From NCBI GenBank assembly GCA_017517305.1, contig JAFWZV010000001.1, positions 124,001 to 188,000 of the forward strand: a stretch of 64,000 nt of DNA, read 5' to 3'. The DNA is from Lachnospiraceae bacterium. Lineage in GTDB: Bacteria > Bacillota > Clostridia > Lachnospirales > Lachnospiraceae. A model generated the notes under the pieces. That model did not search any database and was not told the origin of the DNA. It worked only from the letters and a program-made list of their open reading frames with translations. Each line of letters opens with the position of its first letter. Position 1 is the first letter of the stretch. Positions 1 through 64,000 of the stretch are shown in pieces. The position numbers and the translations under genes were made by a program.

Positions 1-2
1 GT

Positions 3-1712
3 ACTGCTGGTATGACAAATGGATATAATAGTGATGGTGAAAATATTGTTATGGATGGTACATCAGTAGCTGCTTTGCAGGATACACCGGTAAATCCTGC
101 ATTGGATGCTTTTTATAATATGCCATCCTACGCTGAAATTAATCCATATGTTGTGGAGGAGAAGAAAAGGGAATACACTGGCATAGAAAGTGCGTTTGCC
201 TGGGTAAGCTTTATCTTTGGATATATGTTTTGTAAGGCATTTCCCGCACATGTAAATTCTTTTGGGGCATTTTTGCTAGTAATCTTTGCATTTGCCACAA
301 CAACAGTTGTGCTTAAGGTTAAGAATACCAGGATAGGTATAATACCAACTCTTGCTGGGGTGTCAGCTCTTATAGTTTCAACAACACTTGTACTTAGCTC
401 TAATACTATGCTACAATCTCTGGCAAATGCATATGCTATGGTTACATATTGCTATTACATATATGCAGCCCAGGGCAATTCTACCAAGAAGGGATTTACT
501 GATTTTATAGTTATAGATTATTACAAGGCACTTTTTGTAGCTCCATTTATTAAACTTGGAAGTATGCTACAGGGGATGTTCTCTGGCAGAACTAAGAAAA
601 GCGGAGATGTTCTAGGTAAGCTAATTAAGGGAGGTCTCATAGCATTTATTCCAACTATTTTGGTGTGTGGTCTTTTGTCCTATGACAGAGGATTTTACAG
701 AATTATAGAGAATATGGGAAGCTACATAGATATGGATGCAGGAAATGTGTTCTCTAATATCTGGCAGCTTGGCCTTGGAATAATTGTGGGTCAGTATGTA
801 TTTAGATTATTCTTGGCATCAAGTGATAGGGCAGTAGAGGCTACAAATGAGGAAGAGTGTGTTACAAAAATAAAAAGCATACAGAAGGCTCATGTGATTA
901 CAACTCTTACGGCAGTGTTGCCTATAATATTTATATATGTGATATTCTTTATATCTCAGTGGGGATACTACATGTCTGCATTTTCCGGCAAGCTCCCAGA
1001 AGGACTAAGCTACGCAGAATACGCTAGAGAGGGCTTTTTCCAGCTTTGTATGGTGTCCTTTATTAATATGATTATCATAGTGTTTGTACAGCTTTTTATG
1101 AATGTGGAAAAACCTGTGGTTGCAAAGATAAAGGTTGGAATTGTAATCACCTATGCAATATGCACCCTTATTCTTATTGCAACTGCTATCTCCAAGATGT
1201 CTCTTTACATTGAGTCCTATGGACTTACACAGAAGAGAGTGTACTCCAGCTGGCTTATGATAGTTTTGGCCTTACTTTTTGTGGTGGCAGTGGTAAAGCA
1301 GTTTGTTAAAAAGCTTAATGCAGTTGCATTGTCGTGTGCAGTGGTTGTGGTAATGTTTGCAGGTCTTGCGCTGTCAAATGTGGATGGACAAATCGCCAGA
1401 TACAATGTAGATAGATATTTGGAGGGTAGCCTTGAAACCGTGGATGTTTGGGCTATGAGAGACTTAGGAGATGCAGCAGTGCCGGAGATGGTTAGATTAA
1501 TAGATGAGCTTAAGGCAAGGGGAGTTACAGACCCAGCTCATAGATACTCGGAGGAATATGACTTATATTCAAGAACCTTAGGTGTGCTGGAGGAAGTGGT
1601 TCTAGATTATATAAATGATGATAGACAGATAATGACTTATACAATTCCTTATCTTAGAGCGAAGGATGCTTTGGAAGATAGGGGAATAAAGAGTTTATTT
1701 TATGAGTGGTAG
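3..1712 (+). CDS. DUF4173/DUF4153-family multi-pass membrane protein, probably 5'-truncated by the window edge
   Basis: A polytopic membrane protein of unknown biochemical role. The frame is open to the window edge. The first ATG is at 12 but has no ribosome site in the few bases before it, so the true start probably lies upstream. After a soluble N-terminus of about 60 residues come roughly eleven hydrophobic segments. In the middle is the stretch YAEYAREGFFQLC, which I recognise as typical of DUF4173 proteins. The last ~100 residues are soluble and acidic/basic mixed. It is followed directly by a strong terminator, so it ends its transcription unit and is separate from the ABC genes downstream. 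Family assignment is from memory of the motif; no function is inferred. Confidence 0.75.
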   Translation, partial: TAGMTNGYNSDGENIVMDGTSVAALQDTPVNPALDAFYNMPSYAEINPYVVEEKKREYTGIESAFAWVSFIFGYMFCKAFPAHVNSFGAFLLVIFAFATTTVVLKVKNTRIGIIPTLAGVSALIVSTTLVLSSNTMLQSLANAYAMVTYCYYIYAAQGNSTKKGFTDFIVIDYYKALFVAPFIKLGSMLQGMFSGRTKKSGDVLGKLIKGGLIAFIPTILVCGLLSYDRGFYRIIENMGSYIDMDAGNVFSNIWQLGLGIIVGQYVFRLFLASSDRAVEATNEEECVTKIKSIQKAHVITTLTAVLPIIFIYVIFFISQWGYYMSAFSGKLPEGLSYAEYAREGFFQLCMVSFINMIIIVFVQLFMNVEKPVVAKIKVGIVITYAICTLILIATAISKMSLYIESYGLTQKRVYSSWLMIVLALLFVVAVVKQFVKKLNAVALSCAVVVVMFAGLALSNVDGQIARYNVDRYLEGSLETVDVWAMRDLGDAAVPEMVRLIDELKARGVTDPAHRYSEEYDLYSRTLGVLEEVVLDYINDDRQIMTYTIPYLRAKDALEDRGIKSLFYEW

Positions 1713-1720
1713 GTAATAAG

Positions 1721-1755
1721 AAAGGTATGCAAGCTTGGATTGCATACCTTTTTTA
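1721..1755 (+). terminator. Rho-independent terminator after the DUF4173 gene
   Basis: A 12-bp stem (AAAGGTATGCAA paired with TTGCATACCTTT) with a 7-nt loop runs straight into a T-run. It starts 9 nt after the stop codon. Confidence 0.9.
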
Positions 1756-1775
1756 TGGATTCTGTAAAAAACCTA

Positions 1776-1805
1776 TTGACAACTGTGTGTATATGGTGTA
1801 TATAT
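1776..1805 (+). promoter_or_regulatory. Sigma-A promoter of the first ABC operon
   Basis: TTGACA at 1776-1781 and TATATA at 1799-1804 are separated by 17 nt. The -10 lies inside the palindrome at 1796-1815, so occupancy of that site would block transcription. Confidence 0.85.
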
Positions 1806-1815
1806 CTATATACAC
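1796..1815. promoter_or_regulatory. Probable operator for the GntR/YtrA-type regulator
   Basis: A perfect 9-bp inverted repeat, GTGTATATA-TC-TATATACAC, covers the -10 and start region. Further pairing extends outward (CAACTGTGT at 1780-1788 with ACACAGTTG at 1812-1820). AT-rich GTGTATA...TATACAC operators are usual for YtrA-subfamily GntR repressors that sit in ABC-transporter operons, and such a regulator is encoded at 3444. Binding by that protein is inference. Confidence 0.6.
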
Positions 1816-1838
1816 AGTTGATGCACGGAGGTGAGATG

Positions 1839-2702
1839 ATGCTACTACAATTAAAGGACATTAGTAAGAGTTTGGGGAAATTCCGTATAAAGGACATATC
1901 AGTAGAGCTTCCTGAAGGATATATAATGGGCCTCATAGGTCCTAACGGCTCAGGAAAAACCTCACTTATTCATATAATACTTGGTCTCTATAAGGCAAAT
2001 GCTGGGGAGCTTCTTATAGATGGCATGAGCTATGAGGACAGTGAGGTGGAGATTAGAAATCTTATAGGTACAGTGCTCTTGGACGAGCTTTTTGACCACA
2101 GCGCAACTCTTAAGGAAAATGGTATTAACTACGGAGCCTATTATAAGAATTTTAGCTTAGAAATCTTGGAAATGTATATGAAGCGTTTTGGATTAGATGG
2201 AGACAGGAAGTTTAAGAAGCTTTCTAAGGGTGAGAAGCTAAAGTTTCAGTTTGCCTTTGCTTTATCTTATGAGGCAAAGCTACTTATCTTAGATGAGCCA
2301 ACTGCAAACTTTGATCCAAGCTTTAGAAAGGAATTCTTCGCTGTACTTAAGGAATACATTGCAGATGGAACTAAGAGTGTAATTCTTTCCACTCATCTCA
2401 CAGAGGATTTAGATAAGATAGCGGATTACATTTTATATATAGAAAAGGGTAGCACCATATTCTCAGGGGATATAGAGAAGCTTAGAGATACCTACAGACT
2501 TATAACAGGAGAAAAATACAAGATTAATCTTCTTCCTAAGGAGCAGGTAATACATGTGGAGGAGGGCAATTACGGAACCAGAGCCTTGGTTAATCATAGA
2601 TTAAGATACACCTATGATAAGGAGGTTACCGTAGCGGTTCCAACTCTAGAGGAGCTTATGTATTTTATCACCAAGAGAGATAAGGGGGATAAGAGAAGAT
2701 GA
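1839..2702 (+). CDS. ABC transporter ATP-binding protein
   Basis: Nucleotide-binding subunit of an ABC exporter, 287 residues. Walker A GPNGSGKT is at residues 34-41, a variant signature LSKGEK near residue 128, and Walker B LLILDEPTANFD near residue 150, followed by the H-loop STHLTED. A ~75-residue C-terminal extension follows the ATPase core. The start is ATG 1839 (ATG 1836 is possible), placed 7 nt after GGAGG at 1827-1831; the upstream open frame crosses the promoter and is not coding. It overlaps the next permease gene by 4 nt (ATGA). Context (YtrA-type regulator, operator, second ATPase nearby) suggests a signal-induced envelope or antimicrobial-response exporter; the substrate is unknown. 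Confidence 0.88.
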   Translation: MLLQLKDISKSLGKFRIKDISVELPEGYIMGLIGPNGSGKTSLIHIILGLYKANAGELLIDGMSYEDSEVEIRNLIGTVLLDELFDHSATLKENGINYGAYYKNFSLEILEMYMKRFGLDGDRKFKKLSKGEKLKFQFAFALSYEAKLLILDEPTANFDPSFRKEFFAVLKEYIADGTKSVILSTHLTEDLDKIADYILYIEKGSTIFSGDIEKLRDTYRLITGEKYKINLLPKEQVIHVEEGNYGTRALVNHRLRYTYDKEVTVAVPTLEELMYFITKRDKGDKRR

Positions 2703-3406
2703 CAGGACGAGTAATAAAGGATTATTTTGCAGCCTTTAGGTGGGGGAACTTTAAGGAGAAGGTGGCTCATTTTGCATATTTAGTATTTTATTTTTTTGCT
2801 ATACTTCCAACTATTGTAGGCTTTTTTGAAACCTGGGAATCAGCTCTAATTTATGTCCTTATGATGATTCCTACCATACACATACTTAATTCCGGTTCAC
2901 TTCATATTATGAAGATGCCTAAGATGATGTATATGGTGCCACTTACTAAAGAAATGAAGAGAGAGTATATAGTTAAATCAGCCATATTTAGAATATGCTT
3001 TTGCTCCCTCCTTGGTATGATATGTACTTTGCCATTAATGTTGCTAGGTTTATGTAGTGCTATAACCTATGTGATAATAGCATATGATTATGTGACATTT
3101 GCGTTACTTCTTTGTGGTATGAACGAGAGGTATGGGTTAGAGGAAAGAAATGCTTGGCAGGAGGCCAGAAGTGATTGCAGAGGGTTGATACAGGGTATCG
3201 ATATGATCATTACAGTTATATCCTTGTTCTTGATAGCATGTATGCTTTCATGGGATACTAATGAAGGAATGAAAAATATATATGAAAACTTATTGTTTAT
3301 AATACCAGCAATACTGTTCCAGCTACCACTTACCATTAAGCATATGAAATACTGGAGCACTGCAGTTGAGAAAGCATTAAGCTACGAGAGAAGCTTTGAC
3401 AAATAA
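2699..3406 (+). CDS. ABC transporter permease-like membrane protein
   Basis: A 235-residue protein with about six hydrophobic segments (near residues 27-42, 48-62, 97-117, 120-140, 170-185 and 196-212) and charged ends. The ATGA overlap with the preceding ATPase gene implies translational coupling, so it is most likely that transporter's membrane subunit. I see no diagnostic motif of the ABC-2 permease families, so the role rests on position and topology. Confidence 0.7.
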   Translation: MTGRVIKDYFAAFRWGNFKEKVAHFAYLVFYFFAILPTIVGFFETWESALIYVLMMIPTIHILNSGSLHIMKMPKMMYMVPLTKEMKREYIVKSAIFRICFCSLLGMICTLPLMLLGLCSAITYVIIAYDYVTFALLLCGMNERYGLEERNAWQEARSDCRGLIQGIDMIITVISLFLIACMLSWDTNEGMKNIYENLLFIIPAILFQLPLTIKHMKYWSTAVEKALSYERSFDK

Positions 3407-3443
3407 ATTTTGTGCACGAAAAATATAGAAATAAGGTGAAGGT

Positions 3444-3815
3444 ATGAAAATAGTAATACAACCCCAGGGAACTCTTGCAATCTACGAACAGATTGTAAAT
3501 CAATTAAAAAATGCTATCGTTACCGGTGAGCTTTCCGCAGGTGAGGCACTGCCATCCATAAGAGCCTTGGCAGGAGACTTAAATGTCAGCGTAATCACCA
3601 CCAAAAGAGCCTACGAAGACTTGGAAAAGGAGGGACTTATTCGTTCCGTTCCAGGAAAAGGCTTCTATGTCTGCGAGTACAACACAGACTATCTTATGGA
3701 AAAACAGCTGGTTATGTTGGAGAAGAGGCTGGCTGAGGTAATAGGGGATGCCAAGCAGGCCGGACTTACCGCAGAGGATATTAAGGAAATGATAGATGCA
3801 CTTTACAACAACTAG
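3444..3815 (+). CDS. GntR-family transcriptional regulator, YtrA-type
   Basis: A 123-residue regulator with an N-terminal GntR winged helix (residues ~8-75: IYEQIVNQLKNAIVTGEL, then LPSIRALAGDLNVSVITTKRAYEDLEKEGL and GKGFYV) and only a ~45-residue helical tail. The short tail and lack of an effector domain are typical of the YtrA subfamily, which regulates ABC exporters beside it. It lies 37 nt after the permease gene and 54 nt before a second ATPase gene. The best candidate target is the palindrome at 1796-1815. The start ATG follows AAGGTGAAGG. Confidence 0.9.
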   Translation: MKIVIQPQGTLAIYEQIVNQLKNAIVTGELSAGEALPSIRALAGDLNVSVITTKRAYEDLEKEGLIRSVPGKGFYVCEYNTDYLMEKQLVMLEKRLAEVIGDAKQAGLTAEDIKEMIDALYNN

Positions 3816-3869
3816 AGATAACTTTTGACATAATCCTATATGGGGAAGTGAAAGGATTGATGAAAAATT

Positions 3870-4520
3870 ATGATGTTAGAATTTGAAAATGTAACAGGAA
3901 CCAAGGGCAAATTCAAGCTAGATAACGTAAGCTTTGCTCTTCCTGAAGGATACATAATGGGCTTAGCCGGTGCAAATGGTGCAGGCAAGACAACCCTTAT
4001 AGACTACATAATGAATGACAAAATCAGATATTCTGGAACTATAAAAATTGCAGGCTATGACATTAGAGCTAACCATGGATATATGAAGCAATTTATAGGT
4101 TTCGTATCTGACGAAAACAGATTCTTCGAGGGGAGAACCCCTAACCAGAATATGGATTTGTTCAGTAGATTTTATACTAACTACGATAAGGAAATCTACC
4201 ATCAGGCCATGAAGGATATGGGAGTGCCGGGAGGTGCAACCTTAAGCAAGATGTCCAGAGGAGAGCGTATGAAGTTTCAGATGGCATTTGCCATGGGACA
4301 TAAGCCTTGTCTTTACCTTTTAGATGAGGTAACCGCAGGTATGGATCCGGTGTTTAGAGTAGATTTCTTCAAGATACTCCATAAGGTTATAGAGGATGAA
4401 AGCGCATCAGTGCTTATGACAAGTCACATAGAGTCAGAGATGGAGCAGAAGATGGATTATCTGGGGATACTTGAGAATGGCAAACTAATAAAGTTTGGTG
4501 AGAGTCTAGATGTACTATAA
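3870..4520 (+). CDS. ABC transporter ATP-binding protein
   Basis: A second nucleotide-binding subunit, 216 residues, clearly paralogous to the one at 1839: the segments LPEGYIMGL and GANGAGKT (residues 34-41) fall at the same positions. The signature is MSRGERMKF and Walker B reads LYLLDEVTAGMDP, with V in place of the usual P of DEP. It lacks the C-terminal extension of its paralog. Two ATGs (3870, 3873) lie 14-17 nt after the AAAGG at 3851-3855, so initiation may be weak. It belongs to the GntR-regulated ABC cluster and probably pairs with the membrane protein at 4605. Confidence 0.88.
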   Translation: MMLEFENVTGTKGKFKLDNVSFALPEGYIMGLAGANGAGKTTLIDYIMNDKIRYSGTIKIAGYDIRANHGYMKQFIGFVSDENRFFEGRTPNQNMDLFSRFYTNYDKEIYHQAMKDMGVPGGATLSKMSRGERMKFQMAFAMGHKPCLYLLDEVTAGMDPVFRVDFFKILHKVIEDESASVLMTSHIESEMEQKMDYLGILENGKLIKFGESLDVL

Positions 4521-4604
4521 GTTTACATAACACTAGTGAGGCGGGTATGAATTCCACAGAAGAGGAACAGACGTGGCTGATGATTAGAATATAGGAGAAA
4601 CCAT

Positions 4605-5210
4605 ATGAATACAGTAACAAGTGAATCAAACAATAGAATAAACAAAGCAATTATGCTTAGTGAAAAGGAATACATAAAGGACCAGCAAAGCATTATAGAT
4701 GACTTCTACAAGGAGTATTATACCTATGATATCTCTAATATAGGCTATTGGCTTGTAGCAGGCATATTTACATTTATACAAATTGTGTTTATGGCAGTTC
4801 CTTTTGAAGAATTTTATGTGAATGGAAAACCAACATTTATTAATGCCTCAGATGATAGAGGATTACTAGCTATGATGGCATTTTTGTTTGCCTTTCCTGT
4901 GTTCTTTTATATGCAGCCTTTTGTAGTGGGGAACTTGAATGGAAGAGTGGGTTCTATTTATTCCCAGATAAAATACCTTCCGGTTTCGCTAAAGGCTGTT
5001 AGATTATACAGATTTAAGAAAATGCTTAAATTTGTGCTTAGAGTATTACTTGTGTGTGCTGTGTTACAGTTAGGAATTAGTCTCATTGCATACCACAGGA
5101 TAATGTGGCAGACATTTGTGTATCTTTTTATATATGGATTTTTGATTCCTTTTCTTGTGGGTATTTGCGCGGCTATAGGAGTTGGAGAAATGTATTTCAA
5201 TAAAGTGTAA
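4605..5210 (+). CDS. Hypothetical membrane protein, probable ABC permease partner
   Basis: A 201-residue protein with a soluble N-terminus of ~45 residues and about five hydrophobic segments (near residues 48-65, 87-105, 143-160, 165-180 and 182-197). It lies 84 nt after the ATPase gene, with AGGAG shortly before ATG. The segment SIYSQIKYLPVSLKAVRLYRF resembles the cytoplasmic loop seen in small clostridial exporter permeases, but I cannot assign a family. The role as membrane partner of the 3870 ATPase is inferred from position. Confidence 0.6.
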   Translation: MNTVTSESNNRINKAIMLSEKEYIKDQQSIIDDFYKEYYTYDISNIGYWLVAGIFTFIQIVFMAVPFEEFYVNGKPTFINASDDRGLLAMMAFLFAFPVFFYMQPFVVGNLNGRVGSIYSQIKYLPVSLKAVRLYRFKKMLKFVLRVLLVCAVLQLGISLIAYHRIMWQTFVYLFIYGFLIPFLVGICAAIGVGEMYFNKV

Positions 5211-5317
5211 TATGCGAATCAAATAGAATGTGATGAAAAATAAGCGAAATTATGATTATTAAATAAGCTTAAAACAAGCAAAATAAGGAATTATACATGC
5301 TATCAATAATAGAAATC

Positions 5318-5379
5318 TGTAAAATAAAACAAATAAAATGTAAAATATAGTTGACAAAATGTAAACTCAGTATTATACT
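5318..5379 (+). promoter_or_regulatory. Promoter with three TGTAAA repeats at 21-nt spacing
   Basis: TTGACA (5351-5356), 17 nt, then TATACT (5374-5379). TGTAAA begins at 5318, 5339 and 5360, exactly 21 nt apart (two helical turns), across and upstream of the -35. It precedes the membrane protein/XRE pair, whose regulator may bind here. Confidence 0.6.
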
Positions 5380-5469
5380 CCAACTTGTAAGATGTTAATA
5401 CGTATTTTGGAAGCTATGGCAGAAACTTGCAGGAAGCTTTTCAAGGAAATTTACAAAGGGGTGTATATT

Positions 5470-6000
5470 ATGAATGGAAATTTAGCCTACGGTTTGGGAT
5501 TTGTATTTGGAGTGATTATATTTTCAGCTATCATAATAATTCCTATGTTGATAGGAATTACAAAGGACAAAAAGCTTAAGAGAAAATATGATGAACGTCA
5601 GGAGCTAATTAGAGGTAGAGGGTTCAAATATGCATTTTACACTATAATAGCACTAAATATGCTTTATGCCATATCATTGATTGGCATAGGTGAACTTCCT
5701 ATAGAAGAAAGTGCGGTAATGATTATTATTGTCTTTATGAGTATTGGAGTTTATGCTTGGTACACTATTCTTAACGATGGATACTTCGCTTTGAATGAAA
5801 GAGTGCCACAGACAGTGATGGCATTTTCGATTATTGCCATAGCAAACTTTATGATTGGAATAAATGCTTGGTTAGATGGTGGCATGGTAAAGGATGGGGT
5901 TATAACATTTGAGTGTTTGAATCTTGTGTGTGCAATTTTCATGCTAATCACAGTATTAGTTATCCTTATAAAGCAGCATAAGGATAAGAAAGAGGATTAG
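5470..6000 (+). CDS. Five-pass membrane protein paired with an XRE regulator
   Basis: A 176-residue membrane protein with about five transmembrane segments and a conserved-looking cytoplasmic motif YDERQELIRGRGFKYAF after the first. ATG 5470 is preferred over the longer open frame from 5392 because it follows AAAGGGGTG. Proteins with the YDERQ motif encoded just before a ~65-residue XRE regulator are common in Firmicutes; the pair is thought to act as a small regulatory module, but no function is established here. It ends 8 nt before the regulator gene. Confidence 0.7.
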   Translation: MNGNLAYGLGFVFGVIIFSAIIIIPMLIGITKDKKLKRKYDERQELIRGRGFKYAFYTIIALNMLYAISLIGIGELPIEESAVMIIIVFMSIGVYAWYTILNDGYFALNERVPQTVMAFSIIAIANFMIGINAWLDGGMVKDGVITFECLNLVCAIFMLITVLVILIKQHKDKKED

Positions 6001-6008
6001 GTGATGGT

Positions 6009-6203
6009 ATGAAGAATTTAAGAATAAAGGCCGCCAGGGCAGGGCTTGATATATCGCAGGCTGAGCTGGCAGAGAAGGTAGGAGTTTCCCGCCAGACCAT
6101 AAGTGCCATAGAAAAGGGAGACTATAATCCAACTATTAACCTTTGCATAGCCATATGCAAGGCGTTGGGGAAGACGTTGGATGAACTTTTTTGGGAGAAC
6201 TAA
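6009..6203 (+). CDS. XRE-family transcriptional regulator
   Basis: A 64-residue protein that is almost entirely one helix-turn-helix: ISQAELAEKVGVSRQTISAIEKGDYNP forms helices 2-4, and the end LGKTLDELFWEN is the usual closing helix of the YgzD/Cro-like short regulators. It is co-transcribed with the membrane protein 8 nt upstream and followed by a tiny membrane-peptide gene. Autoregulation through the repeated TGTAAA promoter is plausible but unproven. Confidence 0.9.
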   Translation: MKNLRIKAARAGLDISQAELAEKVGVSRQTISAIEKGDYNPTINLCIAICKALGKTLDELFWEN

Positions 6204-6238
6204 GCGCTTACGGTGCTATGAATAAGGAGGAGAAAGAT

Positions 6239-6316
6239 ATGAAGAAGAGGGAACCATGGAGAATTGTTGTAGGAATATGTGGAGTAATAGCCATCGTGCT
6301 GTTATGGATATTTTAA
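6239..6316 (+). CDS. 25-residue membrane peptide
   Basis: A short ORF starts at ATG 6239, directly behind an excellent ribosome site (AAGGAGGAG). The product starts MKKREPW and continues with ~17 hydrophobic residues, ending in LLWIF, so it would be a single-span peptide with a basic N-terminus in the cytoplasm. It lies between the XRE regulator and the next ABC ATPase gene. Similar tiny genes after such XRE regulators are familiar in Firmicutes. Function unknown. Confidence 0.6.
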   Translation: MKKREPWRIVVGICGVIAIVLLWIF

Positions 6317-6352
6317 CAAAGTTAAAAACTCATTTTAAGGAGGAGAAAATAT

Positions 6353-7342
6353 ATGAAGCTTGAGTTAAAGAACATCAAGAAAAGCTTTGAGGAAAAAGAA
6401 GTTCTTCACGGCGTAAGCTTTTCCGTAGAAAGCGGAAGAGCACTTGGCTTACTTGGTAGAAATGGAGCAGGTAAGACCACAACTATGAGAATCATCATGG
6501 ATGTATTTCGTGCCAATGAGGGCGAGGTACTCTTAGATGGTAAAAAGTTTAAGCCAGATGGAAGTCAGGTGGGATATCTTCCAGAGGAAAGAGGCTTATA
6601 CCCTAAGAAGGTAGTTAAGGAGCAGATGATGTACCTTGCTATGCTTAGAGGTATGACTAAGAAGGAGGCGGCAAAGAGCACTGCAAAGTGGCTTGAGAAG
6701 CTTCAGGTGTCAGAGTACACAGACAAGAAACTTGAGACTCTTTCAAAGGGTAATCAGCAGAAGGTTCAGCTTGCAGCAACCCTTGTTGGTGAGCCTGAGA
6801 TTGTAATCCTTGACGAGCCATTTTCAGGACTTGATCCTGTAAACTCTCAGATACTTAAGGATGTTATTACAGAGCTTATCTCTGAGGGAAGAATTGTTAT
6901 CTTTTCAAGTCATCAAATGAGCTATGTAGAGGAGTTCTGTGAGGATATCGCAATTATCAATCACGGTGATGTGGTGCTTTCCGGTAATCTTGATGAGATT
7001 AAGGAGCAGTATGGTAAGGGAAGAAAGATTCTCTCTGCTAATAACTATGACCTTGAGGGCTTAAAGGCACTTTGTGAGGATAAGCTTGCTGACAAGGTTA
7101 AGGTGCTTTTTGTAACAAAGCACTATGTTGTACTTGATTTAAATGATGGCGCAGACCAGTGGCAGATACTTGATGCCCTTAAGACTTTAAATGTTGATGT
7201 AAAAACATTTGGTGCTTATGAGCCATCCCTTAACGATATATTTGTATCCAAGGTTGGGGAAGAGGTAGTAGTTGAAGAAGAGGAAACTCCTGAAGAAGCT
7301 ACTCCTAAGAAAAAGGGATTATTCGGAAAGGGAGGAAAGTAA
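6353..7342 (+). CDS. ABC transporter ATP-binding protein (NatA/YhaQ-like)
   Basis: Nucleotide-binding subunit of an ABC-2 type exporter, 329 residues. Walker A GRNGAGKT at residues 35-42, signature LSKGNQQK, Walker B IVILDEPFSGLDP, switch histidine in FSSHQM. The ~90 residues after the core match the DUF4162-type C-terminal domain found with NatA/YhaQ proteins. The last ~28 residues are acidic then lysine-rich (EEEETPEEATPKKK), an unusual low-complexity tail. Start ATG follows AAGGAGGAG. The permease gene begins 1 nt after its stop, so the two form one exporter, possibly of Na+ or a cell-envelope toxicant. Confidence 0.92.
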   Translation: MKLELKNIKKSFEEKEVLHGVSFSVESGRALGLLGRNGAGKTTTMRIIMDVFRANEGEVLLDGKKFKPDGSQVGYLPEERGLYPKKVVKEQMMYLAMLRGMTKKEAAKSTAKWLEKLQVSEYTDKKLETLSKGNQQKVQLAATLVGEPEIVILDEPFSGLDPVNSQILKDVITELISEGRIVIFSSHQMSYVEEFCEDIAIINHGDVVLSGNLDEIKEQYGKGRKILSANNYDLEGLKALCEDKLADKVKVLFVTKHYVVLDLNDGADQWQILDALKTLNVDVKTFGAYEPSLNDIFVSKVGEEVVVEEEETPEEATPKKKGLFGKGGK

Positions 7343-7343
7343 T

Positions 7344-8588
7344 ATGAAGAACTTTAAGACTATTTTTAAGTTTGAGCTTGATAATTATTTCAAGAGCAAA
7401 TCATATATGTTGCTTACTATTATAATAGCTCTTATAGCAGCAACACTTATGTTTATTCCTAGAATTGTTGACTCTGTTAAGGGTGAGGATGATACAAAGG
7501 ATTCAGGCGTGGAGTCAGAGGTTAATGAAGAAGATTTAAGAAATATGGCTATCTACAATCCAGAGGGACTTGGAGATATGGAGATGCTTGCAGGATATTT
7601 TAGCGATGCTAAGTTTACTGAGTGTACATCTGCTGAAGAGGTTAAGAAGCTTGTAGAGGATGAAAAAGCTGAAGGCGGTTTCGTTATCAAGTCATCTACA
7701 GAGTTTGACTTCTATGTATTTAACAAGTCTATGGATAATGATGATATGGAAGTCTTTACTGAGTACATGAGAATGGTAGTAAAGATGGAGTATTGTGAGG
7801 CAAATAACCTTAACCTAGAAGAGTATCTTGCTGTAGAGTATGCAGAGATAAATGTAAATGAGAACATACTAGGTAAGGATGGTATGCAGAATTACTGGTA
7901 CTGCTACATATTAGTAATCCTTGTATTCATGGTTATTATCGCTTACGGTACAACTATTGCATCAGGTATTACTAATGAGAAGAGTAACCGTTCTATAGAG
8001 ATTCTTGTTACAAGTACATCAACTACAGCTCTTCTCTTCGGAAAGGTTTTAGCTGGAGTTGTGGCAGCAGTATTCCAGTTTGGTCTTATTGGTGCAGCAT
8101 CTATCGGATCATATCAGATAAATAAGGATTATCTTCCAAATATGCTTGGTATGTTCCTTGATATACCTGGAGAGGTATTGCTTACATTTGCAATCTTCGG
8201 AATAGGTGGTTTCTTGTTCTACGCATTTTTGTACGGTGCTCTTGGAGCTCTCGTATCTAAGATTGAGGACCTTAATAAGACTGCTGGTTCAGCACAGATG
8301 ATTATTATGATTGTATATATGGTAACCTTATTCGGTATTATGGATCCTGACAGTATCCTTATGAAGATTTGTTCTTACCTGCCAATCAGCTCATATTCAG
8401 CAATGTTTGCTAGAGTTGCAATGGGTTCAGTAGCTATGTGGGAGATAGTTCTCTCAGCTGTACTCCTTTACGCATCAGTAATCGGTATGGGTATCCTTGG
8501 AGGAAAGATTTTCCGTAATTCAACACTGAGATATGGAAATCCTATAAAGCTTAGTAATGCTCTTAAGAACCTGAAGAAGGAAGACTAG
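7344..8588 (+). CDS. ABC-2 type transporter permease (NatB/YhaP-like)
   Basis: A 414-residue membrane subunit. One transmembrane segment (residues ~20-38) is followed by a large extracytoplasmic region (~40-180), then about five more segments, the ABC2_membrane_3 layout. The motifs GITNEKSNRSIEILVTS and LNKTAGSAQMI are typical of NatB/YhaP permeases. ATG 7344 is chosen because GGAGGAAAG lies just before it; the longer frame from 7272 would run back into the ATPase gene. A terminator begins 18 nt after the stop. Confidence 0.92.
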   Translation: MKNFKTIFKFELDNYFKSKSYMLLTIIIALIAATLMFIPRIVDSVKGEDDTKDSGVESEVNEEDLRNMAIYNPEGLGDMEMLAGYFSDAKFTECTSAEEVKKLVEDEKAEGGFVIKSSTEFDFYVFNKSMDNDDMEVFTEYMRMVVKMEYCEANNLNLEEYLAVEYAEINVNENILGKDGMQNYWYCYILVILVFMVIIAYGTTIASGITNEKSNRSIEILVTSTSTTALLFGKVLAGVVAAVFQFGLIGAASIGSYQINKDYLPNMLGMFLDIPGEVLLTFAIFGIGGFLFYAFLYGALGALVSKIEDLNKTAGSAQMIIMIVYMVTLFGIMDPDSILMKICSYLPISSYSAMFARVAMGSVAMWEIVLSAVLLYASVIGMGILGGKIFRNSTLRYGNPIKLSNALKNLKKED

Positions 8589-8605
8589 TTTAGCAAAAGA
8601 AGTTA

Positions 8606-8640
8606 CACCGGTACATAGCCTTATGTGCCGGTGTTTTTTA
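8606..8640 (+). terminator. Rho-independent terminator of the third ABC operon
   Basis: CACCGGTACATA pairs with TATGTGCCGGTG (one G-T pair) around a GCCT loop, followed by a T6 run. Confidence 0.85.
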
Positions 8641-8646
8641 TGGGAC

Positions 8647-8782
8647 GATTGGGCATAGGTGCGAAGTCTACTTTATTGGCCGACCTGCCTAGGGATAAAG
8701 CTCCGCTGACACTTAAAACGGTCAGCTTCGCTTTACCCTGTCGCGGTCGGAAGGAGGGGATTGGCGCTACCTATGCCCAATC
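8647..8782 (+). ncRNA. Structured core element, copy 1
   Basis: A 14-bp perfect outer stem (GATTGGGCATAGGT with ACCTATGCCCAATC, extended by GCG/CGC) encloses a ~100-nt core. Inside are the helix pairs CCGACC/GGTCGG, AGGG-TAAAGC/GCTTTA-CCCT, and the hairpin GCTGAC-N10-GTCAGC with loop ACTTAAAACG. The core recurs on the minus strand at 23832-23951 with about three quarters identity but with compensatory changes in the first two helices and an unrelated outer stem. It is a candidate structured RNA or a mobile palindromic element; I do not recognise a named family. Confidence 0.55.
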
Positions 8783-8850
8783 TGATATCATAAGATTTGG
8801 CACATAAGGCTATGTACCGGACCTTCTTTTGCTATGGCCTGCGGCCATGG

Positions 8851-9080
8851 TGTCTTATACCTTTTTGTTGAGATGAGAGGGTGGAGTTGGTATAATGTTT
8901 GATGATATTGGTGCATATATGGTAGAAAATTCGGAAATACCGGATTTTTGGTTGTATGTAAAAGAATTTTGACAGACTTTTGCTTGATGTAAATGCTAAT
9001 TGATAGACTTGTATTCATAGATTTTGTATCTTGAGTATGCCTTTTGTTGGAGGCAAAAATAAAAACGAGGTGGATGGAAT
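8851..9080. other. Gene-free interval before the XRE regulator gene
   Basis: AT-rich sequence with no convincing gene. A 25-codon frame at 8895-8972 was considered and not accepted. The last 20 bases hold the ribosome site (GAGGTGGA) of the next gene. Confidence 0.5.
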
Positions 9081-9719
9081 ATGGAAATAGGAAGTAAACT
9101 CAAAAATGCACGAAATGAAAAAGGAATAACTCAAGAACAGTCGGCCGAGTTGCTTGGTGTTAGTAGACAAACAATCTCTAATTGGGAGAATAATAAGTCA
9201 TATCCGGATATTATTAGTGTTATAAAAATGAGTGATATCTATTCTGTAAGTCTTGACCACCTGCTTAAGGAGGAAAAATCGATGAAACAGACTTATCAAG
9301 AATACTTGGAGGAAAGTACCAACACAGTACAAGCCAAAAGAAACCTAGGAAAGATAATATTGTTTTCTACATATTTTATTGTATGGATTTTTGCTATGGT
9401 TGTGGTATGGCAGACAAGGGGCTCTATAGAACCAGGGTTAGATATTGCCATAAGGTGGATAGTATTACCATTGCTTTTACTAGTATCAACAATTACCGTT
9501 GCAGAGAATAATTATTGGGGTAAAGGGAAGTGGCTTTGCGTCATAGCCGCAGCAGTAACATTTTTAGCTGTTCCATATACTAATCTTATGGAATGCCATG
9601 AAGCGGGAACACTAACATTTACCTTCCGTTTTCCTAATTTTTCATATATGCTTGTTGGAATAATTATTTCTGTATTAGGTATAGTGGTAGGAACTTTTTT
9701 GAACAAGAAGAAAATGTAA
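9081..9719 (+). CDS. XRE-family regulator with C-terminal membrane domain
   Basis: A 212-residue protein. Residues ~4-60 form a helix-turn-helix of the XRE type (ITQEQSAELLGVSRQTISNWE, then YPDIISVIKMSDIYSVSLDHLL). Residues ~88-207 contain about four hydrophobic segments and a basic end, so the DNA-binding domain would be membrane-tethered. This layout is common in Firmicutes, often as one-component sensors near the genes they control; no obvious target operon lies beside it. Start ATG follows GAGGTGGA. Confidence 0.88.
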   Translation: MEIGSKLKNARNEKGITQEQSAELLGVSRQTISNWENNKSYPDIISVIKMSDIYSVSLDHLLKEEKSMKQTYQEYLEESTNTVQAKRNLGKIILFSTYFIVWIFAMVVVWQTRGSIEPGLDIAIRWIVLPLLLLVSTITVAENNYWGKGKWLCVIAAAVTFLAVPYTNLMECHEAGTLTFTFRFPNFSYMLVGIIISVLGIVVGTFLNKKKM

Positions 9720-9733
9720 ATACATAAGAGTAT

Positions 9734-9768
9734 TAAAGCATCTGTCAATTAATGGCAGATGCTTTTTA
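9734..9768 (+). terminator. Rho-independent terminator
   Basis: AAAGCATCTG and CAGATGCTTT pair around a short loop, followed by TTTTT. Its stem sequence is closely related to the terminator at 10899-10930. Confidence 0.8.
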
Positions 9769-9995
9769 GTTGAGTAATGGTATGAGTATAAGTTAAAGTA
9801 ACTTTGGAGATAAAAAAATTTTTATTTTGAACGGGTTATTATTGAAATACCGAGTTATATATGGTAATATAAATGCAAACATATGTTCTTAAGACGTGTT
9901 GAGAGAACTCTGGTCATAATATAGAAGACGATTTTCTTGATGACAGAAAAATTACTGGTGTATATATAAAAACAAGCAATTCGGAGGTACAACTA

Positions 9996-10574
9996 ATGGA
10001 AAAAATTAGCATTTCGCCTGAATGGGTATTTAGCCCACAACCTATGTATATTATTGGAACCAAAAACGAAGATGGAACACCGAATTTTTGCATTATTACC
10101 TGGATTAACTTTTCCTTTGATAAAACTCCACATCTTATGATGACTGTTGGTGGAACTAAATTGACAAAGACAAATATACTTCGAGATAAGAAATTTTCTG
10201 CAAATATGATTACAGAGGACAATCTATGGCTAGCAGATTATTTTGGTAATACCAACGGCGAAGAGGGAAAGAAGGACGCTGTTCCATATAGTTATCAGTG
10301 GGGGAAGCATGTTGATGTTCCAGTGATTGATGAATGTCATTGGTCTTATGAATGTGAGGTTACAAGGATAATAGAATTAGACGGAGCACATTTATTCTTG
10401 GCGGCTATCAAGAATATTCAGATAGATAAAGAATATGAAAGTATGAATATGAAAAAGATTGACTTAACAAAAATACGTCCTGCTATCTATGCACCATATA
10501 ATTATTTCTCTGTAGGAGATAAGTTAGGTGAAATGGGAGAGTGGAAGAAACATTTAGAAAATGGTGAGAATTGA
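9996..10574 (+). CDS. Flavin reductase-like domain protein
   Basis: A 192-residue protein of the flavin-reductase-like (FMN-binding split barrel) fold. Supporting stretches are the N-terminal PMYIIGTKNEDGTPNFCIITW, the nucleotide-proximal GGTKLTKTNILRDKKFSANM, and the later EVTRIIELDGAHLFLAAIKN strand, all in the usual order. Such proteins bind FMN and typically act as NAD(P)H:flavin oxidoreductases or uncharacterised electron carriers. It appears monocistronic, with GGAGG 10-14 nt before ATG. The physiological substrate cannot be read from sequence. Confidence 0.8.
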   Translation: MEKISISPEWVFSPQPMYIIGTKNEDGTPNFCIITWINFSFDKTPHLMMTVGGTKLTKTNILRDKKFSANMITEDNLWLADYFGNTNGEEGKKDAVPYSYQWGKHVDVPVIDECHWSYECEVTRIIELDGAHLFLAAIKNIQIDKEYESMNMKKIDLTKIRPAIYAPYNYFSVGDKLGEMGEWKKHLENGEN

Positions 10575-10734
10575 ATTGTTTTTTAAAAGGAATAACTGGC
10601 AACTATCCGGAAATTTCGGATAGTTCAAAGTGAGGTTGCTAAAGTCAGAAAAAAAGTAAAAAATAGTAATTATAAAGTTATGACCAGTACAAATATTATT
10701 TTATGGTTTATTAGATGAAAAAGGGATGTGAATT

Positions 10735-10788
10735 ATGGGTAAACTTAATGTTGATGGTACAGAGATACAAGTATTGCAAATTGAATAA
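10735..10788 (+). pseudogene. Probable remnant of a KilA-N/RhuM-type gene (N-terminal 17 codons)
   Basis: ATG 10735 opens 17 codons starting MGKLNVDGTEIQVLQIE before TAA. This strand-turn-strand opening resembles the first residues of KilA-N/RhuM-domain proteins, which continue with a DYISLTD-like segment; here the frame stops and the following sequence is unrelated. A palindromic terminator-like sequence lies just downstream. Assignment from such a short stretch is tentative; it could instead be a real short peptide gene. Confidence 0.3.
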
Positions 10789-10846
10789 GATTGCAATACA
10801 TCAGATGTCCATTTTGGAGACGCAGACAACAACAGTACTAAAATAG

Positions 10847-10878
10847 TTTTAATTCCCCCGAATTCGGGGGAATTAAAA
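10847..10878. repeat. Perfect 32-bp palindrome
   Basis: TTTTAATTCCCCCGAA followed directly by its exact reverse complement. As RNA it would form a very stable hairpin with A-rich and U-rich ends, able to act as a terminator on either strand. Confidence 0.8.
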
Positions 10879-10898
10879 TCTTAGAATGGTGGACTAAT

Positions 10899-10930
10899 TA
10901 AGGCATCTGTCAATGACAGATGCCTTTTGG
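10899..10930 (+). terminator. Terminator-like hairpin
   Basis: AAGGCATCTGTCA pairs with the mirrored TGACAGATGCC around AA/AT, followed by TTTT. It resembles the terminator at 9734-9768, suggesting a duplicated 3' end. Confidence 0.7.
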
Positions 10931-11227
10931 TTCATAAAACAAGTTTTTGCACAGGAGATATTATAACATTTCCGTAGGTTTTATTTGTTGTATCCTAAAA
11001 TTGGTACTGTGGTGTTAAGGCAAATGGGATTACAGGATGAAAAAGTGCGACAATGTTGCACCAATCTGTAGCTGTAGCAGATGTTATATTAAGCAAATTA
11101 TTTTTTCACATATAATAGTAATTATAGTACTTGATTTTTTATCTGAAATGGATAAACAACTATTAAGAAAGACTTAATAGTTCAAGTTGAACAGTACTGT
11201 GAATATATTTATGTTAATATGTTATTA

Positions 11228-11358
11228 GGTAAAGCAAGATCATCGCCGTAGGCGATAGCAAAAGTTTTCTCTGCCATGCATTGTATGTGCATAACTTTAG
11301 ACCGTAAATAAAAAACACCTGCACATACAATGTATGGCAGGTGTGAAAACTTTTGCTC
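11228..11358 (-). repeat. 3'-end inverted-repeat element, family A copy 2 (gltX terminator)
   Basis: Read on the minus strand: AGCAAAAGTTTTC begins 20 nt after the gltX stop, then ACACCTGC...GCAGGTGTTTTTTAT forms a terminator, then a right arm (GCACATACAATGCATGGCAG, GAAAACTTTTGCT) able to pair with the left arm, then CTATCGCC-TAC-GGCGAT as a small hairpin. The architecture matches the element at 8591-8850, with compensatory change in the last hairpin (TGGCC/GGCCA there, TCGCC/GGCGA here). Confidence 0.65.
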
Positions 11359-11377
11359 TAACATCCGATAATGTAAT

Positions 11378-12826
11378 TTATGACAGTTTTGCTATAGCCG
11401 CCTTAATTCTTGCGATTGTCTCCTCTTTGCCAAGAACTGACATAAGCTCTGTAGCACCACCAGGTGTTGCCTGCTTTCCGGAAACTGCTGTACGAAGAGG
11501 CCACATAATGTAACCAGTCTTGTACTCCTTAGTCTTTCCGAACTCCTGGAGAGCCTCAAAGAGTGAATCATTGTCGAACTTCTCCTGAGCCTCAAGAATT
11601 GGAAGTACCTCAGTGAGAAGAGTGAGAGAATTCTCTGGGTTAGTCTTCATCTTCTTGTGAGTGTACATTTCGTTGTCGTACTCAGGAACAGCTTCGAAGA
11701 AATCAATCTGATCCTTAATATCTGTAAATACTTCAATACGAGTCTTAATCATAGAAGCAATCTTCTTTGTATCCATGTCCTTTGTGAGAACTTCCTTAAT
11801 ATAAGGAAGAGCCATCTCGTAGAACTTGTCATCATCCATAGCCTTGATGTACTCGCCATTCATCCACTTAAGCTTAGTCATATCTAAAACTGCAGGGGAC
11901 TTTGATATATGTCTGTAATCAAAAGCCTTAACAAGCTCCTCCAGAGAGAAAATCTCATTGTTATCCTCAGGACTCCAACCGAGAAGAGCAACTAAGTTGA
12001 TAATTGCTTCAGTAAGGAAGCCCTGCTCAAGTAAATCCTCAAATGATGAATGACCACTACGCTTGCTAAGCTTCTTGTGCTCCTCGTCTGTGATAAGTGG
12101 GCAGTGAATGTAGGTAGGAACCTCCCATCCAAAGGCCTCGTAGAGACGGTTGTACTTAGGTGAAGATGAAAGATACTCATTTCCTCTAACTACGTGAGTG
12201 ATGTTCATAAGATGGTCATCTACAACATTTGCAAAGTTGTAGGTTGGGAATCCATCTGACTTAATAAGTATCATATCGTCAAGCTCCTCGTTCGGAACTG
12301 TAATATCTCCGTAAAGCTCGTCCACAAATGTAGTTGTACCCTCCAGGGGGTTGTTCTGTCTGATTACATAAGGAACTCCTGCTGCAAGCTTTTCTTCAAT
12401 CTCTTCCTTTGAAAGGTGAAGACAGTGCTTGTCATATCTTGAAATAGTCTTGCCTTCCATCTCCTGAACCAGTGAGTCAAGTCTTGCCTGGTCACAGAAG
12501 CAGTAGTAAGCCTCACCCTTTTCTATAAGCTTCTTAGCATACTCAAGGTAGATGCCATTTGCCTGACGCTGGCTCTGAATATATGGGCCAACTCCGCCAT
12601 CCTTGTCAGGACCTTCGTCATGGATAAGTCCAGTCTTCTCTAAGGTTCTGTAAATTATATCTACAGCGCCTTCAACTTCACGTTCCTGGTCAGTATCCTC
12701 TATTCTAAGTAAAAAGTCTCCGCCCTCATGCTTGGCAATAAGGTAAGCGTAAAGAGCGGTTCTTAGGTTACCTACATGCATTCTTCCTGTTGGGCTTGGA
12801 GCAAATCTTGTTCTAATCTTTGCCAT
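11378..12826 (-). CDS. gltX: Glutamate--tRNA ligase
   Basis: Class I aminoacyl-tRNA synthetase charging tRNA-Glu (and possibly tRNA-Gln, if the organism uses the amidation route). 482 residues, the normal length. The HIGH-type motif is in [12 protein letters not shown] (residues 8-19) and the KMSKS-type motif is KLSKRSG near residue 253; [16 protein letters not shown] and DVVDDH-type segments fall between as expected. The minus-strand promoter lies 43-71 bp upstream. Its 3' end is closed by the large inverted-repeat element at 11228-11358. No T-box leader is visible upstream. Confidence 0.97.
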
Positions 12827-12868
12827 ATCATTTTCTCCCTTATATTATGGTATTTTTTATCTTTAGGA

Positions 12869-12897
12869 ATTATAACCCAATAAAATTCAATTTACAA
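12869..12897 (-). promoter_or_regulatory. gltX promoter
   Basis: On the minus strand TTGTAA (12892-12897), 17 nt, TATAAT (12869-12874). Confidence 0.75.
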
Positions 12898-13002
12898 CAG
12901 AATATTGATTATTAAGAAAATTTTTAGTATACTAATTGGGATTGGAACATTTTGACCATAGTTAAAGAATTTTGAATTAATATAAAGAAGGTTGGTAATA
13001 AT

Positions 13003-14418
13003 ATGGATGAAAAAATGATTGTGTTATTATATTTGATATCTTTGGGAGTATTCTTTATTTTCCTAGTAATAGCAACAATATCTGTTATTGCAGGATCTAT
13101 TAAGAGAAAGAGAAAGGCTAAGAAGCTTAAGAAGCAAGGAATGTCTGATTATGATGAAGAACAAGAAGATGATTCAGATGATTACGATGAGGTAGAGGAA
13201 AAAACAGTAGTAAAAGCTAGTGAAAATAACGATATTTCAGATGATATATTTGCGGAAGCAGTGTTTGAAGCTACACAGATTGCAGAGGAAACAGCTGCTC
13301 AGGTAGCCCAGCCAGTGCAACAGCCAGTAGCACAAACACAGATGGCACAGCCAGTGCAGCAACCAGTAGCACAAACACAGATGGCACAGCCAGTGCAGCA
13401 GTCAGTAGCACCAGCCCAGATGGCACAGCCAGTGCAGCAACCAGTAGCACCGGCACAGATGGCGCAGCCAGCACAGCAACCAGTGCAGCAACCAGTAGCA
13501 CCAGCTCAGTCAGTACAGCAACCTGTTGCATCAGCTCAGATGACACAGCCAGTGCAGCAACCAGTTGCGCCAACACAGGCAACACAGCCGGTGCAGCAGC
13601 CAGTAGCACCAACACAGATGGCACAGCCAGTGCAGCAGCCGGTAGCACCAGTACAGCCAGCACAGCAACCTGTTGCACCAGCTCAGATGACACAACCAGT
13701 GCAACCAGAACAACCTGTTATGTCAGCTGATACAGATAGTGCATTTGAGGATAGTGCTTTTGCAGATTCAGCTTTTGCAGAGGACAGTGCCTTTGCAGAC
13801 AGTGCCTTTGCAGACAGTGCTTTTGCAGATAGCGCCTTTACAGATAGTGCATTTACTGATTCAGCATTTACTAATAACGCAGATGGTAATGCTTTCCCAG
13901 GTTCGGCATTCGAGAATCCTACATTAGTAGACCCAAGTGCTATGGCAGCAGCAACAGTTCCGTTCTCTCATGGTGGAGATGGAAAGGCACCTGTTGGAAA
14001 TTTCTACTGGTTTAATAAGGAAGATGTTGAGGATAGACCAGATTATAAGCCTGTGGAGATGTTTTATAGACATTTTACAACTGCCGATGAGTGTATCGAG
14101 GATTTACTTATAGAAATGTATGACTGTGCTTTGGTTCGTACAGAAGAGATAAGATATATTGCATATGGTATCGAGCCAAGACACGTGGCTATGAGGGATG
14201 TGGCAGCAACTGGAAATGCAGCCTACAATGCGGCTAAGAAGAGAAAAGAGCCATCTAAGGAGGATCTAGATAAGATTTATAGAAAATGGTGCTCCTATGT
14301 AGATAAGCTATTTGAGATAGTTGAATTTAGAGCAGATAACACAACCATAGGAATTATTCGAGACAAGCTTTATGAGTTTGGCAAGAGTGATGTGGATGTG
14401 CTTATCGACGGAAAATAA
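13003..14418 (+). CDS. Membrane-anchored protein with long PVQQPVA and DSAFAD repeat tracts
   Basis: A 471-residue protein with four parts. Residues ~6-30 form one transmembrane segment followed by a basic stretch, then an acidic linker. Residues ~95-242 are about ten degenerate copies of a 13-residue Pro/Gln/Val/Ala unit (PVQQPVAPAQMAQ). Residues ~243-290 are about nine DSAFAD-type hexapeptides. The final ~150 residues are an ordinary-looking folded domain (GNFYWFNKEDVEDRPDYKP...YKIYRKWCSYVDKLF-like) that I cannot assign. No signal peptide cleavage site follows the N-terminal segment, so the repeats and domain are probably cytoplasmic. The gene precedes a DUF2156 gene by 33 nt. Function unknown. 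Confidence 0.8.
   Translation: MDEKMIVLLYLISLGVFFIFLVIATISVIAGSIKRKRKAKKLKKQGMSDYDEEQEDDSDDYDEVEEKTVVKASENNDISDDIFAEAVFEATQIAEETAAQVAQPVQQPVAQTQMAQPVQQPVAQTQMAQPVQQSVAPAQMAQPVQQPVAPAQMAQPAQQPVQQPVAPAQSVQQPVASAQMTQPVQQPVAPTQATQPVQQPVAPTQMAQPVQQPVAPVQPAQQPVAPAQMTQPVQPEQPVMSADTDSAFEDSAFADSAFAEDSAFADSAFADSAFADSAFTDSAFTDSAFTNNADGNAFPGSAFENPTLVDPSAMAAATVPFSHGGDGKAPVGNFYWFNKEDVEDRPDYKPVEMFYRHFTTADECIEDLLIEMYDCALVRTEEIRYIAYGIEPRHVAMRDVAATGNAAYNAAKKRKEPSKEDLDKIYRKWCSYVDKLFEIVEFRADNTTIGIIRDKLYEFGKSDVDVLIDGK
13306..13715 (+). repeat. In-frame tandem repeats encoding PVQQPVA units
   Basis: Roughly 39-bp units built around CAGCCAGTGCAGCAACCAGT with many near-identical copies, which makes the tract liable to length change by slippage or recombination. 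Confidence 0.85.
13733..13875 (+). repeat. In-frame tandem repeats encoding DSAFAD units
   Basis: About nine 15-18-bp units of the type GACAGTGCCTTTGCA, directly after the PVQQPVA tract. Confidence 0.8.
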
Positions 14419-14451
14419 AATATAAGTGCTGTGATAACACAGGAGGTAATT

Positions 14452-15342
14452 ATGGATATATATAAGCCTAGTTTGGAAAACATAGGTGTTATGAAAAATT
14501 ACCTTGAGCATAATCAATATTTTGGCTGCGAGTTAACCGCAGCCAATAATATTTTATGGTCTGGGTTTTATGATACAAGCTTTGTTATAGTGGAGGATAT
14601 GCTTTCCTATTGCAAAATAAAGGATGGTAAGCCTTTGGCTTATACATTTCCAGTGGGAGAACATGATCCTAAGGTGGCATTTGATAGACTTTGTCAAGAA
14701 TTTAAGAGCCATGAACAAGAGGAAAGGTTTTATCTGGTTCATCCAGAAATGTTTGAGCAGATTGAAAAATGGTATCCTGGGAAATATAAGATAGATTATA
14801 ATAGAGATGAGGCAGATTACCTTTATGAATACAAGACACTGTCAGAGTTAAAGGGTAAGAAGCTTCATGGCAAGAGAAATCATATTAATCGTTTTGAAGA
14901 GAATTATCCTGATTATAGTTATGAGACTATTGACGATGAAAATTATATGGAATGTATAGAGATGGCTTATAATTGGGAGAAGGATAATAATCCAGATTGT
15001 GATGAGGATAAGATATACGAGCGCGATATAATCGAGCTTGCATTGAAAAATAGAGAAAAGCTTGGACTTATAGGTGGCTTAATAAGGATAGAGAATAGGG
15101 TTATAGCATTTACCCTAGGGGAACCTATTAATGACAAATGCTTTGTGGTTCATTTTGAAAAAGCCTATGCGGACATTCAGGGAGCATATCCTATGATTAA
15201 CAGAGAGTTTGTTAGAAGACAGCTAAAAGGATACAAGTATATTAATAGAGAAGAAGATTTAGGTATTCCTGGTCTTAGACATGCGAAAACCTCTTACCAG
15301 CCTATAAGGTTAATAGATAAGGGTACAGTGACAAAAAAATAA
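14452..15342 (+). CDS. DUF2156-family (phosphatidylglycerol lysyltransferase C-terminal-like) protein
   Basis: A 296-residue soluble protein with the acyl-transferase (GNAT-like) fold of DUF2156, related to the catalytic half of MprF/FemAB-type enzymes. Recognisable pieces are DYLYEYKTLSELKGKKLHGKRNHINRF, a hallmark of this family, then the acceptor-side LGLIGGLIRIENRVIAFTLGE and HFEKAYADIQGAYPMINREF, ending in NREEDLGIPGLRHAKTSYQP. It has no flippase domain, so any lipid or peptide substrate is unknown. ATG 14452 is chosen because AGGAGG precedes it by 6 nt. Confidence 0.85.
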   Translation: MDIYKPSLENIGVMKNYLEHNQYFGCELTAANNILWSGFYDTSFVIVEDMLSYCKIKDGKPLAYTFPVGEHDPKVAFDRLCQEFKSHEQEERFYLVHPEMFEQIEKWYPGKYKIDYNRDEADYLYEYKTLSELKGKKLHGKRNHINRFEENYPDYSYETIDDENYMECIEMAYNWEKDNNPDCDEDKIYERDIIELALKNREKLGLIGGLIRIENRVIAFTLGEPINDKCFVVHFEKAYADIQGAYPMINREFVRRQLKGYKYINREEDLGIPGLRHAKTSYQPIRLIDKGTVTKK

Positions 15343-15373
15343 CAAGGGTTTTATCCCTTGTTATTTTTTGTTT
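15337..15373. terminator. Bidirectional terminator between convergent genes
   Basis: AACAAGGG and CCCTTGTT pair around TTTTAT, flanked by an A-run and a T-run, so it serves both the DUF2156 gene and the DUF368 gene. Confidence 0.85.
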
Positions 15374-15374
15374 G

Positions 15375-16283
15375 TTATGCCTGAGCCTCTACTTTGGCTT
15401 CCCACTTACCCATGGCTAATGTAACCCAGATACAGATTACACATACCACAATACCTGCTATAACCTGAATTATTGAAGTAGAACTTAAGCTGTATTCCTG
15501 ATGAACCTTGTAGAAGATGGAAACCGGAGATGTAACTATAAGTCCCAGGATACCGCTGAAAGTAGCAGTTGGAAAATGTCCAAATAACCATTCGATAAGC
15601 TTAGATATGAAGAAAATTCCAAGGATACATCCTATGGCAAATGGTGCAAGCACTAAACCATTGTCCAGCATTATTCCCCAATCTAAGCTCTTAAGGCCTA
15701 ATATAAAATTCTTTACTGCAGTGATTATTCCAAAATAGTATCCTAATACCATAAGTACAAGAGAACCACTGACACCTGGTATAACCATTGTAGCTGCTGC
15801 AATGATTCCAAGGAAGAATACCTTAATCATTGTACCTACGTCAGCAGTAAGTAATATACCACTTTCTGCATCACCATTCATAAATGGCATTACCAAAGAG
15901 ATTACAAATAATAGAATAAAAACAATAACATTTACAGGTATAGATTTATGAGAGTCTCTCTCCCCACTTTCTTTAAGAGATTTAACAATCATAGGTATAC
16001 CGCCTACTATAAGTCCTGTAAAAGCAGCTGCTGTACAAAATGGCTGTGTTTCTAAAAGGAATGGAATAATAAATGTAAATGCTACAACTCCTATTACAAC
16101 ACCTACAGCTATAGGGAATAAAGTTTTTACACTCTTCTTAAAATCCTTAAATAAATTGGTTACAGATGATATTATCTTGTCGTAGATTCCAAAGGAAACT
16201 GCCATGGTACCACCACTTACACCAGGAATAACATTTGCGATTCCCACAAACATACCCTTGATTAATTCAACTAAAAATTTCAT
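15375..16283 (-). CDS. DUF368 (PopT-like) polyprenyl-phosphate transporter family
   Basis: A 302-residue polytopic membrane protein. The N-terminal GMFVGIANVIPGVSGGTMAVSFGIYDKII and the later VIPGVSGSLVLMVLGYY are the paired inverted motifs that define DUF368. About eight to nine hydrophobic segments follow. DUF368 proteins have been reported as undecaprenyl-phosphate recycling transporters (PopT), alternative to DedA-family UptA. It is divergently placed from a lipoprotein of the amidase fold, consistent with an envelope neighbourhood. The substrate is inferred from family work, not from this sequence. Confidence 0.9.
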   Translation of the reverse strand: MKFLVELIKGMFVGIANVIPGVSGGTMAVSFGIYDKIISSVTNLFKDFKKSVKTLFPIAVGVVIGVVAFTFIIPFLLETQPFCTAAAFTGLIVGGIPMIVKSLKESGERDSHKSIPVNVIVFILLFVISLVMPFMNGDAESGILLTADVGTMIKVFFLGIIAAATMVIPGVSGSLVLMVLGYYFGIITAVKNFILGLKSLDWGIMLDNGLVLAPFAIGCILGIFFISKLIEWLFGHFPTATFSGILGLIVTSPVSIFYKVHQEYSLSSTSIIQVIAGIVVCVICIWVTLAMGKWEAKVEAQA

Positions 16284-16337
16284 AATGAATCCTTTCTGTA
16301 ATATAAGTTACTTATAATATAGTAGAAAAACAGTAAC

Positions 16338-16366
16338 ATTATACTATGTGTTGGTAAAAATATCAA
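16338..16366 (-). promoter_or_regulatory. Promoter of the DUF368 gene
   Basis: On the minus strand TTGATA (16361-16366), 17 nt, TATAAT (16338-16343). Confidence 0.8.
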
Positions 16367-16402
16367 ATTAAGAAATGACAAAGGTTAAATTTTATTATTG
16401 AC

Positions 16403-16431
16403 TTGTGTCTTTTAGGCTGTTTTGTTATAAT
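16403..16431 (+). promoter_or_regulatory. Promoter of the amidase-like lipoprotein gene
   Basis: TTGTGT (16403-16408), 17 nt, TATAAT (16426-16431). It diverges from the DUF368 promoter 37 bp away. Confidence 0.7.
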
Positions 16432-16480
16432 CTAACGGAGTAAATGAAAACACTTCTATAAAATTCAGGAGATACGTGAG

Positions 16481-17554
16481 ATGAAAAAGCATATTATATT
16501 ATATATTAGTTTGTTTTTAATGCTGTTTGCAGCAGGCTGTGGCAAGGATGATGACAAAAAGCAAGCCACTACAGAGGCCACTACCCAATCGGTTTTTCCT
16601 TTAGATCAAATGATGGCAGCTTCTAATACAGACGCGGCGGAAGAGCAAACTGCCAGAATGGATGAGGACGGATTTATCTTGGCCAATGATTACGTTAAAA
16701 CCTTAGGGGATACAATTAATGTAAGAGTAGAGCCTAATACCGATGCCAATATATATATCCTTATGGGACCAGACGAGGTTGTAAGGCGTACAGGCTATAA
16801 TGATGAATGGACACGAGTTTTAATTGATGGAGATTCCTTCTATATATATTCAGATTATGTGGTAAAGACAACAGCACCTGTGGGAGCTGAGGATGATTTT
16901 ACTTTGGCAACTCCTGGAGATGCTATAGGCGAAATAATAGTTATTGATCCAGGTAATCAGAAGAATGTTAATGCTAATGTGGAGGAAATTGGACCTGGAA
17001 GCGAGGAGACAAAGCAGTGTGCATCAGCAGGCTTTGTAGGTTCTAAGTACGGCGCAAGAGAATATGAGCTTAATCTTGAATTTGCGCTGGTATTAAAGTC
17101 AGAGCTTGAACTTAGAGGCTATACAGTTTATCTTACAAGAGAGATGGATGATGTAAATATTTCCAATCAGGCAAGAGCCCAGGTTGCAAATGATTTCTCA
17201 GCAGATGCATTTATCAGAATTCAGATGAATTATAGTACAAATGAAAAGCTGACTGGAGTAATGGCACTTTGTATGCCTGAGACAAGTATGTATAATGGAC
17301 ACCTTTATGAACAAAGTCACGCGTTGTCCACAAGACTTATTCAGGGAATAACTGAAGAGGTAGATGTTGTTAATAATGGAATATACGAGACAGATCAGAT
17401 GACAGCAATAAATTGGAGTATAGTTCCTGTATCAGTTATAAAAATAGGATATTTAAGTAATGAGGCAGAGGAAGAGCTTCTGATGTCTTATGATTACCAG
17501 ACAAGAATAGCCACTGGTATTGCAAATGGTTTAGATTTCTATTTTGGAAAATAA
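16481..17554 (+). CDS. Lipoprotein with SH3-like domain and inactive-looking amidase_3 domain
   Basis: A 357-residue exported lipoprotein: signal peptide with lipobox LFAAGC (Cys20), a Thr-rich linker, a bacterial SH3-like region (~70-130), and an N-acetylmuramoyl-L-alanine amidase (amidase_3) fold from ~150 to the end. The zinc/catalytic positions are mostly replaced: DPGH reads DPGN (N159), the IHAN motif reads IQMN (Q248), and the catalytic Glu of VExGFLSN reads K321. Only Glu194 (REYELNL) of the usual four is kept. The fold is otherwise intact, so it is probably a non-enzymatic peptidoglycan-binding or amidase-regulating protein. Followed 13 nt later by degV. Confidence 0.85.
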   Translation: MKKHIILYISLFLMLFAAGCGKDDDKKQATTEATTQSVFPLDQMMAASNTDAAEEQTARMDEDGFILANDYVKTLGDTINVRVEPNTDANIYILMGPDEVVRRTGYNDEWTRVLIDGDSFYIYSDYVVKTTAPVGAEDDFTLATPGDAIGEIIVIDPGNQKNVNANVEEIGPGSEETKQCASAGFVGSKYGAREYELNLEFALVLKSELELRGYTVYLTREMDDVNISNQARAQVANDFSADAFIRIQMNYSTNEKLTGVMALCMPETSMYNGHLYEQSHALSTRLIQGITEEVDVVNNGIYETDQMTAINWSIVPVSVIKIGYLSNEAEEELLMSYDYQTRIATGIANGLDFYFGK

Positions 17555-17567
17555 GGGGAGACAGGTT

Positions 17568-18440
17568 ATGAGAGATTATGTATTAGTAAGTGATTCTACA
17601 GGGGATTTACCTGTTGATGTAATAAAGGAGTTAGGTGTTAGAATATTACCTTTTTCCTATTCTATTAATGATGAGGTTTTTTACTATTATTTAGATGAGA
17701 GAGATGGGGATATCAGCAAGTTTTATGACAGATTAAGAGCTGGAGATATGCCTGTAACTGCACAGGTTAATCCTGTTACTTATCAGGAGTTGTTTGAGGA
17801 AATTGTTAAGGAAGGAAAGGATGTGCTTTATCTTGCTTTTTCTTCAGGGCTTAGTGGCTCCTATCAGACATCTAAGATGGCTATAGAGATGGTAAAGGAA
17901 GATTATCCTGATGCCAAAATTATTTCTATAGATTCATTATCTGCATCTGTAGGTCAGGGAGCATTTGTATATGAAGCGGCTATGCTTAAAAAATCTGGTA
18001 TGGATATTGATGCCTTAGCACAGTGGATCAAAGAAAAAAGGCAGGATGTTAAGCATTGGTTTATGGTTGAGGATTTATTCCATCTTAAGAGAGGTGGAAG
18101 ACTTTCAGCGGTTAGTGCTGTGGTAGGAAGTGCCCTTAAGATAAAGCCTATATTAAGTGTTGATGAAGAGGGTAAGCTAGTGGTTAAATCAAAGGCTAGA
18201 GGAGTTGGAAAGGCCTTGGACTTCATTCTTTCAAAGGTTAAGGAGGATACGGAGGATTTAAGTGAGCTACGTGCTATAATTGGACATGCTGATGCTCTTG
18301 ATAACGCTGAAAAGCTTAAGAATATGGCTATAGAAGCAGGGATGAAGGAAGAGAATATTATGGTTGCACCAATTGGACCAATCATAGGAACTCACGTGGG
18401 TGCAGGAATGACTGCAATGGCATTTGTTACAAAAGTGTAA
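17568..18440 (+). CDS. DegV family fatty-acid-binding protein
   Basis: A 290-residue cytosolic protein of the DegV fold. The N-terminal SDSTGDLP motif, the LAFSSGLSGSYQT segment, HWFMVEDLFHLKRGGRLS, and the C-terminal GPIIGTHVGAGM are all family hallmarks. DegV proteins bind a fatty acid and some act as FakB partners of the FakA kinase. ATG 17568 follows AAGGGGAGAC; the longer frame would overlap the previous gene. The stop codon lies inside an inverted repeat that contains a WalR-type box for the next gene. Confidence 0.92.
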   Translation: MRDYVLVSDSTGDLPVDVIKELGVRILPFSYSINDEVFYYYLDERDGDISKFYDRLRAGDMPVTAQVNPVTYQELFEEIVKEGKDVLYLAFSSGLSGSYQTSKMAIEMVKEDYPDAKIISIDSLSASVGQGAFVYEAAMLKKSGMDIDALAQWIKEKRQDVKHWFMVEDLFHLKRGGRLSAVSAVVGSALKIKPILSVDEEGKLVVKSKARGVGKALDFILSKVKEDTEDLSELRAIIGHADALDNAEKLKNMAIEAGMKEENIMVAPIGPIIGTHVGAGMTAMAFVTKV

Positions 18441-18441
18441 C
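18425..18441 (+). promoter_or_regulatory. WalR-type box 1
   Basis: TGTTAC-AAAAG-TGTAAC, a perfect fit to the WalR (YycF) consensus TGTWAH-N5-TGTWAH. It ends 6 nt before the -35 of the hydrolase promoter and overlaps the degV stop codon. It is also the centre of a 10-bp inverted repeat (18421-18446). Confidence 0.65.
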
Positions 18442-18447
18442 AAATGC

Positions 18448-18476
18448 TTGACATATATTATACGAGGTGTTAAAAT
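18448..18476 (+). promoter_or_regulatory. Promoter of the cell wall hydrolase gene
   Basis: TTGACA (18448-18453), 17 nt, TAAAAT (18471-18476), flanked on both sides by WalR-type boxes. Confidence 0.85.
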
Positions 18477-18478
18477 AT

Positions 18479-18518
18479 CGATGTAACAAATGTGTAACAA
18501 CTGTTACATCGATTTTTA
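18479..18518 (+). terminator. Hairpin with T-run: degV terminator or leader attenuator
   Basis: CGATGTAACA pairs with TGTTACATCG (13-nt loop) followed by ATTTTTATTTTT. Because it lies at the expected transcription start of the hydrolase promoter, it would also form in that transcript. Confidence 0.65.
18482..18498 (+). promoter_or_regulatory. WalR-type box 2
   Basis: TGTAAC-AAATG-TGTAAC, again a perfect TGTWAH-N5-TGTWAH match, about 6 nt downstream of the -10. A site here would be expected to repress or to modulate. Confidence 0.6.
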
Positions 18519-18550
18519 TTTTTGTAATTTTTTTGGAATAGGTGTTGATT

Positions 18551-19768
18551 ATGAGTAAAAGAACTAAGTCAAAGCTTAGAGATTTCAAAATTTTTCTTTC
18601 AAAAGAGGTCTTTAACGGAAGATACGTTGTAAGAAATATTTTAATCACAACAATAATAGTATCTTTGATTGCTACTACTGTTGGTATGGCAGTTTTGACA
18701 TCACAGAATAATGTTACAGAGGTTGAGGTTGAGAAGCCAATTCCACAGAGCTACACTATTAACTCTTTGGATACTGATGTAATAAGAATGGATTCAATCA
18801 ACTTACTTTTAGCTGAGTTAGATGCTAATTCACAGGCTGGAGTAGAGGCTAACGAGACTATCGTAGTTTCAGATGCTTTAACTACAAAGGGTAATGTGAT
18901 TGATAATGATGTATTCATAAGAGCTGAGGCTTCATATATGGGTGAGGTTGTTGGCACAGCATATTTGGATGAAGAATATGTTGTTGATATGAGTAAGTCA
19001 GATGAAGAGTGGATATGTATAGTACTTGAGGATAACTCTATAGGCTATATTAATGCTATGTTTATTGAGATTCAGTCTGAAGAACCTGTTGAAGTGGAAG
19101 AGGCAGAAGGCCAGATAGTTGAGGTAACTGGCGAAGTTACTGAGACAGAGTCTGAGAGCTCATCAGCAGTTAAGCCAGTACAGGGTACAGGTACTGCGGA
19201 GAAGGTAGACAATACACCAGCTCCACCGCAGAGCACAGGAGGTGTTGTTGAGACTCCATCACAGAGTACTACAGAGTCAACAGAATCAGCTGGAACTACT
19301 GAGGCACCTGCTACAACAGAGCAGGAAACTAGTACAGATAAGCCTTACAGAGAGGATACAGTAGTTAATGCAGGTGTCCCTGTAACTACTACATATAGAA
19401 GTCCAATCACATTAAGCGAGGAGGATATTAACCTTTTAGCTACAATCGTTACACTTGAGAGTGGCGGTGAGTCATACGAGGGTCAGCTTGCAGTTGCTAA
19501 TGTTATTATTAACAGAATGCAGACTGGATATTGGGGCTCAACTGTAGCAGATGTTGTTTATGCACCATATCAGTTTAGTTGTACATCATCTCCAATGTTA
19601 GACTACTACTTAGCTAACGGTGCACAGGAGAGTGCTAGACAGGCAACACTTGAGGCACTTTCAGGGGTTAACAATATCGGTAACTACATGTGCTTTAGAG
19701 CTACATATGTAACTGATCTTGAGGATTACTCAGTTTACTCTGTAATAGGAAACCATGTGTTCCACTAA
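18551..19768 (+). CDS. Membrane-anchored cell wall hydrolase, SleB-like (Hydrolase_2)
   Basis: A 405-residue protein. A basic N-terminus and one transmembrane segment (~32-52) place the rest outside. Residues ~115-175 form an SH3-like region (VFIRAEASYMGEVVGTAYLDEEY), ~180-275 is a Thr/Ser/Glu/Pro-rich wall-spanning linker, and ~295-405 is the SleB/Hydrolase_2 catalytic domain with the glutamate in LESGGESYEGQLAVANVIINR and the APYQFSC segment. SleB-type enzymes are lytic transglycosylases or muramidases. Two WalR-type boxes surround its promoter, which fits control by the essential wall-stress regulator. ATG 18551 is taken as start. Confidence 0.88.
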   Translation: MSKRTKSKLRDFKIFLSKEVFNGRYVVRNILITTIIVSLIATTVGMAVLTSQNNVTEVEVEKPIPQSYTINSLDTDVIRMDSINLLLAELDANSQAGVEANETIVVSDALTTKGNVIDNDVFIRAEASYMGEVVGTAYLDEEYVVDMSKSDEEWICIVLEDNSIGYINAMFIEIQSEEPVEVEEAEGQIVEVTGEVTETESESSSAVKPVQGTGTAEKVDNTPAPPQSTGGVVETPSQSTTESTESAGTTEAPATTEQETSTDKPYREDTVVNAGVPVTTTYRSPITLSEEDINLLATIVTLESGGESYEGQLAVANVIINRMQTGYWGSTVADVVYAPYQFSCTSSPMLDYYLANGAQESARQATLEALSGVNNIGNYMCFRATYVTDLEDYSVYSVIGNHVFH

Positions 19769-19786
19769 GTGAATAGGGAAAGATAT

Positions 19787-19821
19787 TACTCCGGTACATT
19801 AAATATGTACCGGAGTTTTTG
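19787..19821 (+). terminator. Rho-independent terminator of the hydrolase gene
   Basis: ACTCCGGTACAT pairs with ATGTACCGGAGT around TAAAT, followed by TTTT. Confidence 0.9.
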
Positions 19822-19922
19822 CGTTTCTTGGAATATAAAGTTGTTTGTGATAAGGTACATATTTCCATAAAATTTTTTGGTTCAATCGTATATTGAATAT
19901 AGAAAGTTTTATGGAGGTTGTT

Positions 19923-21140
19923 ATGAATAATAAGAAATGGAGAATTGTATTAGCTAGCATATTTTTAGTTGTTGTAATAGCAGTAGTTGTATGTATTTTA
20001 ATTGTGCATAAATCGGAAGACAAATCTCAAAATGGAGAGGGCGGTGTTACTGTGTCTGATGTGGATGGAGTGAATACTACCACAGAGGAACATATGGATT
20101 TTACCACTGACGATTGGACTAGCTTTGAGTTTGCCCTTAATAATAAGGTATATACCTGGCCGGTAACATATTCTGAACTTACAGCTGATGGATATGTTAT
20201 AAAATATGATGAAGATGTTGACTATGAGAATTCCGAAGAGTTTGTATCGAGATTTCATGTTATGTATCATAAGGATAATAGTGATATATGGTTGTCGGCA
20301 AGCTTTGAGGAGTGTACAGAGGTTAAGACAGAAGCAGCGGATTATTATATAGAAAGTATTGTGGTTCATGGCGGAAGTTCACAGCCACAAGGTGGTTTTA
20401 TTCTTTGCAATGGAGTAAAAACAGGCATGAGCTATGACCAGGTGGTAGCCGTGATGGGTTTTGAGGTTGATAAAGACTTTTATGATGGAGGTAGTGGTGA
20501 CCGATTTGATGTTAGATATGAGAATGAGGATGGTACACGTATGCTTAAGATGACCTTCGAGGATGATGAGCTAGAGACCATTAACCTATATGATTTATCT
20601 GGTCAGCTTGAGGAAGAAAGCTTAAAAGATTATAGTAAGGCTTGGGAAAACCTGGTGTTTACACTGAATGGAAAAAACTATACTTGGCCTATTTCCTATA
20701 ATCAGTTAATTGAAGAAGGCTATAGTGTTGTAGAAAAAAACTACGAGGAATACACCGATGACCCATTAAGCTGCACTGAATCTATGTGGGATGAGGAAGA
20801 TAGAAAATATACTTTTTCTGTTAGATTTAGAAAAAAATCCCAGGATGCAGCTCTGACAGATTCTTATGTAGAAGGATTTGTATTTTATGATTGGGGAAAT
20901 ATTCCTAATTATAGAATGGAGCTGGGAAATGGAATTGGTTTTGACAGTAGCTATGATGATGTTGTGGAAAAGATGGGAAAACCAACTACAGAAGGTCTCA
21001 TATCAGGTGGTGGAACCAATTATGCATATAATGCGAGCTATAAAAGCGAGGATGATCTGCGAATGATAGAATTTATATTCGATAGTTCATATGGTGTATA
21101 TCGGATAAGTATATATAATTTAGAAGAAGTGGAAACATAA
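19923..21140 (+). CDS. Membrane-anchored protein with two tandem copies of an unknown domain
   Basis: A 405-residue protein with one N-terminal transmembrane segment (~8-28) and an extracytoplasmic body made of an internal duplication. The first copy opens FEFALNNKVYTWPVTYSEL and the second FTLNGKNYTWPISYNQL. Each is followed by a GMSYDQVVAVMG / SSYDDVVEKMGKP segment and ends with an INLYDLSG / ISIYNLEE strand. The G.SYDDVVEKMG part is like the SmpA/OmlA-type small domain also found in Gram-positive lipoproteins. Function unknown. ATG 19923 follows GGAGG; the longer frame from 19893 lacks a ribosome site. Confidence 0.8.
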   Translation: MNNKKWRIVLASIFLVVVIAVVVCILIVHKSEDKSQNGEGGVTVSDVDGVNTTTEEHMDFTTDDWTSFEFALNNKVYTWPVTYSELTADGYVIKYDEDVDYENSEEFVSRFHVMYHKDNSDIWLSASFEECTEVKTEAADYYIESIVVHGGSSQPQGGFILCNGVKTGMSYDQVVAVMGFEVDKDFYDGGSGDRFDVRYENEDGTRMLKMTFEDDELETINLYDLSGQLEEESLKDYSKAWENLVFTLNGKNYTWPISYNQLIEEGYSVVEKNYEEYTDDPLSCTESMWDEEDRKYTFSVRFRKKSQDAALTDSYVEGFVFYDWGNIPNYRMELGNGIGFDSSYDDVVEKMGKPTTEGLISGGGTNYAYNASYKSEDDLRMIEFIFDSSYGVYRISIYNLEEVET

Positions 21141-21172
21141 AAATACCCCGGCACATTTGTGTCGGGGTATTT
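21139..21172. terminator. Bidirectional terminator between convergent genes
   Basis: AAATACCCCGGCAC pairs with GTGTCGGGGTATTT around ATTT. It serves both the duplicated-domain gene and argG. Confidence 0.9.
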
Positions 21173-21187
21173 GGAAATATATGTGTA

Positions 21188-22402
21188 TTACTTATCTCTC
21201 TTAGCGTCAAGCATTCCACGAACCTTCATAGATAATCCGAAGAGGTTAATGAAGCCCTCTGCATCCTTGTGATCATAAAGGTCACCAGTTGTGAAGCTTG
21301 CAAGCTCCTCTGAATACATGCTGTATGGAGAAGTAGTACCAGCCTTAATAATGTTACCCTTGTAAAGCTTGAACTTAACCTCACCAGTTACACGCTCCTG
21401 GCTCTTCTCGATAAATGCCTGGAGTGACTCTCTAAGTGGGCAGAACCACTTTCCTTCATAAATCATATCAGCGAACTTATCTGAGATAATCTTCTTGAAT
21501 GCAAGAGTATCTCTGTCAAGGATAAGCTCCTCAAGCTGCATATGAGCCTCCATAAGGATTGTTCCACCTGGAGTCTCGTATACACCACGTGACTTCATAC
21601 CAACAACTCTGTTCTCAACGATATCAATAATACCAACACCGTGCTTTCCACCAAGTCTGTTAAGCTCACGAATGATATCTGAAACCTTCATCTCCTTGCC
21701 ATTAACTGACTTTGGAACACCCTTCTCAAATGTTAATGTAACATACTCAGCCTCATCTGGTGCCTTCTCTGGATGAGTACCAAGTACAAGAAGGTGATCC
21801 CAGTTAGGCTCAAGTGAAGGATCCTCAAGCTCAAGTCCCTCATGGCTGATGTGCCATAAGTTTCTATCACGGCTGTATGATGATGAAGCGTCGAATGGAA
21901 GGTCAATTCCATGCTGCTTACAATATTCAATCTCGTCCTCTCTTGACTGCATAGTCCACTCGTCCTGTCTCCAAGTAGCGATAACCTTAAGGTCTGGAGC
22001 AAGTGCCTTTATATTAATCTCGAATCTTACCTGATCATTACCCTTACCAGTTGCACCATGGCAAATAGTAGTAGCGTTTTCCTTACGAGCAATCTCTACA
22101 AGCTTTTTAGCAATAAGAGGTCTTGCAAAAGAAGTACCAAGGAGATACTTGTTCTCATAAGTTGCATTAGCCTGAACACCAGGAACGATGTACTCGTCAC
22201 AGAATTCATCAACAACATCGAGTATGTAAAGCTTCTCAGCACCTGAATACTTTGCTCTTTCCTCTAAGCCATCAAGCTCGCTTTCCTGTCCTACATCGAT
22301 ACATACACAGATAACTTCAAAATCATAAGTTTCCTTTAACCAAGGTATAATGGCAGTAGTATCAAGTCCGCCAGAATACGCAAGAATAACTCTTTCCTTC
22401 AT
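21188..22402 (-). CDS. argG: Argininosuccinate synthase
   Basis: Joins citrulline and aspartate using ATP to give argininosuccinate, the penultimate step of arginine synthesis. 404 residues, normal length. The PP-loop ATP motif AYSGGLDTT is at residues 8-16; the citrulline/aspartate segments GATGKGNDQVRFE and YSRDRNLWHIS(H)EG are present. It is transcribed away from argC-argJ-argB with the intergenic space holding both promoters and ARG-box-like sequences. Start ATG follows AGGAGGAAA. Confidence 0.97.
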   Translation of the reverse strand: MKERVILAYSGGLDTTAIIPWLKETYDFEVICVCIDVGQESELDGLEERAKYSGAEKLYILDVVDEFCDEYIVPGVQANATYENKYLLGTSFARPLIAKKLVEIARKENATTICHGATGKGNDQVRFEINIKALAPDLKVIATWRQDEWTMQSREDEIEYCKQHGIDLPFDASSSYSRDRNLWHISHEGLELEDPSLEPNWDHLLVLGTHPEKAPDEAEYVTLTFEKGVPKSVNGKEMKVSDIIRELNRLGGKHGVGIIDIVENRVVGMKSRGVYETPGGTILMEAHMQLEELILDRDTLAFKKIISDKFADMIYEGKWFCPLRESLQAFIEKSQERVTGEVKFKLYKGNIIKAGTTSPYSMYSEELASFTTGDLYDHKDAEGFINLFGLSMKVRGMLDAKRDK

Positions 22403-22434
22403 GGTATATTTCCTCCTAAAAAATCATTAGCTTT

Positions 22435-22463
22435 AGTATAAACCTTAAATTTGTATAATGCAA
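22435..22463 (-). promoter_or_regulatory. argG promoter
   Basis: On the minus strand TTGCAT (22458-22463), 17 nt, TATACT (22435-22440). Confidence 0.8.
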
Positions 22464-22479
22464 TATGCAAAATTAAAAT

Positions 22480-22545
22480 TTTATGCATAAAAAATGAATA
22501 ATATACAGAAAATATGCATAAAACAATAAAAATATTCATATTTTT
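22480..22545. promoter_or_regulatory. ARG-box-like operators between argG and argC
   Basis: Repeated AT-rich half-sites (TATGCATAAA at 22482 and 22513, ATGAATA at 22494, TATTCATA at 22532) lie between the two divergent promoters. They resemble the ArgR/AhrC ARG box (TGAAT-N4-ATTCA), though no copy is perfect. Repression by arginine is the expected logic. Confidence 0.5.
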
Positions 22546-22557
22546 CCCAGATATGTG

Positions 22558-22586
22558 TTGCATATTTTGGTTGGTGGTTGTATAAT
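22558..22586 (+). promoter_or_regulatory. argC operon promoter
   Basis: TTGCAT (22558-22563), 17 nt, TATAAT (22581-22586). The ~115-nt leader contains a hairpin ACCAATG/CATTGGT at 22656-22678. Confidence 0.85.
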
Positions 22587-22710
22587 CGAGTGAGTATTAA
22601 GAAGTGACACCCATATAATAGGAAAAAGTTGATTTCAAAAAGAGAGGTGCACACCACCAATGCCACGATACATTGGTAGGTATTGAATAAAAGAGAAAGA
22701 GGCGATAATT

Positions 22711-23754
22711 ATGGTTAAGGTTGGTATTATTGGCTCAACCGGTTATGCTGGTCAGGAGCTTGTTAGAATTCTTTTAGGACATAAGGATGTAGAAATTGTT
22801 TGGTATGGTTCTAGAAGCTACATAGATAAGGATTATTCTGAGGTATATGGAAATATGTTTCAGATAGTTGATGCAAAGTGTATGGATGATAATATGGAGG
22901 AGCTTGCAGATAAGGCAGACGTTATATTTACAGCAACTCCACAGGGACTTTGTGCATCCCTTGTTAATGAAGATGTACTTTCAAAGTGTAAGATAGTAGA
23001 CCTATCAGCAGACTTTAGAATAAAGGATGTGGCTACATATGAGAAGTGGTATGGCATAGAGCATAAGAGTCCTGAATTCATAGAAGAGGCTGTGTATGGT
23101 CTTTGTGAGATAAACAGAGAGGATATTAAGAAGGCAAGACTTATTGCAAACCCAGGATGTTATACAACCTGTTCAATCCTTTCATTATATCCTTTAGTTA
23201 AGGAAAAAATGGTAGATGTTAATACAATCATAGTAGATGCTAAGTCAGGTACATCAGGCGCAGGTAGAGGAGCTAAGGTGGCAAACCTTTTCTGTGAGGT
23301 AAATGAAAGCTTTAAGGCATACGGTGTGGCAAGCCACAGACACACACCTGAGATTGAGGAGCAGCTTGGCTATGCTTATGAGGGTAACCCACTTCTTATA
23401 AACTTTACACCACACCTTGTTCCAATGAACAGAGGAATCCTTGCAACCTCATATGCAAACCTTACAGGTAAGTATAGCTATGAAGACATTAAGGCAGTAT
23501 ATGAGAAGTACTACAAGGATGAGTACTTTATAAGACTTTTAAATAAGGGAGTTTGTCCAGAAACCAGATGGGTTGAGGGAAGCAACTTTGTAGATATAAA
23601 TTTCGTAGTAGATGAGAGAACAAACAGAGTAGTGGTAATGGGCGCCATCGATAACCTTGTAAAGGGTGCAGCCGGTCAGGCAGTTCAGAACATGAACCTT
23701 ATCATGGGCTTAGATGAGATGGAAGGCCTTAAGATGCCACCAATGTTCCCATAG
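22711..23754 (+). CDS. argC: N-acetyl-gamma-glutamyl-phosphate reductase
   Basis: NADPH-dependent reduction of N-acetylglutamyl phosphate, third step of arginine synthesis. 347 residues, full length. The Rossmann opening VGIIGSTGYAGQELVRIL, the catalytic cysteine in LIANPGCYTTCS (near residue 149), the SGTSGAGRGAK loop and SHRHTPEIEEQL all match. First gene of argC-argJ-argB. The gap to argJ is unusually long (222 nt) and holds copy 2 of the structured core element in opposite orientation. Confidence 0.97.
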   Translation: MVKVGIIGSTGYAGQELVRILLGHKDVEIVWYGSRSYIDKDYSEVYGNMFQIVDAKCMDDNMEELADKADVIFTATPQGLCASLVNEDVLSKCKIVDLSADFRIKDVATYEKWYGIEHKSPEFIEEAVYGLCEINREDIKKARLIANPGCYTTCSILSLYPLVKEKMVDVNTIIVDAKSGTSGAGRGAKVANLFCEVNESFKAYGVASHRHTPEIEEQLGYAYEGNPLLINFTPHLVPMNRGILATSYANLTGKYSYEDIKAVYEKYYKDEYFIRLLNKGVCPETRWVEGSNFVDINFVVDERTNRVVVMGAIDNLVKGAAGQAVQNMNLIMGLDEMEGLKMPPMFP

Positions 23755-23831
23755 AAAGATAATAAGGAAAAGGGTACACACCAAGATGTGTTTATCAATT
23801 TATGTAGAATTGTAATGTCATTATCCTGTCA

Positions 23832-23951
23832 GAGGATGCGCCAAAAACTTTCCTTCCAGCCGCGACAGGGTCGGGACAAAGCTGACCGTTTTAAGTGTCA
23901 GCGTGGACCGACCCTAGGCAGGCTGGCCAATAAGGAATATTGCGCATCCTC
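23832..23951 (-). ncRNA. Structured core element, copy 2 (within the arg operon)
   Basis: A 10-bp perfect outer stem (GAGGATGCGC with GCGCATCCTC) encloses a ~100-nt core homologous, on the minus strand, to 8664-8764. Inner helices are CCAGCC/GGCTGG and AGGGTCGG/CCGACCCT, each different in sequence from copy 1 but still paired. The loop ACTTAAAACG and hairpin GCTGAC/GTCAGC are identical. It lies antisense to argC-argJ and ends 25 nt before the argJ start. Confidence 0.55.
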
Positions 23952-23976
23952 GTAAGGAAAGAGGAGGATACCAAAT

Positions 23977-25200
23977 ATGAAAATAATCGACGGCGGTGTA
24001 ACCGCACCTATAGGCTTTAAAGCTGCAGGAACACGTGCAGGCATTAAGGCAGGCAAAACAAATAAAGACATGGCTATGGTATATTCAGAGGTACCAGCAG
24101 CTACTGCAGGTACATTTACTAGAAATATAGTTAAGGCTGCTCCAGTTCTTTGGGACAAAAAGGTATGTGAGGCAGGCGTAGCACAGGCAGTAGTAATTAA
24201 CAGTGGTATTGCAAATGCATGTACAGGCGATGTTGGGTATCAGAACGCAGTAGACTCAGCAAAGATGGTAGGTGAGGCACTTAACGTTAATCCTGACCAG
24301 GTGCTTGTAGCATCTACAGGTGTTATAGGATTTTATCTTCCTATGGATGTAATTGAGAGTGGAATCAACCTTCTTAAGGATATGATTACAGATACAAGAG
24401 AGGCAGCTATTGATGCGGCTACAGCTATTATGACTACAGATACTCACAAGAAGGAGTATGCGGTGGAATTTGAGCTTTCAGGCAAGAAGGTTACTATGGG
24501 TGCTATGTGTAAGGGCTCAGGTATGATTCATCCTAATATGGGAACTATGCTTGGATTTATTACAACAGATGCAGATATCGACCAGAAGCTTCTTCAGAAG
24601 GCGCTTTCTGAGACAATAGAGGATACATTTAATATGGTATCAGTTGATGGAGATACTTCAACTAATGATACAGTAGTAGTGCTTGCCAATGGTATGGCTG
24701 GAAACGCTAAGATAACTACAGAGGATGCTGATTACAATACATTTAAGGAAGCACTTATGGAAGTAAATACATACCTTGCAAAGCAGATTGCGGCTGATGG
24801 CGAGGGAGCTACAAAGCTTTTTGAGGTAAATGTTGTGGGAGCTCCTGATAAGGAAACTGCTAAGATACTTGCCAAGTCTATTGCAACATCTAATCTTACA
24901 AAGTGCGCTGTATATGGCAATGATGCAAATGTAGGTCGTATCCTATGTGCTATGGGATATTCTGGAGCACAGTTTGACCCATACAAGGTTGATGTGACAG
25001 TGTCAAGTGACAAGGGAACAGTAAAGCTTGTAGAAAATGGTATGTATGCCAAGTTTGATGAGGACCAGGCTACAGATATTATGAAGGCACCTGTTGTGGT
25101 TGCAACTGCGGATATTAAGGCTGGAAATGAAAAAGCTACAGCTTGGGGTTGCGATTTGACCTATGATTATGTTAAGATAAACGCTGATTATCGTTCATAG
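23977..25200 (+). CDS. argJ: Bifunctional ornithine acetyltransferase / N-acetylglutamate synthase
   Basis: Transfers acetyl from N-acetylornithine to glutamate (and may make acetylglutamate from acetyl-CoA), recycling the acetyl group. 407 residues. The protein is made as a precursor that self-cleaves at the conserved threonine, here in IHPNMGTMLGFITTDA. The N-terminal TAPIGFKAAGTRAGIK, INSGIANACTG and the C-terminal GNDANVGRILCAMGYSG are typical. It follows argC, with GAGGA about 12 nt before ATG. Its leader includes the structured element at 23832-23951, which could affect expression relative to argC. Confidence 0.97.
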   Translation: MKIIDGGVTAPIGFKAAGTRAGIKAGKTNKDMAMVYSEVPAATAGTFTRNIVKAAPVLWDKKVCEAGVAQAVVINSGIANACTGDVGYQNAVDSAKMVGEALNVNPDQVLVASTGVIGFYLPMDVIESGINLLKDMITDTREAAIDAATAIMTTDTHKKEYAVEFELSGKKVTMGAMCKGSGMIHPNMGTMLGFITTDADIDQKLLQKALSETIEDTFNMVSVDGDTSTNDTVVVLANGMAGNAKITTEDADYNTFKEALMEVNTYLAKQIAADGEGATKLFEVNVVGAPDKETAKILAKSIATSNLTKCAVYGNDANVGRILCAMGYSGAQFDPYKVDVTVSSDKGTVKLVENGMYAKFDEDQATDIMKAPVVVATADIKAGNEKATAWGCDLTYDYVKINADYRS

Positions 25201-25300
25201 TATATTGATAGTTAAAATTAGACAGATTGCTTAAGGATAATACAAGCTTTAATAGCGTGGAATCAAAGGCGATTTGGCTAGGTTGTAAGGAGATATAAAG

Positions 25301-26215
25301 ATGATTATAAGGAAGGTTGAGGACATGGTTAATAATGATTCTATGGAGCTAATCCTTGAGAAGGCACAGACACTTATCGAGGCATTACCATATATTCAGA
25401 GATTCAATGGTAAGAGAGTAGTTGTTAAGTACGGCGGAAGTGCTATGATTGATGAGAATCTTAAGTACAACGTAATTAAGGATGTTGCACTTCTTAAGCT
25501 TATCGGACTTGAGCCTATTGTAGTTCATGGTGGTGGTAAGGAGATAAGTGCGTGGCTTAATAAGATTGGTAAGGAAACTGAGTTTATAAATGGCCTTCGT
25601 GTTACTGACGAGGAAACTCTTGGCGTGGCTGAGATGGTTCTGTCAAAGGTTAATAAGAGCTTAGTATCTATGCTTCAGCAGCTAGGTATGAAGGCAGTAG
25701 GACTTAGTGGTAAGGACGCAGGACTTCTTCAGGTTAAGAAAAAGCTTAGTGGTGGTAAGGATATAGGTTATGTAGGTGAGGTTGTTGCTACAGATAGTAC
25801 AATCCTTGATACGCTTATCAGCAATGATTTCATACCTGTAATTGCACCTATAGGACTTGGAATCGAGGATTTCCATGGTTACAATATCAATGCAGATGAT
25901 GCAGCCTGCGCTATAGCTACAGCACTTAACGCTGAGAAGCTGGTATTCTTAACTGATATAGAGGGTGTATTCGTAGATCCAACAGATAAGTCAACTCTTA
26001 TTTCTGAAATGGATATTAATGAGGCACAGGAATTTATTGACAATGGTGTTGTAGGTGGAGGAATGCTTCCAAAGCTACAGAATTGTATAGAGGCTATGAA
26101 GAATGGAGTTTCAAGAGTTCATATGCTTGATGGTAGACTTAAGCATTGTTTACTCCTAGAGTTCTTTACTGAAAAGGGTATTGGAACAGCTATTCTTAAG
26201 GAGCCATTGTTCTAA
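25301..26215 (+). CDS. argB: Acetylglutamate kinase
   Basis: ATP-dependent phosphorylation of N-acetylglutamate, the second and often arginine-inhibited step. 304 residues; the N-terminal ~25-residue extension before the kinase core ([10 protein letters not shown]) is the kind found in arginine-sensitive hexameric enzymes. [13 protein letters not shown], the ATP-site [12 protein letters not shown] and GGGMLPKL are present. ATG 25301 follows AAGGAG; an internal ATG at 25325 is less likely. Last gene of the arg operon; argD, argF and argH are not in the window. Confidence 0.95.
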
Positions 26216-26232
26216 CAAAAAATATTGAGATT

Positions 26233-26276
26233 GGGCTGTGGGCAGTTTTTCTACTGACGCAGCCCTGTTTTATTTT
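26233..26276 (+). terminator. Rho-independent terminator of the arg operon
   Basis: GGGCTG...CAGCCC with an inner GCAGT/ACTG extension, followed by TGTTTTATTTT. Confidence 0.85.
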
Positions 26277-26301
26277 GCTAAAATATTGCATAAATATTCT
26301 T

Positions 26302-26318
26302 TGTAAAACTATTGTAAT
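26302..26318 (+). promoter_or_regulatory. WalR-type box upstream of the ComEA-like lipoprotein
   Basis: TGTAAA-ACTAT-TGTAAT fits TGTWAH-N5-TGTWAH. It lies 74 nt before the gene that leads into a WalR-like response regulator. No strong -35/-10 pair could be placed downstream, so this is weaker than the sites at 18425 and 18482. Confidence 0.4.
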
Positions 26319-26391
26319 ATCTTTGGAATTTTTGTAAAATGGTACTGTGTATGTGCTGGCATTGTGAAATGCTTTTTGTGAGGTGTTTCCT

Positions 26392-27021
26392 ATGCGAGAA
26401 AAACTTAAAATTGTTATTTCAGTTTTTATTATACTTATATGTAGTACTGCCTGTGGTAAGGAAAGGATTGAATATATTTCTACTACTACTCAAGAGAAAG
26501 CTGTAGAAAGTTCGGAGTCTATTTCTTATCAGGTGTATGAGAATGTTGAAACAGCTACAGATGGGGATTATGACATCATAGCTTCGGAGGAGTTGGTTCC
26601 CGTACATGTATGTGGGGCAGTCAATAACCCAGGCCTTTATTATATGAAGGCAGATAGTCTTAAGGCGGATGCCTTAGCGCTGGCAGGAGGGTTTGCGCCA
26701 GATGCAGCTACAGATTATATTAATTTGGCGGAGATGATAACCTATGGGGAGAAGATATATTTTCCATATGTTGACGAGCTTCAGGTAGGATATAATCTTA
26801 ATGATAGCCAGGCACAAGGTGCTGATAATTTAGTTAATATTAACACTGCTACAAAGGATGAGCTTATGACTCTGCCAGGAATAGGTGAAAGCAAGGCAGA
26901 GGCCATAATAAAGTATAGAGATAAGAATGGACCGTTTCAGAATATTGAGGATATAACTAATATTCCAGGTATTAAGGAAGGTGTCTATAATAATATAAAA
27001 GATAATATTGTTGTAAATTAA
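26392..27021 (+). CDS. ComEA-like lipoprotein: SLBB plus helix-hairpin-helix DNA-binding protein
   Basis: A 210-residue exported protein. The signal peptide ends in a lipobox-like ICSTACGK (Cys ~20). An SLBB domain (~65-130: VHVCGAVNNPGLYYMKADSLKADALALAGG) is followed by a ComEA-type helix-hairpin-helix pair (~145-208: VNINTATKDELMTLPGIGESKAEAIIKYR). ComEA binds incoming DNA and hands it to ComEC, which is encoded 4 kb downstream. A membrane-lipid anchor instead of the usual transmembrane helix is a variation. ATG 26392 follows GAGG. It is 11 nt from the response regulator gene, so the two are co-transcribed. Confidence 0.88.
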   Translation: MREKLKIVISVFIILICSTACGKERIEYISTTTQEKAVESSESISYQVYENVETATDGDYDIIASEELVPVHVCGAVNNPGLYYMKADSLKADALALAGGFAPDAATDYINLAEMITYGEKIYFPYVDELQVGYNLNDSQAQGADNLVNINTATKDELMTLPGIGESKAEAIIKYRDKNGPFQNIEDITNIPGIKEGVYNNIKDNIVVN

Positions 27022-27032
27022 GGAGAGACCAG

Positions 27033-27719
27033 ATGAAAAAGGTTCTAGTAGTAGATGATGAAAAGTCAATAGTAAAGGGTATAAAGTTCAGCTTAGAGCA
27101 GGATGATATGCAGGTTGATGTGGCGTATGATGGAGAGGAAGCCTTCGAGATGGCTAAGGCCAATGAGTACGACATTATTTTGCTTGATATTATGCTTCCT
27201 GGTTATACAGGACTTGAAGTTTGTCAGATGATTAGAGAGTTCTCTGATGTACCTATAGTTATGCTTACTGCAAAGGGCGATGACATGGATAAGATACTTG
27301 GTCTTGAGTATGGTGCTGATGATTATATTACAAAGCCATTTAACATACTTGAGGTTAAGGCAAGAATTAAGGCAATCCTTAGAAGAAATACTAAGAACGC
27401 TCCAAGCAAGGAGGAGTCTAAGGTTATAGAGACTAAGGGACTTAAGATAGATGTTGAAAGCAGAAGAGTATATATTGAGGGCAAGGAAGTTAATCTGACT
27501 GCCAAGGAATTCGATCTTGTATACCTTCTTGTATCTAATCCTAATAAGGTTTACTCTAGAGAACAGCTATTACAGACTATCTGGGGACCTTCATATCCTG
27601 GAGATGCCCGTACAGTTGATGTACATGTAAGACGTCTTAGAGAAAAGGTAGAGACTACACCTGCAGAGCCAAAGTATATTCATACTAAGTGGGGCGTGGG
27701 ATATTATTTCCATCAGTAG
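27033..27719 (+). CDS. OmpR/PhoB-family response regulator, WalR/PhoP-like
   Basis: A 228-residue DNA-binding response regulator. Receiver domain 1-120 has the acidic pair D8/D9, phospho-acceptor D52 (ILLDIMLP), T79 and K101 (ITKPF). The winged helix (~130-228) contains EVNLTAKEFDLVYLLVSNPNKVYSREQLLQTIWG and DVHVRRLREKVE, ending GVGYYF. These features are those of the WalR/PhoP/ResD branch. Its likely partner kinase lies 1.2 kb downstream across a convergent adenosine deaminase gene. Two perfect WalR-type boxes and one near ComEA in this window are plausible targets. Confidence 0.9.
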   Translation: MKKVLVVDDEKSIVKGIKFSLEQDDMQVDVAYDGEEAFEMAKANEYDIILLDIMLPGYTGLEVCQMIREFSDVPIVMLTAKGDDMDKILGLEYGADDYITKPFNILEVKARIKAILRRNTKNAPSKEESKVIETKGLKIDVESRRVYIEGKEVNLTAKEFDLVYLLVSNPNKVYSREQLLQTIWGPSYPGDARTVDVHVRRLREKVETTPAEPKYIHTKWGVGYYFHQ

Positions 27720-27720
27720 A

Positions 27721-27751
27721 TAAAAAGGATTCCTGACAGGAATCCTTTTTG
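27721..27751. terminator. Bidirectional terminator
   Basis: AAAAAGGATTCC pairs with GGAATCCTTTTT around TGACA, between the response regulator gene and the convergent add gene. Confidence 0.9.
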
Positions 27752-28756
27752 TTAGATTGAATTAGATTCAATTATATTCAATAGCTTATGCTTAAGATTA
27801 TCATCAGCAAAGGAGACTTCTACACTATTTTTGTTCATAGTGAGGTAGTCTCTTTTGGTTATATTAAGCTTTGAAGAAGCTAGGGAAAGCTCCCTTGCCA
27901 TGCTAGTCTGACTGACAGTTCTGTTGTCAGTGTTAATTGTTGCTAGCAATCCTTTATCTAGAAAGTTACGAAGAGGATATGTAGCATAGTCTGTCCAGGC
28001 TTTGGTCTGGAAATTAGATACTGGGCAAAGCTCAAGACCTATCCTCATGTTCTTAATATCCTCCATAAGAGAAGCATCCTTAATCAGAGCAATTCCATGG
28101 CCAATTCTTCTTGCGCCAAATTCCATGGCTAGACGTACATTTTCCACACTGCCACATTCACCGGAGTGGATGGTAAATGGTATATTCATAGCCTTGGCTT
28201 TCTTGAATAAATCTGTAAAGTCTTGGTTAGGAAACATTGATTCGTCCCCTGCCAAATCCAAAGCGCATATTCCATGACCTACATAATCATACATAGTGTC
28301 TAATATTTTCATATTTGTACTTGTATCATGGTGTCTCATGGCACAGAGAATTATATTGGAGTAGATGCCATATTTTTCAAAACCCAGCTTGCTACCTGTT
28401 ATAGCAGCTTCGTAAATTTCAGGTAGGGATAATCCTTCCTCCATGCTACAGCTTGGTGCAAATCTAAGCTCTATGTATTTCATACCATCATTATGTGCCT
28501 TAGATAGAACATCAAGCACACCAGAGGTTATATTTTCTTTAGTTTGCAAAGCCTTTATAGGAAGATCAAAGCAGGTTAAATATTCAGTTAAACTAGAACA
28601 GTTATCAGGTGCAGACAAAAGCTTGTTTAGTATAGTTAAGTCCCTTGAATCCCCAGTAGCCTTTTTGATAAATTCTGGAGAGAAAGAACCGTCTAGATGA
28701 CAGTGCAGGTCTAGCAATATTTTATTCTTGAAATCATTATGCTCCATATAAGCCAC
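27752..28756 (-). CDS. add: Adenosine deaminase
   Basis: Hydrolytic deamination of adenosine (or deoxyadenosine) to inosine in purine salvage. 334 residues, typical length. Zinc and catalytic motifs: LDLHCHLDGS (residues ~15-24), IHSGECGSVENVRLAMEFGARRIGHG with catalytic Glu and zinc His, LELCPVSNF, and the C-terminal TINTDNRTVS zinc aspartate (commonly TDDP, here TDNR, a mild deviation). It is on the opposite strand between a response regulator gene and a kinase gene, splitting that pair. Ribosome site GGGAGG precedes ATG. Confidence 0.92.
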   Translation of the reverse strand: MAYMEHNDFKNKILLDLHCHLDGSFSPEFIKKATGDSRDLTILNKLLSAPDNCSSLTEYLTCFDLPIKALQTKENITSGVLDVLSKAHNDGMKYIELRFAPSCSMEEGLSLPEIYEAAITGSKLGFEKYGIYSNIILCAMRHHDTSTNMKILDTMYDYVGHGICALDLAGDESMFPNQDFTDLFKKAKAMNIPFTIHSGECGSVENVRLAMEFGARRIGHGIALIKDASLMEDIKNMRIGLELCPVSNFQTKAWTDYATYPLRNFLDKGLLATINTDNRTVSQTSMARELSLASSKLNITKRDYLTMNKNSVEVSFADDNLKHKLLNIIESNSI

Positions 28757-28781
28757 CTCCCTGATTATTATTTGATATTAT

Positions 28782-28842
28782 TTTAACAAGTAGAAACTGA
28801 TTTAACAAGTCACTTGAATGGATAAAATAGGTGTGATATGAT
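28782..28842 (+). promoter_or_regulatory. Promoter of the sensor kinase gene with a direct repeat
   Basis: TTGAAT (28814-28819), 17 nt, TATGAT (28837-28842). TTTAACAAGT occurs twice just upstream (28782 and 28801, 19 nt apart), a possible activator site. Confidence 0.7.
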
Positions 28843-28876
28843 GTGAAGAGTGACTTTGAAAAGGTAGGAAAAATTA

Positions 28877-30301
28877 GTGAGTAAAATAAAGCTCAAAAAA
28901 ATAAATATAAGCCTTAAGTTTTTCATTATTGCCAGCATAATAGCTATATGTGTGGCGGTGATTGGTATAACCTATAATGTATTTAACAAGGTGTATTATA
29001 AGGAATACAAAGAGGCTATTAAGGTTGATGTGCTTGAGCAGGGACGTATTCTGCAGGAGAAGTTTTTGTCTAATGCTATGACTATAGACAATCCACTAAA
29101 TCTTAACCAGGATGTGGATGCAGTGGCAGCTATGCTTAGTGCTAGAATAATTGTTGTAAATGGTGAGTACAGAATTATTAAGGACACCTATGGTGAGCGT
29201 CTAAATAGTATAGTAGTAAATTCGCAGGTTATACAGGTTATGTCTGAAAAGGTTGACTACTATATGGAGGAGCTTCCTGAGGGATATATTAGATATATTT
29301 GTCCTGTAAAGGGAGAAGAAGGCACTGTAGGAGTTATACTTATTATTGCGTCTCTTGATAAGGCTGACGTTATTGCAGAGAATGCTACCAGACAGACCAT
29401 ATTTTTTGGAGTTCTTGTTATGTTTGCCTGTGCTTTAATTGCCATAATTATTGGAATTCTCAGTGTTAGAAGTATGAAGATTATGAATAGACATATGGAA
29501 CAGGCTAAGGAAGGCGGGTTTGATGAACAAATTCCTGTGCAGGGTTTTAAGGAGATGAGAGCTCTGACAGAGAATTATAACGATACCATGAACAAGCTTG
29601 CTGTACTAGATTCAACTAGACAGGAATTCGTGTCTAATGTGTCTCATGAGCTTAAAACCCCTATTACTTCTATGAAGGTTTTGGCAGAGTCTCTTATTCA
29701 GAACGAAGAGGCAGATCTTCCTATGTACAAGGAGTTTATGAGCGACATTTCAGAAGAGATAGAGAGAGAAAGTAAGATTATCTCCGACCTTCTTACCTTG
29801 GTTAAGATGGATAAAAAGTCAGCTGAGATGAATATAGAAGAGGTGGATATTAACGCCCTTTTAGAGATTATACTGAAGAGAGTAATACCTATTGCCAATA
29901 GTAGAGGCATAGAGATAACCTATGAGAGCTACCGAGAGGTTAAGGCAGACGTGGATGAGGTTAAGCTTTCTCTGGCTCTGACTAATATTATTGAAAATGC
30001 TGTTAAGTACAACGTTGATAACGGTTGGGTTAATGTTACACTTAATGCGGATCACAAGTATTTCTATATTAAGGTGGCTGATTCCGGAGTGGGAATCCCA
30101 GATGATTGTAAGGAACAGGTATTTGAAAGATTTTATAGAGTTGATAAGGCTAGAAGTCGTGATACAGGAGGTACAGGACTAGGTCTTGCTATAACTAAGA
30201 ATGTTATCCTTATGCATAAGGGTACAATAAAGCTTTATAGTGAATCAGGAGAGGGCTCAACCTTTACCATTAAAATTCCTATAAAGCGAGTGGAGAATTA
30301 A
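28877..30301 (+). CDS. Sensor histidine kinase, WalK/PhoR-like
   Basis: A 474-residue membrane kinase with GTG start (GTAGGAA precedes it). Transmembrane segments at ~14-35 and ~175-196 enclose a ~140-residue extracellular sensor region. A HAMP linker (~197-245) leads to the dimerisation/phosphoacceptor domain with SNVSHELKTPITSMK (His257) and an ATPase domain with N-box IIENAVKYN, DSGVGIPD, FYRVDKARSRDTGGTGLGLAI. There is no intracellular PAS domain, unlike canonical WalK. It probably phosphorylates the regulator encoded at 27033, from which it is separated by add. It leads into the GerMN lipoprotein and ComEC genes. Confidence 0.92.
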   Translation: MSKIKLKKINISLKFFIIASIIAICVAVIGITYNVFNKVYYKEYKEAIKVDVLEQGRILQEKFLSNAMTIDNPLNLNQDVDAVAAMLSARIIVVNGEYRIIKDTYGERLNSIVVNSQVIQVMSEKVDYYMEELPEGYIRYICPVKGEEGTVGVILIIASLDKADVIAENATRQTIFFGVLVMFACALIAIIIGILSVRSMKIMNRHMEQAKEGGFDEQIPVQGFKEMRALTENYNDTMNKLAVLDSTRQEFVSNVSHELKTPITSMKVLAESLIQNEEADLPMYKEFMSDISEEIERESKIISDLLTLVKMDKKSAEMNIEEVDINALLEIILKRVIPIANSRGIEITYESYREVKADVDEVKLSLALTNIIENAVKYNVDNGWVNVTLNADHKYFYIKVADSGVGIPDDCKEQVFERFYRVDKARSRDTGGTGLGLAITKNVILMHKGTIKLYSESGEGSTFTIKIPIKRVEN

Positions 30302-30305
30302 TAGT

Positions 30306-31181
30306 ATGAAGAAAAGTATATTATTAAGTTTAATATTGCTGATGGCTATGTCCTTATGGGGATGTGGAAAGAATGCAGATGCTACTACAGAGGCTACAGT
30401 GTCAAAGAATGAGAATGCTGTGTTTATATATTATCCTGATGGAGATAGCATTTCCAGAAAGCAGGATAGTTATCAGCTTAAGCAACCAGACTCTATAGTT
30501 CCTTCTGTGGAGGAGGTAATGTCGGTAAGCGTTGAGGCATATGATGGAAAGCTTGAAAACTACTCTTATATGGTGGATGATGATAACAATGTTACCTTGG
30601 ATATTACCATAGCTGGAGAGTGTACTAGAGAGTATAGCCTGCTTACTATGGCAGCAGTTTGTGAAACCTTATTCCAGATGGAAATGGTTGAGAGTATTAA
30701 GATTAATCTTGTCACCACTGAGGGTGAAGCTGTGGATTCTAAGCTTATATTAAGGAATACCCTTTATCACTATGGGGCTGATGGTGAAAAGCCTACCAAG
30801 AGAGTAACCTTTTACAAGGCTGATAAAACTGGAGAGGGCTTGGAGGCACTAAGTGGAACCTTGTCCATGGAGGATAATGTATCTATGGCTGAGAATGTAG
30901 TGCTTAAGCTAGAGGAAATAAATGCTATTCCTGATGGAACAAAGGTCAATTCTCTTTCTATAGTTTCAGGAGTATGCTATTTGGATCTTAGTAATGAGTT
31001 TGAGGGAACTGTGGAGGAAACAAGAAGTGATCTTGTGGTGTATTCTCTGGTCAATTCTCTTACAGGCTTTACTCATATTAGCAAGGTGTTAATAACCATT
31101 GATGGGCAGGTTGTAAATTCTTATAGAGGAAGTGTGGATTTAAGTGTTCCACTTTCCTTTAACAGTGAAATCATAAAATAA
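30306..31181 (+). CDS. GerMN-domain lipoprotein
   Basis: A 291-residue exported lipoprotein with lipobox SLWGCGK (Cys20). A first region (~38-150) resembles a degenerate GerMN repeat (FIYYPDGDSI opening); the second (~165-285) is a clear GerMN domain: VTFYKADKTGEGLEAL, MAENVVLKLEEINAIPDGTKVNSLSIVSGVCYLDLSNEF, VYSLVNSLTGFTHISKVLITIDGQ. Such proteins are often encoded beside sensor kinases (LpqB/GerM-like) and may bind wall components or modulate the kinase. It starts 4 nt after the kinase stop, strongly implying co-function. Confidence 0.88.
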   Translation: MKKSILLSLILLMAMSLWGCGKNADATTEATVSKNENAVFIYYPDGDSISRKQDSYQLKQPDSIVPSVEEVMSVSVEAYDGKLENYSYMVDDDNNVTLDITIAGECTREYSLLTMAAVCETLFQMEMVESIKINLVTTEGEAVDSKLILRNTLYHYGADGEKPTKRVTFYKADKTGEGLEALSGTLSMEDNVSMAENVVLKLEEINAIPDGTKVNSLSIVSGVCYLDLSNEFEGTVEETRSDLVVYSLVNSLTGFTHISKVLITIDGQVVNSYRGSVDLSVPLSFNSEIIK

Positions 31182-31197
31182 ATCCCAAAGGAGTAAT

Positions 31198-33750
31198 ATG
31201 AATAATAGACCTTTATTTTGGGCAGTGATGTGCTTTGCGCTTGGAGAGGTGTTGTACATAATTGCAGGTAAGGGTGGTGAAATAGGCACGGCATTAGCGG
31301 TGCTTATTTGCGTTGCCATTATTTTTTTTAAAGCTACAAATCTAGGTTGGAGGCGGTTTTTGTATCTGCTTTTATTTGTAATTGGATTTGGATGGATATG
31401 GTGGTGTGATAACACATCTGTGGAAAAGGCTTTATTTGGATCGGTACAGTATACAAAACATATGGATGAGTATGATGGCTACAGTGTAAGCTACATAAGT
31501 AGCGAACTTGACAAAGAAACTGGTGAAGAGGATATGGCATATACGCATAGAAGCCGTTATGTGTCGGGAGTTGGAGTGGTGGATGATTTGACCAGTGGAG
31601 GCAGTGGATATAATGTCACCTTAAAGATGATAGATAGTTGTAGCAGTGGATATGATGTCACTACAAAGCTTGCAGAAGGTGGTGTAGATGGAGTAACTAT
31701 TCATAAGTCATACAAAGTCATAGTCTATGGTGTAAAGCAGCAACTTTCTATAGGGGATGAGATACGCTTTGAAGGTGAGATAAATAACTTTGCCCCTAGT
31801 GGTAATCCTGGAGAGTTTAATAGGGGGAATTATTATAAGGCTAGAGGAATAGTTGCTTTTGCTACAGGGTCTAATGCTCAAGTAGAGCTACTTGGTTCGG
31901 ATAGGATGTGGTATAGCCTAAAAAGGACTTTGTATAACTTTAGAGAAAGCTTATCTAACTCCTTAAGTCTGATTTGTAACGATGATAAAAGCGTGGCACT
32001 ATATCAGGGGATACTTCTTGGGGATAAAAACCAAATCTCAGATACTGATATGCTTATGTTTAGACTATCTGGTATAGCACACATATTTGCAATATCGGGA
32101 CTTCATATTGGAATTCTGGGAGGGCTTATGTACAAGCTACTGAGAAAGCTTGGAATTAAATTCCTGCCTGCGGCTATAGTTGCCATGATAATTACCTTTT
32201 TGTATGGAATAATGACAGGTTTTAGCTTCTCAACCATAAGAGCAATAGTAATGCTTGGATTATCCTTGGGAGGAGAGGTTTTAGGACGCAGGTATGACAT
32301 GCTTACAGGAATGGGCCTAGCCTTAGGTGTTTTGTTGGTTATATCTCCATTTAGGTTGATGGATGGTGGCTTAATACTAAGCTTTGGTGCTGTGGCAGGG
32401 GTTGTGGTGTCAAAATATATTGTGAAGCTACTTGAGAATTATGATAGCTTTAGAAAACTGCAGAAAAAGAAGACTAGGTGGATTTATAAAATAGTATCAG
32501 GGTTTATTTTTTCTGTGGGGATAAGTATTGTCACTGCTCCTTTGATTGCATTTATGTATTTTCAGATTCCTCTTTATTCCGTGATTATTAATATGCTGGT
32601 GGTACCACTTATGTCTGTGACAGTATTTTGCGGTTTCTTCGGAGTTTTAGTGGGATTAATAAGCCCCATTTTCGGTCACATAATTATAGTTCCGGGAGTG
32701 TTATCACTTAGATGCTACCATTTGATTTGTAGGTTTTTTCAAATGCTACCATTTGATCTTATCAATACTGGGAAGCCCAAGCTTATCCAGATAATAATTT
32801 ACTACCTGGTGTTAGCTATAGTTTTGATTTGTGTTAATCCCAATCATGTTTCTTGGATTAGAAAAACCATACACAATAAAACAAAAAAATGGATACCATA
32901 TATGCGACTTAGATTAATGGGGATTTGGTTAGGTCTTGCCTGTGGGGTGGTTGGAGGTTTAGTAATATTAGGAATTTCGATATGTGATGCTAAGGAGAGG
33001 ATAATTTTCTTGGATGTAGGTCAGGGAGATGGGATTTTGCTTCAGTCGGCATATGGTACAAATCTTGTGATAGATGTGGGTTCAACCTCCAATAATAGCT
33101 TAGGGGAATATGTGGCATATCCGGCATTGTTGTCGGAGAGAATGGATTATGTGGATTATTGGTTTATAACACATTTTGATGGGGATCATACAAGTGGATT
33201 GGAATATATACTGACCTCCCAGCTAGATATAGGTATAACAATTGATAATATAGTGGTAAGTGAGAAGGCCTTGTTATCAGAAGAAGCAACACAGCTTTTG
33301 GAACAGGCGGAATATAAGGGGATAAATATAATTTACATGAAGCAGGGGGACTTCATCACAGATGGAAGCTTTGTGTTAAAAGCAATTCACCCTGATAGCA
33401 GTTTTGAGAGTGAAGATAGGAATGAACAATCACTAGTGCTTGAATATAAGTCGGAATCGTTTGATGTTCTATTTACAGGTGATATAGGAGAAGCGGCTAT
33501 AAAAAGTTTGCTAGATAAAGGGTGTGTGGATAGGGATTATGACATCTTAAAGGTCCCACACCATGGTTCAAAATACTCCTATTCTATGATATTTCTTGAA
33601 AGAATAAATCCAGAAGTATCTATTATTTCCTGCGCCAAGAGGAATTCCTATGGACACCCTCATAGAGAGATGGTTGAAGGGTTGGCTGGTGTTGGAAGTC
33701 AGCTTTACAGGACAGATTATATGGGGGCGGTGGTAATAGAGGCAAAGTAG
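31198..33750 (+). CDS. comEC: DNA internalisation competence protein ComEC/Rec2
   Basis: An 850-residue membrane protein that forms the channel moving single-stranded DNA into the cell. Three parts: N-terminal membrane segments and an OB-like domain (DUF4131, ~1-240); the Competence domain (~255-520) with FAISGLHIGILGG and GFSFSTIRAIVM; and a C-terminal metallo-beta-lactamase domain (~595-850) with FLDVGQGDGILLQS, FITHFDGDHTSG and LKVPHHGSKYSYS. All three are present and the length is normal, so it looks functional. Ribosome site AAAGGAG precedes ATG. It follows the kinase and GerMN lipoprotein genes rather than comEA directly. Confidence 0.94.
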   Translation: MNNRPLFWAVMCFALGEVLYIIAGKGGEIGTALAVLICVAIIFFKATNLGWRRFLYLLLFVIGFGWIWWCDNTSVEKALFGSVQYTKHMDEYDGYSVSYISSELDKETGEEDMAYTHRSRYVSGVGVVDDLTSGGSGYNVTLKMIDSCSSGYDVTTKLAEGGVDGVTIHKSYKVIVYGVKQQLSIGDEIRFEGEINNFAPSGNPGEFNRGNYYKARGIVAFATGSNAQVELLGSDRMWYSLKRTLYNFRESLSNSLSLICNDDKSVALYQGILLGDKNQISDTDMLMFRLSGIAHIFAISGLHIGILGGLMYKLLRKLGIKFLPAAIVAMIITFLYGIMTGFSFSTIRAIVMLGLSLGGEVLGRRYDMLTGMGLALGVLLVISPFRLMDGGLILSFGAVAGVVVSKYIVKLLENYDSFRKLQKKKTRWIYKIVSGFIFSVGISIVTAPLIAFMYFQIPLYSVIINMLVVPLMSVTVFCGFFGVLVGLISPIFGHIIIVPGVLSLRCYHLICRFFQMLPFDLINTGKPKLIQIIIYYLVLAIVLICVNPNHVSWIRKTIHNKTKKWIPYMRLRLMGIWLGLACGVVGGLVILGISICDAKERIIFLDVGQGDGILLQSAYGTNLVIDVGSTSNNSLGEYVAYPALLSERMDYVDYWFITHFDGDHTSGLEYILTSQLDIGITIDNIVVSEKALLSEEATQLLEQAEYKGINIIYMKQGDFITDGSFVLKAIHPDSSFESEDRNEQSLVLEYKSESFDVLFTGDIGEAAIKSLLDKGCVDRDYDILKVPHHGSKYSYSMIFLERINPEVSIISCAKRNSYGHPHREMVEGLAGVGSQLYRTDYMGAVVIEAK

Positions 33751-33854
33751 AGAAGAATGTTCCAAATTATCCTTTTTAGGTCCGATAATATGTGATATAA
33801 TGACAAGGACAAAAATACTGCAATATAAGTATGTTGCTGCAATGGGAGAACACA

Positions 33855-34871
33855 ATGGCGGAAAGAAAAACCACTAAAAATAAAATAAATGGTATGGATG
33901 TTATTTCCGGACATATTAATTCAGGGGAGTTCTCTAGAGTGTACTTACTTCATGGGACTGAGACATATCTTATGCGTCAGTATAGAGATATGCTTCTTAA
34001 TGCCTTGATTGACAGAGAGGATTCTATGAATTTTGCTAGCTTTAAGGCGGAGAAGTCAGATCCTCAGGAGATAGCTGGGTTTATTCAGACTATGCCGTTT
34101 TTTGGTGATAGAAGAGTAGCCTTAGTAGAATATAGTGGATTTTTTGTGAAAGAAGATAAGAAATTACTTGTTATGCTAGAGGACATTCCTGACACATCAG
34201 TGCTAATATTTGTTGAGACAGAAGTGAAAAAGGATGTATTATATAAGGCTTTGGAAAAAATTGGTACAGTTGCTGAATTTACTACACCTAATGACGGAAT
34301 GCTAACAAATTGGATAGCCAAGAAAATTAGCCAAGAGGGACTTCAGGTGGAAGCGGCTGCCATAAGACTATTGTTAGATAGTGTTGTTAATGATATGAAT
34401 AATATCAGCAATGAGGTGGATAAATTAATCTTTTACTGTAAGGATAAGGGTGTTGTAACCACCGCTGATGTGGAGAAAATGTGTGTTAGTCAGGTAGAGG
34501 GAAAAATATTTGAGATGTTGGACGCTCTATCTAGTAAGAATGGTAAGGCAGTCATATCCTTGTACGAGGATTTGGTTTACTTAAAGCATCCATATAGAGT
34601 TATGCTTGCCAATATAACAACTAACTTCAGAAGAACTATGAAGGTAAAGCTTTGTATGGAAGAGGGTAAAAGCTTTAGCGATATAGTAAGTATACTAGGG
34701 ATTAAGGAATATCCTGCCAAAAAGAGTATGGCTTTGGCTAAAAAATATGAATATGAAAGACTTAAGGAATATGTTGAAAGATGCAATCTAGCTGACACTC
34801 AGATAAAAACCTATGTGATGAATGAGAAGATGGCGATGGATATGCTAATTGCAGATTTGCTTAAGCAATAA
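33855..34871 (+). CDS. holA: DNA polymerase III subunit delta
   Basis: Clamp-loader delta subunit that opens the sliding clamp. 338 residues from ATG 33855, which follows GGGAG by 6 nt; the longer frame from 33831 has no ribosome site. N-terminal VYLLHGTETYLMRQY, the AAA+-like segment FFGDRRVALVEYSG, the LIFVETEVKKD strand and the C-terminal collar-domain sequence LKHPYRVMLANITTNFRRTMKVK fit the family. The comEC-holA-rpsT order is common in Firmicutes; here rpsT is convergent with a shared terminator. Confidence 0.93.
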   Translation: MAERKTTKNKINGMDVISGHINSGEFSRVYLLHGTETYLMRQYRDMLLNALIDREDSMNFASFKAEKSDPQEIAGFIQTMPFFGDRRVALVEYSGFFVKEDKKLLVMLEDIPDTSVLIFVETEVKKDVLYKALEKIGTVAEFTTPNDGMLTNWIAKKISQEGLQVEAAAIRLLLDSVVNDMNNISNEVDKLIFYCKDKGVVTTADVEKMCVSQVEGKIFEMLDALSSKNGKAVISLYEDLVYLKHPYRVMLANITTNFRRTMKVKLCMEEGKSFSDIVSILGIKEYPAKKSMALAKKYEYERLKEYVERCNLADTQIKTYVMNEKMAMDMLIADLLKQ

Positions 34872-34886
34872 CAAATAAACAATAAC

Positions 34887-34918
34887 AAAAAAGAGACGAA
34901 TGATATCGTCTCTTTTTT
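34887..34918. terminator. Bidirectional terminator between holA and rpsT
   Basis: AAAAAAGAGACG pairs with CGTCTCTTTTTT around AATGATAT. Confidence 0.92.
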
Positions 34919-34940
34919 AAGTATACTTATCTATATGCTC

Positions 34941-35204
34941 TTAAGCCATCTTGTTAACAGCAATTGTTAAACGAGAAATCTTTCTAGCAGCAGTATTCTT
35001 GTGGTAAATACCCTTTGAAGTAGCCTTGCTAATCTCTGAGATAGCAACCTTTAAAGCAGCCTCTGCAGCAGCCTTATCGTTAGCAGCGATAGCAGCCTCT
35101 ACCTTCTTAACTAAAGTCTTAACCTTAGACTTGATAGCCTTATTTCTCATTGTCTTAGTCTCGATTACAAGAATTCTCTTCTTAGCAGATTTAATATTTG
35201 CCAT
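34941..35204 (-). CDS. rpsT: 30S ribosomal protein S20
   Basis: An 87-residue, very basic, Ala/Lys-rich helical protein that binds 16S rRNA early in 30S assembly. MANIKSAKKRILVIETKTMRNKAIKSKVKT and KGIYHKNTAARKISRLTIAVNKM are diagnostic. ATGGAGG lies 10 nt before the start. Its promoter is ~150 nt upstream, giving a long leader as is usual for this autoregulated gene. Confidence 0.96.
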   Translation of the reverse strand: MANIKSAKKRILVIETKTMRNKAIKSKVKTLVKKVEAAIAANDKAAAEAALKVAISEISKATSKGIYHKNTAARKISRLTIAVNKMA

Positions 35205-35349
35205 TTGAACAAAACCTCCATAATAAATTATAAAATTAGTTTCTTAGATATATAATTATCACTTTGGTCAAGACACGAACAATATACCCACACCACTAGA
35301 TATACTGGACCAGTGAAAATCTCATCTCATGCGAATACACGCAACTCAT

Positions 35350-35378
35350 AGGATAGCAAAAAGGGAAAATGCTGTCAA
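35350..35378 (-). promoter_or_regulatory. rpsT promoter
   Basis: On the minus strand TTGACA (35373-35378), 17 nt, TATCCT (35350-35355). It is placed just behind the 3' end of the large GGDEF/EAL gene. Confidence 0.8.
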
Positions 35379-35424
35379 TACCTTTTTGGTAAAAAACCTA
35401 TGATTTTCTTCAAATTTCTGCCAT

Positions 35425-38400
35425 TTATTCACCTGTTGAATAGTTTTTAATCAGCTTATCATAATCTGCAATAGGCATTGGTCTTGCAAAAAGGAAGCCC
35501 TGACCTATCTCGCAATTAATGGATTTAAGCATCTCAAGCTGCTCCGGTGTTTCGATACCCTCGCTGACAACCCTAATGTCTAAGGTGTGTGCCATATCGA
35601 TAATGCTCTTAAGTATGCAGGCAGCATTCTTGTCATTAGCGGTAGAGCGAGCCAAGAAATCCTGGTCAAGCTTAATAACATCGATTGGTAAATCCTTAAG
35701 TAATGTAAGGGATGAGTAGCCTGTGCCAAAATCATCCATATTAATCTTGAAATCCCAGCTCTTAAGCTGATTTAATACATCTATCATCTGAGCATAATTT
35801 TCGGAGAAGATGCTTTCTGTAATTTCGAATTCAATATAGTGATGAGGAATATAATACTTATCAACTATATTTTGAACATTAATTAAAAAGTCCGGATGAG
35901 TTAGTGTAATTCGTGATAGGTTAACTGAAAATGGCATTACATAAATGTCATTATCCAGATAACGTCTCAGAGATTTACAAGCCTCCTCCAACATAAAACA
36001 GTCTATCTGATATATGAAGCCGTTCTTCTCAAAGGAAGGAATAAAGCTGGCTGGTTCAAGGAAGCCCTTAGTTGGCGACATCCATCTAACCAAAAGCTCT
36101 CCTCCGATAAGTCCGTTAGTCAAAATATCATACTTAGGCTGAACATAAGCGCAGAATTCCTTATTCTCAAGGGCGCCATGCATACTGTTTTCAATCTGGG
36201 CCTCGTTAAGCACTCTCTTGTGATATTCATCATCATAGAAGGCATAGGAAATACCCATAGAAAGGTCCACGGATTTCTCAGCCATCATAGCTCTGTCAAC
36301 CAAGCGGTTAATAGAGTAGGAATGCATAGTCTCATCTATAATCAATATACCTGTAACGAAGTCAACCACGAAGCGATCCTGTATAAGCTTGCAGGCATCA
36401 TGAATCTCATTCTTGATATTGTTAAATGTATCCATGAAGCTGTCTTGATTCTTGTAGTGTATAAGCATAATAAATGTATCGCTTATCACTCTGGCAAAGG
36501 CCTCTCCATCGTGAAGATACTTGTGCAAAACATCAGATACAGCCTTTAGAGTCCTATCACCAACGGAGTGTCCATAGGTTTCGTTAATATACTTAAAATT
36601 CTTAATGTTAAAATAGAACATTACATAATCTGTATCAGGATTGCTGTTGAGAATTTCCTGAGCATCAAGCTTGAACTTCTCGTAGTTTCCATATCCAGTA
36701 ACGATATCCTTAAAGGATGCTTCTGCAATTCTTTTCTCAATTGTAATATTCTGTTCAAGCTCCTGCTTAAGTCGCTCGGACTTAGTCTGCTTATGAGCTG
36801 ATGCAGAAACCAAAAATGTGTTGCTACCTGTACTCCATTTTATAGGAGTCATATAAATGTCTAGAAGCTCATTTAAGGTTTTATTCATCTTAGAACACTT
36901 AGCCGGCTTACCCTCAGTCATCTTGTGGAGAGCACAATCTCTACAAGGTGAACCCTCCTGATGAAGGCTTCGATAACATTTGCTATTAAGAGCAATGTCC
37001 GGATAATATTCATCAGATATATCGTTGTAATAAAGAATTTCATAGGTATCCCTGTCAATCACAATCATAGGATTTTGTACCATTGAAAATGCCTTAATAG
37101 TATCGTCTCTAAGCTGTGATATGTTCTTTAGGTTCTGCTTTGCAACTACAGCCTCAGAAATAATCTTAAATAACACCTTGTAGGCAGAAAGCTGACTTGC
37201 TGACCAGGTTGTATTAGGATTCATAGAGTAGAAGGAAATGTATCCTATAACCTTGCCATTTAAAACAATCTGCGATTGGATAAGCATTCTTATGCCCTCG
37301 GCCTGAGGATTCATGCTAGAAGCATTAAGCTTAATTAAGCTAGTGTCTGAGGAATATACAATTCCGTCAGTGCCCATAGAGTCAAGCTCCTCAAATATAG
37401 TGGCAGGAGTATGCTGACGTCTTGCTCTGTCGCTATTAATTCCTTCTTTGCACCATTGGTGGGTACAGTCCACAAAGCTTTTGTTAAAGCTGTACTCCCA
37501 TATGCAGATTTTGTCTATGTCATAGGTTGAGCCAATCATACCCAGAGCTTTTTCTATTGCAGTGTATGTATTGGTGCTGCCAAATAATACTGAAAGCAAT
37601 TCGTTGACCAGAAGATCCTGAGTGTTTTCAATAGGCTTCTTCTCACGCTTGTTCTCGTACTTTCCGCGATCCATATCATCCTCATAGCACACATAACAAT
37701 TCTTACCCTTAAGCTTAGCCTGATAAAGGGCAGTATCTGCATTTTCCAGAAGAACGCTAAATGGAATTTGATCGTTAGTTGTGGAAATACCAATACTAAG
37801 AGTAACCTTGCAGGAGTCGCCACCTGGATACAGCTCTCTTAATTTGTTGGCTATAATAGTGGCTTTCTCTGTGACAAGCTGGTTATCCAGTACATTGGTG
37901 AAGAACATACAGAACTCATCACCACCGAGACGGCCTGCTATGCCGTAATCACCACATTGCTCAAGCAACACCTTGGCGATGTCCACAATAACATCATCTC
38001 CCTTAAGATGACCATAGGTGTCGTTAATGTTTTTGAAATCGTCTATATCTACAAGCATAAGAGTATTATAGCTATTGCCGTTAAGCTCTCTTAAGCTTGA
38101 CTTAATCTTACTTTCAGTAGTTGCCTTGTTAAGAAGACCAGTCATAAGGTCTGTCTCAGCCTTGGTAAGAAGCTTTTGCTGCTCCACCTTCTGAGTGTGA
38201 ATGTTACGAAGAAGACCAACCACTCTAATTGGATTCATATCCTCGTCGTAAATTGTTGAAAATGTGGAGAAATACCACTGGTAACCGCCGTTTTTGGTGT
38301 TCAACTTAAACTCTGTAGAGTGGTACTCTGTGCCGGCCTTAGCCAGATAGAAGAGCTCATCAATGGCCTCCTTGGTATCGTTTGACACAAGGGCAGTATT

Positions 38401-39324
38401 AATCATTTCCTCAGCAGGATTTTTGATTATGGCTTCGCCCTCAAATATATGGTTAAATTTCTCTGCAAATGTAATAACATCCTCGGCGATATCATATTCA
38501 TATGGAAGCTCCTCAGAAATATCTGCAATGATAAGATACTTCTGTTCTTCAAGCATAGCCTTCATCTCGGCAATCTTCAGGTTTGTAATATCTGACATAA
38601 CCACATTGAGAATTGGGAAACCTTCGGATACTTCTCCGGATTTAGCAAATATTGCATTAACCCACTTTATGCTATCGTCGGCGCATTTTATTCTAAAATT
38701 AACAATCTTAGAGTCTTCCTCCTCAGTAATATCTGCTAATGCGTCTATTACTATAGCTAAATCTTCACCCAAAACTACAGAAAGAGTGTTTTTGCCATAA
38801 AGCTTCTTGTATTCCTCAGGTGTATAGCCAAACATATTATAGTAGTAATTATTGGCCCAGGTTAGAGTCAAATTATTGTCTAAAAGATGCTTGCTTACAC
38901 CACTTGGTACAGTGTTTGCGAAGATTTCAAGGTCTGATTTTGCTTTTGCAGACTCGCTGGCTGCAGACTCAAGGTTGGTGATGTCTGTGAATACACATTG
39001 AAGAACATCACGACCATCATTAAGGGAGAAAGCCTGACCGTTACATAATACTGTTAGGATTTTTCCACTTTTGGTGACAATACGAGCCTGTACACTTACC
39101 AGATTAGAGATGCTAAGCTGATAGTTGATGGAGGTAATGGCCTCTGTGAAATCTTCCACAAAAAGAAGATTATCAAGAGTGCATATCTTCTTGGATAATT
39201 CTCTAGGAGAATAGCCGGTCATATTGCAAAGCCCTTGATCAAAATCTAATATATTATATGGCACTTCAGTCTCTAGAATAAAGGTAGCCACATCATTGTT
39301 TTTTGTAGAATTATTAGCTGCCAT
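35425..39324 (-). CDS. Multi-sensor cyclic-di-GMP protein: PAS3-GGDEF-GAF-PAS-GGDEF-EAL
   Basis: A 1299-residue cytosolic protein without obvious transmembrane segments. Order: three PAS-type regions (~10-115, ~125-250, ~260-385), a first GGDEF domain with intact RLGGDEF (near residue 466), a GAF-like region (~590-750), a fourth PAS (~765-860) holding a CRDC cysteine pair, a second GGDEF-like domain whose motif is degraded to VISDTF (~880-1040), and an EAL domain (~1050-1290). The EAL key positions look intact: GGELLVRW, VNLSR, EFEITES, NMDDFGTGYSS, IKLDQDF, SEGIETPEQ, GQGF. So both synthesis and breakdown of cyclic-di-GMP are possible in one chain. Monocistronic; no PilZ or riboswitch target was seen nearby. 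Confidence 0.93.
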   Translation of the reverse strand: MAANNSTKNNDVATFILETEVPYNILDFDQGLCNMTGYSPRELSKKICTLDNLLFVEDFTEAITSINYQLSISNLVSVQARIVTKSGKILTVLCNGQAFSLNDGRDVLQCVFTDITNLESAASESAKAKSDLEIFANTVPSGVSKHLLDNNLTLTWANNYYYNMFGYTPEEYKKLYGKNTLSVVLGEDLAIVIDALADITEEEDSKIVNFRIKCADDSIKWVNAIFAKSGEVSEGFPILNVVMSDITNLKIAEMKAMLEEQKYLIIADISEELPYEYDIAEDVITFAEKFNHIFEGEAIIKNPAEEMINTALVSNDTKEAIDELFYLAKAGTEYHSTEFKLNTKNGGYQWYFSTFSTIYDEDMNPIRVVGLLRNIHTQKVEQQKLLTKAETDLMTGLLNKATTESKIKSSLRELNGNSYNTLMLVDIDDFKNINDTYGHLKGDDVIVDIAKVLLEQCGDYGIAGRLGGDEFCMFFTNVLDNQLVTEKATIIANKLRELYPGGDSCKVTLSIGISTTNDQIPFSVLLENADTALYQAKLKGKNCYVCYEDDMDRGKYENKREKKPIENTQDLLVNELLSVLFGSTNTYTAIEKALGMIGSTYDIDKICIWEYSFNKSFVDCTHQWCKEGINSDRARRQHTPATIFEELDSMGTDGIVYSSDTSLIKLNASSMNPQAEGIRMLIQSQIVLNGKVIGYISFYSMNPNTTWSASQLSAYKVLFKIISEAVVAKQNLKNISQLRDDTIKAFSMVQNPMIVIDRDTYEILYYNDISDEYYPDIALNSKCYRSLHQEGSPCRDCALHKMTEGKPAKCSKMNKTLNELLDIYMTPIKWSTGSNTFLVSASAHKQTKSERLKQELEQNITIEKRIAEASFKDIVTGYGNYEKFKLDAQEILNSNPDTDYVMFYFNIKNFKYINETYGHSVGDRTLKAVSDVLHKYLHDGEAFARVISDTFIMLIHYKNQDSFMDTFNNIKNEIHDACKLIQDRFVVDFVTGILIIDETMHSYSINRLVDRAMMAEKSVDLSMGISYAFYDDEYHKRVLNEAQIENSMHGALENKEFCAYVQPKYDILTNGLIGGELLVRWMSPTKGFLEPASFIPSFEKNGFIYQIDCFMLEEACKSLRRYLDNDIYVMPFSVNLSRITLTHPDFLINVQNIVDKYYIPHHYIEFEITESIFSENYAQMIDVLNQLKSWDFKINMDDFGTGYSSLTLLKDLPIDVIKLDQDFLARSTANDKNAACILKSIIDMAHTLDIRVVSEGIETPEQLEMLKSINCEIGQGFLFARPMPIADYDKLIKNYSTGE

Positions 39325-39454
39325 TAGCTCTCACCTCCCTTTAGATAATTGTCTATTTATCTAAAATAGTCTATTTACTAATTATAATTCAAAGGGACGC
39401 TGTAAGCAAGAAAAAATGAGGCAAAAACACCATATTTTTTGCCCTGTTGTTTCC

Positions 39455-39483
39455 TTTACAGAACAGGTGATAAATGCTATAAT
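39455..39483 (+). promoter_or_regulatory. Promoter of the TIGR01906-like gene
   Basis: TTTACA (39455-39460), 17 nt, TATAAT (39478-39483). Confidence 0.8.
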
Positions 39484-39521
39484 TATTACAACTGTTGTGA
39501 ATTACGAGAATGGTGAAAAAT

Positions 39522-40223
39522 ATGTTTAATAACAAAAGATATAAGGTTTTGGCAACCATATCCATAGGCATATTTATAGTGTGCTTTGCTGTGATTATGA
39601 CTGCCTGGAATAGAATAACCTATGAAAAATGTATAGAACAGGCAAGTGATAGATTTTATGTGGAGTATGTTACTAGGGGCTACACCACAGGAACTATAGA
39701 TACAAAATACAACAAAGAGCTAATTGGCTTAGAGTTGATTCTAAACTATGAAAAGCTTGCTGATGACTTTTGCAGTTACTTTGCTGATGAGTTTGAAATA
39801 CCCAATAATGAACTGTTAGAGGATAATACAGAAGGTCTTAACGCTATAAAGGTATATTATCGGTGGAGCTTGTGGATTTGCATTTTTAGTATTATAGGTA
39901 TTATTTATAGTATGCTTCACCTGTACAAGGGAAGATATTATAGCCCAATTACATATGGTGGCTTGCTTGGTATGTTTCTCTTGGCTGTTCAGGGTATTGG
40001 TCTGATTATTTCAGATAATGTGGTGGTAAGTGCCCTTAGAGACATGATATTTAAAGAGGACTATAGCTTCTTCAAGAGTGGAGATATTCTTCTGCATATG
40101 CTTCCACCAGAGTATGCAAGATGGCTGGCTATAACATATTTTATATATGGCATTGGCATGGCGGTGGTGTTCTTCATAATAAGAGCCATAACTATTAAGA
40201 GAACAAAGCCACACAAATTTTAA
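39522..40223 (+). CDS. Integral membrane protein, TIGR01906/DUF1461-like
   Basis: A 233-residue membrane protein from ATG 39522, preceded by GGTGA (ATG 39510 is the alternative). Four to five hydrophobic segments: ~9-28, ~108-128, ~140-163, and two near the end, with an extracytoplasmic loop between the first two. The segment FFKSGDILLHMLPPEYARW resembles the conserved ...LLIRMLPEEFF... part of DUF1461 (TIGR01906) proteins, and length and topology agree. Function of the family is unknown. It stands between a divergent GGDEF/EAL gene and glgB. Confidence 0.6.
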   Translation: MFNNKRYKVLATISIGIFIVCFAVIMTAWNRITYEKCIEQASDRFYVEYVTRGYTTGTIDTKYNKELIGLELILNYEKLADDFCSYFADEFEIPNNELLEDNTEGLNAIKVYYRWSLWICIFSIIGIIYSMLHLYKGRYYSPITYGGLLGMFLLAVQGIGLIISDNVVVSALRDMIFKEDYSFFKSGDILLHMLPPEYARWLAITYFIYGIGMAVVFFIIRAITIKRTKPHKF

Positions 40224-40277
40224 ATGTAATGAGAGATAAAAGATATAGAAAATTATATACAAATTGGAGGATTATGT

Positions 40278-42533
40278 ATGAACAAGAGATTGGAAAATTG
40301 GGTAAACTGGGTGCTATATGATGAGCTTGTTAAGGGACAGCTTAATGCACCAAAGCATCTGCTTGGAATTCATGACTATGGTGATGGTCAGGTTATTACT
40401 GCTTACCGTCCTCATGCTCAGCAGGTATGCGTAACATCAGTTACAGGTAAGAATCCTATTGCTATGGAGGAGCTTGCGCCTGATTTCTATGGCATTTATT
40501 TTGATAAGAAGAAATTCCAGGGAAGTAAATATAAGATTCAGACAAAGTATGAAGATGGAACTACTGTGCTTACAGCAGACTGTTATGCATTTTATGATGA
40601 GGTAATTACCGATTATGATGTGTACCTTTTTGCAGAGGGCAAAAACTATGATATATACGAGAAGTTAGGAGCTCATCCTATGACTTTAGAAGGAGTTAAG
40701 GGTACATATTTTGCTGTGTGGGCACCTAACGCAAGAAGGGTTAGCGTTGTAGGTGATTTCAATATGTGGGATGGTGCACTTAATCCTATGCAGCTTCATC
40801 CAGCATCAGGAATCTATGAGATATTTATACCTGATGTTCTTCCTGGAGCAGTGTACAAGTTCCAGATTTTAACAAGAAATGGAGAGATTTTATATAAGGC
40901 TGATCCATATGGTAACTATGCACAGATGCGTCCTGAGAATGCAAATATTGTTGCAGATTTAACTAAGTATAAGTGGACTGACACAAAGTGGATGGAGGAG
41001 AGAAATTCTCTGTCACGTGTAGATAGAATTAAGAAGCCTATGTCAATCTATGAGTGCCATCTGGGTTCATGGAAGAAGGCAGATGAGGATTCAGATTTTG
41101 GCTTCTACAATTATAGAGAACTGGCTAAGATGCTGGGAGACTATGTTAAGGATATGGGATATACTCATGTTGAGGTTATGGGTATTGCTGAGTATCCATT
41201 TGATGGTTCCTGGGGATATCAGGTAACTAACTACTATGCGCCAACCAGCAGATATGGTACACCTGAGGACTTTATGTATTTTGTGGATTATCTTCACAAG
41301 CAGGGGATTGGTGTAATCCTTGACTGGGTTCCTGCACATTTCCCAAGAGATGCACATGGTCTTGGACGTTTTGATGGTATGCCTCTCTATGAGCATCCAG
41401 ATTCAAGAAGAGGAGAGCATCCTGACTGGGGTACTTATATATTTGATTACGGCAGAACAGAGGTGGCTAACTTCCTTACTGCAAATGCATTGTTCTGGGT
41501 GGAGAAATTCCACGTAGATGCACTTCGTGTGGATGCGGTAGCTTCTATGCTTTATCTTGATTATGGTAAGCAGGATGGACAGTGGCTTCCTAACAAGGAT
41601 GGTGGTAATGAGAATTACGATGCCATTGCATTGCTTCAGAATATTAATACTGTTATGGAGGAGAGAAATCCTGGAGCTTACCTTATTGCTGAGGAGTCAA
41701 CTGCTTGGGCAGGAGTTACAGCGCCTGCGTCACTTAAGGGACTTGGATTCTTGTTTAAGTGGAATATGGGTTGGATGAATGACTTCCTTGAATATATGAA
41801 GTTAGATCCATACTTCAGAAGCTTTAATCATAATAGACTTACATTTAGCTTAACATACACATACGCAGAGAACTATGTACTTGTAATCTCACATGATGAG
41901 GTAGTACATCTTAAGTGTTCTATGCTTAATAAAATGCCAGGCTTTGAATTCGACAAGTTTGCAAATCTAAGAACTGCTTATGGATTTATGTTTGGACATC
42001 CAGGTAAGAAGCTTCTCTTTATGGGACAGGAGTTTGCTCAGCTTAGAGAGTGGAGTGAGGCTAGAAGCCTTGATTGGTTCTTGCTTGACCAGCCACTTCA
42101 CAGCAAGATGCAGAACTTTGTTAAGGCACTTAACCATATGTATACCAAGTATGATGCCCTCTATTATAATGATAATGAGGTTATGGGCTTTGAGTGGATT
42201 AAGTGTGATGATGCAGAGGAAGGTATTGTAGCATTTATTAGAAGAGGAAAGACTGCTAAGGATCAGCTTATGTTTGTATGTAACTTTGTACCTGTAGAGA
42301 AGACTACACACCTTATTGGTGCACCATGTCTTACAAAGTATGAGGAAATTCTTAACTCTGATGCAGTAGAATTCGGTGGACTTGGCAGAGTAAATGGTGT
42401 GGTAGAGGCTATTGACCAGCCTTGTGACAGAATGAACTATGCAGTAAGTCTTACTATCCCACCGCTTTCAGTGATGGTATTTAAGTATGATTATGTAGAA
42501 AAGAAGACTAAGTCTATAGAGAAGAAAAAGTAG
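40278..42533 (+). CDS. glgB: 1,4-alpha-glucan branching enzyme
   Basis: Introduces alpha-1,6 branches into glycogen. 751 residues: an N-terminal carbohydrate-binding beta-sandwich (~1-120), a CBM48 module (~125-235: GTYFAVWAPNARRVSVVGDFNMWDG), a GH13 catalytic barrel (~265-640) and a C-terminal beta domain. Catalytic Asp is in VDALRVDAVASML, Glu in LIAEESTAWAG, and the transition-state Asp in ISHDEVVHLKCS. The last motif usually reads HDEVVHGKGS or similar, so LKC is a local deviation. It stands alone; no glgA/C/D/P is in the window. Ribosome site TTGGAGG. Confidence 0.95.
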   Translation: MNKRLENWVNWVLYDELVKGQLNAPKHLLGIHDYGDGQVITAYRPHAQQVCVTSVTGKNPIAMEELAPDFYGIYFDKKKFQGSKYKIQTKYEDGTTVLTADCYAFYDEVITDYDVYLFAEGKNYDIYEKLGAHPMTLEGVKGTYFAVWAPNARRVSVVGDFNMWDGALNPMQLHPASGIYEIFIPDVLPGAVYKFQILTRNGEILYKADPYGNYAQMRPENANIVADLTKYKWTDTKWMEERNSLSRVDRIKKPMSIYECHLGSWKKADEDSDFGFYNYRELAKMLGDYVKDMGYTHVEVMGIAEYPFDGSWGYQVTNYYAPTSRYGTPEDFMYFVDYLHKQGIGVILDWVPAHFPRDAHGLGRFDGMPLYEHPDSRRGEHPDWGTYIFDYGRTEVANFLTANALFWVEKFHVDALRVDAVASMLYLDYGKQDGQWLPNKDGGNENYDAIALLQNINTVMEERNPGAYLIAEESTAWAGVTAPASLKGLGFLFKWNMGWMNDFLEYMKLDPYFRSFNHNRLTFSLTYTYAENYVLVISHDEVVHLKCSMLNKMPGFEFDKFANLRTAYGFMFGHPGKKLLFMGQEFAQLREWSEARSLDWFLLDQPLHSKMQNFVKALNHMYTKYDALYYNDNEVMGFEWIKCDDAEEGIVAFIRRGKTAKDQLMFVCNFVPVEKTTHLIGAPCLTKYEEILNSDAVEFGGLGRVNGVVEAIDQPCDRMNYAVSLTIPPLSVMVFKYDYVEKKTKSIEKKK

Positions 42534-42568
42534 TCATCAACCTGATTGAATAGATAATGTACTTACAT

Positions 42569-42606
42569 GAATGTCTGAGGAGGGTGCTCTTCAGACATTC
42601 TTTATG
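42569..42606 (+). terminator. glgB terminator
   Basis: GAATGTCTGA pairs with TCAGACATTC (12-nt loop) followed by a short TTTATGTTT tract. Confidence 0.7.
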
Positions 42607-42742
42607 TTTAAACTTTAATAATGTTTTTTTAATCTAATTTTAATCTTTCTTGCATTTTAGATTAATTTTGGTTGTGTATTATAGCACCATAAGGTAAACA
42701 CAAACCAAACAAAAATCAAAACAAGAAAAGGAGAAATGTGTT

Positions 42743-43312
42743 ATGAGTAATATGGATAATTTAGAAAAGGTTGAGAGAATCAGAGAGAAGACAGGCGTTA
42801 GCTATGAGGATGCTAAGATTGCACTTGAGGCAAGCAACAACGATATGCTTGATGCAATCGTTTATTTAGAGAAGCTTGGCAAGGTAAATGGACCTAAGCA
42901 GTCACAGTATGTAACTAGACCAGAGGAGTATCATTCATCAGAGTTTCAGCAGGCACAGGATAATTATGAGAAGTCATGTAAGAAGTCTACATTTGGAGAG
43001 AAGATGGATAGCTTTGGCGAGTGGCTTAAGAAGGTAATTAAGAGAGGCTGCGAGATAAAGTTTAATGTGGATAGATTTGAAGAGAGAGTCATCAGCATTC
43101 CACTTATTGCATTAGTATTTATTATGATTATAGCATTCTGGTTAGTAGGAATTCTTCTTATCGTAGGATTATTCTTTGATTATAAGTACTCATTTGAGGG
43201 AGTTAATCCTACAACTGTAGATATTAATGAGTTTTGCAATAAGGCATCAGATACATGCACTGGTCTTAGAGAGGACATTAAGAACGAGAAGGAAGCTCGC
43301 GATAACAAGTAA
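42743..43312 (+). CDS. UBA-domain and DUF4342 membrane protein
   Basis: A 189-residue protein. Residues ~5-45 form a UBA/TS-N-type three-helix domain (VERIREKTGVSYEDAKIALEASNNDMLDAIVYLEKLG). A linker leads to the DUF4342 part (~90-145: GCEIKFNVDRFEERVISIPLIALVFIMIIAFWLVGILLIVGLFFDYKYSF), which contains one or two transmembrane spans. The combination recurs in Clostridia, often near two-component systems, as here with one 120 nt downstream. Function unknown. Ribosome site AAAGGAG. Confidence 0.85.
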   Translation: MSNMDNLEKVERIREKTGVSYEDAKIALEASNNDMLDAIVYLEKLGKVNGPKQSQYVTRPEEYHSSEFQQAQDNYEKSCKKSTFGEKMDSFGEWLKKVIKRGCEIKFNVDRFEERVISIPLIALVFIMIIAFWLVGILLIVGLFFDYKYSFEGVNPTTVDINEFCNKASDTCTGLREDIKNEKEARDNK

Positions 43313-43325
43313 GCTACATATGAAT

Positions 43326-43377
43326 AAGTAAGAGAAGGCAACCACCGTCTTACCAGGTGGTTGTCTAGTTCTTACTT
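43326..43377 (+). other. Stable hairpin between DUF4342 gene and two-component genes
   Basis: AAGTAAGA...TCTTACTT outer pairing with an inner GGCAACCACC/GGTGGTTGTC stem. No T-run follows, so it may be an RNA-processing or stability element. Confidence 0.5.
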
Positions 43378-43431
43378 AAATGTATGCAGCTAAAAATATA
43401 TAAAATGTAGTGGTATACAAGGAGAATGATT

Positions 43432-44111
43432 ATGAGCAAGATACTAATTATTGAAGATGAAGCCAATATAGCAAGATTTATAGAGCTTGAGCTTAAGCAC
43501 GAGGGCAATGAAGTAGACAAGGCTTTAGATGGTAGAGCAGGTCTTGAAATGGCGCTTTCAGGTGGCTATGATCTCATTCTATTAGATGTTATGCTTCCTG
43601 TGCTAAATGGCCTTGAGGTATTAAGAAGAATAAGATTAGAGAGTGAAGTGCCGGTAATAATGCTTACTGCCAGAGATGCAGTTATGGATAAGGTGTCAGG
43701 TCTTGATGCAGGAGCTGATGATTACATAACTAAGCCATTTGCTATAGAAGAGTTACTTGCTCGTATTAGAGTTGCCCTAAAGAAGCGAGGTGGTGGAGCT
43801 ACTATTCAGTCCAACAAGCTTCAGATAGGCAAGGTTGTTCTTGATGAGGATAGACATGAGGTAACTGTTGATGGGAAAATGTTGAGCTTTCTAACAGAGA
43901 GTTTGAGTTGCTTCACACACTTATGAAGAATAAAAATATAGTTATGGATAGAGACAAACTGATGAATCTGGTTTGTGGTTATGACTATATGGGTGAGACA
44001 AATATTATAGATGTGTACATAAGATATCTTAGAACTAAAATAGATGATAAATATGGAATAAAGCTTATAACCACAGTGAGAGGTGTGGGTTATATTATTA
44101 AGGAAGATTAG
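43432..44111 (+). pseudogene. OmpR-family response regulator, frameshifted in its DNA-binding domain
   Basis: The receiver domain is complete (IIEDEANI, LILLDVMLP, MLTARDA, DYITKPF) and the frame runs to ~43890. There the winged-helix opening should read LTEREFELLHTLMKN; instead LTE is followed by out-of-frame codons ending at TGA 43926, while the rest (LLHTLMKNKNIVMDRDKLM ... RGVGYIIKED) continues in another frame to 44111. The break is at GAGAG, as if four bases of a GA run were lost. As written, the product is a 164-residue receiver plus a broken wing. The partner kinase at 44135 is intact, so a recent mutation, a slippage switch or a sequencing error are all possible. Confidence 0.8.
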
Positions 44112-44134
44112 CTGTAAGCTACAGGGGTGATACT

Positions 44135-45583
44135 ATGAATAGCAAGATAAAGATGTCTTCTATAGCCAGAAAAATTAATTTGGATTTTTGGCTGAAGAGA
44201 TTTTGCGATGTAATAGGAATAGACATACTTTTAGTTGCACTACTATGTGGTGGAGCCTTTTTGTGGTGGGAAGAAAGTGTTCCTAGTGAGGAAGTGGTTA
44301 TATCTAGAGATTTTGTGGCCATAGATAATGATGAAGGTGAATTTGTGGTCACTATAGACGAGGATGGAGTTAATGTAACCAATGGGTCGGATAAAAATGA
44401 AACTGCTGACTCCACAGAAACAGGGGATAATTTACAAGAAGATGTTGATGATAAAGATAAGGATTCTGTAGTAGGAAATATAGATTATGTGGGACAAACT
44501 GTAACGGATTTGTCTGTAAGAGATAAGCTTACATATGTTATTACTACAGATAAGGGACAGCATGTATTTTATCTTTATGACATATATTTAATTTCATATA
44601 GGCCATTTTTGGTTCTCTTTGTATTCCAAGGGGTACATCTTTTGTTTGCATTGTTTGGAGCTGGTAGCATTAGAAGAAGAATGCGACCACTTAACGATTT
44701 GGCTAGAAAGGCAGAGGAGATAAGTCGTATACCCCTTGATACCAATTCAAAGATTGAGAATTTGGAGCATGCCATATCAAGTGTCAGTCCTGATGGGGAA
44801 AATGTACGTGTAAGGACAGGAGATAAAGAACTTGAGAGTATAGAGATAGCTCTTAACAATCTGTTATATAGAATGAAGGAAAGTCAGAAGCAACAGGCCA
44901 GATTTGTATCTGATGCTTCACATGAGCTTAGAACTCCTATATCTGTAGTTCAAGGCTATGTTAATATGCTGGATAGATGGGGTAAGGAGGATCCAGAAAT
45001 ATTAGAGGAATCCATAGAAGCCCTAAAGCATGAGTCCGAGCATATGAAGGAGCTTATAGAACAGCTTCTCTTCCTGGCTAGAGGAGATAGTGGAAGAAAT
45101 ACCCTCAATAAAATTAGTATAGACTTAAATGAAATTATGAAGGAGGTATGGGAGGAATCAGAGATGATAGATTCCAAGCATACTTATGAATTTGAGGAGT
45201 GCCCAGGGGCACTTATGACTGGTGATGTAGCTATGGTTAAGCAGTCTGTAAGAATATTTGTGCAGAATGCGTCAAAATACTCTAATGAAGGAGATAATAT
45301 AAAGCTTGGAGTAAGAATATCCCAAGATAGTGTAAGCTATCTGGTTCAGGACGAGGGCATAGGCATGCAGGAGGAGGACGTAAGTCATATCTTCGAGAGA
45401 TTTTATCGTTCTGATAAGGCAAGAAATGGGGAAACCGGTGGTTCAGGACTGGGACTTTCCATAGCAAAGTGGATTATAGATGCCCATGATGGAACCATAG
45501 AGGTATTATCAAGGCCTGATATAGGAACCAGATTTACAGTTACATTTCCAAGAAAAATGAATATTGTAATGGAGGAAGAGTAG
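44135..45583 (+). CDS. Sensor histidine kinase
   Basis: A 482-residue membrane kinase. Transmembrane segments at ~29-48 and ~158-178 bracket a ~110-residue acidic extracellular region rich in Asp/Glu (DNLQEDVDDKDKD), suggestive of cation or cationic-peptide sensing. A HAMP-like linker leads to SDASHELRTPISVVQGY (His263), then the ATPase domain: NASKYS, QDEGIGM, FYRSDKARNGETGGSGLGLSIAKWI. Its cognate regulator gene lies 23 nt upstream but is frameshifted, so the system may be inactive or may phosphorylate only a truncated receiver. Confidence 0.92.
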   Translation: MNSKIKMSSIARKINLDFWLKRFCDVIGIDILLVALLCGGAFLWWEESVPSEEVVISRDFVAIDNDEGEFVVTIDEDGVNVTNGSDKNETADSTETGDNLQEDVDDKDKDSVVGNIDYVGQTVTDLSVRDKLTYVITTDKGQHVFYLYDIYLISYRPFLVLFVFQGVHLLFALFGAGSIRRRMRPLNDLARKAEEISRIPLDTNSKIENLEHAISSVSPDGENVRVRTGDKELESIEIALNNLLYRMKESQKQQARFVSDASHELRTPISVVQGYVNMLDRWGKEDPEILEESIEALKHESEHMKELIEQLLFLARGDSGRNTLNKISIDLNEIMKEVWEESEMIDSKHTYEFEECPGALMTGDVAMVKQSVRIFVQNASKYSNEGDNIKLGVRISQDSVSYLVQDEGIGMQEEDVSHIFERFYRSDKARNGETGGSGLGLSIAKWIIDAHDGTIEVLSRPDIGTRFTVTFPRKMNIVMEEE

Positions 45584-45654
45584 TCCTTGGATTACTCTTC
45601 TTATTATTTAGAAAAATGAATTTGATAAATTATAAATACTGTGAATAATGGTAT

Positions 45655-45683
45655 TTGACATTGATAATCAGTTAAGTTATAAT
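45655..45683 (+). promoter_or_regulatory. greA-lysS promoter
   Basis: Consensus TTGACA (45655-45660), 17 nt, TATAAT (45678-45683). Confidence 0.9.
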
Positions 45684-45745
45684 TGTACAAACTGTGCGTA
45701 TTTTTAAGCGCCGTAGAGATTTAATATGATATTAAAGGAAGGTTG

Positions 45746-46237
45746 ATGAGCATGAGCATGGAAGAAAAGAAGTATAAACTGACCCGAGAAGGTGTGGATG
45801 CCTTAGAGCAGGAATTAGAACACTTAACAGTCGTTAAGCGTCAGGAGATTGCTGATAAACTCCAGGAAGCAAGAGCACAGGGAGACTTATCTGAGAACGC
45901 AGAGTATGACGCAGCTAAGGATGAACAGAGAGATATAGAGGCTCGTATTGAGGAAATCGAGAAGATATTAAAGAACGTTGAGGTTATCGACGGTATTAAG
46001 CTTAGAATCTTAGATGTAGAGCTTGGCGAGGAGCAGATAATAAACATCGTAGGTTCTGCGGAGGCTGATGTATTAAATGGCAAGATTTCTAACGAGTCAC
46101 CACTTGGACTTGCGCTTATAGGCAAGAAGAAGGGTGATGTGGTAGAGGTATCAGCACCTAATGGAGTATTTGAGTACAAGGTATTAGAGGTTGTTAAATC
46201 TAAGAAGACTAGCAAGTCAAAGAAAAAAGAAGATTAG
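45746..46237 (+). CDS. greA: Transcription elongation factor GreA
   Basis: Stimulates RNA cleavage by backtracked RNA polymerase. About 163 residues: an N-terminal antiparallel coiled coil with the acidic tip LSENAEYDAAKDEQ, and a C-terminal FKBP-like domain (EQIINIVGSAEADV, SPLGLALIGKKKGDVVEVSAPNG). Several starts are possible (TTG 45743, ATG 45746, ATG 45752, ATG 45758); 45746 sits 6 nt after AAAGGA. A Lys-rich tail (KSKKTSKSKKKED) is appended. It is 33 nt before lysS and shares its promoter. Confidence 0.95.
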   Translation: MSMSMEEKKYKLTREGVDALEQELEHLTVVKRQEIADKLQEARAQGDLSENAEYDAAKDEQRDIEARIEEIEKILKNVEVIDGIKLRILDVELGEEQIINIVGSAEADVLNGKISNESPLGLALIGKKKGDVVEVSAPNGVFEYKVLEVVKSKKTSKSKKKED

Positions 46238-46270
46238 TTTAGAAGATTAATAGGAAAGAGGATTAATAAA

Positions 46271-47890
46271 GTGGCTGAGAAGAATAACCAGAACAACAAT
46301 CAAAGTAAGCCTCAGGATTTAAATCAGCTCCTAAAGGTAAGACGTGAAAAGCTTGCAAACCTTCAGGAAGCAGGAAAGGATCCATTCCAGATTACTAAGT
46401 ATGATCAGACTCATCACACTGACGAAGTAAGAAGCTTATATGAGGCTCATGAGGCTAAGCTTTTAGCAGACTGGAAATATCCTAATGTAGAAGGAATGTC
46501 AGAGGAAGAGGCAAAGGCTGCTAAGGACGCGGATTACAATGAAAGAAGAGCTATAATGGATGCATCTCCAATTAATGTTTCTATAGCTGGACGTATGATG
46601 TTTAAGCGTGTTATGGGAAAGGCATCATTTGCAAATATACAGGATATAAATGGTAAGATTCAGGTTTATGTGGCAAGAGATGCAATAGGCGAAGAACCAT
46701 ATGCTGAGTTTAAGAAGTCAGATATTGGTGACATCTACGGAATAAAGGGATATATCTTCAGAACAAAGACTGGAGAGATTTCTATACATGCCCAGGAGCT
46801 TACAATGCTTACTAAGAGCTTACAGATTCTTCCAGAGAAGTTCCATGGCTTAACAGATACAGATACACGTTATCGTCAGAGATATGTTGACCTTATTATG
46901 AATGAGGACAGCAAGAAGACATTTATCAACCGTTCAAAGATTATAGCTGCTATTAGAAAGTACCTTGCAGGAGAGAATTTCCTTGAGGTAGAAACCCCTA
47001 TGCTTGTGTCAAATGCAGGTGGTGCAGCAGCAAGACCATTTGAGACACATTTTAATGCATTAAGCGAGGATTTTAAGCTTCGTATATCACTTGAGCTCTA
47101 CCTTAAGAGACTTATCGTAGGTGGACTTGAGAGAGTTTATGAGATTGGTAGAGTATTTAGAAATGAAGGTCTTGATACAAGACACAATCCAGAGTTTACA
47201 CTTATGGAGCTTTACCAGGCATATACAGATTATAATGGAATGATGGATCTTACTGAGAACATGTTTAGATATGTGGCTCAGGAGGTTCTTGGAACTACAA
47301 CTATTACTTATAATGGCATAGAGATGGATCTTGGAAAGCCTTTCGCAAGAATCACAATGACTGAGGCTGTTAAGCAGTACGCAGGAGTTGATTTCGATGC
47401 TATCGAAACTCTTGAGGAGGCTCGTGCTATCGCTAAGGAAAAGCATGTTGAGTTTGAGGATAGACATAAGAAGGGTGATATCTTAAATCTCTTCTTTGAG
47501 GAGTTTGTAGAGGAGCACCTAATCCAGCCTACATTCGTTATGGATCATCCTATCGAGATTTCACCTCTTACTAAGAAGAAGCCAGAGGACCCTAATAAGG
47601 TTGAGCGTTTTGAGCTTTTCATGAATGGCTGGGAGATGTGTAACGCATACTCAGAGCTTAATGACCCTATCGACCAGAGAGAACGTTTCAAGGCACAGGA
47701 GGAGCAGCTTGCTCAGGGTGATGAGGAGGCTAACACAACTGATGAGGACTTCCTTAACGCTCTTGAAATTGGTATGCCACCTACAGGCGGTATAGGATAT
47801 GGTATCGATAGATTATGTATGTTGCTTACTGATTCACCTGCTATAAGGGATGTATTACTCTTCCCGACAATGAAATCTTTAGACAAATAA
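46271..47890 (+). CDS. lysS: Lysine--tRNA ligase, class II
   Basis: Charges tRNA-Lys. 539 residues with GTG start. An N-terminal basic extension and OB-fold anticodon-binding domain (~95-195) precede the class II catalytic domain: motif 2 in YEIGRVFRNEGLDTRHNPEF (~284-303), motif 3 in GIGYGIDRLCML (~515-526). The last 34 nt of sequence, from within the final codons to 5 nt after the stop, are repeated exactly at 55405-55438, and the likely original terminator of the gene now lies beyond that repeat. The coding sequence itself remains intact. Confidence 0.96.
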   Translation: MAEKNNQNNNQSKPQDLNQLLKVRREKLANLQEAGKDPFQITKYDQTHHTDEVRSLYEAHEAKLLADWKYPNVEGMSEEEAKAAKDADYNERRAIMDASPINVSIAGRMMFKRVMGKASFANIQDINGKIQVYVARDAIGEEPYAEFKKSDIGDIYGIKGYIFRTKTGEISIHAQELTMLTKSLQILPEKFHGLTDTDTRYRQRYVDLIMNEDSKKTFINRSKIIAAIRKYLAGENFLEVETPMLVSNAGGAAARPFETHFNALSEDFKLRISLELYLKRLIVGGLERVYEIGRVFRNEGLDTRHNPEFTLMELYQAYTDYNGMMDLTENMFRYVAQEVLGTTTITYNGIEMDLGKPFARITMTEAVKQYAGVDFDAIETLEEARAIAKEKHVEFEDRHKKGDILNLFFEEFVEEHLIQPTFVMDHPIEISPLTKKKPEDPNKVERFELFMNGWEMCNAYSELNDPIDQRERFKAQEEQLAQGDEEANTTDEDFLNALEIGMPPTGGIGYGIDRLCMLLTDSPAIRDVLLFPTMKSLDK

Positions 47891-47895
47891 AGCTA
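47862..47895 (+). repeat. Direct repeat / putative att site, left copy (lysS 3' end)
   Basis: A 34-bp sequence covering the last codons and stop of lysS, starting TCCCGACAATG and ending AAAGCTA, identical to 55405-55438. The two copies bound a 7.5-kb segment. Confidence 0.85.
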
Positions 47896-48028
47896 GTAAA
47901 ATCAAGGATTTCAGAGATTTTTGATTGTAATTTACTACAAATATACTACAAATTTACAACGTATAATACTGAATAATAAGTAATAATACGTTTTTGTAGC
48001 GATTACGTTTTTAATAATTTTGCATTAT

Positions 48029-48074
48029 TTAAGGACAATTTTCTAAAAGAAATTTTAGAAAGTTGTCCTTTTTT
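48029..48074 (+). terminator. Rho-independent terminator
   Basis: AAGGACAATTTTCTAAAA and its imperfect complement TTTTAGAAAGTTGTCCTT form a long stem followed by TTTT. Confidence 0.75.
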
Positions 48075-48163
48075 GTTCGTCGGAAAAAATGTTATTATAA
48101 GTCGAAAGTTCGTCAGAAAAAGTGTAAAAAGATATGGAAAGTTCGTCAGAAAAAGTGTATACT
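48075..48163 (+). promoter_or_regulatory. Three 33-bp-spaced direct repeats with embedded promoter
   Basis: GTTCGTC(G/A)GAAAAA(A/G)TGT begins at 48075, 48108 and 48141, exactly 33 bp apart (three helical turns). The third copy lies between TGGAAA (48135-48140) and TATACT (48158-48163), a 17-nt-spaced promoter for the ATPase gene. Looks like a cooperative operator. Confidence 0.7.
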
Positions 48164-48194
48164 AAAACTAGAACATTAGAAATGGGGTGGTTTT

Positions 48195-49484
48195 ATGAGA
48201 CGATATGCATTGGAAAAACTAATTGAATGGAAAAATAAAAAAAATCGTAAGCCTCTTATATTGAAGGGGGCAAGGCAGGTTGGAAAAACCTGGCTTATGA
48301 AGGAATTTGGAAAGCAGTGTTTCAAATATACAGCTTATATAAATTTTGATAACAATAAAAGAATGGAAGATGTATTTTCCACAGACTACGATATAGAAAG
48401 AATATTGATGTCTATAAATATTGAGACAGGTGTGAAGATAGTTCCGGGAGAAACCTTGATTATATTTGATGAGATTCAGGAAAATCCCAGAGCTATAGCA
48501 GCTTTAAAATATTTTTACGAAAATGCACCCCAGCATGCAATTATAGCAGCCGGTTCATTGCTTGGTGTTGCTATACACGAAGGAGTGTCGTTCCCTGTGG
48601 GCAAGGTAGATACATTGGAATTAAATCCTTTAAGCTTTAAAGAATTTTTGCTTGCTTTGGGAGAGGAAGGGCTGGTTTCCTTGATTGAGAAAAAAGAGCA
48701 AGGGTTAATTGAAGCCTATCATGATAAGCTACAGGATTATCTCAGAAAGTATTATTATATCGGTGGCATGCCGGAAGTGGTATCGAATTTTGTGGAGAAC
48801 AAAGATTTTACAGAAGTACGAGAATTGCAAAATAGAATCATAGAGCTGTATGAAAGTGATTTTAGCAAACACACTACGGTGGGAGAATTGCCGAGAATCC
48901 GAATGGTGTGGAATTCTATCCCTATGCAGCTTGCGAAGGAAAACAAGAAGTTTTTCTTTGGTAAGATTAAAGAGGGTGCCAGAGCAAAGGATTTTGAGAT
49001 AGCAATAGAGTGGCTTATGGATTGTGGCCTGATTAAAAAAGTATATAAGGTAAATAAGCCAGCCATGCCACTAAAGGCATATACGGAATTTTCGGCATTT
49101 AAGCTCTTCCTTCTTGATGTAGGCTTGCTTGGCGCATTGAGTGATTTGGATGCAAAGTCAATATTAGAAGGAAATAAAGTGTTTGTAGAATTTAAGGGTG
49201 CTATGACAGAACAGTATGTTTTACAGCAGATTGTGGCTGAAACACCATATACACCATATTATTTCACAGAAACTAAATCTGAGGGAGAAATAGATTTTCT
49301 TATCCAAAAGAATAGTCTGATTGTACCTATAGAGGTTAAAGCAGAGGAAAATCTTAGAGCAAAAAGCTTGAAAGTGTTCTGTGATAAATATAAACCAGAA
49401 CTGGCAATCAGGACGTCTATGTCTAAATATAGGGAGCAGGATTGGATGATAAATGTACCTTTATATTTAGTGAGTGAAATATAG
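48195..49484 (+). CDS. AAA family ATPase with C-terminal DUF4143 nuclease-like domain
   Basis: A 429-residue protein. N-terminal AAA_14 ATPase: Walker A LKGARQVGKTWLMKEF (~22-37), Walker B TLIIFDEIQENP, sensor AAGSLLG. The C-terminal DUF4143 domain (~205-390) ends with the restriction-endonuclease-like strand pair EIDFLIQKNSLIVPIEVKAEENLRAKSLKVF (E-x-K), suggesting a nuclease fold. These proteins are abundant in accessory regions of anaerobes; biochemical role is unclear. It has its own three-repeat promoter and lies inside the lysS-linked island. Start ATG at 48195 follows GGGGTGG. Confidence 0.9.
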   Translation: MRRYALEKLIEWKNKKNRKPLILKGARQVGKTWLMKEFGKQCFKYTAYINFDNNKRMEDVFSTDYDIERILMSINIETGVKIVPGETLIIFDEIQENPRAIAALKYFYENAPQHAIIAAGSLLGVAIHEGVSFPVGKVDTLELNPLSFKEFLLALGEEGLVSLIEKKEQGLIEAYHDKLQDYLRKYYYIGGMPEVVSNFVENKDFTEVRELQNRIIELYESDFSKHTTVGELPRIRMVWNSIPMQLAKENKKFFFGKIKEGARAKDFEIAIEWLMDCGLIKKVYKVNKPAMPLKAYTEFSAFKLFLLDVGLLGALSDLDAKSILEGNKVFVEFKGAMTEQYVLQQIVAETPYTPYYFTETKSEGEIDFLIQKNSLIVPIEVKAEENLRAKSLKVFCDKYKPELAIRTSMSKYREQDWMINVPLYLVSEI

Positions 49485-49600
49485 TCTTTTTTACGCAAAA
49501 ATTGGATATTTCTGCGCAAAAAAATGTAATTTAGAAAATGTGTGCTATATTAACGTTAAAAATGAAAATGTAAACATTGTACAAATAGCATTATAATTTG

Positions 49601-49629
49601 TTTACAAAATGTAAAGTAGAAATTATAAT
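49601..49629 (+). promoter_or_regulatory. Promoter of the surface protein gene
   Basis: TTTACA (49601-49606), 17 nt, TATAAT (49624-49629). A second TATAAT at 49592 may be an alternative -10. Confidence 0.65.
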
Positions 49630-49709
49630 TCATGTATAATAAGTTAAAGAAATAAAATAGTGAATACATTTATGGAGTTATACAGGGATTTCGGAAGGAG
49701 AATTTGTAT

Positions 49710-52700
49710 ATGAAAAAAAGGAAGAGAATGAAGAAAAGATTTGCTGCACTTGCGATGGCGGTAATCTTAGCATGGACTACTGTAGATATGCCGATTGTTG
49801 CGGCAGGTAGTCAGGATGTTTCTTGCGAGCATCATGTGGAACATACTGCTGAATGCGGATATGCAGAAGGAGAAGATGGTTTAGAAATATCACCTTGCAA
49901 TTTTGAATGTGAGGAATGTACAAATGCATCAAATGATGGTTCAGATACAGTATCGGGAAATGAAATGTCTGATGAAACGACAGAATGCACCTGCGGAACC
50001 GATGACCCGGCATTCCATGCAACCAACTGTCCGGCATATATCGCACCGGAAAATCCGCAGTGCTTTTGTGCAGAAAAATGTACGGATGACACTTTAAATG
50101 TATGGTGTGATGTCTGCGGTGTACAGGGAGTAAGTGCGTGTCAGGGCGATTTCGACAGTGCCACAAGTTTTGCGTCAACCACCACCGTATTTAGTAATAA
50201 AGCCTGTGGTGCGAGCACCAACGAAGGCGGAGCAGAAAGCGTAACTTGCACTTTTGTCTGGGATTTTACGGATACTAATAATAAATTTGGTATACTTACC
50301 ATTAGCGGTAGCGGTGCTATGGCAGATAGCACTCCTTATTGGGCTAGAAGCGGCTACGACTATAGAACCCCTGAGGGAAATGAAAGAGGTCGTACGATAA
50401 ATAAGGTTATAGTAGAAGAAGGTATTACGTACATTGGAGATTTTGCATTTTACGGATGTACTTATCTGGACTCTGTATTATTGCCAAGCAGCTTAAAAAG
50501 TATAGGTGATTTGGCATTTGCAGATTGCCCCTTTGAAACTATAGATATACCGAGTGGCGTTACATCAATAGGTCAGAGTGCATTTAATGGTTGTAGCAAC
50601 TTGACTTCTATAACGATTCCGGAAGGAGTAAAGTATATTGAACGTCAAGCGTTTCAGGCGTGTAGTAGCTTGACTTCTGTAACGATACCGGATGGTGTGA
50701 TACAGATAGGGATGTTTGCATTTGTTGATTGTACCGGATTACAAACCGTATCAATACCGTCAAGTATACAGAACATAGGGAATGATGCTTTTAAAGGTTG
50801 TACATCACTCACAACCGTAAATGTTCCGTGTTCGTGGGAAAATAATCCGCTTTATACTTTTGAAGAAGGCGTTACCGTAAATATAGCAGACCACAATCGT
50901 AATGCGAATGGTGCGTGTATCGTTTGTAAAGACGGCTATGCTACAGAACCGAATAAGGTAAGCAGTACACATTATCCTGAACTTAATGATACACATAGCG
51001 GATATTATGCTATTGAAACTATGGAACAGCTTTGTTGGTTTTCTGACTATGTGAATAAAGGAAATACATCTGTTAATGCAGTATTGACAGATGATATCGT
51101 TGCGGGAGCTAATGATATATGGACTCCGATAGGCAACAACACAAATATTTATGCGGGTACTTTTGATGGAAATAATCATACAATCAGTGGATTATACACT
51201 AATAATGAACAGGCAAGCTATGTAGGATTATTTGGCACAATAAGTGGTACTGTAAAAAATGTCGGCGTAACTAATGTGTCTTTTTCGGGAACCTACAGCG
51301 TAGGAGGTGTGTGTGGAGAAAATAGAAGTGGCACTATCCAAAATTGTTACAGCACAGGTAGTATAAGTAACGATGACCAGAATGCAGGCGGTGTGTGTGG
51401 ATTTAATGGTGGAACAATCCAAAATTGTTATAGCGAATGCACTGTGGAAGGAGCTTCATTCGTAGGTGGAGTATGTGGATACAATAACGGAACAATCCAA
51501 AATTGTTACAGCACAGGTAGTATAAGTAACGTTGACCAGAATGCAGGCGGTGTGTGTGGAATTAATAACAATTCAATCACAAACTGTTATTACCTTAATG
51601 GAACATATTGGACTGGAATTGGTGGCGATGGTCAAGGCACAGCCGAATCTAAAACAGAAAATGAGTTTAACAGTGGTGCGGTTGCATATCTGTTAAACAA
51701 TTCGACAAGCACAGGCAACCTTGTGTGGTATCAGAATTTGTCTGATAATACAGATTCTTATCCAGTCCTTAATCATACTCACGGTACAGTATATTCTGTA
51801 TATAAGTGTGATGGAACAACCATTTATCGCAATGTAAATGAGAATATGTCGCATATACCGAACTACTCTGCAAGTGGCGACACAATAACTGCAAGTTGTT
51901 CACAATGTTCACAAGAAAATATAGGAACAATCGTAATTTCCGCAAGTAATAAGTATTATGACGGCACAGCGGTAACGGCAACAGTTGAAAATAATGTTGA
52001 CGGAACATATTACAGTTCATCAATCGTATATAAGGACAATACGGGAACGAAAGTTGATGGGGCTGTAAATGTAGGAATATATACTGCAAATCTTACTCTT
52101 ACAAGTGCGAACGGCACAGAAGTAACTGCAAGTTGTCAGTTTAATATTACAAAGGCTGAAATAACAAGTATTACGGACTTTGGTGTAGTTGCTCCTGTTG
52201 CAGGTGAAACACCACAAAGCAGCGTTGCAGCGGGAACAGGATATACAGCAGAGATAAGCTGGCAGCCTGACGATACAAGCTATGCACCTAACACGGTATA
52301 TATCGCTACGGTTACTCTTACCGCTGACACTAATCATTCCTTTGCGGATAGTATAACAGTTAGCGGTTGGGATAAGTCCGTAGATGCTGATAAGTTAGTA
52401 TTTACAAAGGAATTTGATGCTACTGGTAAGTTGGAGTGTGATGTAATTGTTCCGACAGCGAATATACTTACCTACAACGGTTCTGCACAAGAACTTGTAA
52501 CAGCAGGAACAGTTCCCGACGGTTGCGAAATGCAGTATAAGCTGGGTGATGACGGAACATTCTCTGATGAAATTCCCACAGCAACCGACGCTAATACATA
52601 CAAGGTGTACTGGAAAGTTGTAGGAAATGACACTTACAACGATATTGATAACGGAGATTATGTAGAGGTAACTATCAGCAAGGCAACTCCGACAAGCGAT

Positions 52701-55226
52701 ATGTTTACAGCTACTCCTTCGTCAGAACTTGTATATGACGGAACTGAAAAGTCTATAATTGTTACAACCGATAAGGAGGGTATGGGAACATTTACCGTTA
52801 GTTATGTTAGTTTTACTGATAGTACACAACCTGTAGAGGCGGGTTATTATATTGTTCGCCTTCATATTGAGGAGGGTGATAACTATATCGCAGTTGATAC
52901 TCTTTCTTTTGTCCCTTTCGAAATTAAAAAGGCAGACTCTGTAATTACAGCAGCTCCGACACCTATTGCAGAACTTGTATATGACGGAACTGCACATAAC
53001 CTTATAAATGAAGGTACAGCAACAGGCGGTACAATGCAGTATAGCCTTGATGGCACAAACTATTCATCTGCAATTCCAACAGGCACAGACGCAAAGACCT
53101 ACACAGTATGGTATAAGGTAGTCGGTGATGAAAATCATAACGATACTACTCCTGCAAGCATTGAGGTAACGATTGCTCCAAAAACTGTTGAAATCAGTTC
53201 TGTTACTGCAATTAATAGAGCGTTTGACGGAACAAATACAGTTGAGATTTCAGAGGTAATTATTGAGGGTATATTAGATGAAGATGAAGATAAGGTATCA
53301 GTAAGTGCTACTGCAGCAATTGATAGTATAAATGCTGGTGAATACATTATTGTTGACTTGTCAAACATCACATTGACAGGAAGTGCGAATTATTCCATTG
53401 CAGCAAGTACCGAAAATGTTCCATTAACAACCGCTGTTACTATCAGCAAAGCGGATGCCCCTACCTTGCCAAGTGGAAGCAAAGCATATGTGTACAGCAT
53501 AGGCTATGAAGGTGAGAGTGTAAGTATTACCGGACTTCCGACTAATTGTGGCGAAGTGGAATATTCTTTACTTAGTGTATCAAGCGATATGTTTGAGAAT
53601 TTGTCAGTAGATTCAAGAAGCGGAAAGATTACCTATGATGTAAAAGCATTGGATAACTATACGGAAGATTTACAAGGAACTATTTCTGTTAACGTTATGA
53701 TGGAAAATTATAAAACAGCAATCTATACGCTTACTATTACAAGAACAGAAAAGATTCCGCAGAATATCAGTGCAGAGGATATTACTCTTACCTATGGTGA
53801 TGCAGATGCCACAATTTCCGTAACAGGAGCAAAAACAGAACTTTCTTATGAAGTGGTTGAGGATTCAAATGATAACGGTTATGTGGTAACGGTAGATGCA
53901 AATGGTAAGGTAAGTATAGAAAATGCAGGAACAGCGATAATCAAAATTACGGCAGTAGAGTCTGATGATTATGCAGAATCAGAGTGTGAAATAAGAGTGA
54001 CTGTAAATAAGCGTCCTGTGAATGTACCTGCAAAGGATAGTACCGTGTACACTTATACAGGTAAGGAACAGACCTACAGTATAGCAAGCAGTCCTTACTA
54101 CACAATTGCGAACGCAACACATACAGATGCAGGAAAATATGAGGTTGTTGTGAATTTGAATGAAAACTGTGTATGGAATGGCAATTTACCAACATATGAG
54201 TTTGAGATTAAGCCGGCAACTGTAAATATTAAAGCAGAAAGCTATACTGTGAAAAAGGGAGATACACTACCTACTTTTTACTATGATGTAACAGGTTTGG
54301 TAAATAATGAGACACTTCCGATTACGGTAAGTATAGCTTGTACAGCATCGGATACAAATACAGTAGGAACCTATGACATCACTGTTTCTGGTGTTTCAAG
54401 TGAAGGAAACTACACATATGTTTATACAAATGGTGTGTTAGAGGTGCTTGCAGAAGATGAGGCTCCATTTATCATGGGCGATGATGGTAAAATGGGTTGG
54501 GATGCTATCAGTGATGAAATCGAAGATGCTAATAAAGGAGACACTATTGTAGTAGATATGAATGGTGCAACCGTTGTGCCGGGAGATATCATCGAAGAGG
54601 CAAGAGACAAGGGTATTACAATTTCATTTGTGCTGGATAATGGACTGACATGGACAATAGACGGAAGCACTGTAACAGATGGGGATATTAGCAATATTAA
54701 TTTTGACACCACAGTAGAGGATGAAAACAATCCATTGAATAATATTCCGGTAGATGTTATTAACGGAGTAACCGGAGAAAAAGCAACTATTGAAGTGAAC
54801 CTTACATATTCCGGAAACTTTGGTTTTACTGCTGTGCTTAAAGCGAACCTTGGAAGCGATAATGCTGGTTATTATGCAAATCTGTATTATTATAATCCTA
54901 CAACTGGCAAGCTTGAATACATGTGTGCAGATGTGATAGCTTCAAATGGTGAAGCAGAACTGAGTTTTACCCATGCATCAGATTATTTGATTGTCATTGA
55001 TGATGAAGACCTTGGTAAAGCACCAGATGATGATGCTGATGACGATGATGGCGATGATAATGATGATGATGATGACAATACTACAGAGGATAAAGACGAC
55101 GGAAAAGACGAAGTTCCGGATACCGGAGATGATGGAACACTCTATTTGTGGGTGCTTATGCTTTGTGCGTTGATTGGTATGGCTGGAGTGACCTACTACG
55201 AGAAATTACTTGGGAAAAAGGAATGA
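49710..55226 (+). CDS. Large secreted, wall-anchored repeat protein: BspA-type LRR, GLUG and MBG-like domains
   Basis: About 1838 residues. A basic signal peptide (KKRKRMKKRFAALAMAVILAW) is followed by a Cys-rich region (~35-150), about six BspA-type leucine-rich repeats (~230-390: SIGQSAFNGCSNLTSITIPEGV), a GLUG-repeat region (~480-635: GGVCGENRSGTIQNCYSTG), and then many Ig-like MBG/YDG-type domains (~740-1590: YDGTAVTATV, LVYDGTEKSI, LTYGDADATI). Near the end are an acidic Asp-rich linker, the sortase-like signal EVPDTGDDG, a hydrophobic span and KKE. VPDTG is a noncanonical LPXTG-type signal. Likely an adhesin or glycan-binding protein. ATG 49710 follows GGAAGGAG; TTG 49704 is less likely. 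GC-richer codon use than neighbours suggests acquisition. Confidence 0.9.
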   Translation: MKKRKRMKKRFAALAMAVILAWTTVDMPIVAAGSQDVSCEHHVEHTAECGYAEGEDGLEISPCNFECEECTNASNDGSDTVSGNEMSDETTECTCGTDDPAFHATNCPAYIAPENPQCFCAEKCTDDTLNVWCDVCGVQGVSACQGDFDSATSFASTTTVFSNKACGASTNEGGAESVTCTFVWDFTDTNNKFGILTISGSGAMADSTPYWARSGYDYRTPEGNERGRTINKVIVEEGITYIGDFAFYGCTYLDSVLLPSSLKSIGDLAFADCPFETIDIPSGVTSIGQSAFNGCSNLTSITIPEGVKYIERQAFQACSSLTSVTIPDGVIQIGMFAFVDCTGLQTVSIPSSIQNIGNDAFKGCTSLTTVNVPCSWENNPLYTFEEGVTVNIADHNRNANGACIVCKDGYATEPNKVSSTHYPELNDTHSGYYAIETMEQLCWFSDYVNKGNTSVNAVLTDDIVAGANDIWTPIGNNTNIYAGTFDGNNHTISGLYTNNEQASYVGLFGTISGTVKNVGVTNVSFSGTYSVGGVCGENRSGTIQNCYSTGSISNDDQNAGGVCGFNGGTIQNCYSECTVEGASFVGGVCGYNNGTIQNCYSTGSISNVDQNAGGVCGINNNSITNCYYLNGTYWTGIGGDGQGTAESKTENEFNSGAVAYLLNNSTSTGNLVWYQNLSDNTDSYPVLNHTHGTVYSVYKCDGTTIYRNVNENMSHIPNYSASGDTITASCSQCSQENIGTIVISASNKYYDGTAVTATVENNVDGTYYSSSIVYKDNTGTKVDGAVNVGIYTANLTLTSANGTEVTASCQFNITKAEITSITDFGVVAPVAGETPQSSVAAGTGYTAEISWQPDDTSYAPNTVYIATVTLTADTNHSFADSITVSGWDKSVDADKLVFTKEFDATGKLECDVIVPTANILTYNGSAQELVTAGTVPDGCEMQYKLGDDGTFSDEIPTATDANTYKVYWKVVGNDTYNDIDNGDYVEVTISKATPTSDMFTATPSSELVYDGTEKSIIVTTDKEGMGTFTVSYVSFTDSTQPVEAGYYIVRLHIEEGDNYIAVDTLSFVPFEIKKADSVITAAPTPIAELVYDGTAHNLINEGTATGGTMQYSLDGTNYSSAIPTGTDAKTYTVWYKVVGDENHNDTTPASIEVTIAPKTVEISSVTAINRAFDGTNTVEISEVIIEGILDEDEDKVSVSATAAIDSINAGEYIIVDLSNITLTGSANYSIAASTENVPLTTAVTISKADAPTLPSGSKAYVYSIGYEGESVSITGLPTNCGEVEYSLLSVSSDMFENLSVDSRSGKITYDVKALDNYTEDLQGTISVNVMMENYKTAIYTLTITRTEKIPQNISAEDITLTYGDADATISVTGAKTELSYEVVEDSNDNGYVVTVDANGKVSIENAGTAIIKITAVESDDYAESECEIRVTVNKRPVNVPAKDSTVYTYTGKEQTYSIASSPYYTIANATHTDAGKYEVVVNLNENCVWNGNLPTYEFEIKPATVNIKAESYTVKKGDTLPTFYYDVTGLVNNETLPITVSIACTASDTNTVGTYDITVSGVSSEGNYTYVYTNGVLEVLAEDEAPFIMGDDGKMGWDAISDEIEDANKGDTIVVDMNGATVVPGDIIEEARDKGITISFVLDNGLTWTIDGSTVTDGDISNINFDTTVEDENNPLNNIPVDVINGVTGEKATIEVNLTYSGNFGFTAVLKANLGSDNAGYYANLYYYNPTTGKLEYMCADVIASNGEAELSFTHASDYLIVIDDEDLGKAPDDDADDDDGDDNDDDDDNTTEDKDDGKDEVPDTGDDGTLYLWVLMLCALIGMAGVTYYEKLLGKKE
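51336..51560 (+). repeat. Two 66-bp near-identical copies within the GLUG region
   Basis: 51336-51401 and 51495-51560 differ at one base. Such near-identity among otherwise diverged repeats points to recent duplication or conversion. Confidence 0.85.
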
Positions 55227-55404
55227 AAAAAGGTAAAATAAGCAGTAAAAAACTGTTGCTAGTTTTACAACGAGTGGGTGGCAGTTGCCGCCCACTTATT
55301 TCTTCTTTTCCAAATTTAATAAAAGAAAGTAAGTCATCCATAATGCTTGAAAACAAAACGCAGTTGATATAAGATAACAATTGATGATATATTGCTTAAT
55401 CTAA

Positions 55405-55438
55405 TCCCGACAATGAAATCTTTAGACAAATAAAGCTA
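55405..55438 (+). repeat. Direct repeat / putative att site, right copy
   Basis: Identical over 34 bp to 47862-47895 (lysS end), here without the rest of lysS. It is followed by the probable ancestral lysS terminator. Confidence 0.85.
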
Positions 55439-55450
55439 ACTAACGAGGAT

Positions 55451-55487
55451 AAAGATAGGTGATATATTACATCACCTATCTTTTTTT
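55451..55487 (+). terminator. Terminator, probably the original lysS terminator
   Basis: AAAGATAGGTGAT pairs with ATCACCTATCTTT around ATATTAC, followed by TTTT. It sits 12 nt past the right direct repeat, the position expected for lysS before the insertion. Confidence 0.88.
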
Positions 55488-55508
55488 ATACCATAAAGGA
55501 GTTTACCG

Positions 55509-57419
55509 ATGATACAAGAATATACCAGAGAAAACATAAAAGAAACTGTATATGTACCTGCATCTGTTGAAGCAGAGCTAAAAACTAATATAGAGAATCA
55601 GTTAAACAAATGTGGCATATTTTACCGTGTGTTTTCCAGAAGAAAGTCTGCTACCTCCTTAGAACATAAGTTAGCAACTGGAAAATATGGTGGTGCCGAC
55701 AACAAGAAAATTCAGGATTTGATTGGACTACGTGTGAATTTATATTTTCAGGACGACTTAGATATCTGTAAAGAGTTATTTCAAGATATGTTTGAGATGG
55801 CCGAGAAGGAGTGGTCCGAAAATGAAATGAGAAATGAAAACTTTGAGGCATCTAAGATTAATGGCGTGTTTAAGCTTCCAGGATATATGGTGAGCAAAAT
55901 CAGTCCTGAAACATGGGAGCTTCCTATTGATCAAACCTTTGAGATTCAGCTTAAAACAGTGTTTTTTGAAGGTTGGCATGAGGTAGAACATGATTTTAGA
56001 TACAAGATGAAGGATAAAACTGGTGAGAAGGAGACAAGTATTTGGGATAATTATTCTGAATATTCCAGACAGTTTAATAGTGTTGTGGCTACATTAGAGC
56101 TATGCGACAGATCTATGGTTGTAATGTTTGAGGATTTTGCTCACAAGCTATACAAGGAACACAATTGGGATATGATGCTTAGAATGCATTATAGGGTAAG
56201 GATATCTGATCAGCCATTATATGATGGTTTAGCAGAGATTTTGGATGATGAAGAATTAAAGCTAGGTAAAAAGCTTTTTAAAACCAATAGAAATATATTA
56301 ATAGAAAAGCTAAAAAACTTTCACAGAGATATTCCTATTAGCGTGAATATGATAATTGCTTTGCTGAATGATAAAGAGCTTGGGAACAATGAGCAAATCA
56401 ATAATATTATGAGGGCTAATAATGTATATAAAGATGGAATCTCTATTACAGATAAAAGCTATAGTGTAAGAGAATTGGCACCCATGACACCATACTGTGT
56501 ATTTAAGAACAAAGTATTGATTCGATATGGGAAGGAAGATATATATGGGGCAGCGGATGCTTTTAGAGAGCTTCCTGCATACATATACAAATGGATGAGA
56601 GCTAAATTCAGACCAGTTTTTCAGGATATTCCGGAAGAGTTTTGCGATTATGAAAATATGTCACCAGGCTACCAGATAAGCTTTAAAGCATCGCCTAATG
56701 AATTTACTCTTAATATGAGTATTATGCATCTGGCGCAGGATGTGGGGGCTAGAATGTGGGGAACAGAGGTAGAGATAAAGCCTCACCAAGATGACATTGG
56801 TGTCTGGATGGAGATAAAGAACATTATGTATGACGGAAGAACGATTAGTGAAGCTGAGCAAATCTCTAGATTTAGTTATCCAACCCTTTATAGAACCATA
56901 TTCAGTGACTCGAGATTGTCTGTTGTTGATGCACAAAAGTATTGGGATAAGGTTTTTGTGGTATGTAATGAAGATAATGTAAAATCTTTAAGTGAATTGA
57001 TACAGTCAGAAGAAAGGTTAACTCCTGTTGTAGTTTTGGCATCTAATATGAAGGAGGATGGCTCTGGATATTTAGATGAGGAATGGATAGGAAAGTATTG
57101 GTCTATAAACCTTCACAAGCAGGTGAGGTACTATGCCCATGTTTATCGTTGCTCAGTGGATGATTTGCCGTTGATTAAGGAGGATTCTAGTCGGCTTGAG
57201 GATAAACAATTAGGAGTGTATGTATTTTGGCCAAAATGCTATAGTGAATTTAAACCTCCTTATGAATTCTACAGCCAGGAAGATATTGGTAACTGCGTAT
57301 ACAATCGTCTTAGAGGTGAAGGCGCTGGGGTACGTGAAGACCGTATAAAGGATGGTGCCACTGCATTTTCAGTTATGCTGGTGGATGAGATCAAGAAATG
57401 CATAATCAAAAGCCATTAA
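55509..57419 (+). CDS. RelA/SpoT nucleotidyltransferase-domain protein with a long unassigned C-terminus
   Basis: A 636-residue cytosolic protein. Residues ~20-200 form a (p)ppGpp-synthetase-type domain: R44-x-K46...S50...K54 in SRRKSATSLEHKL, the metal-binding aspartate in KIQDLIGLRV (D70), FEIQLKT (E145, Q147), and GWHEVEHDFRYK (~155-166). No hydrolase, TGS or ACT domain is present, so it is not a standard long RSH. The remaining ~430 residues include a region around WMRAKFRPVFQDIPEEFCDY and a C-terminal segment VYVFWPKCYSEF that I cannot place. It may be a stand-alone alarmone synthetase or a toxin-like pyrophosphokinase with an added regulatory or self-inhibiting domain. Ribosome site AAAGGAG. 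Confidence 0.8.
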   Translation: MIQEYTRENIKETVYVPASVEAELKTNIENQLNKCGIFYRVFSRRKSATSLEHKLATGKYGGADNKKIQDLIGLRVNLYFQDDLDICKELFQDMFEMAEKEWSENEMRNENFEASKINGVFKLPGYMVSKISPETWELPIDQTFEIQLKTVFFEGWHEVEHDFRYKMKDKTGEKETSIWDNYSEYSRQFNSVVATLELCDRSMVVMFEDFAHKLYKEHNWDMMLRMHYRVRISDQPLYDGLAEILDDEELKLGKKLFKTNRNILIEKLKNFHRDIPISVNMIIALLNDKELGNNEQINNIMRANNVYKDGISITDKSYSVRELAPMTPYCVFKNKVLIRYGKEDIYGAADAFRELPAYIYKWMRAKFRPVFQDIPEEFCDYENMSPGYQISFKASPNEFTLNMSIMHLAQDVGARMWGTEVEIKPHQDDIGVWMEIKNIMYDGRTISEAEQISRFSYPTLYRTIFSDSRLSVVDAQKYWDKVFVVCNEDNVKSLSELIQSEERLTPVVVLASNMKEDGSGYLDEEWIGKYWSINLHKQVRYYAHVYRCSVDDLPLIKEDSSRLEDKQLGVYVFWPKCYSEFKPPYEFYSQEDIGNCVYNRLRGEGAGVREDRIKDGATAFSVMLVDEIKKCIIKSH

Positions 57420-57452
57420 GTGTAAGTTGTTAATAAAAAGGAGATAGGCTAT

Positions 57453-58265
57453 ATGCAATATAATGTATTTGATATGTCTGTAGAGGGAAGCGTGGGAAAT
57501 CCAACCCTTACAACCTATGTAATAGATTTCTCACCTGCTCTTAAGAATAATGATAGACCTATGATAATAATCTGCCCGGGTGGTGGATATAGTCATGTGT
57601 CTGATAGAGAGGGAGAGCTGCTTGCTATGCAGTTTCTTGCGGCAGGATTTCATACAGCTGTACTAAAGTATTCGGTGGAGCCAGCCAGATTTCCCACACA
57701 GCTTAAAGAGCTTGCTAAGGCAGTTGCATTGGTTAGAAGCCATGCTGAGGAATGGCACATAATTAAGGACAAAATCATAATTCAGGGTTCCTCTGCAGGT
57801 GGACATTTGGCAGCGTCCCTTGGCTGTTTCTGGAAGCAAAAAACTATTTTTGGTGAGTTGTCACATGAGGAAATAGATTTTATTAGACCTAATGGATTGA
57901 TACTAAGCTATCCTGTAATAACCTCAGGAGAGCATGCACATGTTGGATCATTTCAAGCGCTTCTAGGGGACAAATACGAGGAGTATAAGGAGGTCGTATC
58001 TCTTGAATTACAGGTGAACGAGAATACTCCTAAAACCTTCCTATGGCATACCTTTGAGGATGGTTCGGTGCCAGTAGAGAATACTTTGCTATTTATACAG
58101 GCTCTTAAGAAGCAAAATATTCCTTTTGAATGCCATATTTATCCAAAGGGAATTCATGGATTATCTCTTGGTAATGAGCTAACTCTTGGGGTTAATGAAA
58201 GTGAGCTTCAGCCAGAGGTTACCACCTGGGTGGAATTGGCGAAAACATTCGTTGCTAATTTCTAA
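57453..58265 (+). CDS. Alpha/beta hydrolase, acetylesterase-like
   Basis: A 270-residue cytosolic esterase-type enzyme. Oxyanion-hole motif CPGGGYSHVS (~41-50), nucleophile elbow QGSSAGGHLA (Ser114), an acid residue in HTFEDGSVPVENT and catalytic His in KGIHGLSLG. The arrangement matches BD-FAE/acetyl-xylan-esterase-like hydrolases of rumen and gut Firmicutes that deacetylate plant glycans or their oligosaccharides. No signal peptide, so it would act on imported fragments. Separated by 33 nt from the RelA-domain gene, possibly co-transcribed. Confidence 0.9.
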   Translation: MQYNVFDMSVEGSVGNPTLTTYVIDFSPALKNNDRPMIIICPGGGYSHVSDREGELLAMQFLAAGFHTAVLKYSVEPARFPTQLKELAKAVALVRSHAEEWHIIKDKIIIQGSSAGGHLAASLGCFWKQKTIFGELSHEEIDFIRPNGLILSYPVITSGEHAHVGSFQALLGDKYEEYKEVVSLELQVNENTPKTFLWHTFEDGSVPVENTLLFIQALKKQNIPFECHIYPKGIHGLSLGNELTLGVNESELQPEVTTWVELAKTFVANF

Positions 58266-58339
58266 AACACCGAAAGGAAAGTAAGTGGGATAAGACAGAA
58301 AAAACATATATAGAATAAAAATGTGAGGAGAAATGAAAA

Positions 58340-59077
58340 ATGGGATTAACATTAAAGAATGAAGAACAAGAAAAAGTAGTTGAGAAAAAGCTAGAGGATT
58401 TAAGTGATGATTATATATCAGGTAAGGAATCTATAGATACTGCAAAAAAAGATTATCAGGGGGAATATATAAATAATCCGGTAGTAATATCAACTACAGT
58501 AGCCATGCCTGTTGCGCAAAAACAAAAAAATGAATTTGACGCCATGGCAATAGTTAAATGGATTGTTATTATTGCTATAGTGATAGTAGGTTTTAAGCTT
58601 ATATCAGGAGTTATAAATCCCAAGGCTACAGATATTACAGGCTATGTAGATATGGAAGCATCTGAGTTAGAAGCAAAGCTAGACCTTGATTTTGAGACAA
58701 ACTGTGATATGAACACACGTATAACACACTATTCTAACGGAACAGTTACAGTGGACGGTGATGGAGAAATAGGCGTGGTTTATATTAATGGAAAACGAAA
58801 AGGTGTACATATAGACCACAAAAAATACAATATGTATGGAATATCTATAGGTGATCCAGAGTATAAGGTGGAAGATAAGCTACGCTTTGAATATGATGAT
58901 AGCTTCAATGTATTAAATGATATGGCAGGAGGTCAATCCACTGCTAACTTCTATTTCAATACTATGAATAATGATTGCCTTGTTGTAATAGTGAATGATA
59001 AGAGCGCTAGAGTGGTGGCAATAACATATTTTAATGATTATAAGCTTATTAGTGAAAATCTAAGTGGCCTTGATTAA
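58340..59077 (+). CDS. Single-span membrane protein of unknown function
   Basis: A 245-residue protein: a charged cytoplasmic N-terminus (~1-72), one transmembrane segment (~75-95: AIVKWIVIIAIVIVGFKLISG), and an extracytoplasmic ~145-residue domain. The domain opens ATDITGYVDMEASELEAKLDLDF and contains GISIGDPEYKVEDKLRFEYD, a pattern like that in short clostridial membrane proteins with a PASTA- or SmpA-like small fold. I cannot name a family. Ribosome site GTGAGGAG. Confidence 0.7.
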   Translation: MGLTLKNEEQEKVVEKKLEDLSDDYISGKESIDTAKKDYQGEYINNPVVISTTVAMPVAQKQKNEFDAMAIVKWIVIIAIVIVGFKLISGVINPKATDITGYVDMEASELEAKLDLDFETNCDMNTRITHYSNGTVTVDGDGEIGVVYINGKRKGVHIDHKKYNMYGISIGDPEYKVEDKLRFEYDDSFNVLNDMAGGQSTANFYFNTMNNDCLVVIVNDKSARVVAITYFNDYKLISENLSGLD

Positions 59078-59088
59078 AAATGTAAAAT

Positions 59089-59142
59089 ATAGCATAATTT
59101 CCTTGATTTTTCTTGAATCATATGGGAAATTATGCTATTGTT
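59089..59142 (+). terminator. Hairpin terminator
   Basis: ATAGCATAATTTCC pairs perfectly with GGAAATTATGCTAT (22-nt loop), followed by TGTTTG. Confidence 0.75.
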
Positions 59143-59208
59143 TGTATGTATTATAGGTTAATTCTTTTATGTACAGAATTACAATAAGATAAAGGGAGGA
59201 TATAAATT

Positions 59209-59991
59209 ATGAATTGTTCAATATGTGGAGCTCAGATTCCTATGGGACAGCCAAATTGTCCTAATTGTGGAGCTATGGTACAGCAGGCACAGCCAGTGCA
59301 GCCGATGGGAGGATACCAGCAGCCAATGCAGCAGGCACAGCCTATGCAACCAATGGGCGGATACCAGCAGCCAATGCAGCAGGCACAGCCTATGCAGCCA
59401 ATGGGCGGATACCAGCAGCCAATGCAACCAATGGGAGGATATCAGCAGCCAATGCAGCAGGCACAGCCAATGGGTGGCGGTGTTAATGTAAATGGTATGG
59501 TTGGAGCGTTAAAGGGTGACGTTATGAAGATTGTTAGCTTAGTTGGAGCGTTACTTATTGCAATCAATCCATTTATCACATGGTGCAAATATGAGATTGA
59601 ATACTGGGGCTTCGAGCAGAAGGATTCAGCGAATATGTTTGGATTAGCAGGTGGAGATACAGGAGAGAAGATCTTTATTCTTTTGGGTATTCTTTTAGTG
59701 CTTTCTGGTTTAGCACTTATGATGTGGGATTTAGCTGATTATGTTCCACAGTTTGCAGCTATTAAGGCTAAGGTAGCAGGAATTCCATACTTTGAGCTTA
59801 TTCTTGCAGGTGTTGCTTTACTTGCTATAATCATTGGATTATGTAATGGAACTGTTAATGACGTAATTGAACTTGCTGATGAGATGGGTAAGGGTTCACA
59901 TGGAGCAGGTCCAGTTTTAGGAATTATTGGTGTTCTTGCAGTAGCTGCTCCAAGAGTACTTAATATGTTAGGCATTAAGATTGGAAAGTAA
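59209..59991 (+). CDS. Zinc-ribbon membrane protein with Met/Gln/Pro repeats
   Basis: A 260-residue protein. A zinc ribbon (CSICGAQIPMGQPNCPNCG, residues 3-21, two CxxC) is followed by a low-complexity tract (~24-90) of 16-residue units like MQQAQPMQPMGGYQQP. Then come about four hydrophobic segments (~105-122, ~148-168, ~190-210, ~230-250). Zinc-ribbon plus transmembrane proteins are common in Firmicutes, without known function. Strong ribosome site AAAGGGAGG. Confidence 0.8.
   Translation: MNCSICGAQIPMGQPNCPNCGAMVQQAQPVQPMGGYQQPMQQAQPMQPMGGYQQPMQQAQPMQPMGGYQQPMQPMGGYQQPMQQAQPMGGGVNVNGMVGALKGDVMKIVSLVGALLIAINPFITWCKYEIEYWGFEQKDSANMFGLAGGDTGEKIFILLGILLVLSGLALMMWDLADYVPQFAAIKAKVAGIPYFELILAGVALLAIIIGLCNGTVNDVIELADEMGKGSHGAGPVLGIIGVLAVAAPRVLNMLGIKIGK
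59281..59475 (+). repeat. 48-bp in-frame tandem repeats
   Basis: CAGCAGGCACAG starts at 59281, 59329 and 59377, exactly 48 bp apart, with a shorter partial unit following. Near-identity makes copy number likely to vary between strains. Confidence 0.9.
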
Positions 59992-60010
59992 TCAAAATAT
60001 ATAGTGATAT

Positions 60011-60045
60011 AAAGGGCGAGGAAACGTAAGTTTCTTCGCCCTTTT
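60011..60045 (+). terminator. Rho-independent terminator
   Basis: AAAGGGCGA with inner GAAAC/GTTTC pairs with TCGCCCTTT, followed by T. Confidence 0.88.
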
Positions 60046-60144
60046 ATGTTGTAGGACTTGATTTTTGAACCAATATAGAATAAGATAACATAGGATGATT
60101 ATTATAAATGGGGGACTATTCCCTTTTGTAAGGAGAAAAGAAAA

Positions 60145-60930
60145 ATGATTGACGAGAATAAGGTTCGACTAATGACGAAAATTGCCATATATGAGAAGCA
60201 TGAAGGCAATAGAAATTTGGTTATAAGTAAATATTTTAGGAGTGATTATGTAAGGTATAATGTGCTTAAAACCTTAATAGCTGTAACAGTTGCCTTTTGG
60301 GCAATTATAGGAGCCTATGCATTCATAAAATTTGATGATTTGCTAGCTAAGGTTAGTGACGTTGATTATTTTGATGTTATGTATAAGCTTCTTGGAGCAT
60401 ATGTATTTGTGTGCTTGGGCTTCTTCTTTTTTGCTCAGATAGTATATTCATATAGATATTCTATGGCGAAGCCAGGGCTTATTAGATACAATGTTAATCT
60501 TAAAAGGCTTATAGAATCCTATGGCGACAAAAAGAAAAAGAAGAAAAAGCCAAGCAAGGTTGTTGGAAAGGTTGTTGAGGATGAACTTGAGCTTGAGATA
60601 GATGAGAATTTGCAACCTGAAAACAACAAGGTTAAGATTAAGAAGACAGATATGATAAGTAAGCGCAAGCAACAGGAAGAGGAGGAGCGTAACAAGCAAA
60701 TTATTGAAAACGCTCAGCGAAGAAAAGAGTGGCTTGCCAGAAAGGCTGCTGAAAAAGCCGAAAATGACAGACGTAAGGAAGAGCAAAGAAGATTAAGAGA
60801 GCAGGCTTTGATGGAACAGCAGAAGGCTTATTATGCACAGCAAAAAACTGTAAGACCTGATTTTACATATCAGGAGAATCCAAATAATACTACTCAGGGT
60901 AGCGACGTAAATGGAAGGAGTGACAACTAA
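60145..60930 (+). CDS. Membrane protein with long charged cytoplasmic tail
   Basis: A 261-residue protein. Two transmembrane segments (~42-62 and ~83-105) are followed by a Lys-rich stretch (KKKKKKPSK) and a strongly charged coiled-coil-like region (~170-232: EEEERNKQIIENAQRRKEWLARKAAEKAE). The end is polar. The stop codon shares one base with the start of the next gene (TAATG), and cdaA follows, so it belongs to the cyclic-di-AMP operon by position. No family recognised; the coiled coil could mediate association with the adjacent membrane proteins. Confidence 0.75.
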   Translation: MIDENKVRLMTKIAIYEKHEGNRNLVISKYFRSDYVRYNVLKTLIAVTVAFWAIIGAYAFIKFDDLLAKVSDVDYFDVMYKLLGAYVFVCLGFFFFAQIVYSYRYSMAKPGLIRYNVNLKRLIESYGDKKKKKKKPSKVVGKVVEDELELEIDENLQPENNKVKIKKTDMISKRKQQEEEERNKQIIENAQRRKEWLARKAAEKAENDRRKEEQRRLREQALMEQQKAYYAQQKTVRPDFTYQENPNNTTQGSDVNGRSDN

Positions 60931-61889
60931 TGTCAAGTTTATTGACTATAAGAGATACAATAAGAGATTTTTTGAGAAAGTTTGATGAGATTACCACACC
61001 TATTTTTAGATTTATTATGGCATATATTATGTTTTCATCTATCAATAGTGTATATGGATATTCAGATTTGTTTGAGAGAGGAATAGTTGTTTTCCTTTTA
61101 TCAGTGATTTCAGCCTTGGTATCAACTTCAATAGTTGTATTCTTAGGTGGAGTTGTAATTGTTATTAATTCATTTGCAGTTGCCACTCAGGTTGGTATAT
61201 GTGCCCTATTTATATTTTTGATTATGTATTGCACATACATGAGAGTATTTCCTAATACGGGCTGGATATTAGCTTTGGTTCCTATACTTTATATGTGGAA
61301 TATGCCATATGCTATACCAATTATTGTTGTAATATTCGCAGGTACTGCAGGAATTGTTCCAGCAGCCTTCGGTGTTGTGGTTTATCAGTTTGGAATCTAT
61401 GTTGATGAGGTGAAGAATCTTTTGGTTACAGCTACAGAGGAGGATTCCTTCTTAGCATATACATATCTTATAGATACAGTACTTAAGAACAAAGAAATGC
61501 TATTAGATATGATTGTTTATGCAGTTGTAATATTGGTTACCTTTGTTATATATAAGCTTCCTGTAGATTATATCTGGTATATAGCTATTGGAGTTGGTGG
61601 AATTCTCAATGTTATTGCCTTTATGTGCTGTGGAATGATGCTTGATGTGGAGATAGAAACAGGCAATGTAATCTTCGGAACAATAATAGGTGTTTTAGTA
61701 GCAGTAATTGTACAGCTTTGTAAGAGTATGGTGGATTATTCCAGAAAGGAAACTGTTCAATTCGAGGATGATGAGTATTACTATTATGTAAAAGCAATAC
61801 CTAAGTTTAATGTATCAGCTAAGAAGAAAAATGTTGTTAAGATGAATGAACAGGTAGAGGAAGCAGTACAACAGGCGGTACAACAGTAG
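60930..61889 (+). CDS. Polytopic membrane protein in the cdaA operon
   Basis: A 319-residue protein with about eight hydrophobic segments between residues ~28 and ~270 and a charged C-terminal tail (YYYYVKAIPKFNVSAKKKNVVKMNEQVEEAVQQAVQQ). Its ATG overlaps the previous stop. Several segments contain the paired IVPAAFGVVVYQFGIYVD-type sequence, reminiscent of DUF-type ABC/ECF-like proteins, but I make no family call. It lies 25 nt before cdaA, making it a candidate partner of the cyclase. Confidence 0.75.
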   Translation: MSSLLTIRDTIRDFLRKFDEITTPIFRFIMAYIMFSSINSVYGYSDLFERGIVVFLLSVISALVSTSIVVFLGGVVIVINSFAVATQVGICALFIFLIMYCTYMRVFPNTGWILALVPILYMWNMPYAIPIIVVIFAGTAGIVPAAFGVVVYQFGIYVDEVKNLLVTATEEDSFLAYTYLIDTVLKNKEMLLDMIVYAVVILVTFVIYKLPVDYIWYIAIGVGGILNVIAFMCCGMMLDVEIETGNVIFGTIIGVLVAVIVQLCKSMVDYSRKETVQFEDDEYYYYVKAIPKFNVSAKKKNVVKMNEQVEEAVQQAVQQ

Positions 61890-61914
61890 TAGACGTAGAT
61901 AATGGGGTGTTAAT

Positions 61915-62790
61915 ATGAATACATTTTTGGATAAAATAAGTTCATATTTTGATTGGTTTTATTTTCCAAGCATAAAGGTTACAGATATAATAGAAATTAT
62001 TATATTGGCTTTCTTGATATACAATGTAATCAATTGGTTTAAGAAAACTAGAGCTTGGACCTTGGTAAAGGGTTTAATGGTTTTAGTTTTGTTTGCATTG
62101 TTTGCAGCAATATTTAAGCTTAATACCATATTGTGGATTATGCGTAATACCATAAGCGTTGGTATTATTGCCGTGATTATCTTGTTTCAGCCAGAGCTTA
62201 GAAGAGCTCTTGAGGAATTGGGAAGAAAGAACATTGTTCCAGAGGTGTTTTACAATGACAAGGCTGTAAAAAGTGAGAAGCTAAATGATAATACCATAGC
62301 AGAGCTAGTAGCAGCCGCTATTGATATGAGTAAGAATAAGACAGGTGCTCTTATTGTTATTGAGAATTCAGTTGCCCTTGGTGAGTATGAAAGTACAGGT
62401 ATCAAGATAGATGCAACTGTATCAAGACAGTTGTTAGTTAATATATTTGAACATAACACACCACTTCACGATGGTGCAGTAATCATTAGGAATAATAGAA
62501 TTGTGGCAGCTACATGTTATTTGCCACTTACTGATCGCAATGACTTGAATAAGGACTTGGGAACAAGACACAGAGCTGCTGTGGGTATAAGCGAGGTGTC
62601 TGATAGTATGACTCTTATTGTGTCAGAGGAAAGTGGTGCTATATCTATAGCTCACTCTGGAACTTTATATAGAAACCTTGATTCAGAGGGATTAAAGAAG
62701 CATTTGTCCAGACTTCAGAATAAGACTTCAGAACCAAAGCGTTTTAGAAGAAAGGGAGGTAAGAAGAATGAAAAGCAAGATGCGAAGTAA
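61915..62790 (+). CDS. cdaA: Diadenylate cyclase CdaA
   Basis: Synthesises cyclic-di-AMP from two ATP. 291 residues: three N-terminal transmembrane segments (~20-95) and a DAC (DisA_N) domain (~105-260) with the catalytic TPLHDGAVII (~183-192) and LGTRHRAAVG (~214-223) motifs and SEESGAISIAHSG. This is the CdaA/DacA type that controls potassium, osmolyte and wall homeostasis. The Lys/Arg-rich tail overlaps the start of cdaR by 23 nt, so the two are translated together, as in many Firmicutes where CdaR regulates CdaA. Confidence 0.96.
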   Translation: MNTFLDKISSYFDWFYFPSIKVTDIIEIIILAFLIYNVINWFKKTRAWTLVKGLMVLVLFALFAAIFKLNTILWIMRNTISVGIIAVIILFQPELRRALEELGRKNIVPEVFYNDKAVKSEKLNDNTIAELVAAAIDMSKNKTGALIVIENSVALGEYESTGIKIDATVSRQLLVNIFEHNTPLHDGAVIIRNNRIVAATCYLPLTDRNDLNKDLGTRHRAAVGISEVSDSMTLIVSEESGAISIAHSGTLYRNLDSEGLKKHLSRLQNKTSEPKRFRRKGGKKNEKQDAK

Positions 62791-64000
62791 GATTCTTAAC
62801 GACTTCTGGCTAAAAGTTTTGTCAGTGGTATTGGCCTTCCTGTTATGGCTTGTGGTTATGAATGTGTCTGACAGTATGATAACCATAAAGATTAAAGGAA
62901 TTCCAGTTCAGCAGCTTAATGGAAGTGCCTTGGAACAATTAGATAAGGTATATGATGTAGCTAAGGGAGATACAGTTGATGTAATTGTTAAGGGAAGAAG
63001 ATCACTGGTTGAGGATTTGAATGCAGATGATTTTATTGCAACAGCTGATTTGTCCACAATGTCCATTACTAATACTGTTCAAATTACAGTAACGCCTAAA
63101 AGTGCTGCTATACGTGACGAGGTAACTGTTACCTGTGTGGATAATGTTATGAGACTAAATTTAGAGGAAAAGGTAAATCTTCAGTATTCCGTTAAAGTTA
63201 AAACCTTTGGAACTGTGAAGAATGGTTATGCAGTATGTGCATATCAGACGTCTCCTAATATTATTACGGTGGAAGGCCCAAAGAGTGCTGTTGGAAAGGT
63301 TACCGAGGTTGTTGTAAAGATAGATGTATCTCATCATGATTCTCCTATGGATTTAGATGGAGAAATCATACTATATGATGCCTATGGTGATGAAATCATC
63401 AATGACAAAATATCAGTAAGTCAGGATACTGTAAAAGTACATTTGGACATATATCCAACAAAAGAGGTACCTGTAAGAGTAGATATAAAGGGAGCACCTA
63501 AGGATGGATACACTATGACAGATGTAATGTATCAGCCACAGACAGTGATTATTGCAGGAGCAACTGAGAATATAGAAACAGTAGAAGAGCTTGTTGTGGA
63601 TGACATATATATTAGTGGTATGGACTCTGATTTGGAAACAACAGTAAGCTTAAAGGATTATCTGCCAGATAATGTATTTCTTGCAAATGCCAATGAAGAA
63701 GTGGTTATCACTGTTAATTTGGAAGAGTTGGTAAAAAAGGATATTGAGGTTACAATTGATGATATAAATCTACTTCAGAAAACAACTGATAGGGAATATC
63801 AGTTAGAATTATCTGATGATTTCGCCATTGAGGTAACGGGTCTTGATTCTGCTGTGGAGCAGGTGACCATAGACAAGCTTAGTCCTAAGATATTCTGTAA
63901 AGATATGTCAGTTGGCTCACACAACAATGTGGATATTGATTTAACTGAAATTGAAGGAGTAGAGTATAATATTAAAGGAACTGCAAAATTAACTATTACA
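62768..64000 (+). CDS. cdaR: CdaR, YbbR-domain regulator of CdaA (3' end beyond window)
   Basis: At least 411 codons are visible and the frame is open at the right edge. N-terminal transmembrane segment (~14-35: WLKVLSVVLAFLLWLVVMNV) with the rest extracytoplasmic, made of repeated YbbR domains (IKIKGIPVQQLNGSALEQL..., VKVKTFGTVKNGYAVCAYQTSPNIITVEGPKSAVGKV, PVRVDIKGAPKDGYTM...). YbbR-repeat protein encoded directly after cdaA is the CdaR arrangement. ATG 62768 follows GGAGG and lies inside the cdaA 3' end. Confidence 0.93.
   Translation, partial: MKSKMRSKILNDFWLKVLSVVLAFLLWLVVMNVSDSMITIKIKGIPVQQLNGSALEQLDKVYDVAKGDTVDVIVKGRRSLVEDLNADDFIATADLSTMSITNTVQITVTPKSAAIRDEVTVTCVDNVMRLNLEEKVNLQYSVKVKTFGTVKNGYAVCAYQTSPNIITVEGPKSAVGKVTEVVVKIDVSHHDSPMDLDGEIILYDAYGDEIINDKISVSQDTVKVHLDIYPTKEVPVRVDIKGAPKDGYTMTDVMYQPQTVIIAGATENIETVEELVVDDIYISGMDSDLETTVSLKDYLPDNVFLANANEEVVITVNLEELVKKDIEVTIDDINLLQKTTDREYQLELSDDFAIEVTGLDSAVEQVTIDKLSPKIFCKDMSVGSHNNVDIDLTEIEGVEYNIKGTAKLTIT

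Follow-up and report, generated by a model that had tools for sequence, protein, structure and literature searches.

Integrative elements that have decayed and lost their integrases, the CIMEs (cis-mobilizable elements), are, in the accessible part of the source, a described kind of element that undergoes accretion in tandem (PMC5704250), and the 3' end of lysS is, in the available portion of another source, a described target of streptococcal ICEs (PMC4701971). The island described here, which lies at the 3' end of lysS in a Lachnospiraceae genome, has features of both. As in CIMEs, so far as they are portrayed in the accessible text (PMC5704250), the attachment ends have been kept, the integration and transfer genes have been lost and the site is used by other elements; tandem neighbours are found in a relative, G009. 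The island differs from CIMEs in that its mobilisation by a resident or incoming element is only putative, as is its derivation from an ICE, an IME or another parent. With the lysS ICEs of streptococci, going by the available text, it shares the gene and the end of the gene, the involvement of a tyrosine recombinase and direct repeats of the gene end, whereas those repeats measure 13-17 bp as opposed to 34 bp here (PMC4701971), and the island has no conjugation module and no recombinase and comes from a different bacterial family. A further comparison is with integrases of the Tn916/Tn1549 type: the recombinases found next to lysS tails in relatives have the same domain order (PF02920 followed by PF00589) but are lysS-specific, judging by position, and the window has none. 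The nearest solved chain to these recombinases is PDB 6emy, which we take to be Tn1549 Int. In the partial open-access literature searched, no papers joined Lachnospiraceae, lysyl-tRNA synthetase, and integrative elements with their integration site.

We conclude that the segment 47891-55438 is very probably a decayed, integrase-less (CIME-like) integrative element that was inserted at the lysS 3' end by a Tn916-type recombinase, which was lost thereafter. Read in this way, the island documents the decay of an integrative element into a fixed cargo island, with an intermediate visible in the sister genome G009.

The island and its 34-bp direct repeat

The window is the whole stretch of DNA analysed, 64 kb in length (G000:C9:124001-188000), from a 2.72-Mb draft genome of 25 contigs. 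Its features at lysS are as follows.

46271-47890, + strand: lysS, lysine--tRNA ligase, 539 aa, the target gene (ORF; NCBIfam NF001756 / TIGR00499 above cut-off)
47862-47895, + strand: left copy of the 34-bp repeat, attL core, consisting of the final 29 bp of lysS and AGCTA
47934-47953, + strand: two arm-type repeats ACTACAAAT at 11-bp spacing, presumed integrase arm sites (from their positions and the enrichment of this spacing in relatives)
48031-48070, + strand: terminator-like hairpin of the island left end, now the first behind lysS (18 pairs and a T tail)
48076-48159, + strand: three 18-bp repeats TTCGTC(A/G)GAAAAA(G/A)TGT at 33-bp spacing (48076, 48109, 48142), presumed operator, preceding the ATPase gene
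48195-49484, + strand: AAA_14 + DUF4143 ATPase of PADLOC class PDC-S01, candidate phage-defence gene (Pfam; PADLOC PDLC04786, E 2.4e-190)
49704-55226, + strand: 1,840-aa surface protein with a signal-like N terminus and LRR_5, GLUG, YDG and MBG_2 domains (ORF, Pfam)
55272-55297, + strand: terminator-like hairpin of the surface-protein gene
55340-55404, + strand: island right arm, homologous to the right arm of G009, with the recombinase remnant absent here (alignment)
55405-55438, + strand: right copy of the 34-bp repeat, attR core
55451-55483, + strand: terminator-like hairpin past the right repeat copy

The two repeat copies are identical throughout and 7,543 bp apart, so the exact duplication of the lysS tail about 7.5 kb downstream, as claimed in the initial annotation, is confirmed. 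The shared sequence includes the stop codon (47888-47890), and the adjoining base differs between the copies on both sides; a gene-end direct repeat thus stands at both island borders. The repeat is longer than chance would give: when the 9.5-kb region was resampled 200 times (order 1), exact repeats reached at most 18 bp. The 2.72-Mb genome contains only these 2 copies with up to 3 mismatches allowed. That the insertion restores its target gene is true in effect, given that the lysS product is unchanged; the repeat, however, reaches just 5 bp past the stop codon, and the point of strand exchange within the 34 bp cannot be located from the sequence.

Could the lysS tail have been copied by homologous recombination or local duplication, without any site-specific recombinase? 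The exact identity of the copies, over just 34 bp, is compatible with such an origin. We nevertheless consider it highly improbable, because 7.5 kb of unrelated genes separate the copies, the right copy has no lysS sequence upstream of it, and the recombinase and arm evidence from relatives speaks against duplication; local tandem duplication, in particular, is ruled out by the fact that only 34 bp are common across 7.5 kb of foreign genes. The contention that the island differs in base composition did not survive: its GC content is 37.97% against 37.81% for the rest of the window, 7.5-kb windows of the 64-kb stretch span 36.4-39.5%, and composition (38.0% against 37.8% in rounded terms) is ruled out as a sign of foreign origin. 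A tRNA or tmRNA as the target was likewise rejected, none being present in the window, and no RNA family reached its gathering score in 47000-58000.

Arms, terminators and empty sites

The ACTACAAAT repeats behind lysS would be binding sites of the integrase. Repeats of 8-mers at exactly 11-bp spacing occur in 22 of 73 distinct lysS 3' flanks, which are related by descent and thus not independent, compared with 18 of 2,310 windows drawn at random from these loci; the flanks come from the genus, named Lachnospiraceae and other Clostridia. For any spacing of 9-22, the counts are 32/73 versus 160/2,310. A first count at spacing 9-22 gave 34 of 77, these being the flanks of 140 bp or more among 110 loci; the lysS locus listing covers 61 of 80 named loci, the 19 omitted mostly having lysS at a contig end. 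In the window, the 11-bp-spaced 8-mer repeat is confined to the left flank, with none in the right flank. The left arm and its terminator recur in L088 (JAGAQZ010000049), where 164 of 167 aligned bases are equal and one 11-bp arm unit is deleted; the lysS genes of L088 and the window are 75.6% identical, and different sequence follows beyond the shared left arm. By these comparisons, the left end of the island is horizontally shared.

In relatives, the motif of the hairpin at 48031-48070 follows either lysS or a right tail copy. The initial annotation had placed the lysS terminator beyond the second copy. A hairpin is indeed present there, at 55451-55483, but its identity as the original lysS terminator is not established: a stronger-looking 18-pair hairpin lies on the lysS side, and 55439-55508 has no match in the other genomes among the 37 of the genus.

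The search for lysS ends covered 61 genomes, namely our own and 60 relatives, 36 of them of the same genus. In G033, the lysS stop lies at 4760 and is followed 6 bp later by a terminator (4766-4799), and the 15 kb covered contains no further tail copy; this is a clean empty site in a relative. The exact empty site of this strain, sought by way of its downstream stretch 55439-55508, was found in none of the other genomes among the 37 of the genus. G018 was rejected as a second clean empty site: it has no second copy, but its flank is arm-like and a terminator was not detected. In G031, the lysS contig ends in 119 bp that are also present on the recombinase contig, where they span and follow the right tail copy; the equivalent contig overlap in G030 is 127 bp. 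Both lengths match common assembler k-mers, so that reads for the two kinds of junction, lysS-chromosome and recombinase-chromosome, were probably present. The G031 overlap is what would be expected from coexisting empty and occupied sites; the stretch shared in G030 looks like an old left arm, and a tandem is possible there. Counting against the element reading, of the 60 loci that extend 1 kb or more beyond lysS, only two (L033, L039) showed a convincing downstream copy of the gene's own tail, two further own-tail matches being 14-bp minus-strand ones. Most elements may, however, exceed the stretch examined, and we make no wider claim of inserts behind the majority of lysS genes.

Recombinases at lysS and their probable loss

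Extra lysS-tail copies away from lysS are present in G009 (two), G005, G030 and G024, to which a pattern search adds G031, and in four relatives a recombinase gene or remnant lies 115-180 bp upstream of the right-hand copy. G030 and G005 encode recombinases of 413 or 419 aa, 166-174 bp upstream of the right tail copy, with a Tn916-type N-terminal DNA-binding domain (PF02920), a SAM-like domain and PF00589; the G031 recombinase, which lies 180 bp upstream of the tail copy, runs off its contig. The nearest public relatives of the G030 recombinase come from unannotated faecal scaffolds and one Subdoligranulum plasmid. In five of the seven public records fetched, a lysS tail that codes for PTMK lies 199-316 bp from where the recombinase ends, once in the opposite orientation; the other two (MT838008, OY725878) have no lysS tail there; the lysS-tail pattern had no match in 1.41 Mb of reversed sequence. 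Taken together, the recombinases of relatives, the arm repeats, the empty site and the horizontally shared left end bear out the proposal of site-specific integration at the lysS 3' end.

In MT839044.1 (L217, 2586-4521), a Tn916-type recombinase is followed by a lysS tail that continues into an open frame; in our reading, this frame looks like a C-terminal tRNA-binding domain or extension of a longer lysS, with the insertion in mid-gene. A lysS-specific recombinase clade was not recovered: the 14-row tree has one well-supported fork, its lysS-adjacent rows do not form one group, and the 3 changes required for lysS adjacency were matched or bettered in 27 of 500 shuffles. A phage origin was rejected, relatives of the G030 recombinase in IMG/VR (22 loci) being at most 28% identical; the better matches in phage collections are unannotated 'unverified' faecal scaffolds, which are not proof of phage.

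So what became of the recombinase in the island itself? That there is none inside was upheld: tblastn with three lysS-type integrases gave chance-level scores in the window. The genome has 5 places with PF00589, none of them on the window contig C9, and no lysS-type recombinase, the nearest being 30% identical, so that present mobility of the island is not supported. Transfer genes of its own are likewise absent, MobC being found only in a neighbouring segment of G009. The answer is suggested by this closest relative, whose lysS segment is 98% identical. The surface-protein end in G009 is homologous to that of the window (89%; protein 93% and 88%) and runs directly into a 191-aa recombinase remnant, followed by the right arm and a tail copy. 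The remnant matches PF00589 positions 3-80, is 53% identical to the G030 recombinase and lacks the first ~110 residues and the catalytic C-terminal half. In the window, the surface gene has an intact end and a terminator of its own, and the right arm is the one seen in G009, but there is no recombinase sequence; 55340-55438 corresponds to L034 2963-3061 at 88.9% identity. The simplest account is that independent deletions in the two sister lineages removed the recombinase, and the remnant at the homologous right end of G009 links the island to a recombinase-bearing element. Counting against this, the G009 island is divided over two contigs whose left and right parts are not joined as one element. 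The absence of a recombinase had been called unusual; the absence stands, and its unusualness is weakened by the truncated recombinase at the matching place in G009 and by the CIMEs described in the accessible part of PMC5704250.

The island might instead be a passenger cassette bounded by lysS tails that never had a recombinase of its own and is moved in trans, in tandem arrays, by the recombinases of other elements at the same site. In G009, the first segment behind lysS, bounded by lysS tails, encodes MobC, an EcoO109I-type restriction enzyme, a C5 methylase, a NACHT protein and two DUF6462 proteins, and no PF00589 match occurs on that contig. G024, too, has AbiEi/AbiEii between lysS and a displaced tail, and the window island is itself without a recombinase. 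The homologous right end of G009, however, holds a recombinase remnant in the standard place, so that at least this island type once had a recombinase, and both G009 and G024 are incomplete drafts. We therefore regard a passenger origin as distinctly unlikely.

Returning to a decayed element that once carried its own recombinase, we infer the order of events, arm binding, loss by deletion and possible trans-mobilisation as follows. A Tn916-type tyrosine recombinase targeting the lysS 3' end would have inserted the element, leaving lysS intact and a tail copy at the opposite border; the ancestral element would have carried its recombinase gene beyond the surface-protein gene, before the right end. 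Cargo would have been exchanged after insertion, and the recombinase would have been lost by deletion, partly in G009 and completely in the window. The remaining cargo island would retain both attachment cores and the left arm but lack a recombinase of its own, persisting in a CIME-like manner, the lysS product being kept and lysS presumably now ending at the island terminator at 48031. Such an island could move only if another element at the same site supplied a lysS-specific recombinase.

Cargo and neighbours at the lysS 3' end

Both cargo genes named in the initial annotation are present: the giant surface protein between the repeat copies and the ATPase gene with three upstream repeats, for which an operator role is presumed. 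The surface protein starts at TTG 49704 or ATG 49710, and its VPDTGD-like C-terminal end, a motif read in the sequence, is presumably a wall anchor. A paralogue of its C-terminal half (56-69%) is encoded elsewhere in the same genome (L076, G000:C25:43362-44762).

Residues 1-428 of the ATPase align to positions 3-431 of the 439 in PDLC04786, which makes it a candidate defence gene of the PDC-S01 class, as far as model matching can tell. In one survey, partly available, no single defence locus was more frequent in rumen genomes than PDC-S01 (PMC13356809). A literature search on DUF4143/AAA_14 returned unrelated papers only. The ATPase gene and its upstream repeats are 98.4% identical over 1,424 bp at another site in G033, which indicates that this gene also moves separately from the island. 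The triple 18-bp repeat at 33-bp spacing is seen, in addition, in L212 (2068-2151), L074 (7063-7146) and L213 (2334-2417), and precedes PDC-S01 ATPase genes in G019 (65% at the protein level) and G033 (99.5%); in G009, it is followed by the first 21 residues of the ATPase and then the contig end. The 18-bp motif occurs in 7 of the 37 genus genomes, with 0 matches in the reversed control; the contigs of G023 and G010 stop after it, and G012 has a single copy with no such ATPase gene nearby.

Other elements have used the same site. In G009, a second tail copy stands ~7.9 kb behind lysS around other cargo, as expected of such a site. The next contig end in G009 opens with the ATPase region of the window (97%), and an arm remnant and another PDC-S01 ATPase lie behind the third tail copy of this genome. 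Restriction genes lie behind lysS in two further genomes, a type II pair in G019 and a type IV enzyme in G013; these defence-gene neighbours were chosen by eye, without a control count. In G024 (L039 10453-12366), the displaced lysS tail beyond AbiEi/AbiEii is ~84 bp long and 1.8 kb off, and the insertion, which lacks a recombinase, is deeper inside the lysS gene. These findings point to heavy use of the lysS 3' end for integration in Lachnospiraceae, often by inserts with candidate defence genes, which makes it a practical place for finding new ones. A broader proposal, which we consider rather unlikely, is that in ruminant-gut Lachnospiraceae it serves as a landing strip on which recombinase-less, mostly candidate-defence cassettes are stacked, in integron-like fashion, moved in trans by Tn916-type lysS recombinases.

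Directly behind the right repeat copy, 55509-57419 encodes a 636-aa RelA_SpoT-domain protein with a weak match to PADLOC HEC-07, for which G014 (38%) has the only near-full-length relative among the 60 other genomes. Synteny with G009 resumes at 57452, and the interval up to that point may be another insertion.
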